A stretch of 31,597 nucleotides of DNA from an uncultured Spirochaetales bacterium (GTDB lineage Bacteria > Spirochaetota > Spirochaetia > Sphaerochaetales > Sphaerochaetaceae), in assembly GCA_949292445.1 (NCBI GenBank), contig CASEZU010000055.1:1-31597 (forward strand). Direction: 5' to 3'. Positions 1 to 31,597 of the stretch are shown here, in pieces (the stretch's first letter is position 1; each line of letters begins with the position of its first letter). The translations under genes were made by a program, and so were the position numbers. The notes beneath the pieces were generated by a model. That model had not been told where the DNA came from. It saw only the letters and a program-made list of their open reading frames with translations, and made no database searches.

Positions 1-644
1 CCTCTGTAGAGGAACATCACGCGTTCCTTGAGCGAGGCGCACTTCGGCCAGTCCAGTTTCACGGCACCATCTGAAAGAAGCGTGAAACGTACGGAAGGGA
101 AGGCAAGCGCCTTAGATACAAGAAGCTGCCTGCACATAGCCGCCTCAGAGCTAGCACGCTTCAGGAATGCTCTCCGTGCGGGGATCGACGAAAAGAGATT
201 CTCTGATGTGACCACCGTTCCTCTGTCCGGGGAGGCTGAGGTAATCTCCTCCCTCACCCCGTTGTCGATGACGAGCGTGGAGCCTTCTCCAGTCTCCGCA
301 GAGAATGTGGAAACGGTAAGACGGGAGACAGCACCTATTGAATAGAGTGCTTCTCCCCTGAATCCGAGTGTATGTATATCGTAGAGATCGTCCTGGGTAT
401 GTATTTTGCTGGTAGCATGCCTGGAACCGAGCAGCCTGAGATCCTCACGTGCGATTCCGCTGCCGTTATCCGCGACGGAGAGCCTGTCTATGCCTCCTCC
501 GTCCATTGATACCCTTATCTCATCTGCGCCGGCATCGAGCGCGTTATCGAGAAATTCCCTGAGAACCGACTGCGGTCTCTCGATCACCTCTCCTGCGGCG
601 ATCCGCGAGGAGAGGAGGGGGTCGAGAAGATTTATCCTCGCCAT
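1..644 (-). CDS. mutL: DNA mismatch repair protein MutL (N-terminal part, cut by window edge)
   Basis: The reading frame is open from the ATG at 644 to base 1, giving the first 214 residues. It carries the GHKL ATPase signature of MutL: SSRIAAGEVIERP near residue 11, an ALDAGA motif that binds Mg-ATP, DNGSGI, RHATSK, TLGFRGEAL, and later NLFSSIPARRAFLK. MutL couples MutS mismatch recognition to strand incision or helicase loading. The C-terminal dimerisation and possible endonuclease domain lies outside the window. The start overlaps the stop of the upstream surface-protein gene by one base (TGATG), so translation is probably coupled. The family call is very secure; whether this MutL has endonuclease activity cannot be seen. 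Confidence 0.96.
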   Translation of the reverse strand, partial: MARINLLDPLLSSRIAAGEVIERPQSVLREFLDNALDAGADEIRVSMDGGGIDRLSVADNGSGIAREDLRLLGSRHATSKIHTQDDLYDIHTLGFRGEALYSIGAVSRLTVSTFSAETGEGSTLVIDNGVREEITSASPDRGTVVTSENLFSSIPARRAFLKRASSEAAMCRQLLVSKALAFPSVRFTLLSDGAVKLDWPKCASLKERVMFLYR

Positions 645-3600
645 CAGAAAGCGAGCCTTGCCTTCACTGTCAGACGCACGTCAGCCTGCTCCGGAGAAGC
701 CGGGACGTTGATGTAATCCTCGATGGAGGACCTGAATCCTGATCCGAGCTCTGCGGTAAAGCCTGCACGGCCGAAGCTGAAGTCAGCACCGAGCGAGAAG
801 AGCGCATCGGTCGTGATGTAGTCCATGAAGGACGTCCTGCTGCGGAGAGACGATGTGAAGTCATCCTTGGCGAACGAGGCGTAGAGCCTGACGCTGTCAG
901 AGACATTTCCTCCGATTGCGAGTGAGATGTAGTCTCCAGGCTCCGCAGCGTATCCGAGAAGATCGGAGGCTGAGTAGGAGGCTGTGAGATCGAAGAAGCC
1001 GAAGTCGAGCGAAAGTGCAGCCTTTGCGTAGTACTGCATCGCGCTGCTTCCTCTCTCCGCTGCGATATCGCTGAGATTCCCTGCTGTATCATGCCTCTCT
1101 GCTGAGAGCGCTGTGAACATATCCGGAGTCAGGCGTCCGTTCCTGATGCCGCCTTCAACAGAGAGAGCGACAGTTCCGAGATCCATCCTGAACTGGGCGC
1201 CGGCCATGTAGTCATACATCGCTCCTGATGAGAAGTCATATATGATACCGGAACTTGCCATATCCCCATGCTGGTACACTGTGGATATCTCGCCGATGGC
1301 GTAAATGCTGAGCTCATAGCTCCTGTCTGCGAACGGAACGGAGAGGCGCAGTTCAGGATAGAAGAGCATCGCGTAGTCCTTGAAAGTGGACTGCATGAGT
1401 ATCTCTCCGGGAACCTTGATGCTGAATGAAGGTCCGCTGTAGCTCGCCGGATAGAATGTGAGACCGCCTTCCACTATGTGCGGCGCCTCAGCATTGTCAG
1501 CATATACGGAGAGTGCGAGGTTCGGGAAATTGAATCCCGCTCTCACTGCCAGTGCCTCGTCTGTTCCGAACTCAGTGAAGAGCGTTCCGTTCTTCCTGTA
1601 GCCGCGGTCAGCGCTGAGGTAGGCGAGGCTCTCATCCTCATTTCCGAGGCTGATTGACTCGATCAGCGCGAATGAATCTGTGACAGCCCTGTAGATCTTC
1701 ATGCTGTCGCTTGTCTCGCTGCTGCCGAAATCCCACTCATCATATCCGTTGAATCCCTTGAGGAGGAACTCGCCGGAGGAATATGTCATTCTGACAGGAG
1801 CACGGAGTGCGAGCGCGAGATCACCGCTTCCGACAGAGATTATCGGGATGACTGTGAAGAGTGGCATTGAGACATCGGCATCATACTCGAAACCTGTCTC
1901 AAGCACTGCGCTGAATGGCGCCGCCTCTTCTCTCATTTCCGCCTTGCTGCTTTCCTTTCCGAACATCGAGACGGATGAGGCGAGCGTGAGCGCAAAGCCG
2001 TTATCCGCGCTGTAGCTCATCATGATATTGGAATCGAGCGGTCCGAGGACTGTTCCTATTCCTGCATAATATTCCGCCGCATCTGAAACCGGCTCATCGA
2101 ACTGTGTCCTGAAACCTCCGAAGAGCCTGAAGCCGTAAATGGAGGCATAAGCGGATGCCTCAGCGTAGCTGTTCTCCTCGCCGAGTGTCATTGTATCGAG
2201 ATTGAGATCAGTCCAGCCCTTCACACGGATGCCGAAGTACTTGTTTCCGTACTCTGCGCTTGCCAGGAATGTCACATTGCTGCCGGGAACAGGGGAGTAT
2301 GCCGTATTTCCGATCATGCCATAGTGCATCAGGCCTTCCGACCATGCCGCTCCGAGCTCAGCACTGAAACCTCCGAAGCTGACAGGAATGGATGCAGATA
2401 CAAGGTAACCGTTTTCTGTGAAAGGATTTACCGCGAACGAGTCATTGAACATCGTCGCTCCGGCCAGCTTGAGCCCGGCTTCTGCTCCGTTCCATACGAA
2501 CGGAATATAGAGCGCTGCTTCCGGATAGAGCTCGAAATCAGAGATCATGTCAGGCCTTACCGTTCCCGCAGCTCCTGCCGTAATGGAGAGCGGGTAGGCG
2601 CTGCCGCCCTTCACTGTGAGTTCAACGCCTCCGTTCCCTTCGCCGGGGATCCTCCTGAATGAGAGGTCATCAAACCAGAGGCGGTGCGAATAGAACTCGC
2701 TGTCGAACTCATGGTTGAGCGAGAGTGCGCTGTATGCTCCGTCATAGGCATGATCCAGTCCTGTGAAGAGGCCGGCTCCGTCTTCTTCAAGGAAGCTCGT
2801 GCGGTCCATGGCGAGGACTGCCGAATCTCCGTAATAGCTTATCTCATCGATGAAGTCCGTGCCGAAGCCGATCCACTCTGAGATGCTCTCCGATCCGATG
2901 CCTTCATAAATTGCGAACGGATCGATATTGAGGGTGAGTGTGAACGATCCTGATCTGTATGAAGGCTGGAGGGCGGCTCTCATAACCGCTGTGCCGCTCT
3001 GGTCTCCGTATGCTCTTGCTCCGAGCCTGATATCGAATCCGTCGGCATCACTTTTCTCCGGAAGGGCCTCCGGTGTAAGCGCAGCTGCTGCCGGAACCTC
3101 AGGTTCTGCGGTTTCCTCTGCAGCTGTTTCAGGTTCTTCTGCGCCTGGTGCGGTTTCAAGTACCTCTGCCGCTGGAGTCTCTGCCTCCGGCACGGCCTGT
3201 ACAGCAGGCTCTTCTGCCGCAGTCTCAGGGGCTGATGTTTCCTCCGCAGGCTTTTCCTCCGTTATCGTGACGATGACGGGTTCTCCGATCACAGGAGCTG
3301 ACGGTACTCCGCTTTTCTCTATTTCTATGATGACAGGCTCCACCTCAACAGTAAGCTCCGGTCCGGAGAGGGAGGGGGAAGAGGGAACTGCCGCTTCCGG
3401 TCTCTCGACGTTTATGACTGCCGCTTCCGGCTCAGGAAGTTCAAGTGATGTCTCTTCGAACGACGGGGATGACGGGATTGCCGGCTCGCTCTCTTCCGTT
3501 TTCAGCGCTCCTGTGACAGATACTGCGCTGTATTCCTCGGCTGTGACTTCCTCAATGTGCCGCGGCCATGCGAGGTAGTCGAGCTTCTCCAGCGGTTCCA

Positions 3601-4081
3601 CCGTCTCATTGATTCCCCTGATGCCGTCATAAGCCGTGACTGTTTTTCCGGAGAGGTTCATGAAGAGCTCAGCATCATCTGTGGAGATGAAGACGAACTC
3701 ACCTTCGCCGGGAATGATGGTCGAGCTCGCCGGGGTGAATACGGTCATCTGAAGATCCGATTTCATCACGATATCCATCCCGCCGTAGACGAGGTAGAGT
3801 GAAGGGGCCGAGATGTCGAAGCCTGTGACGGCAAGCAGGGAGTTATCCTCCATGTGAATGTCACCGTAGTCAGATGTGAACGAGGCTGCAGCATCTCCTG
3901 TCTTTATGACCATTCCGCTTTCCCCGACATCCGACAGCGGGTCGAGTGCGGTTCCGTCGGAAGCATAGAGCATAAGTCCGTCGATATCTCCTTCGCAGAG
4001 CGTGAGAGCAGGTGAGGCGGACACAGCAAGCGAAACCGTCAGCGCGATCATTAGCAACGATAGAATCTTCTTCATAGACAT
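644..4081 (-). CDS. Large FecR-domain outer-membrane beta-barrel protein
   Basis: About 1145 residues from the ATG at 4081. That start is chosen because GGAGGG lies 4-5 nt upstream and it is followed by a signal peptide (MSMKKILSLLMIALTVSLAV, then SASPA). A frame-compatible extension to 4180 has no such support. Residues about 30-170 resemble a FecR-type domain (short beta repeats, KTGDAAASF). Residues about 195-340 are a low-complexity linker rich in Pro, Glu, Ala and Ser. The remaining ~800 residues alternate aromatic/Gly beta-strand segments and end in RLAF, a C-terminal Phe typical of Bam-assembled barrels. Inferred location is the outer membrane with a periplasmic FecR-like domain. The ligand or function is unknown. 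Its own promoter and 5' hairpin lie upstream, and mutL is coupled downstream. Confidence 0.75.
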   Translation of the reverse strand: MSMKKILSLLMIALTVSLAVSASPALTLCEGDIDGLMLYASDGTALDPLSDVGESGMVIKTGDAAASFTSDYGDIHMEDNSLLAVTGFDISAPSLYLVYGGMDIVMKSDLQMTVFTPASSTIIPGEGEFVFISTDDAELFMNLSGKTVTAYDGIRGINETVEPLEKLDYLAWPRHIEEVTAEEYSAVSVTGALKTEESEPAIPSSPSFEETSLELPEPEAAVINVERPEAAVPSSPSLSGPELTVEVEPVIIEIEKSGVPSAPVIGEPVIVTITEEKPAEETSAPETAAEEPAVQAVPEAETPAAEVLETAPGAEEPETAAEETAEPEVPAAAALTPEALPEKSDADGFDIRLGARAYGDQSGTAVMRAALQPSYRSGSFTLTLNIDPFAIYEGIGSESISEWIGFGTDFIDEISYYGDSAVLAMDRTSFLEEDGAGLFTGLDHAYDGAYSALSLNHEFDSEFYSHRLWFDDLSFRRIPGEGNGGVELTVKGGSAYPLSITAGAAGTVRPDMISDFELYPEAALYIPFVWNGAEAGLKLAGATMFNDSFAVNPFTENGYLVSASIPVSFGGFSAELGAAWSEGLMHYGMIGNTAYSPVPGSNVTFLASAEYGNKYFGIRVKGWTDLNLDTMTLGEENSYAEASAYASIYGFRLFGGFRTQFDEPVSDAAEYYAGIGTVLGPLDSNIMMSYSADNGFALTLASSVSMFGKESSKAEMREEAAPFSAVLETGFEYDADVSMPLFTVIPIISVGSGDLALALRAPVRMTYSSGEFLLKGFNGYDEWDFGSSETSDSMKIYRAVTDSFALIESISLGNEDESLAYLSADRGYRKNGTLFTEFGTDEALAVRAGFNFPNLALSVYADNAEAPHIVEGGLTFYPASYSGPSFSIKVPGEILMQSTFKDYAMLFYPELRLSVPFADRSYELSIYAIGEISTVYQHGDMASSGIIYDFSSGAMYDYMAGAQFRMDLGTVALSVEGGIRNGRLTPDMFTALSAERHDTAGNLSDIAAERGSSAMQYYAKAALSLDFGFFDLTASYSASDLLGYAAEPGDYISLAIGGNVSDSVRLYASFAKDDFTSSLRSRTSFMDYITTDALFSLGADFSFGRAGFTAELGSGFRSSIEDYINVPASPEQADVRLTVKARLAF

Positions 4082-4090
4082 TTCACCCTC

Positions 4091-4106
4091 CAGGCACATT
4101 TGCCTG
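4091..4106 (-). promoter_or_regulatory. 5' UTR stem-loop next to the Shine-Dalgarno of the surface-protein gene
   Basis: CAGGCA and TGCCTG form a perfect 6-bp stem with a 4-nt loop, ending immediately before the GGAGGG ribosome-binding site. With the predicted start of transcription near 4109, this hairpin would sit at the very 5' end of the mRNA. This is the position of known mRNA-stabilising 5' hairpins such as that of ompA. The function is inferred. Confidence 0.45.
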
Positions 4107-4115
4107 ACTAGAGAC

Positions 4116-4124
4116 ATTTTAGCA
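4116..4124 (-). promoter_or_regulatory. Extended -10 promoter of the surface-protein gene
   Basis: TGC followed by TAAAAT on the minus strand matches an extended -10 element (TGnTATAAT, one mismatch). The -35 region is poor. The same TGCTAAAAT string precedes the SNF2 gene. Confidence 0.5.
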
Positions 4125-4151
4125 CAGGAGAGCAATGGAAGACCACTGAAT

Positions 4152-4934
4152 TTACTCCGCTGGAGTCTTTGTCCTCTCATCCATCAGACAGGCGGAGAAA
4201 TCATGGGCGTTGTAGATGTGCTCCCGTGTCAGCCTGTCGATGTGGGAAAGCTCCTGTATGACCGGCTTGAGCCTGGCCCTGACATTCGTCTGGTCATATG
4301 GGCAGACAGGCTTGACGACGGGGAGGTCATAGGCTTCAGCAAGGCGCCGCGTGATGCTCTCCCTTGTCTCTATCAGGGGCCTGATGATATGCATCCTGCC
4401 AGAGAAGAATTCCTGCACCGGCAGCATCGTTGAGAATGAGGCACGGAAGCAGAGATTCATCATCGTAGTCTCCGCCAGATCGTCAAGGTGGTGTCCCATT
4501 GCGATGAGCTTCGTGTCTGTTTTCTCCGCATATGTGAAAAGCACCCTGCGCCTGTTCCTTGCGCAGAGATAGCAGTTGAAGTCCCCGTTGAAGGAGGTGG
4601 GGAACTGCGGCTCGTCCTGAATCGTGAAATCGATATCGAGCGCATCGAAATACTCGGCGAGGCGGTCCCTGTATTCCTCCGGTATCGGATGCTCGAGCCA
4701 GTTTATCATCAATGCCCTCAGCCGGTATGATACGGGGAGCCATTTCCTTCTTACGGAGAGTGCCAGGGCAAGTGCCAGCGAGTCCTTGCCGCCTGAAGCG
4801 GCTATCAGCACATCGTCTCCTCCCTGTATCATCCTGTATCTGTTGATCGCCTTGCCAGTGCCCTTGATGAACCTCATCACCCATGGCGGCATATCACCAT
4901 TGATCAGATCCCTGTATGAAAGCCTCTCATCCAC
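4152..4934 (-). CDS. ttcA: TtcA-family tRNA 2-thiocytidine synthetase (PP-loop ATPase)
   Basis: PP-loop motif SGGKDS near residue 48, a CYLC pair near residue 121, GHHLDDLAET, and a further Cys in PVCPYDQ near residue 208. This set is typical of TtcA, which uses ATP and an iron-sulfur cluster to thiolate C32 of certain tRNAs. The chosen start is GTG at 4934. GGGAGG lies 6 nt upstream, and the start overlaps the end of the HD-domain gene by 8 bp. An open extension to 4979 has no comparable ribosome-binding site. Length of about 260 residues is within the family range. The main alternative is another TtcA/TtuA-like thiolase with a different target base. Confidence 0.82.
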   Translation of the reverse strand: MDERLSYRDLINGDMPPWVMRFIKGTGKAINRYRMIQGGDDVLIAASGGKDSLALALALSVRRKWLPVSYRLRALMINWLEHPIPEEYRDRLAEYFDALDIDFTIQDEPQFPTSFNGDFNCYLCARNRRRVLFTYAEKTDTKLIAMGHHLDDLAETTMMNLCFRASFSTMLPVQEFFSGRMHIIRPLIETRESITRRLAEAYDLPVVKPVCPYDQTNVRARLKPVIQELSHIDRLTREHIYNAHDFSACLMDERTKTPAE

Positions 4935-6195
4935 AGCACACCTCCCGGAAGGCCGCCGTCGCATCTTCCTCGGAGACATACTCCGGAAGATAAAGGGCCA
5001 CCTTCCTCAGGCTTCTGGAGAACATCCTGCCGGCTTTTGAGAACAGCAGCTCGTCCTCACGCGGTTTGCTGACGCTTCCGTCCGGGCGCAGTATGGAGAT
5101 ATCAGTCTCAAAACTGATCGGCTCCGGTATATCGATGATCGTCTCATACTCCCTGAGCTCAGGATAGAGAGGGGAGAGGAGCGAGAATATCCTCTCCTCG
5201 GCAATATGGCGGTCCTCTATCCTTCCCGCCTCTCTCTCCATTTTTCCATCCTCATCGTAGGCCTTCCAGGCTTTCCTATCCTCGATGATCCCGTTCTCCA
5301 CATTCTCGACGAGGGCGAAGGGCTCATAGCTGCTGTGGCTCCGGCAGAGGCCGATGAAGCCGCTGTCATCCTTGAGATAGAGGTCATCGAGCGTTATGAC
5401 ACCATCTCGGAGCGCTGAAACCACAGCTTTCTTGATCATCGCGGTGGCACCCCTTACGCCTTTGTGCCAGTAAAGGTTGCGGTACATCATGTACTTTGAG
5501 AACAGGACCTGCTCCACAAGGGATATCGCGTCCTCATCAAGCGCGATGCGCCCGTCCGAGCAGGAGATGGAGGCTATCGTATAGCTTGTGTCCTGCCTGC
5601 CGTAGGGAATGCCCGCGAAGAATGCATCCCTTGAGAGATAGTCCAGCTTGTCCGGGTCGAGCGTTCCGGAGAGCACGCTTCTGTAGAAGAGTGTCTCATC
5701 TTCAGAGCATGGAACCTCTGTGTCGATGATCAGCCCCGTCATCACGGGATCCGCTCCCGCTTCCTCCACGGCTTTCCTCAGATCCGCGGAATCAGTGATC
5801 AGGCTGCGGGCGATCTCCTCGTGCTCGCGCACTGAGAGTTCCTTCAGTGAATGGGCATATGGAAAATGTCCGATGTCATGAAGGAGGCAGGCCGCGAGGA
5901 AGCTCATGAGCCCTGTTTCTGTTAGCGGGAGGTCTCCGCTCTTCCGCGCCAGCGTCAGCATCATCTCCCTTCCGAGATGATAGACGCCGATTGAGTGGCT
6001 CAGGCGCGTATGGACCGCTCCCGGATAGATGTGGTATGCCGGTCCGTTCTGCCTTATCGAGGCGAGCTTGACGACATCCTTTGTATCGAGTATTGCCCTG
6101 AGTCCCGCCGTCATGGGGATGTTGCCCCAGAGGGGATCCTTTACAGTGTGCGCAAAGCCGCGCATGAGAATTCCGGATGCTTCGTTTCCTGTCAC
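4927..6195 (-). CDS. HD-superfamily (dGTPase/SAMHD1-like) phosphohydrolase
   Basis: About 422 residues. Metal-binding motifs of the HD family are visible: VHTRLSHSIGV, then LLHDIGHFPYAHS near residue 103, and a downstream LDPDKLDYLSRD Asp. The opening (VKDPLWGNIPM) matches the KDPIHG-like start of the COG1078 group, which includes dNTP triphosphohydrolases and relatives of unknown substrate. The in-frame start is GTG at 6195, since the nearby ATG at 6197 is out of frame. That GTG sits 7 nt after a predicted -10 and lacks a Shine-Dalgarno, suggesting a leaderless mRNA. An ATG at 6165 is the alternative. The substrate cannot be assigned from sequence. Confidence 0.85.
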   Translation of the reverse strand: MTGNEASGILMRGFAHTVKDPLWGNIPMTAGLRAILDTKDVVKLASIRQNGPAYHIYPGAVHTRLSHSIGVYHLGREMMLTLARKSGDLPLTETGLMSFLAACLLHDIGHFPYAHSLKELSVREHEEIARSLITDSADLRKAVEEAGADPVMTGLIIDTEVPCSEDETLFYRSVLSGTLDPDKLDYLSRDAFFAGIPYGRQDTSYTIASISCSDGRIALDEDAISLVEQVLFSKYMMYRNLYWHKGVRGATAMIKKAVVSALRDGVITLDDLYLKDDSGFIGLCRSHSSYEPFALVENVENGIIEDRKAWKAYDEDGKMEREAGRIEDRHIAEERIFSLLSPLYPELREYETIIDIPEPISFETDISILRPDGSVSKPREDELLFSKAGRMFSRSLRKVALYLPEYVSEEDATAAFREVCCG

Positions 6196-6202
6196 ATTGA
6201 GA

Positions 6203-6231
6203 AGAGTAGCACGTTCGCGGGGTATTCACAA
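6203..6231 (-). promoter_or_regulatory. Promoter of the HD-domain gene
   Basis: TTGTGA (-35), 17-nt spacer, TGC-TACTCT (extended -10) on the minus strand. The -10 ends 7 nt before the GTG at 6195. Its -35 overlaps the -35 of the divergent plus-strand promoter. Confidence 0.5.
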
Positions 6232-6253
6232 AGCGGGCTTTTGATGGGAGAAT
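6225..6253 (+). promoter_or_regulatory. Promoter of the small exported-protein gene
   Basis: TTCACA (-35, five of six), 17-nt spacer, TGG-GAGAAT (extended -10). The -10 ends 6 nt before the ATG at 6260, so the transcript may be leaderless. A GGGAG overlapping the -10 is too far upstream (10 nt) to be an ideal ribosome-binding site. Confidence 0.5.
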
Positions 6254-6259
6254 CGCCAT

Positions 6260-6616
6260 ATGCTCAGATTCATCACAGCGCTCCTGATCTCCATCATGCC
6301 GCTTTATGCCGTGGCGCCGCTTTCATCATCCATCGGACGCATCCAGACTGATGTGAAGGATGGCTCTATAACAGCCATTGCCCTGGAGGCTGCCGGACGA
6401 AGCTACACTGAGTCATGGCTGGATGATTATGCTTCTGCAAAGGTGTCATTCGGTGAGGCTTACTCGGAGATCCTCTCAGCCTCACTGCCGATGGACAATC
6501 CCGTTGCCGGCACGGAGAAGAACGGTGCCGTCACGCTGATGAGCCTTACGGACGGAACCATCCTCTCCTTTGTGTTCCGGAACGGACGCATCGTGGCTGT
6601 CAGTCCAGCCCCCTGA
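6260..6616 (+). CDS. Small exported protein of unknown function
   Basis: 118 residues. The N-terminus MLRFITALLISIMPLYAVA reads as a signal peptide (one Arg, a hydrophobic core, AVA cleavage site). The remaining ~95 residues are a compact mixed alpha/beta-like stretch without Cys or a motif that I recognise. It stands alone on the plus strand between a divergent HD-domain gene and convergent pepF, overlapping the end of pepF by 17 bp. Likely periplasmic. The coding call rests on the signal peptide, its promoter and the absence of a better reading. Function is not assigned. Confidence 0.65.
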   Translation: MLRFITALLISIMPLYAVAPLSSSIGRIQTDVKDGSITAIALEAAGRSYTESWLDDYASAKVSFGEAYSEILSASLPMDNPVAGTEKNGAVTLMSLTDGTILSFVFRNGRIVAVSPAP

Positions 6617-8381
6617 GTTTCTTGAATCTGCCGAGCAGTGCCGCGAAGTGCTCTGTTGCGGCTTTTACCGGGGCGCTCTCCCTCATATCCACGCCTGCTT
6701 TCTTCAGGGACTGCAGCGGATACCTTGAGCCGCCTGAAGAGAGGAAGGAGATGTAGTCATTCCTTTCTTTCTCCCCGCCTGAGAGGACACGCTCTGACAG
6801 CGCTATCGATGCAGAGATCCCCGTCGCGTATTTGTAGCAGTAGAAGGCCCTGTAGAAGTGGGGGACCCTCAGCCCTTCAAGGTCGCTGACATCCTCGAAC
6901 TCCATCATCTCTCCGAAATAAGCCTCCAGCAGTTTCCTGTATTCGCTTCTCAAGACCTCAAGGGTTATCGGCTCCTTCCTCTCAGCTTTTTCATGTATGA
7001 TGAGCTCGAACTCCGCGAACATGGTCTGCCTGAAGAGGGTGGCCACCTCATCATCGAGGTTCTTTCCGATGATATATGCCTCTTCCTCAGGGCTTGAAGC
7101 ATGTTCCATAAGATAGCGGGAGAGGAGGTTCTCATTGAATGTCGAAGCAGTCTCCGCCTCGAAGATCGAGTAGTCATAGTTCATGTAGGGGTTGTTCCTC
7201 ACGGAGTACCATGAGTGCATCGAGTGGCCTCCCTCATGGATCAGGGTGAACACCGAGTCCAGGACATCCTCCTCGAAATTCGTCAGGATGTACGGTGCGC
7301 CCGTGTATCCGCCAGCTGAAAAGGCCCCGCTGCGCTTGCCCTTGTTCTCGTATCTGTCGACCCAGCGGTCCGTCGTGAGGCCCTTGATGAGCGTTGTCCT
7401 GTACTCCTCTCCAAGCGGCTTCACGGCCTCGCTGATGATTGCGACAGCTTCATTGTAGGTGTGATGGCTGCTGCAGCCTTCGACCATCGGCATGTAGCAG
7501 TCCCAGTGATGGAGCCTCTCCTTCCCGAGGACCGCGGCTTTCACCTTGTAGTACTCATGCAGCGCGGGGAATGCTTCGTGCACTGTCGATATAAGCGAGG
7601 TATATACCTTTGACGGGATGTTGTCCGGGAAGAGGGCAGCCTCCAGCGAGGATCTGAATCCGCGTGCTTTTGCGCGGAAGATATCCTCCTGCACCGATGA
7701 GGCATAGAGGTCCGCAATGGTGTGCTTGTGATCATCGTATCCCTTATAGTACTGCCTGTATGCCCTTTCCCTTATCTTCTCATCCTTGTTCCTGATGAAA
7801 AGCGCATAGGTGCTGTGGGTGAGTTTCTCACCGTCTATCTCTCCGAAGTCGAGGTCTGCATTGTTCAGATCCATGAAGGCTTTCTGTGCTGATCCGGAGA
7901 CCGGGACGAAGAGGCTCATCAGCCGTTCCTCCTTTTCCGACAGCACATGATCCTTTTCCCTCAGCGTCTTCTTCAGCCAGATGCGGTACTCCCTGAATCT
8001 CGGCTCCCTCATCCATTCATGCAGCGTCTCCGTGCTGACTGAGAGCAGCTCCGGAGTGAAGTAGGAGAAGCGCTCCGAGAAATCAGCTGCGGCGGCTTCA
8101 TACATGCCGAGCCTTCTCATATTGTCCGGGTCCGTTCCATCTGTCTCATACATCAGGAAGGCCCAGTTGCCGAGCCTCTCAGCTTCCATGGAGACGGTCC
8201 TGTAATATTCGAGCGCTTTGAAGAGCGCATCGGAGCTTTCTCCCAGCGTTCCCTTGAAATCAGCGGCCCTGCGGAATTTCACCGCGAGCTTCCTCATATC
8301 CCTTTCCCATTCCCTGCCATTTCTGGAGAGTGCGGAAAGATCCCATGTATTCTCCGTCTTCTGATCTTTTCTCTCAATCAT
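6600..8381 (-). CDS. pepF: Oligoendopeptidase F (M3B zinc metallopeptidase)
   Basis: 593 residues, the usual size for PepF. The zinc site is LIHEGGHSMHSW near residue 382 (HExxH), followed by EAETASTFNENLL, whose Glu is the third ligand in the M3 family, and a C-terminal HFYRAFYCYKYATG segment typical of M3B enzymes. It hydrolyses short peptides in the cytoplasm. The start ATG at 8381 has AAGGAGG 7 nt upstream inside the end of rdgB, and the two genes overlap by 4 bp, so they form one transcription unit with coupled translation. The 3' end overlaps a convergent gene by 17 bp. Confidence 0.95.
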   Translation of the reverse strand: MIERKDQKTENTWDLSALSRNGREWERDMRKLAVKFRRAADFKGTLGESSDALFKALEYYRTVSMEAERLGNWAFLMYETDGTDPDNMRRLGMYEAAAADFSERFSYFTPELLSVSTETLHEWMREPRFREYRIWLKKTLREKDHVLSEKEERLMSLFVPVSGSAQKAFMDLNNADLDFGEIDGEKLTHSTYALFIRNKDEKIRERAYRQYYKGYDDHKHTIADLYASSVQEDIFRAKARGFRSSLEAALFPDNIPSKVYTSLISTVHEAFPALHEYYKVKAAVLGKERLHHWDCYMPMVEGCSSHHTYNEAVAIISEAVKPLGEEYRTTLIKGLTTDRWVDRYENKGKRSGAFSAGGYTGAPYILTNFEEDVLDSVFTLIHEGGHSMHSWYSVRNNPYMNYDYSIFEAETASTFNENLLSRYLMEHASSPEEEAYIIGKNLDDEVATLFRQTMFAEFELIIHEKAERKEPITLEVLRSEYRKLLEAYFGEMMEFEDVSDLEGLRVPHFYRAFYCYKYATGISASIALSERVLSGGEKERNDYISFLSSGGSRYPLQSLKKAGVDMRESAPVKAATEHFAALLGRFKKLRGLD

Positions 8382-8974
8382 CTTTCATCCTCCTTTTCAA
8401 GAAGCAGCTTCATGAGGCGGGCTGCCTTGCCTCTGTGCGAGTACTTGTCCTTATCTCCTTCTGGAAGCTCGGCGGAGATCATTCCCGCTTCGCTGATGAA
8501 GAAGACAGGATCATAGCCGAAACCGTTCACGCCTGACGGAGCTGCGGCTATCGAGCCCTCGCATGTCTCCTGGATTATATACCGCCTTTCGTCGGAGAGT
8601 ATGAGGCAGAGTGCGGTCACGAATACTGCTTTCCTGTCTTCTTTCCCTTCCATGTTCTTCAGAAGCAGCATGTACTTTTCCTTGTCTGAAAGAGGCCTTC
8701 CTGCCTCTTCTTCCCCATAGCGTGCGGTGCGGACACCAGGCGCTCCTCCCAGTGCATTCACCATCAGGCCGGAGTCGTCGGCGAGAACGGGTTTTCTCAC
8801 GATCCTGTACAGGGCCTCCGCCTTTATCGTGGCGTTCGCGATGAAATCTGAACCTGTCTCCTCGGGATCGAATGCTATTCCTTCCTCCTTTGGGAGCACG
8901 AGTTCATAGCCTCCGAGCAGCCTGGACATCTCCTTTTTCTTATGGTCATTGCCAGATGCGAAATATAGTTTCAT
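8378..8974 (-). CDS. rdgB: XTP/dITP (non-canonical purine NTP) pyrophosphatase, RdgB/HAM1
   Basis: 198 residues with the complete family signature: FASGNDHKKKE at the N-terminus, ANATIKAEAL, VLADDSGLMV, GAPGVRTARYG, GFGYDPVFF and SHRGKAARL. It removes inosine and xanthosine triphosphates from the nucleotide pool. The N-terminus MKLYFASGN matches where the family begins, so the ATG at 8974 is firm. No Shine-Dalgarno precedes it; instead a TATATT -10 ends 6 nt upstream, predicting a leaderless transcript from an internal promoter, although the upstream regulator gene ends only 32 nt away. Read-through from that gene is also likely. Confidence 0.96.
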   Translation of the reverse strand: MKLYFASGNDHKKKEMSRLLGGYELVLPKEEGIAFDPEETGSDFIANATIKAEALYRIVRKPVLADDSGLMVNALGGAPGVRTARYGEEEAGRPLSDKEKYMLLLKNMEGKEDRKAVFVTALCLILSDERRYIIQETCEGSIAAAPSGVNGFGYDPVFFISEAGMISAELPEGDKDKYSHRGKAARLMKLLLEKEDER

Positions 8975-8980
8975 AGTGAG

Positions 8981-9009
8981 AATATAATTCCGCTTCCGAT
9001 GATTTTCTA
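8981..9009 (-). promoter_or_regulatory. Promoter of rdgB
   Basis: TAGAAA (-35, four of six), 17-nt spacer, TATATT (-10, five of six) on the minus strand. The -10 ends 6 nt before the start codon of rdgB, and the -35 overlaps the stop codon of the preceding gene. Confidence 0.45.
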
Positions 9010-9984
9010 CAGCCCCTCCGAGATACGTTCCAGCGCGGTGCGCATTGCTTTTATATCATAGGTCACCGCTGAGCGTGATACTCCCAGCACTTCAGCTATA
9101 GCCCGATGCGTGAGGCCGCAGTGCGCTCTGGCTATTTCCCTGCGCCTTCTGAGGTATACCTCCGAGAGCTTCCTGTATTTCTCGAGCAGGATATCGCGCT
9201 TCTCCATGTCCGTCTCCATCCAGATGGCTCTCCGGAGCCGTGTCATGACTTTCCAGTGCCGTCCGGCAACCATTTCCAGATTTTCTATGGTCTCGCCGTT
9301 TCCCTCATGAAGGTATTCATGCCTGAGCGTATAGAAGCGCGAGGCAGTCTCCATGTCTATCCTCAGCAGCCTCGATATCCCCGCGATGAATCCCGGCGTT
9401 TCTGTCTCCGGCAGCGCCAGGAGATAGGAGATGAACTGTCTCCGCTTGACTGGTTTCCGCAGAAGCTCCGTGAGCTTCCTCTCCGCATCTGTGAGTGACA
9501 GAGTCTTCTGTCCCTGTGTGCGCACGATGTGGCGCGATATCTCCCCCAGGCTCATTTCCGAAAGCTGCGGATGCTGCGCAGAGTAGGGAAGGCATTTCTC
9601 AGAAAGCTGTGCCTCGTGGATCGTTATGTCGGATACGATGAGGTCCTCATCCATTGTCTTCTCCTTCATTTTCCGCCTTGTGTAGCGCATCACGCGGTAA
9701 CGGCATATCTGCGTGAGGTATCCGTTGTATGTCAGTCCTGATACCCTGAATGAGCTGATGATCCTTCCGATATCCTTCTGGATGTCCAGGAAGAAGCCTC
9801 CCGCATCCTCTGCCCCGAGATAGAGATTGCGCATGGGAATCAGATAGAGAAGTATGGATGTGCGTTCCCTGATTTTCTCCTCTAGTTCAATGTGCCTTGT
9901 GCTTTCCTCGGCAAGCGCGTTGTACTCCAGCACCAGAGCTGTGAAAGCCCTGTCCTCCGCTTCAGCGAAATAATGTCTTTCCAT
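9007..9984 (-). CDS. Putative divergent sigma-70-like regulator with C-terminal HTH
   Basis: 325 residues, preceded by AAAGGAGG. Residues about 40-110 read like a degenerate sigma region 2: an acidic/aromatic helix with FFLDIQKDIGRIISSF, then TYNGYLTQICRYRVMRYTRRK, comparable to the helix-and-YL pattern before region 2.4. The C-terminus (GLTHRAIAEVLGVSRSAVTYDIKAM) is a clear helix-turn-helix of sigma region 4 or LuxR/ECF style. The ~150 residues between are Arg/Glu-rich and unrecognised. Inferred role is a transcription factor or unusual sigma factor in the cytoplasm. The DNA-binding HTH is well supported; the sigma interpretation is tentative. It precedes rdgB by 32 nt. Confidence 0.6.
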   Translation of the reverse strand: MERHYFAEAEDRAFTALVLEYNALAEESTRHIELEEKIRERTSILLYLIPMRNLYLGAEDAGGFFLDIQKDIGRIISSFRVSGLTYNGYLTQICRYRVMRYTRRKMKEKTMDEDLIVSDITIHEAQLSEKCLPYSAQHPQLSEMSLGEISRHIVRTQGQKTLSLTDAERKLTELLRKPVKRRQFISYLLALPETETPGFIAGISRLLRIDMETASRFYTLRHEYLHEGNGETIENLEMVAGRHWKVMTRLRRAIWMETDMEKRDILLEKYRKLSEVYLRRRREIARAHCGLTHRAIAEVLGVSRSAVTYDIKAMRTALERISEGL

Positions 9985-10031
9985 TCAGATCCTCCTTTCC
10001 TTTGCGATGCAGAGTGCGTGCCGGAAAGGAT

Positions 10032-10044
10032 GAATACTGTATTC
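10032..10044. promoter_or_regulatory. 13-bp palindrome, possible operator of the sigma-like regulator
   Basis: GAATAC-T-GTATTC is a perfect inverted repeat in the leader/promoter region about 50 bp upstream of the regulator's start codon. A dimeric regulator site is a plausible reading, possibly autoregulatory. No second copy was noticed. Confidence 0.3.
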
Positions 10045-10071
10045 TGTCTTTTAACTGCTTTGGATATATGG

Positions 10072-10101
10072 AAATGAAAATGTGTCCCATATGGGACACA
10101 T
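10072..10101 (-). terminator. Rho-independent terminator of the tig-clpP-clpX-nrnA operon
   Basis: Just 6 bp beyond the nrnA stop, arms ATGTGTCCC and GGGACACAT pair perfectly (9 bp, loop ATAT). On the minus strand they are followed by a U-rich tail (TTTTCATTT). The 22-bp element is a perfect palindrome, so it could also be bound by a dimeric protein, but the U-tail and position favour a terminator. Confidence 0.75.
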
Positions 10102-10107
10102 GTCTTG

Positions 10108-11097
10108 TCAGAGCTTATCTATGGCATCTCCGATGCGCTTTATGAGCATCTTCTTCGCTTCTTCGGGGGTGTATTCCGTTACAGTGGCACCTGCAGCCCT
10201 CACGTGGCCGCCGCCGCCGAGCGATGCGGCAATGGCTCCGACATCGAGCCCTGATCTGTTCTTGGAGCGGAATCCTATCTCCAGAGCATCGCCTTTGTCC
10301 TTGATGAAGACAACTGCCATGACACCCTCTGTTTCCAGCAGGGAGGCGTAGACTCCGTCGCTAAGGCGTGCGTTCATCATCTCCTGCGGCTGATATGCCA
10401 CGATGAGCTTCCCTTCAAGCTCAAGCTCGGATGAGAGTATGATCGCTGCTGTGTCCTTTATGTCCTGCAGTTTCCGCCCGTCATGCATCTCGTCATAGAT
10501 CTCATATGGAGACACGCCGTGGATTGCGAACTCTGCGACCCTTGGGAGGCATGAAGCAGCCTGTGAGGGGGAGAGAAAGTGGTAGAAACCGGTATCTGTG
10601 GCGAATCCGATGTAAAGATATCTCGAAAGCGTTTCATCCAGGCTGACACCAAGTTCTTCCCTCACTACATCAACGAGCATTGTCGTCGACGGCGACTCCG
10701 GCACGATGTAGCTCATCCCGTCCTCTGTGAACGGTATTCCTGACGAGTGATGGTCGATCACGATGCGGCGGAGATCGGAGATGGCCCTGAACGGCTCTCC
10801 GGGGCGGTCCGGAGTGGAGCAGTCCAGTATTATGACAAGCGGATTGAGGGCTATGAAAGCCGCATCCGCTTCCTTCTTGAAAAGCTCTTCCAGACTCTTT
10901 ATGTCATCACGGAGGAATGGCCCCTCGTTGAGAAGGAGCGTCTTCTTCCCCATCTTCCTGAGTATGAGATCCATCGCAAGCGATGAATAGAGCGCATCCC
11001 CGTCAGGATTGCGGTGGGCGACGATTACCGCCGCATCCGCATCTTCTATTGCCTTGATCAGGCGGCGGTCACATGGCGGGAATATAGTGCCCATCAT
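10108..11097 (-). CDS. nrnA: DHH-family phosphoesterase, NrnA-type oligoribonuclease/pAp phosphatase
   Basis: 329 residues with the DHH/DHHA1 architecture: [13 protein letters not shown] (motif I), a [10 protein letters not shown] segment, VIDHHSSG (DHH motif) and, near the C-terminus, [13 protein letters not shown] (DHHA1 substrate-binding loop). NrnA degrades 2-5 nt RNAs and dephosphorylates pAp. It is the last gene of the clp operon, overlapping the end of clpX by 29 bp. Two adjacent ATG codons (11097 and 11094) are possible starts. GAGGG lies directly before the first, so the second is better spaced. A c-di-AMP/pGpG phosphodiesterase role is an alternative for this family. Confidence 0.88.
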
Positions 11098-12322
11098 CCC
11101 TCACGATCTTCGGTTCAGTGCGCTTCTCGACATTTTCCCTGTCGACGATGACTTCCTTCACCCCTGTCATGGAAGGAATCTCGTAGCTGATCCCGAGCAT
11201 CAGATTCTCGACTATTGACCTGAGTCCTCTGGCGCCGGTCTTCTCCCTGTATGCCTTCTCCGCGATCGCATCAATCGCATCATCGGTGAATGTCAGCTTG
11301 ATGCCGTCGAGCTTGAATGATGTCTCATACTGCCTGAGTATGGAGTTCTTCGGTTCAGTTATGATCCTTCTGAGATCAGCTTCCGTCAGGTTGTTGAGCG
11401 TGACATGCACCGGAAGCCTGCCGATGAACTCGGGAATGAGGCCAAACTTTATCAGATCATCCGGATGGAGCTCCTTGTAGAGCGTCTCGAGATCCTTGCC
11501 CTCGTTTGCCGTGACATCGGCACCGAAGCCCATTGCGGATACGGCAACACGCTTCTCGATGATCTTGTCCAGACCAACGAATGCTCCGCCGCAGATGAAT
11601 AGGATGTTCGCCGTGTTGATCTTGAGCATCTCCTGGTTCGGATGCTTTCTGCCTCCCTGGGGAGGTACTGAGGCGACTGTCCCTTCTATGATCTTAAGCA
11701 GGGCCTGCTGCACGCCTTCTCCCGACACATCGCGTGTTATTGAGACGTTCTCGCCCTTCTTGGAGATCTTGTCGATCTCGTCGATGAAGATGATTCCGTG
11801 CTCAGCGCGGGGGATATCGAAGTCTGCAGCCTCTATGAGCTTCAGGAGGATGTTCTCCACATCCTCTCCTACATAACCGGCTTCTGTGAGGGTAGTGGCA
11901 TCAGCGATTGCGAAAGGCACATCGAGCTTCTTCGCAAGTGTTCTCGCAAGAAGCGTCTTTCCCGTTCCGGTAGGGCCGATCATCAGGATGTTGGATTTAT
12001 CTATCTCGACTCCTGATTCCTCTATTTCACGGGCGTATTTGACCCTTTTGTAATGATTGTAGACAGCGACTGAAAGCACCCGCTTGGCGGCATCCTGCCC
12101 GATCACATACTGGTCGAGGTATTCTTTGAGCTCCTCGGGTGTCGGTATTTCCTTGATGTCATCGCTTCCGGCGGTTCCGCCTCCATCCGATCCCTTGCGG
12201 AGAATGTCCCCGCAGGTCTTGACGCATTCCTCGCAGATAGCGACGCCAGGACCGGAGACATAACGCACTGTGCCATCGAACGGCCGTCCGCAGAAAGAGC
12301 AGTATTTAGCGTTTCTTGCCAT
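11069..12322 (-). CDS. clpX: ATP-dependent Clp protease ATP-binding subunit ClpX
   Basis: 417 residues, normal for ClpX. An N-terminal zinc-binding domain has Cys8, Cys11, Cys30 and Cys33. The AAA+ core follows: GPTGTGKT (Walker A), the pore loop [14 protein letters not shown] (Walker B), the RKH loop (GGRKHP), GFGADV preceded by Met (the IGF-type ClpP-docking loop), and GLIPEFIGR. ClpX unfolds tagged substrates and feeds them to ClpP. It lies one base after the clpP stop and in the same operon, the standard arrangement. Nothing about the sequence is abnormal. Confidence 0.99.
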
Positions 12323-12323
12323 A

Positions 12324-12917
12324 TTATCTTCTGATTACCTTGTCAACAATTCCGTACTGGAGGGCCGCATCGGCATCCATGTAGCAGTCGCGGAGGATGT
12401 CATTCTTTATCTCATCAGCAGTCTTTTCCGTATGCGCTGACAGAAGGCGGGTCGTGACCTCGTAGATCCTCTGGAGTTCCCTTGATGACACTACGATGTC
12501 AGAGGCCTGTCCCTCCGCGCCTCCTGAAGGCTGGTGGATCATCACCCTCGCATTGGGGAGTATCGATCTCTTTCCCTTCTCTCCGGCGGCGAGGAGTATC
12601 GCAGCCATCGAGCATGCCTGTCCGATGCAGATTGTCTGCACAGGACAGCGCACATACTGCATGGTGTCATAGATGGCGAGACCTGCTGTGACGCTTCCGC
12701 CGGGACTGTTGATGTAGAGGCTGATCTCCTTCTCCGGATTCTCACTCTCCAGGAAGATGAGCTGTGCCACCACGAGATCCGCACTTGCATCCGTGATTTC
12801 CCCGTCTACGAAGATGATCCTGTCCTTCAGAAGACGGGAGAAGATGTCATACTGTCTTTCGCCTGTTCCCGACTGTTCAACAACATAGGGAACAAGCGTA
12901 TTCATCCTTTCTTTCAA
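12324..12917 (-). CDS. clpP: ATP-dependent Clp protease proteolytic subunit ClpP
   Basis: 197 residues. The catalytic triad is visible: Ser103 in [14 protein letters not shown], His128 in [11 protein letters not shown], and Asp177 in [27 protein letters not shown] forms the oxyanion region. The N-terminal [21 protein letters not shown] stretch is the usual axial-pore/propeptide area. It assembles the tetradecameric peptidase that works with ClpX. It lies 11 bp after tig and 1 bp before clpX, so all are co-transcribed. Confidence 0.99.
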
Positions 12918-12928
12918 TGGTATTCCTC

Positions 12929-14263
12929 TCAGAGACCCATGTATTCGCCGTAGCTCTTCTTCTCTCCGTCCTTGAAAGTGTTCTTCTCAAGGAGGAAGGG
13001 AAGGACCTTGGCAAACTGCATCTCGTCCTTGATCATATCCCTGTAGGAGTCCTTCTCAGAGTCTGGAACATTCTTGAGCTGCTTCTCGCACTCTGCGTTG
13101 AGCTCCTCTTCGCTGATCTCGAAATTCTCCGTCTCGCGGATCTTGTCCATTATGAGCTGGGTCCTGATTGTCTGCACCGCATCATCCCTCCACTCATTCT
13201 GGATGGCTTCCTTCGTGGATCCCTGCATCTGCATGAATTTCTCGACCTGCTCCTCAGACACTCCCATCTGGCGTACGAAGTTTCTCCAGCGGCTGTCGAG
13301 CTCTGCCTTGATCATTGACTCGGGGATGACGAAATCAGCCTCACCGGCGAGCTTCTTGAGAATCTCGTTCTCCTTCTCCCTGCTGATGGCATCGGCGGCG
13401 TTCTTCTCGAACTTCTCCCTGATTCCCTTCTTCAAGTCATCGACAGTCTTGTACTCATCCTTGATGTCCTGTGCGAATGCATCGTCAACAGCGGGAAGCT
13501 CACGGCTCTTGAGCGTATCGAGCTTTACGCGGAGCGTGATCGTCTTTCCTGCATAGCCGGGGACATTATCCTCCTCGGTGTAGCTCTTTGTGATGTCCTT
13601 CGTCTCTCCGGCCTTCATGCCCTCGATATCCTTGTCGAGCTTGTAGAAGTTGTAGCCCGAGCCGAGCGTGAATGTGAAACCATCCCTCTTTGTATGTGCA
13701 ACCTCGTTTCCGTCCCCGTCGATCTCGTAGTAGTCGATCGTAACGACATCTCCATCAGCTGCCTCGCCGTCCTTTGTGCGGACAATGGCGTTCTGCTCGC
13801 GGTATTTCTCGATCTCCTTCTCGATATCGGCATCTGTGACCTCGATTGCCGGCACCTCAACCTCGAGTCCTGTGTACTGAGGAAGCTCAAAGCGCGGCAT
13901 GACATCATAGACGACAGTGAACGTGAGATCCGAATCCTTCTTGAAGGGGAGGAGCTTCTCCTCATCCTGGAGAACGGGTGTCGAGAATACGAGCGGAGAA
14001 TCCTTCTTGTCGAGGGTGGAGTAGGCTTCCTTCAGTGCCTCTTCCATCGTGTCGAATGTGCTTTCCTCGCGGATCTGGTCGCCGAATTTCCTCTCGATGA
14101 CGGATGCCGGAACCTTGCCCTTCCTGAAGCCGGGGATCGTAAGTTCCTTGGCATATTTCTGGATCCTCTTGCTGTATGCTTCCTCGATCGAGGCAGCATC
14201 CAATGTCAGCGTAAGCGCTGCCTGGGAGTTCTCAAGCTCCTTGACGCTCTTCTCGGTAATCAT
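12929..14263 (-). CDS. tig: Trigger factor (ribosome-associated chaperone)
   Basis: 444 residues, typical of the family. The ribosome-docking signature PGFRKGKVP is near residue 45 in the N-terminal domain. The central FKBP-type prolyl isomerase domain spans about 155-245 ([51 protein letters not shown]), and the C-terminal helical chaperone arms fill the rest. It binds nascent chains at the ribosome exit. It is the first gene of the tig-clpP-clpX-nrnA operon, with AAGGA 9 nt before the ATG and a promoter near 14318-14346. Confidence 0.98.
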
Positions 14264-14317
14264 AAGTACCCATCCTTATATTTGCTTCATTTCAAATGCA
14301 TGTACTGCAACTTATGT

Positions 14318-14346
14318 AATATAACCATTTTGCCCTGTAAAGTCAC
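14318..14346 (-). promoter_or_regulatory. Promoter of the tig-clpP-clpX-nrnA operon
   Basis: GTGACT (-35, four of six), 17-nt spacer, TATATT (-10, five of six) on the minus strand, giving a 5' leader of about 45 nt. I saw no CIRCE or CtsR-like operator next to it. Confidence 0.45.
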
Positions 14347-14610
14347 TACCCGGGAAAATCGCGGCAGGTGAAGGAAATAGAGGCGGATGGACGGGAGCGG
14401 TATCCATCGCGAAAATACTTCTGCTCAAAGGTAGAATTTGCGGAGATTTATAAGTCCGCTTTGAAATCTCCGTAATTATCAAAGAAATATAGAAGAACAG
14501 ATTCTGCAGTCTATGAATGATTTTCCATCGGTAACGATTTATGTTCCAAGGCAATGAGGGAAGACAAGATATGATGTGACGGATTCCGGCTGGAATTGTG
14601 GGTGTCTGAA
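14347..14610. other. Intergenic stretch between two operons
   Basis: About 260 bp without a convincing gene. A frame of 111 codons on the minus strand (14312-14647) spans a terminator and a promoter, has no ribosome-binding site and resembles nothing. The main structure is the inverted repeat at 14440-14472, listed separately. Confidence 0.5.
14440..14472. repeat. Inverted repeat with a competing alternative stem
   Basis: CGGAGATTT (14441-14449) and AAATCTCCG (14464-14472) are perfect 9-bp arms. Within the same stretch GCGGA (14440-14444) can instead pair with TCCGC (14455-14459). The two stems share bases and exclude each other. No oligo-U follows on the plus strand. It lies outside every gene in the gap upstream of tig. 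Confidence 0.5.
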
Positions 14611-14654
14611 AATGAAAAGAGGCTGTATCAAAGCCTGAGCTTCTCAACAGCCTC
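14611..14654 (-). terminator. Rho-independent terminator of the ABC import operon
   Basis: On the minus strand GAGGCTGT (14654-14647) pairs with ACAGCCTC (14626-14619), with a small inner hairpin (TGAG/CTCA), followed by TTTTCATTTT. It lies about 20 nt after the stop of the last operon gene. Confidence 0.75.
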
Positions 14655-14672
14655 CCGTTATACTGAGCGGTT

Positions 14673-15191
14673 TCAGAAATCGCTCATCATCATGTCGCCG
14701 AATTCCGACGGCACCGGTTCCTCGGCAGCAGCTGCTGCACCGCCGCCGATGTTAAGCCCGAGCTGCTGGGCCATCGGGATGAACTCTGTAATATATTTGT
14801 CCTCCCCGAGACCTGCGACAAGTGCCGGCAGGCTGAGCACGACCTGGTTCTCATTCAGAGGTACGGAGAACTCAGCCTCGATCTCGAACTGGTTGAAATC
14901 CTCATCCTCATAGAGGACATGGATCGTGTGCTTCTGCCTCGTTACAGTGGCCTCCCTTCTTGTGCGCGGGGAGTACTCCTCGGCTTCCATTCCGTCCACC
15001 GATACCTCCGCCCACTCGAGAGCCTTGTACGAAACTCCGTCTATTTCCGTCGTCCTGTTGTCCACATAGATGGTGTGCTGCTTGCCGTAGTGGTAGAGGA
15101 ATACCGCAAGGAGGATGACGACGACGATCACTCCGAGGCGCACATAGAAGGACAGGTTGAAGAAGTCCTTTATATTCTTCTTATCGCTCAT
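14673..15191 (-). CDS. Small single-span membrane protein, last gene of the ABC import operon
   Basis: 172 residues. A hydrophobic segment (VRLGVIVVVILLAVFLYHYG, about residues 17-36) follows a short charged cytoplasmic N-terminus. The rest should be extracytoplasmic and looks like beta-strands (TIYVDNRTTEIDGVSYKAL, EATVTRQKHTIHV). The tail is low complexity: GGGAAAAAEEPVPSEFGDMMMSDF. It overlaps the upstream permease gene by 4 bp, so it is translationally coupled and probably an accessory subunit of the importer. I do not recognise a characterised family. A role in assembly or in contacting the binding protein is an inference from position only. Confidence 0.8.
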   Translation of the reverse strand: MSDKKNIKDFFNLSFYVRLGVIVVVILLAVFLYHYGKQHTIYVDNRTTEIDGVSYKALEWAEVSVDGMEAEEYSPRTRREATVTRQKHTIHVLYEDEDFNQFEIEAEFSVPLNENQVVLSLPALVAGLGEDKYITEFIPMAQQLGLNIGGGAAAAAEEPVPSEFGDMMMSDF

Positions 15192-16306
15192 GCCTTTGCT
15201 CCCTCCTGCTGAAGTCCTGCAAGCTCCTTGGCGGACTCAGCCTTCTCGCGTCTTGTCCTGATCTCATAGAGAACGAGCGCAAGTGTGATGACTCCGTAGG
15301 AGACGAATACACGGAAGTACTCTCCGATCTGCGCCTGTCCCATGAGGTTCTTTCCGGCCTGAGGAGTAAGTATGAACATCAGGTGGAAAAGAATGATTCC
15401 GAGGAAGACGTTCTTGATCGAAGCCTTGGATACCGAGGCGCCGCCTACGAGGAGCGCTGCGATACTGAACATACCTATCTGCGAGTGGGAATTGTATGTG
15501 TTGAGCGTTCCCATGTTCGAAAGGTAGAGGATCATTCCGTATGCTGCGAAGACAGTTGAGATGACGATGGCGAGGATTCTTGTCCTCTCGACCTTGATTC
15601 CGGCCTCTCTCGCGACCTCCATGTCCTGGCCTACAGCTCTCATGTCCTGGCCGAGCTTCGTCTTTCTGAACCAGATGATGACGACACAGAGGAGGGCGAT
15701 GAGCAGGATTGTCAGAACTGGAATGTTCACGCCGCCGATCGTGAGCTGCCAGTATGTGTCGACCGACTGCCTCACGTTGATGAGGTCAATCGTATTCCTT
15801 ACGCCGTAACCGCGCGGAAGGATGACCTGGTCGGAGTGGATCGGGATCACAGGACCCATTCCATAGAGGACGATGAGCTGGTAGACACCGTTCATGAAGA
15901 ACGAGATCATGTAGCTCGTGATCATCTCGCGTCCCCTGGCCATGTTGAGCATCTTGCCGCAGAACCATCCAAGGAGCACGGCGATCGGAGTTGCTATGAT
16001 CGCGGCGAGGAGAAGGCCGGGAATGCCGACGATGTTCCATGCCGTGATGAAGATGATTCCGATCTGTCCTGCCATAGCTCCGAGCGTCATTCCGAAGTTG
16101 AGTCCCATTCCGGCCATGATAGGAATCAGGAGTGAAAGCACGAGGAAGCTGTTGCGCATGATCCTCGTGACGATCTGGCTGACCAGATACTGTCCGGAGT
16201 ATCCCGCGATGGGAATACAGACGATGCAGAGCACGATGAAGATGATCGGAACGATGTTGTTTATCGCGAATTCCTTCGCGTTGAACTGCTTTTTATTCTT
16301 GCTCAT
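15188..16306 (-). CDS. ABC transporter permease (sugar/nucleoside-type, subunit 2)
   Basis: 372 residues with about eight to ten hydrophobic segments and the RbsC/BMP-type permease signature: PIMAGMGLNFGMTLGAMAGQIG near residue 62, GWFCGKMLNMARGREMITSYM, and the loop KLGQDMRAVGQDMEVAREAGIKVERTRI, which carries the EAA-like coupling region. It forms the inner-membrane channel with the product of the preceding gene. The genes overlap by 4 bp on both sides. The KTKLGQDMRAVG and AREAGI motifs match the nucleoside/simple-sugar importer class. The substrate is not known. Confidence 0.9.
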   Translation of the reverse strand: MSKNKKQFNAKEFAINNIVPIIFIVLCIVCIPIAGYSGQYLVSQIVTRIMRNSFLVLSLLIPIMAGMGLNFGMTLGAMAGQIGIIFITAWNIVGIPGLLLAAIIATPIAVLLGWFCGKMLNMARGREMITSYMISFFMNGVYQLIVLYGMGPVIPIHSDQVILPRGYGVRNTIDLINVRQSVDTYWQLTIGGVNIPVLTILLIALLCVVIIWFRKTKLGQDMRAVGQDMEVAREAGIKVERTRILAIVISTVFAAYGMILYLSNMGTLNTYNSHSQIGMFSIAALLVGGASVSKASIKNVFLGIILFHLMFILTPQAGKNLMGQAQIGEYFRVFVSYGVITLALVLYEIRTRREKAESAKELAGLQQEGAKA

Positions 16307-17343
16307 CTGGATGCCCCCGATTTTCTTGTCAGAGCGTAGAGGATCATACCGTTGGAGACGATGATCCTGAGAACCTCTGACATGTCAGTGTGGATCAGGT
16401 TGTTCATGACCGACGGGGTCATTGTCACTATTCCCTGATACAGAATCGTTCCGATGATGACGTTGGCAATCGAGGCCTTGTTGACCGACGCGCCTCCGAT
16501 GAGGATCGCCGATACTGCAGGCATTGCCATGTACATCGGTCCCTGGTAAAGCTGGATGAATCCGTAGCCCTGCTGGTAGCAGAGGATTCCGAGCGCTCCG
16601 AGCCATGTGGACATGATGACGGAGAGTGTCCTCTGCTTGTCCACGTTGATTCCGGCCGCTCTTGCGAATACAGGGTTGGATCCTACAGCTGTCATTGCCG
16701 TACCTGTCTTCGTGTGGAGGAATGCCCAGATGATGAGCGCAAATACCGAGAAGAAGAGGATCTCGCCGAATGATATCGAGAGCGTTCCTATATTGAGCTG
16801 CAGGAAATCCTTCAGTACGTGCGAATAGAAACCGTCTGTCGAGATTGTGGTCCTAAGACCGCTTCCGGAGTAGCCCCATACCATGGTCGGGGACTTATAC
16901 GGAAGGAGCAGCCACATGATGGACATGAAGGCAACAGAGGAGAAGCCGACATATGTCGCGATCATCATCTCGCTTCCCTTGACCCTGTTAAGGAGCTTGC
17001 CGTATCCCCAGCCGAGAATGATTGCGAACGGGGTGGAGTAGAGGATTGCGAGGAAGAATGAGAGCGGACCCGTCACGCCTGTCTCGATTGAGAGCGTGGC
17101 TCCGAGAAGGCCGGAGATGATTCCGAGCGGGAGGCCGAAGTTGAGGCCACAGCCGGAGTGGATCATCGGGACCATCGCAAGAACCATGATCGAGTTCATT
17201 CCGAAGCGTGCCAGCGTGTCGGAGATGGAGGCACCGACCCTGATGTTGACGAACGGAGCGATGATGAAGAGCAGCAGGAGGAATCCTGCGATGATGAGCC
17301 TCGGAAGACCGAAGGACTTGAGCACAGACTTGATCTTTTCCAT
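16303..17343 (-). CDS. ABC transporter permease (sugar/nucleoside-type, subunit 1)
   Basis: 346 residues from the ATG at 17343, which overlaps the ATPase stop (TGATG) and has AAAGGAGG about 7 nt upstream. An open extension to 17463 lies inside the ATPase gene and reads as Arg-rich nonsense. Many membrane segments. The conserved stretch PMIHSGCGLNFGLPLGIISGLLG matches that of its partner, as do WGYGKLLNRVKGSEMMIATYVG and the coupling loop TKTGTAMTAVGSNPVFARAAGINVDKQR. It and the next gene are paralogues and presumably form a heterodimeric channel. The substrate is unknown. Confidence 0.9.
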   Translation of the reverse strand: MEKIKSVLKSFGLPRLIIAGFLLLLFIIAPFVNIRVGASISDTLARFGMNSIMVLAMVPMIHSGCGLNFGLPLGIISGLLGATLSIETGVTGPLSFFLAILYSTPFAIILGWGYGKLLNRVKGSEMMIATYVGFSSVAFMSIMWLLLPYKSPTMVWGYSGSGLRTTISTDGFYSHVLKDFLQLNIGTLSISFGEILFFSVFALIIWAFLHTKTGTAMTAVGSNPVFARAAGINVDKQRTLSVIMSTWLGALGILCYQQGYGFIQLYQGPMYMAMPAVSAILIGGASVNKASIANVIIGTILYQGIVTMTPSVMNNLIHTDMSEVLRIIVSNGMILYALTRKSGASR

Positions 17344-18950
17344 CACTTTGCCTCCTTTCCTGTCTTGCCGACCATGAGGATGCCGAATTCCTCGCTCGGC
17401 GTGGAGGCCGGGAGGATTCCGGATACGGCACCGTCTGTGACGATGGCGATGCGGTCGCAGCACTGCCTGAGCTCCTCAAGCTCCGAGGAGATCATGACGA
17501 TTGTGACGCCGAATTCCCTGTTGTATTCCCTGAGCGCCTTCAGAACCAGTGCCTTGGCACCGATGTCGATTCCTCTTGTCGGCTCAGAGACGAAGAGCAG
17601 CTTCGGCTGGAGCGCAAAGGACTTGGCAAGACAGATCTTCTGCTGGTTGCCGCCGGAGAGCTCCTTTGCCTTCTGCTTGGATGATGTGCATTTGATCTGC
17701 AGCTGGTCGATGTATTTCTTCGTCACTTCCTCGATGGCACTCTGGTCCCTCCATTTGATAAGACCGCCAAGGTACTGCTTGAGGAATTTGTTCTGTATCT
17801 GCATCGCGGGGAAGGCCACGTTCCACTCAAGAGACTCGTCAAGCAGGAGGCCGACGCCTCTCCTGTCCTCGGATACAAACGCGACGGATGCATCGAGACA
17901 GGCTCTCGGATTGTTGAGAGGAATCTCCTTGCCGTTGAGCGTCACCTTGCCTCCGGCAGGGTAGAGCCCCATGATTCCGTTGGGAATGCCGATCTTTCCC
18001 TGGCCTGCGAGTCCTCCGATGCCGATGAACTCACCCTTGTGCACGTCGAGGTTGACGTTCTTCACCACCTCGCCGGGCATGTCAACCCAGAGATTCCTGA
18101 CAGAGAGCACGACTTCCTTGGAAAGCGGCCTCTCGTCCTCCTTTCTCTGAGCCTGCGGTGCATTGACGTCGCGGCCTACCATCAGCCTCGCCATCTCCTG
18201 GATTGATGTCTTCTTCGCATCGAGCTCGTTGATGATGCGGCCGTCGCGCATGACGATGACCTTATTGCACACATCAAGAATCTCCTGGAGACGGTGCGTG
18301 ATGAAGATCACGGAGATGCCCTGGGCGGAGAGGTTCCTTATTGCCTTGAGAAGCATCTCGGCTTCCTTCTCCGAGAGAACAGCCGTAGGCTCGTCGAGCA
18401 CGAGAAGCCTGATCGAGCTCTTGGATATCTCCCTGGATATCTCCGTGAACTGCTTATGTCCGACAGGCATCTCGGATACGAGCATGTCAGGATCGAGGCT
18501 CACTCCGAGCTTCGTTATGGCATCGATAGCTTTTTTCTGAAGTTCTTTTCTGTCTATGGTGTTCGCTCTCTTGCCGAATACAAGCGAGAGCACATTTTTA
18601 TTCTCTGGTTCTCTGTTGAGCAGTATGTTCTCTGCTGCTGTGAAGCCTGGAAGGAGGGAGAACTCCTGGTGGACCATTCCGATACCGGCCCTGAGCGCAT
18701 CCAGAGGGGATGCAAACTTAACTTCCTTGCCATCTATGAGGACCTTTCCCCCATAGCCACCCGTCTGATGAATGACGTCCATGCCGAAGAGGATGTTCAT
18801 GAGCGTGCTCTTTCCTGCACCGTTCTCACCGACGAGGCCCAGCACCTCACCCTGCTTCAGCGTGAAATTGACATCTTTCAGTACGGGGTTTCCATTGTAC
18901 TCCTTGCTCACATTCTGCATTTCCAGCAAGGGCCTTGTCATTTCACTCAT
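17343..18950 (-). CDS. ABC transporter ATPase with two nucleotide-binding domains (RbsA/MglA type)
   Basis: 535 residues, two tandem ABC domains. Domain 1: Walker A GENGAGKST (about residue 40), a weak signature (MPVGHKQFTEISRE) and Walker B LLVLDEPTAVLS. Domain 2: a Walker A-like GLAGQGKIGI lacking the Ser/Thr after Lys, an intact signature LSGGNQQKICLAKS, and VSEPTRGIDIG, where the usual Asp before Glu is Ser. Paired head to tail, one ATP site is complete and the other is defective on both faces. It energises import through the two permeases. The start follows an AAGGGG site and lies downstream of an attenuator hairpin. The family is clear; the substrate (sugar, nucleoside or other) is not. 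Confidence 0.92.
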   Translation of the reverse strand: MSEMTRPLLEMQNVSKEYNGNPVLKDVNFTLKQGEVLGLVGENGAGKSTLMNILFGMDVIHQTGGYGGKVLIDGKEVKFASPLDALRAGIGMVHQEFSLLPGFTAAENILLNREPENKNVLSLVFGKRANTIDRKELQKKAIDAITKLGVSLDPDMLVSEMPVGHKQFTEISREISKSSIRLLVLDEPTAVLSEKEAEMLLKAIRNLSAQGISVIFITHRLQEILDVCNKVIVMRDGRIINELDAKKTSIQEMARLMVGRDVNAPQAQRKEDERPLSKEVVLSVRNLWVDMPGEVVKNVNLDVHKGEFIGIGGLAGQGKIGIPNGIMGLYPAGGKVTLNGKEIPLNNPRACLDASVAFVSEDRRGVGLLLDESLEWNVAFPAMQIQNKFLKQYLGGLIKWRDQSAIEEVTKKYIDQLQIKCTSSKQKAKELSGGNQQKICLAKSFALQPKLLFVSEPTRGIDIGAKALVLKALREYNREFGVTIVMISSELEELRQCCDRIAIVTDGAVSGILPASTPSEEFGILMVGKTGKEAK

Positions 18951-18973
18951 TCTTACCCCTTATAAACACAGAA

Positions 18974-18998
18974 GAAAGGGGAGGAATCCTCCCCTTTC
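18974..18998 (-). terminator. Intercistronic attenuator hairpin between binding protein and ATPase genes
   Basis: GAAAGGGGAGGA pairs with TCCTCCCCTTTC around a single central base (practical stem about 10 bp), then TTCTGTGTTT on the minus strand. It sits 18 nt after the binding-protein stop and 24 nt before the ATPase start. Such hairpins usually raise binding-protein mRNA over the rest of the operon by partial termination or 3'-end protection. Confidence 0.75.
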
Positions 18999-19015
18999 CC
19001 CTGAGGATTGAAGTA

Positions 19016-20233
19016 TTAGTTGAACTCCTTTCCTGTCATGTAGAAGCACCACTCAGGCACTTCGACGTCTGTGTTGCCCATGTAATAGCCCGGATCGCCC
19101 ATGATGTAGGTATCCTGGTATACGAGGACGAAGTTGTCACTGGAGACACCGGAGTTGGCGTCAACGTAGTACGAACCGTTCCAGTTTGCACCAGGTGTGT
19201 AAGCCTGGAAAGCCTTCCTGATGTTGCGGATCGATGTATAGTCGAAATCCTCGCCGTTCATCTCTGCTGTGACAGCGTCATATGCGAGGCGTCCGAGGCC
19301 AGCTGTTGTTGTGTAGCCGTAGCTGTATGCCCATGTTCCGAAGCGTCCTGCACCGCCCTGCTCGACGACAGCAGCCTCAACCTTTGCGAGGATTGCCGGG
19401 AAGTCGCCAGCCTCTGCGGAGAGGTCGATTCCGAGAGCTCCAGGGTATCCCATGAGCGGTGACGGGAGGTCAGCCTCTACGAAATATCCGCCATACTGCA
19501 TGAGCTGCCTGAGAAGCGGCTCTGTGTGGGCATCGTTCGTACAGAAGAAAGCTGTGTTCTCGCCATACTGCTGGATCCACTCCGGAGTCTTCTCGAGGAT
19601 GTACTGCTGAGCACCTGCGATTCCGACGTCGGATGTCGGATCAGGAGCGGAGACATCGACGAACTGCATTCCGAGCTCGTTGCAGGTCTGGATCATGATC
19701 GCTCTTCTTCTCTGCATCTTCTCCATTGCGAGGTGGCGCGGGAAGGAGATGTGTACGAATGTGTCGCATCCGAGCTCGTGAGCCGCGTTGATCATGAGGT
19801 AGCCGCGGGCAACGAAGTCGTTGGATGTTACGAGGTCAGCAGCACCGGAGATGAGGTACGGCTCCTCGTGAGCTTCGCCGGCGAAGCAGAGGATGTCAGG
19901 TCTTACAGCCTTGATCTGGCGGAAAGCCTCTGCAGTTCCGGGAACAGCCTGGTTGACAATGACTGCCTTCATGAGGGGGTCATCAGCAAGGCCTGCGATG
20001 ACGGAGATTGTTGTCTCCTGCTCCTCCATGAAGTTGTCGGGGTATGTCATGTGCTGGATGTATCCGCCATCCGCAACAGCGCCGAGCTCTGCGATGAGAG
20101 CCTCTGCACCGCGGAGGTCGTCCTCAGACTGAGATACGGTACCCGTAACAACACCAATGTGGAACGGTGCATCCGCGAAAGCTGCGGAGGAAAGCACCAC
20201 AAGCACCATAAGAGCTGTTAAAAGTTTCTTCAT
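19016..20233 (-). CDS. DUF3798-family periplasmic substrate-binding protein of the ABC importer
   Basis: 405 residues with a signal peptide (MKKLLTALMVLVVLSSAAFA, then DAPFH). No lipobox Cys is present, so the mature protein should be periplasmic and soluble. The fold reads as a two-lobed type I binding protein: HIGVVTGTVSQSEDDLRGAEAL at the start, a MKAVIVNQAVPGTAEAF strand, HISFPRHLAMEKMQRRRAIM, and FFCTNDAHTEPLLRQ. This matches my memory of the DUF3798 family of spirochaetes and clostridia, but no search was run. It is first in the operon, with the importer genes following after an attenuator. The ligand is unknown. Confidence 0.82.
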   Translation of the reverse strand: MKKLLTALMVLVVLSSAAFADAPFHIGVVTGTVSQSEDDLRGAEALIAELGAVADGGYIQHMTYPDNFMEEQETTISVIAGLADDPLMKAVIVNQAVPGTAEAFRQIKAVRPDILCFAGEAHEEPYLISGAADLVTSNDFVARGYLMINAAHELGCDTFVHISFPRHLAMEKMQRRRAIMIQTCNELGMQFVDVSAPDPTSDVGIAGAQQYILEKTPEWIQQYGENTAFFCTNDAHTEPLLRQLMQYGGYFVEADLPSPLMGYPGALGIDLSAEAGDFPAILAKVEAAVVEQGGAGRFGTWAYSYGYTTTAGLGRLAYDAVTAEMNGEDFDYTSIRNIRKAFQAYTPGANWNGSYYVDANSGVSSDNFVLVYQDTYIMGDPGYYMGNTDVEVPEWCFYMTGKEFN

Positions 20234-20263
20234 AAGTACTCCCTTTTGATTTTTCTTTGTCAG

Positions 20264-20293
20264 ACTTTATCACTGTATTGATGAAATATGCAA
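20264..20293 (-). promoter_or_regulatory. Promoter of the ABC import operon
   Basis: TTGCAT (-35, four of six), 18-nt spacer, TAAAGT (-10, four of six) on the minus strand, giving a leader of about 25 nt ending in AAAAGGGAG before the ATG. The -35 overlaps the first of three ATGCA motifs. Confidence 0.4.
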
Positions 20294-20323
20294 GCTAATG
20301 CATTGAATTTCATACTTTATGCA
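20288..20323. promoter_or_regulatory. Three ATGCA repeats on one helical face, probable operator
   Basis: ATGCA begins at 20288, 20298 and 20319, spacings of 10 and 21 bp (one and two helix turns). The first overlaps the -35 of the import operon, the others extend upstream into the divergent region shared with the sigma-factor gene. This arrangement suits an oligomeric regulator. The binding protein is unknown. Confidence 0.35.
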
Positions 20324-20379
20324 AATTAATTATCGGCATTAATTTCCAATCTGCATATCACAGCGACAATATATGTCCT

Positions 20380-20410
20380 GGAGGCTGTGCGAAACTCCTT
20401 TCAGAGGAGG
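20380..20410 (+). promoter_or_regulatory. Shine-Dalgarno-sequestering hairpin before the sigma-factor gene
   Basis: CTCCT (20395-20399) can pair with AGGAG (20405-20409), which is the core of the ribosome-binding site of the gene at 20416. An upstream GGAGG (20380-20384), part of a repeated GGAGGCTG, can pair with CTCC instead and free the site. The stems are short (4-5 bp), so this is a tentative translational control element. Confidence 0.3.
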
Positions 20411-20415
20411 CTGGT

Positions 20416-21153
20416 ATGGATAAAGAACTTGTCGTAAGGGCAAAGAGCGGGGATATGATGGCACGTGAGGAGCTTATCTCATCATTCGACGGCATGATAA
20501 GGTCAATCGCGGCATCGTATGCAGGAAAACTCGATGGCGCAGAATCACTGGATGATCTCGTGCAGGTCGGACGCGTTGGATTTCTTGAGGCACTGGACCG
20601 CTTCGATTTCGCAATCGCCCCCGCATTCATCCCATATGTCAAGGAAGGGGTGAAAATGGCGATACGCGATCATCTGAACAGCTCAATGCGGCTTATACGC
20701 CTTCCCCGCTGCGCGATAGAGAGGGTGAAGACGCTCTCCGATGCGTTGTCGCATCTTGCGGATGAGGGTCGTGAGATCTCCGCAGAGGCCGTGAAGGAGA
20801 GGACTGGTTTTTCCGACAGGATACTCCGCAATGCGGAGCGCAGCAGGGCTCTGCAGATGCCGCTGAGCCTCGATTTCCAGTATTCCGGGCGAGGCTGTGA
20901 CCTCGCATCTGCTGTGGCTGCGGATCATTCCGTGGAGGATGAGGCTGAGAATGACATGATGGTGGAGAAGCTCTCCGACACTATGAAAGGGCTTTCCGGG
21001 CCCGACAGGTTCATCATCAATTCTCTCTACGGTTCATTCGGTGCCGAGAAGCTCTCCGCACGGGATATAGCCAGAAGGCTCTCCCTCTCGGAGAATGCGG
21101 TGAGGAGAAGGGCGGCGCGCATAGAGAGCAGCCTGTACAGAAAGATTTCCTGA
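20416..21153 (+). CDS. Alternative sigma-70 family RNA polymerase sigma factor
   Basis: 245 residues. Region 2 spans about residues 25-100 (FDGMIRSIAASYAGKL, DLVQVGRVGFLEALDRFD, FIPYVKEGVKMAIRDHLN, then RLIRLPRCAIERVK). Region 3 (LSDALSHLADEGREISAEAVKERTG) and region 4 (LSARDIARRLSLSENAVRRRAARIESSL) follow. There is no region 1.1 or long insertion, so this is a group 3-sized factor, not the housekeeping one. It directs polymerase to a promoter subset that cannot be read from here. A strong AGAGGAGG site lies 6 nt before the ATG, inside a possible hairpin. A GNAT gene follows after 15 bp in the same operon. Confidence 0.9.
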   Translation: MDKELVVRAKSGDMMAREELISSFDGMIRSIAASYAGKLDGAESLDDLVQVGRVGFLEALDRFDFAIAPAFIPYVKEGVKMAIRDHLNSSMRLIRLPRCAIERVKTLSDALSHLADEGREISAEAVKERTGFSDRILRNAERSRALQMPLSLDFQYSGRGCDLASAVAADHSVEDEAENDMMVEKLSDTMKGLSGPDRFIINSLYGSFGAEKLSARDIARRLSLSENAVRRRAARIESSLYRKIS

Positions 21154-21168
21154 TGATAGGCTTGAGGC

Positions 21169-21654
21169 ATGGTCAGGAAAGCGGCATATGAGGATCTTCC
21201 CGAGATCCTCCATATATATGATAAGGCCCGAGCGTTCATGCGCGCCTCGGGCAATGCCTCACAGTGGAGGAACGGATATCCGCGCCGCGAGGTGCTCGAG
21301 TATGACATAAGTCAGGGAAACCTCTATGTCCTTGCGGATTCTTTCGGGCCCTATGGCGTATTCATGCTCCGCGTCGGCACTGACCCGACATATCTGGAGA
21401 TAAGGGACGGCGGATGGCTTGATGACTCAGATTATGCCGTTATTCACCGTGTGGCCTCATCTGGGCGCAGAAAAGGTGTTCTCCATGAAGTTGTCGCTTT
21501 CGCTTCCTCGCTCTGCCCGCATATAAGGATCGATACCCATGCCGACAATCTTCCGATGCAGACTGCGCTTCTGAAGGAGGGATTCTCGCGCACCGGGATC
21601 ATAGTCTGCGACGATGGTACGGACAGAATCGCATTCGAGCGCGTTTTTTCTTGA
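21169..21654 (+). CDS. GNAT-family N-acetyltransferase
   Basis: 161 residues. The N-terminus (MVRKAAYEDLPEILHIYDKARAFM) is the usual beta1-alpha1 of GNAT enzymes. RASGNASQWRNGYPRREVLEYDISQGNLYVL resembles the QW..GYP..DI..G.LYV pattern of a small GNAT subgroup, and IRIDTHADNLPMQTALLKEGFSRTGII is the C-terminal IDTH..N..MQ..L.K.GF signature. The central acetyl-CoA loop (VASSGRRKGV) keeps the basic residues but is a weak match to the Q/RxxGxG/A pattern. Likely co-transcribed with the sigma gene. Acceptor substrate unknown. A GAGG close to the ATG is the only ribosome-binding signal. Confidence 0.85.
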   Translation: MVRKAAYEDLPEILHIYDKARAFMRASGNASQWRNGYPRREVLEYDISQGNLYVLADSFGPYGVFMLRVGTDPTYLEIRDGGWLDDSDYAVIHRVASSGRRKGVLHEVVAFASSLCPHIRIDTHADNLPMQTALLKEGFSRTGIIVCDDGTDRIAFERVFS

Positions 21655-21678
21655 GTTGCAGCACCGCTGGAGTATAAT
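21651..21678 (+). promoter_or_regulatory. Promoter of the PfkB sugar kinase gene
   Basis: TTGAGT (-35), 16-nt spacer, and a perfect TATAAT (-10), overlapping the stop codon of the GNAT gene. The predicted leader is about 40 nt. Confidence 0.65.
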
Positions 21679-21722
21679 CTTCTATTGGAAATGAAACATT
21701 GTTCCGTTTCCAGGGAGGGAAT

Positions 21723-22808
21723 ATGTCTGTAATCGTCTCTTTCGGTGAGATAATGGCCCGCATAACCACCGAGGGTTACTATACACTGCGGCAGTCGCTG
21801 CCAGGCCGCGTCTCGCTCTGCTTTGCCGGAGCTGAGGCCAATGTGGCGGCATCGATCTCGCTTTTGGGAGGTGAGGCGAGATACATCACGGCGCTTCCTG
21901 ATAACGATATCTCGGAAGCGTGTCTCGGAAACCTCAGGAATCTCGGTATTGATGCTTCCTATGTGCTGAAGAAGAACTCGGGGCGCCTCGGCATCTACTT
22001 TGTCCAGGCTGGTGCTGACCAGCGGCCGAGCAAAGTCATATACGACAGGGAAGGTTCCACTTTCTCCTCCACCGAAGGCTGGGAGTATGACTGGGATACA
22101 GTCTTTCAGGGAGCCTCGATACTCCATGTCACCGGAATCACGCCGGCTGTATCCAGAACAGCGGCAGAGGCGCAGCTTGTATGCATGAAGAAGGCTAAGG
22201 AGCATGGACTGAAGATCTCCTTCGACTGCAACTTCCGCTCAAAGCTCTGGAACTGGGAGCCCGGAACACCCAAGGAACAGCTTGCGGGGCGTGTCATCAG
22301 CGAGATGATGCAGTATGTGGACATTCTCTTTGCCGCCAGAATAGATGCGGAAACGCTTCTCGGCATCCATGTTGACTGTCCATCATCCTATTCCAGGGTT
22401 GATGAGCAGCCTTATGTGGCGGAGGCCATCCACAGGAAGTTCCCTTCGGTGGAGATGCTTCTAACCACTATGCGGCAGTCGATAAGTGCGACATACAACA
22501 AATGGGGTGCCGCCATGTATGACATAAGCGACGGCATGCAGTACGTCTCCCCCTGCGTCGACGGCATGTATGTTCCTTATGACATCACTTCGATAGTTGA
22601 CAGGATCGGAGCCGGAGACAGCTTCGCCGCCGGCATCCTCTATGCGCTTACAGATCCTGAGCTCGGAAACGACAAGCAGACAGTGATTGACTTCGCAACT
22701 GCGGCATCGTGTCTGTGCCACTCGATCATGGAGGATATCAACTACGTCTCTAGAGAGGATGTCATCGCGCTGATGAAGAGCGGAGGGCACGGAACAGTCA
22801 CAAGATGA
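21723..22808 (+). CDS. PfkB-family carbohydrate kinase (2-keto-3-deoxygluconate kinase-like)
   Basis: 361 residues from the ATG at 21723, which has GGGAGGG 3 nt upstream. An 8-codon extension to 21699 lacks such a site. The N-terminal substrate region is FGEIMARI and CFAGAEANVAASISLLGG; the C-terminal ATP/anion-hole motif is DRIGAGDSFAAGILYAL with the catalytic Asp in GAGD. The line ILHVTGITPAVS and FDCNFRSKLW fit 2-dehydro-3-deoxygluconokinase (KdgK), which phosphorylates KDG in uronate catabolism. Substrate assignment within PfkB by eye is only moderate, and fructokinase- or ribokinase-like use is possible. It has its own promoter and stands alone. Confidence 0.82.
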   Translation: MSVIVSFGEIMARITTEGYYTLRQSLPGRVSLCFAGAEANVAASISLLGGEARYITALPDNDISEACLGNLRNLGIDASYVLKKNSGRLGIYFVQAGADQRPSKVIYDREGSTFSSTEGWEYDWDTVFQGASILHVTGITPAVSRTAAEAQLVCMKKAKEHGLKISFDCNFRSKLWNWEPGTPKEQLAGRVISEMMQYVDILFAARIDAETLLGIHVDCPSSYSRVDEQPYVAEAIHRKFPSVEMLLTTMRQSISATYNKWGAAMYDISDGMQYVSPCVDGMYVPYDITSIVDRIGAGDSFAAGILYALTDPELGNDKQTVIDFATAASCLCHSIMEDINYVSREDVIALMKSGGHGTVTR

Positions 22809-22810
22809 AC

Positions 22811-22839
22811 TTGCCCATATCGCGATGAGCTGTTAATTT
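22811..22839 (+). promoter_or_regulatory. Promoter of the superoxide reductase gene
   Basis: TTGCCC (-35), 17-nt spacer containing the 8-bp palindrome ATCGCGAT, and TGT-TAATTT (extended -10). AAGGAG lies 9 nt before the ATG at 22862. Confidence 0.4.
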
Positions 22840-22861
22840 TGTAGTCAAGGAGAAAGATAGT

Positions 22862-23236
22862 ATGGCACTTTCATTCTACAGATGCCCCGAATGCGGGGAG
22901 ATCGTCATGATGATAAAGAAGGGCGGCTGCACGCCGTCATGCTGCGGCAAGCCGATGGCTGAGCTCACAGCCAACACAACTGATGCCGCTCAGGAGAAGC
23001 ATGTACCTGTCGCAGAAGTCAGGGATAAGGAGATCGACGTCAAGGTAGGATCTGTCGCTCATCCGATGACTGAGGAGCACCTCATCGAGTGGATAGCTGT
23101 CGAGACCAAGCAGGGCGTGAAGATCAAGTATCTCAAGGCCGGAGACAAGCCTGAGGAGATTTTCTGCAACAACGGCGATGCTGTTGCGGCATATGCTTAC
23201 TGCAACCTGCACGGACTCTGGAAGACAGAGCTCTGA
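22862..23236 (+). CDS. dfx: Desulfoferrodoxin (two-iron superoxide reductase)
   Basis: 124 residues. The N-terminal desulforedoxin-type Fe(SCys)4 site is complete: Cys8, Cys11, Cys27 and Cys28. The catalytic Fe(His)4Cys site is also present: EKHVP (with the Glu-Lys pair of the active site), VAHPM, EHLIEW, and CNLHG near the C-terminus. It reduces superoxide to peroxide without making oxygen, using rubredoxin-like electron donors, and suits an anaerobe. It is monocistronic: own promoter upstream and a hairpin terminator downstream. The presence of both iron sites separates it from the one-iron neelaredoxins. Confidence 0.97.
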   Translation: MALSFYRCPECGEIVMMIKKGGCTPSCCGKPMAELTANTTDAAQEKHVPVAEVRDKEIDVKVGSVAHPMTEEHLIEWIAVETKQGVKIKYLKAGDKPEEIFCNNGDAVAAYAYCNLHGLWKTEL

Positions 23237-23249
23237 TAGTTTTTGCATG

Positions 23250-23294
23250 ATAATACCCTGTGTCCTGTCATAGATGCAGGGTATTATTATATAT
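23250..23294 (+). terminator. Terminator hairpin after superoxide reductase
   Basis: ATAATACCCTG and CAGGGTATTAT are perfect 11-bp arms with a 16-nt loop, followed by an AT-rich TATATAT run and not a clean oligo-U. It lies 13 nt after the stop. Confidence 0.65.
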
Positions 23295-23410
23295 AAGGCA
23301 TCTGGTATTGTTTCTGAACTGTTTGCAATTGTATGATTCAAATATCATAACTTAATCATTTTCATAGATAATTTACGGATATCCTGCGGAGCGCCTGTGA
23401 AGGCGGCATC

Positions 23411-23439
23411 TTGAATGACGCTCATGCTGAGTGTAGAAT
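23411..23439 (+). promoter_or_regulatory. Promoter of the lipoprotein-rarA unit
   Basis: TTGAAT (-35, four of six), 17-nt spacer, TAGAAT (-10, five of six). The -10 ends 7 nt before the ATG at 23447 with no Shine-Dalgarno in between, so the A of the ATG is the likely transcription start. Confidence 0.55.
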
Positions 23440-23446
23440 TCTTTCC

Positions 23447-24142
23447 ATGAGAAAGCTCATCCCACTGCTCATCCTAATGCTGCTGTTTCTCTTTCCTTCC
23501 TGTGCGACAAAGAGCCGCGAGGGTTATACCGATCAGGAGAAGCAGACTGCACTCCTTGTGCTCGGCAGTGACATGATTGACTCGGTGGAAGCTGCCGGCG
23601 GGATAAAAGTCGAAGCGTTCGAGGAGGCTCTCCCTCCATCATTCACGGCCTATGACGGTTTTTCCCCGATGTATCAGTCGCTGGCAGCCTCATACTCTGA
23701 AAGCCTTTCAGAAACAGTCTCGCCGATGCTCTCCGAGGCCTACCCGGTTCTGCGGGAAGCGCTTGTGGAAGCCTCTTCCTCTGATATGGATACCGCAATA
23801 GCTTCCCCCGAGGGAATGACGGACAGGCTTCAGGATATTGCCGCAGTGGAAATCTATTCACTTTTCATTGACAGCGTGGAGAGTATCTGGGCGGATGCAG
23901 AGAATGCTTTCAGCGAGGCAGAGGGAATTTTCTTGTCGGTAAAGGATTCGTATACAAATCTTGAATCGGTTGGTGTTGGTATTTCACTTCCGAATCCGGA
24001 AGGTTTTAGCAAGGATCAGCTGGCATTTGTTGCGGAGGATTACCTCTTCACCCAGCTTGGCGAAGCTGAGCGTGAACTCAAGAGCAGGCTTCCCGACAAC
24101 CCCGATTCGCCGTACTCTGTATTCTGGGAGGAGACGATTTGA
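23447..24142 (+). CDS. Lipoprotein of unknown function
   Basis: 231 residues from the ATG at 23447, chosen because it opens a lipoprotein signal (MRKLIPLLILMLLFLFPSC). The lipobox FPSC is loose but acceptable for spirochaetes. An extension to 23411 would begin at the -35 element. The mature protein is acidic and largely helical with many Ser/Glu, for example SESLSETVSPMLSEAYPVL and SLFIDSVESIWADAENAFSEAEG, and has no motif I recognise. Its stop overlaps the TTG start of rarA by 4 bp, so a membrane-anchored protein is coupled to a replication-repair ATPase. The reason for that pairing is unknown. Confidence 0.8.
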   Translation: MRKLIPLLILMLLFLFPSCATKSREGYTDQEKQTALLVLGSDMIDSVEAAGGIKVEAFEEALPPSFTAYDGFSPMYQSLAASYSESLSETVSPMLSEAYPVLREALVEASSSDMDTAIASPEGMTDRLQDIAAVEIYSLFIDSVESIWADAENAFSEAEGIFLSVKDSYTNLESVGVGISLPNPEGFSKDQLAFVAEDYLFTQLGEAERELKSRLPDNPDSPYSVFWEETI

Positions 24143-26340
24143 ATCTTTTTGAAGCCGCCGTCGACAGGGCAGAGGAGCCGCTTGCAGCACGGATGAGGCC
24201 CAGGACCCTCGATGAGTACATAGGGCAGGATCATATTCTCGGAAAGGGCAGGCTGCTGCGGCGAGCCATACAGGCTGATCAGCTCTCATCGGTCATATTC
24301 TACGGTCCTCCGGGAACAGGAAAGACAACGCTCGCGAGAGTCATTGCCAATACAACCAAAAGCCATTTCTCCACGCTCAATGCCGTGCTTTCAGGTGTGA
24401 AAGAACTCCGGACGGAGATCGACGAGGCAAAATCCAGGCGTGAGCTTTACGGAATGCGCACCATTCTCTTCATAGATGAGGTGCATCGCTGGAACAAGAG
24501 CCAGCAGGATGCCCTGCTTCCCTGGGTTGAGAACGGAACGTTCATACTTATCGGGGCGACTACGGAGAATCCTTATTTCGAGGTCAATGCCGCCCTTGTC
24601 TCCCGGTCCCGGATCTTCCAGCTGAAGAAGCTCACGGATGAGAACCTCCATGACATCGCGATGCAGGCCATCTCTGACAGGGAGCGCGGTTATGGACGCT
24701 ACCATGTCACTTTCGAAGATGGAGCACTAGAGCATCTTGTATCGGTCGCGAACGGTGATGCCCGGTCGCTGCTCAATGCGCTAGAGCTTGCCGTCGAGAC
24801 CACGCCGGATACATTCCCCCCTCCTGATGGGACTGAAATCTACATCTCAAAGGAGACTGCGGAGGAATCGATACAGCGCAAGGCCGTGCTCTATGACAAG
24901 GAAGGCGATTATCATTTCGATGTAATATCGGCATTCATAAAATCATTGAGAGGGTCGGATCCTGATGCCGCGCTCTACTGGCTGGCAAAGATGGTCGCAG
25001 CAGGCGAGGATCCGAGGTTCATCTTCCGGAGGATGGAGATTCTTGCCGCTGAGGATGTGGGCATGGCCGATCCATATGCAGTTGCAGTGGTAGAGGCCGA
25101 TGCCTCAGCCTTTGACAGGATTGGACTTCCGGAAGGCCGCTTTCATCTGGCACATTCAGCCATCTATCTTTCCACAGCTCCGAAGAGCAACAGCGCGCTG
25201 GGCTTCTTCGATGCGCTCTCCGATGTGGAGAAGGAGAAGGCAGAGGAAGTCCCGAATCATCTCCGTGACCCGAGCCGTGACAGCAAGGGGTTCGGCCATG
25301 GCGAAGGCTATATGTATCCGCATTCCTACAGGGATCACTGGGTTGCCCAGCAGTATCTGCCGACAGGGCTGCAGGGCAAGATTTACTACAAGCCCGGTGA
25401 CATAGGCTACGAGGCGACGATCAAGGATGAGGTCATGCTCAGGCGCGAAGCGCAGCTGGAGGCTGTTACGGAAGATCTCTATAAGGAGAATCTTACTTTC
25501 TCTCCAGGTGACAAGGACCGCGGCAAATGGGTTGAGAGAGCGCTTTCCAGACGTTCAGAGAGCCTTCTGAGGCTGATGAGGCGTCTTTACAGCGGCCTCG
25601 ATATCCTCCGCTATTCGAATGTCCTGGTGCTCAACGCCTCTCACGGCCTGCTGCTGTGGCCGCTGATGAAGAAGAATCCCGAGGGACTTTCAGTCGCTGT
25701 CGTGAAAAACAGTGAGCAGAAGGAGATCATCGAGCATTTCTCATCGGAACTCGACAAACTGCTGCGCCCCGAGGTCCTGGTCTCGGAGAGTGCAGGTGCT
25801 TTCTCACTTCTGGAGGATGGGCTTATGTTCAGTGTCATCGCCGGGCGCAACGTGCTCTCACGCCTTGAGACGGACAAGGCTGTGCTTCCTCTGATCCTCT
25901 CCCGTCTCGAGAGCGGCGGCAAGCTCGCTCTTCTCGAGTCGATACCGGTGCTGTCATCACGGCTCTCCGGCTTTGCTTCGCCGGAGGTATCTTCTCTGCT
26001 TGTGAAGGCCGAGGAGGAGATCTATTCAGGGAAAAACCCGCTCACGGCCTGGGGCAAAGAGGAGCTTGAGGCGGCTGTCTCCGCTGTTTTCCCGGAAGCC
26101 ACGTTCGAGTATGAGAATGAGAGCGAGGAGCGTACGCTCACTGATCAGGCGCTGAGGCATTTCTATAAGATGAGCTACTCCGGATGCGGACTGTCGGAGG
26201 AGGAATTCCTTTCAGCATTCCCCTCGAGAAATGTCCGGTGGTCAAACACTGTCGCTGTCATACGCTCAGGCTATTCGCCTGCAGGGAAAAAGAGGGGCTC
26301 GGATGAGTGGGGAGAGGTCATGAGAAAGACAGGGATCTGA
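24139..26340 (+). CDS. rarA: RarA/MgsA replication-associated AAA+ ATPase fused to a methyltransferase-like C-terminal domain
   Basis: 733 residues from a TTG start overlapping the lipoprotein stop; GGGAGG lies about 9 nt upstream. Residues 1-430 are a normal Rar[17 protein letters not shown], Walker A GPPGTGKT (56-63), Walker [17 protein letters not shown] (from 109), sensor 1 [12 protein letters not shown] (139-150), then the clamp-loader-like C-terminal domain with [19 protein letters not shown] and [22 protein letters not shown]. The ~290 further residues look like a class I methyltransferase Rossmann fold ([31 protein letters not shown], a helix pair, [19 protein letters not shown]), but the Gly-rich SAM loop is poor. 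RarA acts at stalled forks. The role of the extra domain is unknown. Confidence 0.92.
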
Positions 26341-26341
26341 T

Positions 26342-26905
26342 TCAGCTCAGCGCTTTGTTCATCGCTGCGCTGGGATCTAGCCCCACTGAGCGGAAAGCCA
26401 TGTTGACGATCATGTTGGAGATACTGCTGACATCCCATCTGAAGCCGCTTCTGATCCACTCCCTGACGATGCCGACGACGCCGTTGACGCAGAATATGAA
26501 GCTCATCTCCTTTTCACCCTGATCATCCGCAGGTGAGAATTCCTCGTATTTGTCCATTACGGCTGAGATGATGCGCTCTCCGAATGATGTGTCAGCGGAA
26601 GAGGAGAGGAGGATCATGAAGGCATCCCCGTTTTCCCTGATGTACTGCATGAATGGGGTTATGGAATCTATGAACGGCCGCTGCGGATTATAGTCGGGCA
26701 GCTTGGAGAGGATATCGGCCTCTATCTCATCGATCAGATCGCGCGGACAGGTATAGTAGGCGTAGAATGTGCTCCTGTTCACAGAGGCTTTCTGGCATAT
26801 CGCCTTGATCGTTATATTCTCGAACGGCGTGGATTTGAGAAGCTCTATAAGAGCTTCCTTCAGATATCCTTTAGTTCTTGCCACCCGTGGATTATCGCCT
26901 TTCAC
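26342..26905 (-). CDS. TetR-family transcriptional regulator
   Basis: 187 residues from a GTG at 26905. The N-terminal HTH is typical: ARTKGYLKEALIELLKSTPFENITIKAICQKASVNRSTFYAYY. The C-terminal ligand/dimer domain is helical (FMQYIRENGDAFMILLSSS, FIFCVNGVVGIVREWIRSGF) and recalls the AcrR/TetR_C-type domains of Firmicutes-like regulators. It is convergent with rarA (1 bp between stops). The promoter has a perfect TTGACA and ends 7 nt before the GTG with no ribosome-binding site, so the mRNA is probably leaderless. The target and effector are unknown. No adjacent transporter suggests one. Confidence 0.92.
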   Translation of the reverse strand: MKGDNPRVARTKGYLKEALIELLKSTPFENITIKAICQKASVNRSTFYAYYTCPRDLIDEIEADILSKLPDYNPQRPFIDSITPFMQYIRENGDAFMILLSSSADTSFGERIISAVMDKYEEFSPADDQGEKEMSFIFCVNGVVGIVREWIRSGFRWDVSSISNMIVNMAFRSVGLDPSAAMNKALS

Positions 26906-26912
26906 AGGTCCG

Positions 26913-26942
26913 ATGCTAGCCCATGGCTTCCCGCGCTGTCAA
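26913..26942 (-). promoter_or_regulatory. Promoter of the TetR-family gene
   Basis: TTGACA (-35, perfect), 18-nt spacer, TAGCAT (-10, four of six) on the minus strand. The -10 ends 7 nt before the GTG start. Confidence 0.6.
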
Positions 26943-26984
26943 TGAAACGCCTTTCCGGCAATATGTGTTTTACATGGAGCTTTG

Positions 26985-28712
26985 TCAGCATTCTCTGGTG
27001 CCGATGGGATTCCTGAAACCGCATTTCCTCATAATGGCCAGGAATTTCTCCTCGTTCTCATAAGGCAGGTACAGCCTGTCGCTGCCGATCCATGTGACAA
27101 GAGGGGAGAGAGATTCTCTGATGCCAGCTTCATTGAAGGCCTCTGCATCCTTAATCCTGAGGATCATTCCCTGCGACTCACGTTCTGTTATGGTCGGAGC
27201 TTCCAGCGCGCGGCGGAAAAGCTCTTCCCACACCCCGCCCTCCGGATGGCCGATGAGCGTACGGAAGGTTTCTATTCTCGCTTCAATATCACTGCGGGAG
27301 AATGCGCCTCTGGTGAATGACTGGAGAGAGAAGGCGTACATGCAGTCGCCCACACTGTCTGAGAATGACTGCAGATAGCTCTTTATCCTGGCACTGCCGC
27401 CTCTGTAGCCGATGAGGGGCATGTCTGCCATTATCTCAGGGCTCTCGCCGGTCTTCGCCGGCAATGGCTTCCGGGTGCTTTTCCCGAGGACCCAGCTCCC
27501 GAACGGTGTGACAGATACCGCGGAGATTGTGTCTCCGGGGGCGTAGGGCAGGGGCTTCCCTGTACTCCTGCGGCACGTCGCGAGCGGTTTCCTTTCCGCG
27601 GCTTCGAGGATGCCGAGGAGTGCAAGCAGGATGATCATCCCCATGAAGAGTGGACGGCGGAAAAGTTCTTCCGTCCTGGTATCGGTATCATTCCCGAGGC
27701 CATCGAGGAACTCCACCGCCTTCGGCTCCATCAATGTCCAGATATCTGCTGTGTGAAGCCTCAGCGGTGCGCCGGCTGCCCTGTAGCTCTCGTAAAGCTC
27801 TGCGGCATCATACCATTTTCCCTCTTCCAGCGAGGATAGAAGTGACAGCAGCGAACATTTGAAATACGGATCGAGATTCCTGCTTTCTGTGCTGTACAGC
27901 CCTGCTGCTTTCCGGCTCTTCAGCTGCGGCAGCATGAGATCAAGCTCAGGTGTTTTCCACGGTGAGGCATCCTCCGCCCACTTCCAGACCATCTTTCTGA
28001 TATCCTGATGCTCTTCGCCGGGGCTGCCGTAAAGAGCGATGAAAGCGGAGAGTAGGCGTTCTTTCTGGAAACCCCAGTAATCATCGGCTGCGATATGCCC
28101 CAGTCCGGTGATACCCTCATAATCCTCCGCCTTGCTCCGGATTATGGTGCGGTAGTCCCTGAATCCGCCTGCTGCAGAGATCCTCTCCGCTGTCAGATCG
28201 GCCATCTCTTCCGGAGATGAAACGGAGAGCGTGGCTTCCCTGTCTGCCGCAGGCGACGGAATTGCCGCATTCCCAAGCACTTCTGAGAGGAGGATGTCCA
28301 TGAAGAGGGAGATGCTGCAGCGCTCATCTCCTCCGCTCTGCCAGTCAGGAAGCGAATGCTCAGAAACTACAGATTCAAAAACGAGCTGTTCCCGGCTTTT
28401 GAGCGTCACGTAGTCCGTGGGATTCTCTATTCCGAGCCTTGCAGCCGCTTCTCTGTTCGTATATCTCTCCCTTGAGTGCAGCATGCGCAGCAGTGCGGGG
28501 ACGAACGGGGCCCTCCTGCGGATGGAAGCCCTCATATCCTCCCTGTGGCCATCCCTGATGAGATTCCTGAGGGACGTGAGGGTGTTTTCATTTTCACTGT
28601 CGCTTCCGAGTATCCAGAGAATCGGCTTAAGCCTTTCCCTGCTGCCGGCATTTCCGCATATTCCCAGCACGATTCTCTCCGCACTGTCCCTGATCTGCAC
28701 CTCAGAAAGCAT
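26985..28712 (-). CDS. Uncharacterised protein co-transcribed with the SNF2 helicase
   Basis: 575 residues. The start is ATG 28712 with GAGGTG 5 nt upstream overlapping the SNF2 stop region. N-terminal residues about 1-330 are helical and charged (RLKPILWILGSDSENENTL, RASIRRRAPFVPALLRML, NREAAARLGIENPTDYV). One hydrophobic segment (LFMGMIILLALLGIL) sits near residue 360, followed by two short similar stretches (STGKPLPYAPG and STRKPLPAKTG). The C-terminus (DRLYLPYENEEKFLAIMRKCGF) is compact. I do not recognise the family. The 9-bp gap to the SNF2 gene implies a shared function, perhaps membrane recruitment or a scaffold for the helicase, which is inference. Confidence 0.8.
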   Translation of the reverse strand: MLSEVQIRDSAERIVLGICGNAGSRERLKPILWILGSDSENENTLTSLRNLIRDGHREDMRASIRRRAPFVPALLRMLHSRERYTNREAAARLGIENPTDYVTLKSREQLVFESVVSEHSLPDWQSGGDERCSISLFMDILLSEVLGNAAIPSPAADREATLSVSSPEEMADLTAERISAAGGFRDYRTIIRSKAEDYEGITGLGHIAADDYWGFQKERLLSAFIALYGSPGEEHQDIRKMVWKWAEDASPWKTPELDLMLPQLKSRKAAGLYSTESRNLDPYFKCSLLSLLSSLEEGKWYDAAELYESYRAAGAPLRLHTADIWTLMEPKAVEFLDGLGNDTDTRTEELFRRPLFMGMIILLALLGILEAAERKPLATCRRSTGKPLPYAPGDTISAVSVTPFGSWVLGKSTRKPLPAKTGESPEIMADMPLIGYRGGSARIKSYLQSFSDSVGDCMYAFSLQSFTRGAFSRSDIEARIETFRTLIGHPEGGVWEELFRRALEAPTITERESQGMILRIKDAEAFNEAGIRESLSPLVTWIGSDRLYLPYENEEKFLAIMRKCGFRNPIGTREC

Positions 28713-28721
28713 GTGTACACC

Positions 28722-31340
28722 TCATGAGAAAAGCTCCTCTATATCCTCATCGGTCAGGGAGGAAAGCAGCGAACTCTCCGTTGAGAGCAGCGATGCTGAG
28801 AGTTCCTTCTTGATCTTCTGCAGTTTCAATATCTTCTCCTCGATCGTGCCCTTTGCTATCAAGCGGAAGCAGAATACCGGATTTTTTTGTCCCATCCGGT
28901 GCATCCTGCTCATTGCCTGATCCTCTGCTGCAGCATTCCACCACGGATCTGTTATGAACGCGTAGTCTGCAGCTGTAAGATTCAGACCGACTCCGCCGGT
29001 TTTGAGCGTCATGATGAATACCTTTGTCGCCGGATCATTCTGGAAACGTTCCACAATCCCTGCTCTGTCCTTTGCGGATCCTGTCATGGAGACGTATCCG
29101 ATCCCCATTTCAGAGAGATCTGCTGAGAGCCTTTCCACAGTGTCGAGGAAGTTCGTGAAAATGAGTATTTTATGGCCGGAAGAGACAAGTTCCGCTGCCG
29201 CAGAGCGCAGATAACTGCGTTTTGAGGAGACTGTTCCTGTGTCCATCATTGCCTCTGGCATGGAGGCAATGCGTCTGAGCTCCATCAGGGCCTTGAGCAC
29301 GATCATCCCGGCACCGCCCCTGCCTTTCTCCGCCGTAGCCTCGAGCACGGCTTTTCTGAGTTCCAGTCTTCTTCTCTCATAGTAGGTCATGTGTTCCTCT
29401 GCCATGTCGATGAAAGCTGTCTCATCCGTCCTGTCCGGAAGTTCGGAGAGGACATCCTTTTTCAGCCTGCGGAGCATGAATGGCGCTATTCTCTTCCTCA
29501 GCTCATTCTCTGCGTTCCTGTCGCCTGAGGCAATGGGCCTGGAATATGTGCGTTCAAAGGAGGCGAGAGTGGCGAATGAACCCGGATTCAGGAAATTGAA
29601 AAGGGAGTAGAGCTCATCCGTTCCGTTCTCAATCGGCGTGCCTGAAATTGCGATCCTGTGATCCGCTTTCAGGGAACCAACTGCCTGTGCAGTCTGCGTA
29701 TATATATTCTTCACAGCCTGTGATTCATCGAGGATTATGCAGTCGAAGCTGATTGATGAGAGCATGGGCGCATCATTCCTGACGGTCGCATAGCTTGTGA
29801 TGACTATGCCACCTTTCAGCTTTCTCAGATTTTCCGGATCGCGGGACTGCCCGTAGTAGACAAAACTCTCCAGAGCGATGCCGAAGCGAGCTATCTCCGA
29901 TACCCAGTTGGAAATGAGGCTGCGGGGAACGATGATGAGAGAGGGCTTTCCAGGTTTCAGTACGGATATCCCGTTCAGCAGCGCGATGATCTGCACGGTT
30001 TTCCCCAGCCCCATCTCGTCAGCAAGGCAGCCTCCCATGCTGCTGTCATGAAGATAGCGCAGCCATCTGCAGCCTTCCTTCTGGTAGCTTCTCAGTTCCG
30101 ATGCCCTGATCATCGGTTCGTAGGGGAGATTCCTGGCTTCCCTGAGCCCTTTGAAGAAGCGGCGCATATTATCGGCAGCCGGGCCCTCTGCGGTGATGTC
30201 ACTGCTTTCGTCGATGAGGGGAAGATCGAATGTGGATACTCTTATCATGCCGCGTGTGAAGCTCAGGAAACGCTTCAGCTCTCTGATCAGCTCCGGATCA
30301 ATATATGCGTCTTTGCCTCCAATGCGCAAAAAGCCGCTCTCCTCATCGTAGTCCTTCAGCATATCCTGCAGCGGTATTTCCTCTCCGCCGATCCCTGCTG
30401 TCCCATCTCCTTCGAGATAACCCTCTCCGGAACTGAAGAGACGGAGCTTTATTTCCGGACGTCCGCAGATGATGCCATATTCGCTGAGAAGCCCCGTACC
30501 ATCCAGCCTGAATGATAGAAGTGTCTTGAGATTCCTGCCGATGAGCGCGGCAGCGGCATCGCGGCTCAGCACGAATCGGCAGCCATCGCGGTATACATTT
30601 CCCTGGGCTTTCTTCCCCAGTATTTCCATAAGCGCGGCAGCGGCATCTTCCGCAGGATAGATGATTTCCTCAATCTCCAGTGACTTTGTGTCCTCATTGA
30701 GCCTTGCGAGCACTGTCAGTCTGTTCTGTGATATATACTCCGCATCTGCCCATGACGCGCTTATGCCTGCAGTGAGATGAAGATAGCCGTATCTGTCGAT
30801 TTTCCTCAGCAGGAGCGTGCTGCGGCCCTTTACCGGAGGCTTTCTTCTTGCGGCATAGCCATCCATCATGACATCCGTCTCGCCGTTCCTGCTCAGTATC
30901 CGGGATAAAAGAAGGGGGACATCATCCTTTTTCACGGTTGCAGGAATCATTCCCCTCAGAGCGCTGATGGATGAACCTGATGCGTAGAAGAAAAGCGTGC
31001 TGCCAATGCGGGCAATGCCGGGTCTTACATCTTCCGGTATTCCGTCAATCCCTTCCAGCTGTATTGTGAAGACGTATTCTCCATTATGCTCTGAGATCCT
31101 GATCAGTAGGGGACGGGGGACATCATCTGTTTTGAGCGGGATACTCTCCTCATCGCAGAGCAGCCCGGATGAGGATGCGGCCCTGATGAAAGATTCCGAA
31201 GCCTCTCCTCCCTCCCTTTCCCATAAGAGCGATAGAAGCCGTTCTTTTCCAGAGAGTCTCTCCGCAGCGGCCCCGCAGAGCCTTATCCTTCCGCCGGAGC
31301 CGAGGATTGCCGATATTCCTGTAGATTCCTCATCCGCCAT
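28722..31340 (-). CDS. SNF2-family (Swi2/Snf2-type) DNA translocase/helicase
   Basis: About 872 residues from the ATG at 31340. All SNF2 motifs are present: motif I CLADEMGLGKTVQI (about 440-453), motif II DCIILDESQ (DESQ rather than DEAQ/DEAH, about 535), motif III AISGTPIENG, motif V MTLKTGGVGLNLTAAD, motif VI DQAMSRMHRMGQ (about 810). The first ~400 residues are a lineage-type N-terminal extension without a recognised domain. It uses ATP to translocate on double-stranded DNA and remodel bound proteins. Start choice: ATG 31340 lies 8 nt after a -10 and lacks a Shine-Dalgarno. ATG 31358 (18 bp upstream) and TTG 31370 are alternatives. It heads an operon with the unknown 575-residue gene. Confidence 0.93.
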   Translation of the reverse strand: MADEESTGISAILGSGGRIRLCGAAAERLSGKERLLSLLWEREGGEASESFIRAASSSGLLCDEESIPLKTDDVPRPLLIRISEHNGEYVFTIQLEGIDGIPEDVRPGIARIGSTLFFYASGSSISALRGMIPATVKKDDVPLLLSRILSRNGETDVMMDGYAARRKPPVKGRSTLLLRKIDRYGYLHLTAGISASWADAEYISQNRLTVLARLNEDTKSLEIEEIIYPAEDAAAALMEILGKKAQGNVYRDGCRFVLSRDAAAALIGRNLKTLLSFRLDGTGLLSEYGIICGRPEIKLRLFSSGEGYLEGDGTAGIGGEEIPLQDMLKDYDEESGFLRIGGKDAYIDPELIRELKRFLSFTRGMIRVSTFDLPLIDESSDITAEGPAADNMRRFFKGLREARNLPYEPMIRASELRSYQKEGCRWLRYLHDSSMGGCLADEMGLGKTVQIIALLNGISVLKPGKPSLIIVPRSLISNWVSEIARFGIALESFVYYGQSRDPENLRKLKGGIVITSYATVRNDAPMLSSISFDCIILDESQAVKNIYTQTAQAVGSLKADHRIAISGTPIENGTDELYSLFNFLNPGSFATLASFERTYSRPIASGDRNAENELRKRIAPFMLRRLKKDVLSELPDRTDETAFIDMAEEHMTYYERRRLELRKAVLEATAEKGRGGAGMIVLKALMELRRIASMPEAMMDTGTVSSKRSYLRSAAAELVSSGHKILIFTNFLDTVERLSADLSEMGIGYVSMTGSAKDRAGIVERFQNDPATKVFIMTLKTGGVGLNLTAADYAFITDPWWNAAAEDQAMSRMHRMGQKNPVFCFRLIAKGTIEEKILKLQKIKKELSASLLSTESSLLSSLTDEDIEELFS

Positions 31341-31348
31341 ATCTGATG

Positions 31349-31377
31349 ATTTTAGCATATGCTCTTCCAAATGTCTG
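31349..31377 (-). promoter_or_regulatory. Promoter of the SNF2 operon
   Basis: CAGACA (-35, four of six), 17-nt spacer, TGC-TAAAAT (extended -10) on the minus strand, 8 nt before ATG 31340. The TGCTAAAAT string is identical to that of the surface-protein gene at 4116-4124. If this promoter is used, the longer starts at 31358 and 31370 would not be on the transcript. Confidence 0.5.
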
Positions 31378-31383
31378 TTTTGG

Positions 31384-31392
31384 TGGTAAAAT
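31384..31392 (+). promoter_or_regulatory. Extended -10 promoter of the guanine deaminase gene
   Basis: TGG-TAAAAT fits an extended -10 and would start transcription near 31399-31400, exactly at the first base of the riboswitch P1 stem. The -35 is poor. Confidence 0.55.
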
Positions 31393-31399
31393 ACAGAAA

Positions 31400-31475
31400 G
31401 GGATGTATAAGCCTCTGATAAGGAGAGGCGTATCTACCGGCTGCCGTAAAAGCCCAGCTACATCCCGGGAGGGAT
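31400..31475 (+). promoter_or_regulatory. Purine riboswitch (guanine-type C74) with a translational expression platform
   Basis: P1 GGGATGT/ACATCCC (31400-31406, 31460-31466); P2 GCCTCT/AGAGGC (31411-31416, 31424-31429); loop L2 GATAAGG; J2/3 GTATCTAC; L3 CCGTAAA (31444-31450). GG of L2 and CC of L3 make the conserved kissing pairs. By alignment to the xpt aptamer the specificity base is C (31458), and the U51 equivalent (31435) is kept, so guanine or a similar 6-oxopurine is expected. P3 is imperfect. Outside the aptamer ATCCC (31462-31466) can pair with GGGAT (31471-31475) over the ribosome-binding site, so ligand binding should free the site. The aptamer is clear; the platform is inferred. 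Confidence 0.88.
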
Positions 31476-31477
31476 AT

Positions 31478-31597
31478 ATGGCAGCATACTCTATTCATGG
31501 GGACATCATCTGGACAGAGGAGCCAGGATCATTCAGGTACGTTGAGAACGGATATCTCTCAGTGGAGGACGGAAAGGTCCTTTGCGTCTCATCAGTG
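31478..31597 (+). CDS. guaD: Guanine deaminase, N-terminal 40 residues (partial)
   Basis: ATG at 31478 with GGGAGGG 4 nt upstream. Translation begins MAAYSIHGDIIWTEEPGSF and continues RYVENGYLSVEDGKVLCVSS, then the window ends. This is the small beta-sandwich start of amidohydrolase-superfamily enzymes, and the G-DIIWTEEP...NGYLSVEDGKV pattern fits guanine deaminase. The metal-binding HxH site lies beyond the window. The enzyme converts guanine to xanthine and ammonia for purine breakdown or nitrogen supply. The riboswitch context supports the purine assignment; another amidohydrolase is possible. Confidence 0.78.
   Translation, partial: MAAYSIHGDIIWTEEPGSFRYVENGYLSVEDGKVLCVSSV

Follow-up and report, generated by a model that had tools for sequence, protein, structure and literature searches.

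At the end of the window (the whole stretch of 31,597 nucleotides analysed here, from an uncultured Spirochaetales bacterium), a guanine-type purine aptamer lies immediately before a probable guanine deaminase gene, and we consider it likely that this leader is a riboswitch by which binding of guanine, or of a closely related purine, switches translation of the deaminase ON. Under such control, the enzyme would be produced solely when its substrate is present. The proposal draws on the aptamer itself, on computed folds in which the ligand-free leader buries the start region, and on a survey of purine leaders in other genomes.

The aptamer and the gene behind it

When the whole window was searched with cmscan at gathering thresholds, the sole Rfam match was RF00167 (Purine), at 31383-31480 on the + strand, with a score of 46.9 bits (E 5e-5) that is above the curated cut-off of 37. 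The Rfam alignment and the fold place a 7-bp P1 between 31400-31406 (GGGATGT) and 31460-31466 (ACATCCC; its ATCCC doubles as the anti-Shine-Dalgarno strand), and P2 between 31411-31416 (GCCTCT) and 31424-31429 (AGAGGC), with L2 (GATAAGG) at 31417-31423, all these parts and those that follow being on the + strand. J2/3 (GTATCTACC, 31430-31438) holds, by the Rfam alignment, the pocket bases of purine aptamers; P3, in a shifted register, pairs GGCT (31439-31442) with AGCC (31451-31454), L3 (CCGTAAA) occupies 31444-31450, and J3/1 (CAGCT, 31455-31459) contains C31458, the guanine-selecting base in the alignment, which we take to be position 74 in the numbering of B. subtilis xpt. The guanine-I pocket bases U22, U47, U51 and C74 are all present in this alignment, as U31408, U31431, U31435 and C31458. 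The guanine-type aptamer noticed in the preliminary description is thus borne out by the family score and by the C at the selecting site.

P1, P2, and L2 and L3, the loops that make the GG-CC contact in purine aptamers, are intact by sequence. P3 is weak: three of its six pairs form in the usual register (at most three do so in 18 of the 142 leaders surveyed below), and the energy model prefers the shifted 4-bp helix GGCU/AGCC, with which J2/3 has 9 nt and J3/1 has 5 nt. Position 73 is G instead of A and position 48 is A, as in 15 and 14 of the 142 surveyed leaders, respectively. With so poor a P3, ligand affinity or specificity may differ, and we infer from the sequence that the ligand is guanine or a close purine.

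The Shine-Dalgarno sequence (SD), GGGAGGG at 31467-31473 (+ strand, read from the sequence itself), directly adjoins P1, which ends at 31466, and the ATG follows at 31478-31480. The open reading frame (31478-31597, + strand, cut by the window end) is probably the 5' end of a guanine deaminase gene (guaD), a call made on the N-terminal similarity of 40 residues because the window ends there. In blastp, these 40 residues matched 189 of 206 GuaD proteins (the best at 63% across 30 aa, E 7e-8, with 329 proteins searched), supporting the same assignment in the preliminary description; a Cetobacterium guaD matched at 50% over 30 aa (tblastn, E 0.4). No blastp match was obtained among 120 unrelated DUF3798 proteins or with the single 8-oxoguanine deaminase compared; for the 40 residues NCBIfam and Pfam gave nothing above cut-off, as expected at that length, and a PDB search gave weak prolidase matches only. 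Upstream, TGGTAAAAT (31384-31392, + strand, read by eye) could be an extended -10 element, from which a transcript might begin at about 31398-31400, at the edge of P1; since a consensus scan reported no + strand promoter in the window, we infer this element from its letters.

Because P3 and J3/1 are unusual, we considered that the ligand might be a different purine, namely xanthine, hypoxanthine or 8-oxoguanine, or that the pocket might be guanine-II-like; the leader would still be an ON switch ahead of a purine deaminase. In addition to the weak P3, two relatives speak for it: guanine-II, which PMC9295807 describes with a one-nucleotide J2-3 insertion and predicts to be ON, and the 8-oxoguanine deaminase that follows a related ON-type aptamer at survey locus L121. 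Compared by description with the guanine-II junctions of PMC9295807, our aptamer would resemble them, with one extra nucleotide in J2-3 and an insertion in J3-1, only with the shifted P3. The four pocket bases checked are, however, those of ordinary guanine aptamers, and the reading frame has blastp matches among guanine deaminases but none with the single 8-oxoguanine deaminase examined; we regard another purine as rather unlikely.

The divergent neighbour of the deaminase gene encodes an SNF2 helicase. Elsewhere in the window, genes for a DUF3798 periplasmic binding-like protein, a sugar-type ABC ATPase and two permeases (15188-20233, - strand) look from their sequences like an uptake system of unspecified substrate. 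Among the 120 relatives of the DUF3798 protein listed, the closest share 96-97% identity, and the named ones, at 69-73% identity, mostly carry the names Sphaerochaetaceae or 'Ornithospirochaeta', one being labelled Cloacimonetes; they suggest that the DNA comes from a gut spirochaete of this kind. The + strand gene at 24139-26340 encodes a RarA-like AAA ATPase of 733 aa that is extended at its C-terminus and scores 966.8 bits with PRK13341 (cut-off 651).

The predicted ligand-free fold

For 31398-31500, the MFE fold (-33.8 kcal/mol) differs from the aptamer: the AUG and half of the SD are paired in it, and it is incompatible with both P1 and P3. Its main element is a 9-bp helix between 31440-31448 (GCTGCCGTA, RNA GCUGCCGUA), which comprises the P3 5' strand and L3, and 31477-31485 (TATGGCAGC, RNA UAUGGCAGC), which comprises the start codon and most of codons 2-3, both arms on the + strand. 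Nested inside this helix, a hairpin at 31462-31475 (+ strand; -7.1 kcal/mol) pairs ATCCC (31462-31466) with GGGAT (31471-31475) across a GGGA loop. The preliminary description had based the mechanism on the P1 3' strand competing for the SD: the ATCCC/GGGAT hairpin does exist, but the account was incomplete, the helix between P3/L3 and the start codon being the larger of the two. As modelled, the ligand-free leader has the form expected of an add-like translational ON switch, in that it buries SD and AUG and excludes P1.

When the transcript was lengthened stepwise, the aptamer was the MFE fold for ends at 31466, 31470, 31476 and 31480. The alternative fold was ahead by 3.3 kcal/mol at 31483 and by 7.7 kcal/mol at 31486, and it kept a lead of 6.4, 2.9, 6.8 and 3.1 kcal/mol at 31490, 31500, 31512 and 31540, respectively, in gaps that exclude ligand and loop-loop energy, both of which would favour the aptamer. 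In the free fold, the unpaired probability of the AUG was 0.00-0.02; the AUG is weakly paired even in the P1 state (unpaired 0.05-0.07), where SD and AUG retain partial local pairing. Opening 31467-31483 cost 8.0-10.4 kcal/mol in the free ensemble versus 3.7-5.1 kcal/mol with P1 and P2 held. A synonymous change of codon 2 from GCA to GCC reduced the computed gap from 7.7 to 1.9 kcal/mol.

According to these computations, P2, P3 and P1 would fold first during transcription, and the aptamer fold would be kept until transcription passes 31480 and then flip. Guanine caught in the junction is expected to lock P1 and P3, so that SD and AUG would stay accessible. Without guanine, the start-codon strand UAUGGCAGC would invade P3/L3 and AUCCC would leave P1 for GGGAU, burying the AUG and half of the SD. 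Because the invading strand is that of the start codon, the coding sequence would itself serve as the expression platform. The direction and the effect size in the cell are expectations drawn from the model.

Chance seldom produced helices of this kind, in tests that were selected post hoc, after the helix had been noticed. When 31467-31500 was shuffled with its dinucleotides preserved, a P3/L3-start helix of at least 9 bp arose 41 times in 10000 (52 times by energy), and 241 times in 10000 (227 by energy) when the SD and ATG were kept; among 3714 window segments, 37 reached 9 bp and 106 the helix energy. The strength of the SD hairpin was matched by 26 of 5000 permuted P1 arms. At the level of codons, 10 of 3721 sense-codon pairs, the real pair included, gave a gap at least as large as that observed at 31486, and the codon pairs of 17 other hand-picked gene starts of the window gave at most 3.4 vs 7.7 kcal/mol, none of them sufficing; part of this outcome reflects the ability of L3 CCGUA to pair with any UAUGG. 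The whole-leader energy nulls were weak (51 of 1000 with the downstream part shuffled, 307 of 1000 with codons shuffled and 446 of 1000 with P1 permuted): once the P3/L3-start helix is present, permuting the P1 pairs barely alters the balance, and the 446 were equally strong.

Purine leaders in other genomes

The genomes used for comparison were taken from the class, phylum and orders that surround a Lachnospiraceae handle and are not spirochaetes; of 291 searched, 94 had an RF00167 match. Five draws were made for guanine deaminase, and 69 loci with an E of 1e-90 or better were examined for an aptamer; match G791 was left out, and L080 begins at a contig edge with its leader outside view. A guanine-type aptamer lay directly upstream of guaD in 9 of the 69 loci (L077, L078, L103, L226, L227, L233, L238, L242 and L251), a fraction that is not a prevalence because one draw used aptamer-positive genomes and three were centred on positive genomes; the draw not selected for aptamers gave 1 of 22 (G650). 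The nine loci amount to about six distinct leaders, with L078/L227, L103/L233 and L077/L238 as close pairs. In two further genomes, G121 and G034, an aptamer with a permease gene behind it lies about 1.5 kb upstream of guaD. A scan of viral contigs with the GuaD alignment found one locus, without a purine match.

The P3 5' strand and L3 are complementary to the terminator arm that precedes the U-run, along 13 contiguous positions in L103 (18 if one mismatch is allowed) and along 10 in L078. Terminator and aptamer are mutually exclusive in these two leaders, which gives them an ON logic. The P3 5' strand plus L3 forms the terminator arm in L078, L227, L103 and L233, as it would form the ligand-free arm in the window. 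Where decided, the Clostridia-type guaD leaders are transcriptional, with U-run terminators, and their start codons lie about 150 nt or more past the aptamer start (the start of L226 is unsettled), whereas the leader in the window is predicted to be translational.

For a broader survey, 152 aptamer loci were submitted to a regular expression; 143 were located, one duplicate was removed, and 142 were classified together with the 9 guaD loci (two of the 142, L123 and L125, coincide with L103 and L077, respectively). This set is non-random, being a subset of RF00167 matches made of top-scoring, low-scoring and guaD-genome loci, and ON or OFF was called from the outermost helix at the U-run only. 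The 11 T calls include errors, since the regular expression mislocates some aptamers: L114 is by eye without an aptamer and L040 has a C listed as T. As a positive control, leaders of adenosine deaminase genes whose selecting base is U were ON in 3/3 cases. The guaD leaders were ON in 5/9 cases (3/6 by distinct leader), with none OFF, two ambiguous and two without a call; the latter (L077 and L238) have, by manual inspection, an 8-bp P3-strand helix before the U-run and were counted as compatible, not as decided. Most guaB (15/17), purE (15/17) and xpt-like (13/18) leaders were OFF, 43 of 52 combined, with a single ON call, in purE. C-type leaders of the large permease cluster were OFF in 30 of 38 cases, the one ON call being L133, a guaD-operon permease. 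Contrary to a simple rule by which catabolic means ON, xdhB-like leaders were OFF in 2/3 and C-type adenine deaminase-like leaders in 3/4 cases, and xdhA was ambiguous; ON calls were also made at a xanthine-permease-like gene (L052), a BMP-like gene (L203) and two others (L155 and L223). Regarding the gene labels, one representative each of xpt, purE, guaB, adenosine deaminase and 8-oxoguanine deaminase scored above its NCBIfam cut-off; those of guaD and xdhA had these as best family but below cut-off (325 vs 375 and 673 vs 780 bits, respectively). The L124 permease is a Pfam Xan_ur_permease, and the 'FADox', BMP, xdhB and ade labels were assigned by eye.

The survey fits the statement of the preliminary description that known guanine riboswitches mostly repress, and it bears on the reading in which the ligand-stabilised P1, which ends at the SD, crowds the ribosome so that guanine lowers expression. 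P1 indeed directly abuts the SD, and the majority of the guanine-type leaders surveyed, guaB, purE and xpt-like, are OFF. Against this, SD and AUG are already hidden in the ligand-free fold as computed, which is costlier to open than the P1 state, none of the nine guaD leaders was classed OFF, and repression of an enzyme by its own substrate makes little sense; we hold an OFF switch to be improbable. That the aptamer is decayed, without regulatory function, and the alternative helices fortuitous would agree with the weak P3, the modest family score of 46.9 bits and the weak whole-leader nulls, and is very improbable given that the junction bases, L2/L3 and P1 are kept and that two aptamer-excluding helices, each rare in shuffles, jointly cover SD and AUG. 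An ON switch is what the computed folds and the guaD leaders point to, and substrate-induced catabolism suits a guanine deaminase gene. The ON direction predicted in the preliminary description is therefore probably correct, on the fuller basis of the modelled P3/L3-start helix together with the pairing of the P1 3' strand and the SD.

The leader in the window is more compact than those surveyed: its start codon is 17 nt from the conserved A that follows J3/1, and the shortest of 130 surveyed core-start distances, with starts picked by script, is 22 nt. A pattern for this compact layout, which matches the window exactly once, also occurs in 5 of 391 class-level genomes, but at that ATG all five lack both an SD-like motif and any ORF of more than 29 aa; a slightly looser pattern gave one match in viral contigs, without an upstream aptamer core. 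The layout, in which SD and start codon come straight after the aptamer, looks new.

Leaders of other kinds were also observed. In L121 (G267:C55:14144-14240, - strand), a related ON-type aptamer lies directly before an 8-oxoguanine deaminase gene (NCBIfam PRK08203, 578.6 bits vs a cut-off of 532); the genome, which comes from the class surveyed around the Lachnospiraceae handle, is outside Paenibacillaceae. L040 and L126 have ON-type guanine-type aptamers with the start codon 34 and 39 nt past the core, respectively; P3 3' strand and J3/1 lie within the terminator helix, and the genes are FAD-dependent oxidoreductase-like by eye (L126 without an NCBIfam match). Five genomes with a guaD gene contribute L115, L116, L117, L119 and L120, in which the guanine-type aptamer, starting at 1501 of the oriented locus, is overlapped by a terminator-like helix, and the call was ON in 4/5. 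A conserved element, GGTATGTCACARTCCAAATTG, follows at 1643-1664 with no long gene, and in 4/5 of these loci a second terminator was seen by eye after it; the riboswitch may here control a small RNA or a short peptide.

Comparison with known purine riboswitches

The add adenine riboswitch of Vibrio vulnificus is a translational ON switch that controls a purine deaminase, and its P1 3' strand pairs with the start region when ligand-free. The leader in the window shares with it the predicted three-way aptamer fold and translational ON direction, a P1 3' strand that would pair with the start region when ligand-free, and a probable purine deaminase gene. It differs in its selecting base (C, not U), in its probable guanine deaminase gene, in the 17 nt between core and ATG, and in its main blocking strand, which would be P3/L3 and not P1 alone. 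The 8-oxoguanine riboswitch, found before 8-oxoguanine deaminase genes and to our knowledge confined to Paenibacillaceae, is likewise a guanine-aptamer relative of the ON type that makes a deaminase substrate-induced; our leader resembles it in its aptamer relationship, in its predicted direction and in the proposed substrate induction of a deaminase, and differs in predicted ligand and in deaminase. With guanine-I (xpt, purE, guaB and permease leaders) our leader shares aptamer and pocket bases, but the guanine-I leaders surveyed are mostly terminator-based OFF, whereas ours is predicted to be ON.

In the literature, a review counts all four guanine switches of C. difficile as OFF (PMC11477304), and genes resembling those of 8-hydroxyguanine and guanine deaminases are associated with xanthine-I (NMT1) RNAs (PMC7373994). 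PMC9295807, which also mentions the 8-oxoguanine class, predicts guanine-II and 2'-dG-III to be ON and describes xanthine-II architectures as compatible with ON; these published classes stand beside the mostly repressing guanine riboswitches of the preliminary description. In the same paper, guanine-II has the J2-3 insertion and most other variations of xanthine-II, and xanthine-II and 2'-dG-III are located before purine breakdown genes. All three share their scaffold and predicted ON direction with our leader; as described there, they are from Firmicutes and use terminators where a mechanism is given, and the genes of guanine-II are mostly phosphoribosyltransferases. Purine ON switches (guanine-II, xanthine-II) are already published, and our leader would be a further variant of this kind. 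In open-access titles and abstracts, we found no guanine-type aptamer controlling guanine deaminase, and did not meet the guaD ON-switch group of Clostridia-type genomes.

Altogether, the most specific form of our proposal, on which our confidence is evenly balanced, is that a spirochaete carries a minimal guanine ON switch acting on translation. Its start codon and codons 2-3 would directly invade P3/L3, and the near-constant L3 CCGUA would act both as loop-loop contact and as anti-start strand against UAUGG, making it the translational twin of the Clostridia-type guaD ON group, which uses the same strand against a terminator. The rule that would arise is that L3 (CCGUA) can act as an anti-start or as a terminator strand. 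If true, guanine aptamers would be able to induce the breakdown of their own ligand, in a very short layout with codons 2-3 acting as the switching strand, the purine ON switches of the guanine-aptamer scaffold would extend to spirochaetes, and the window would hold the guanine counterpart of the add adenine switch.
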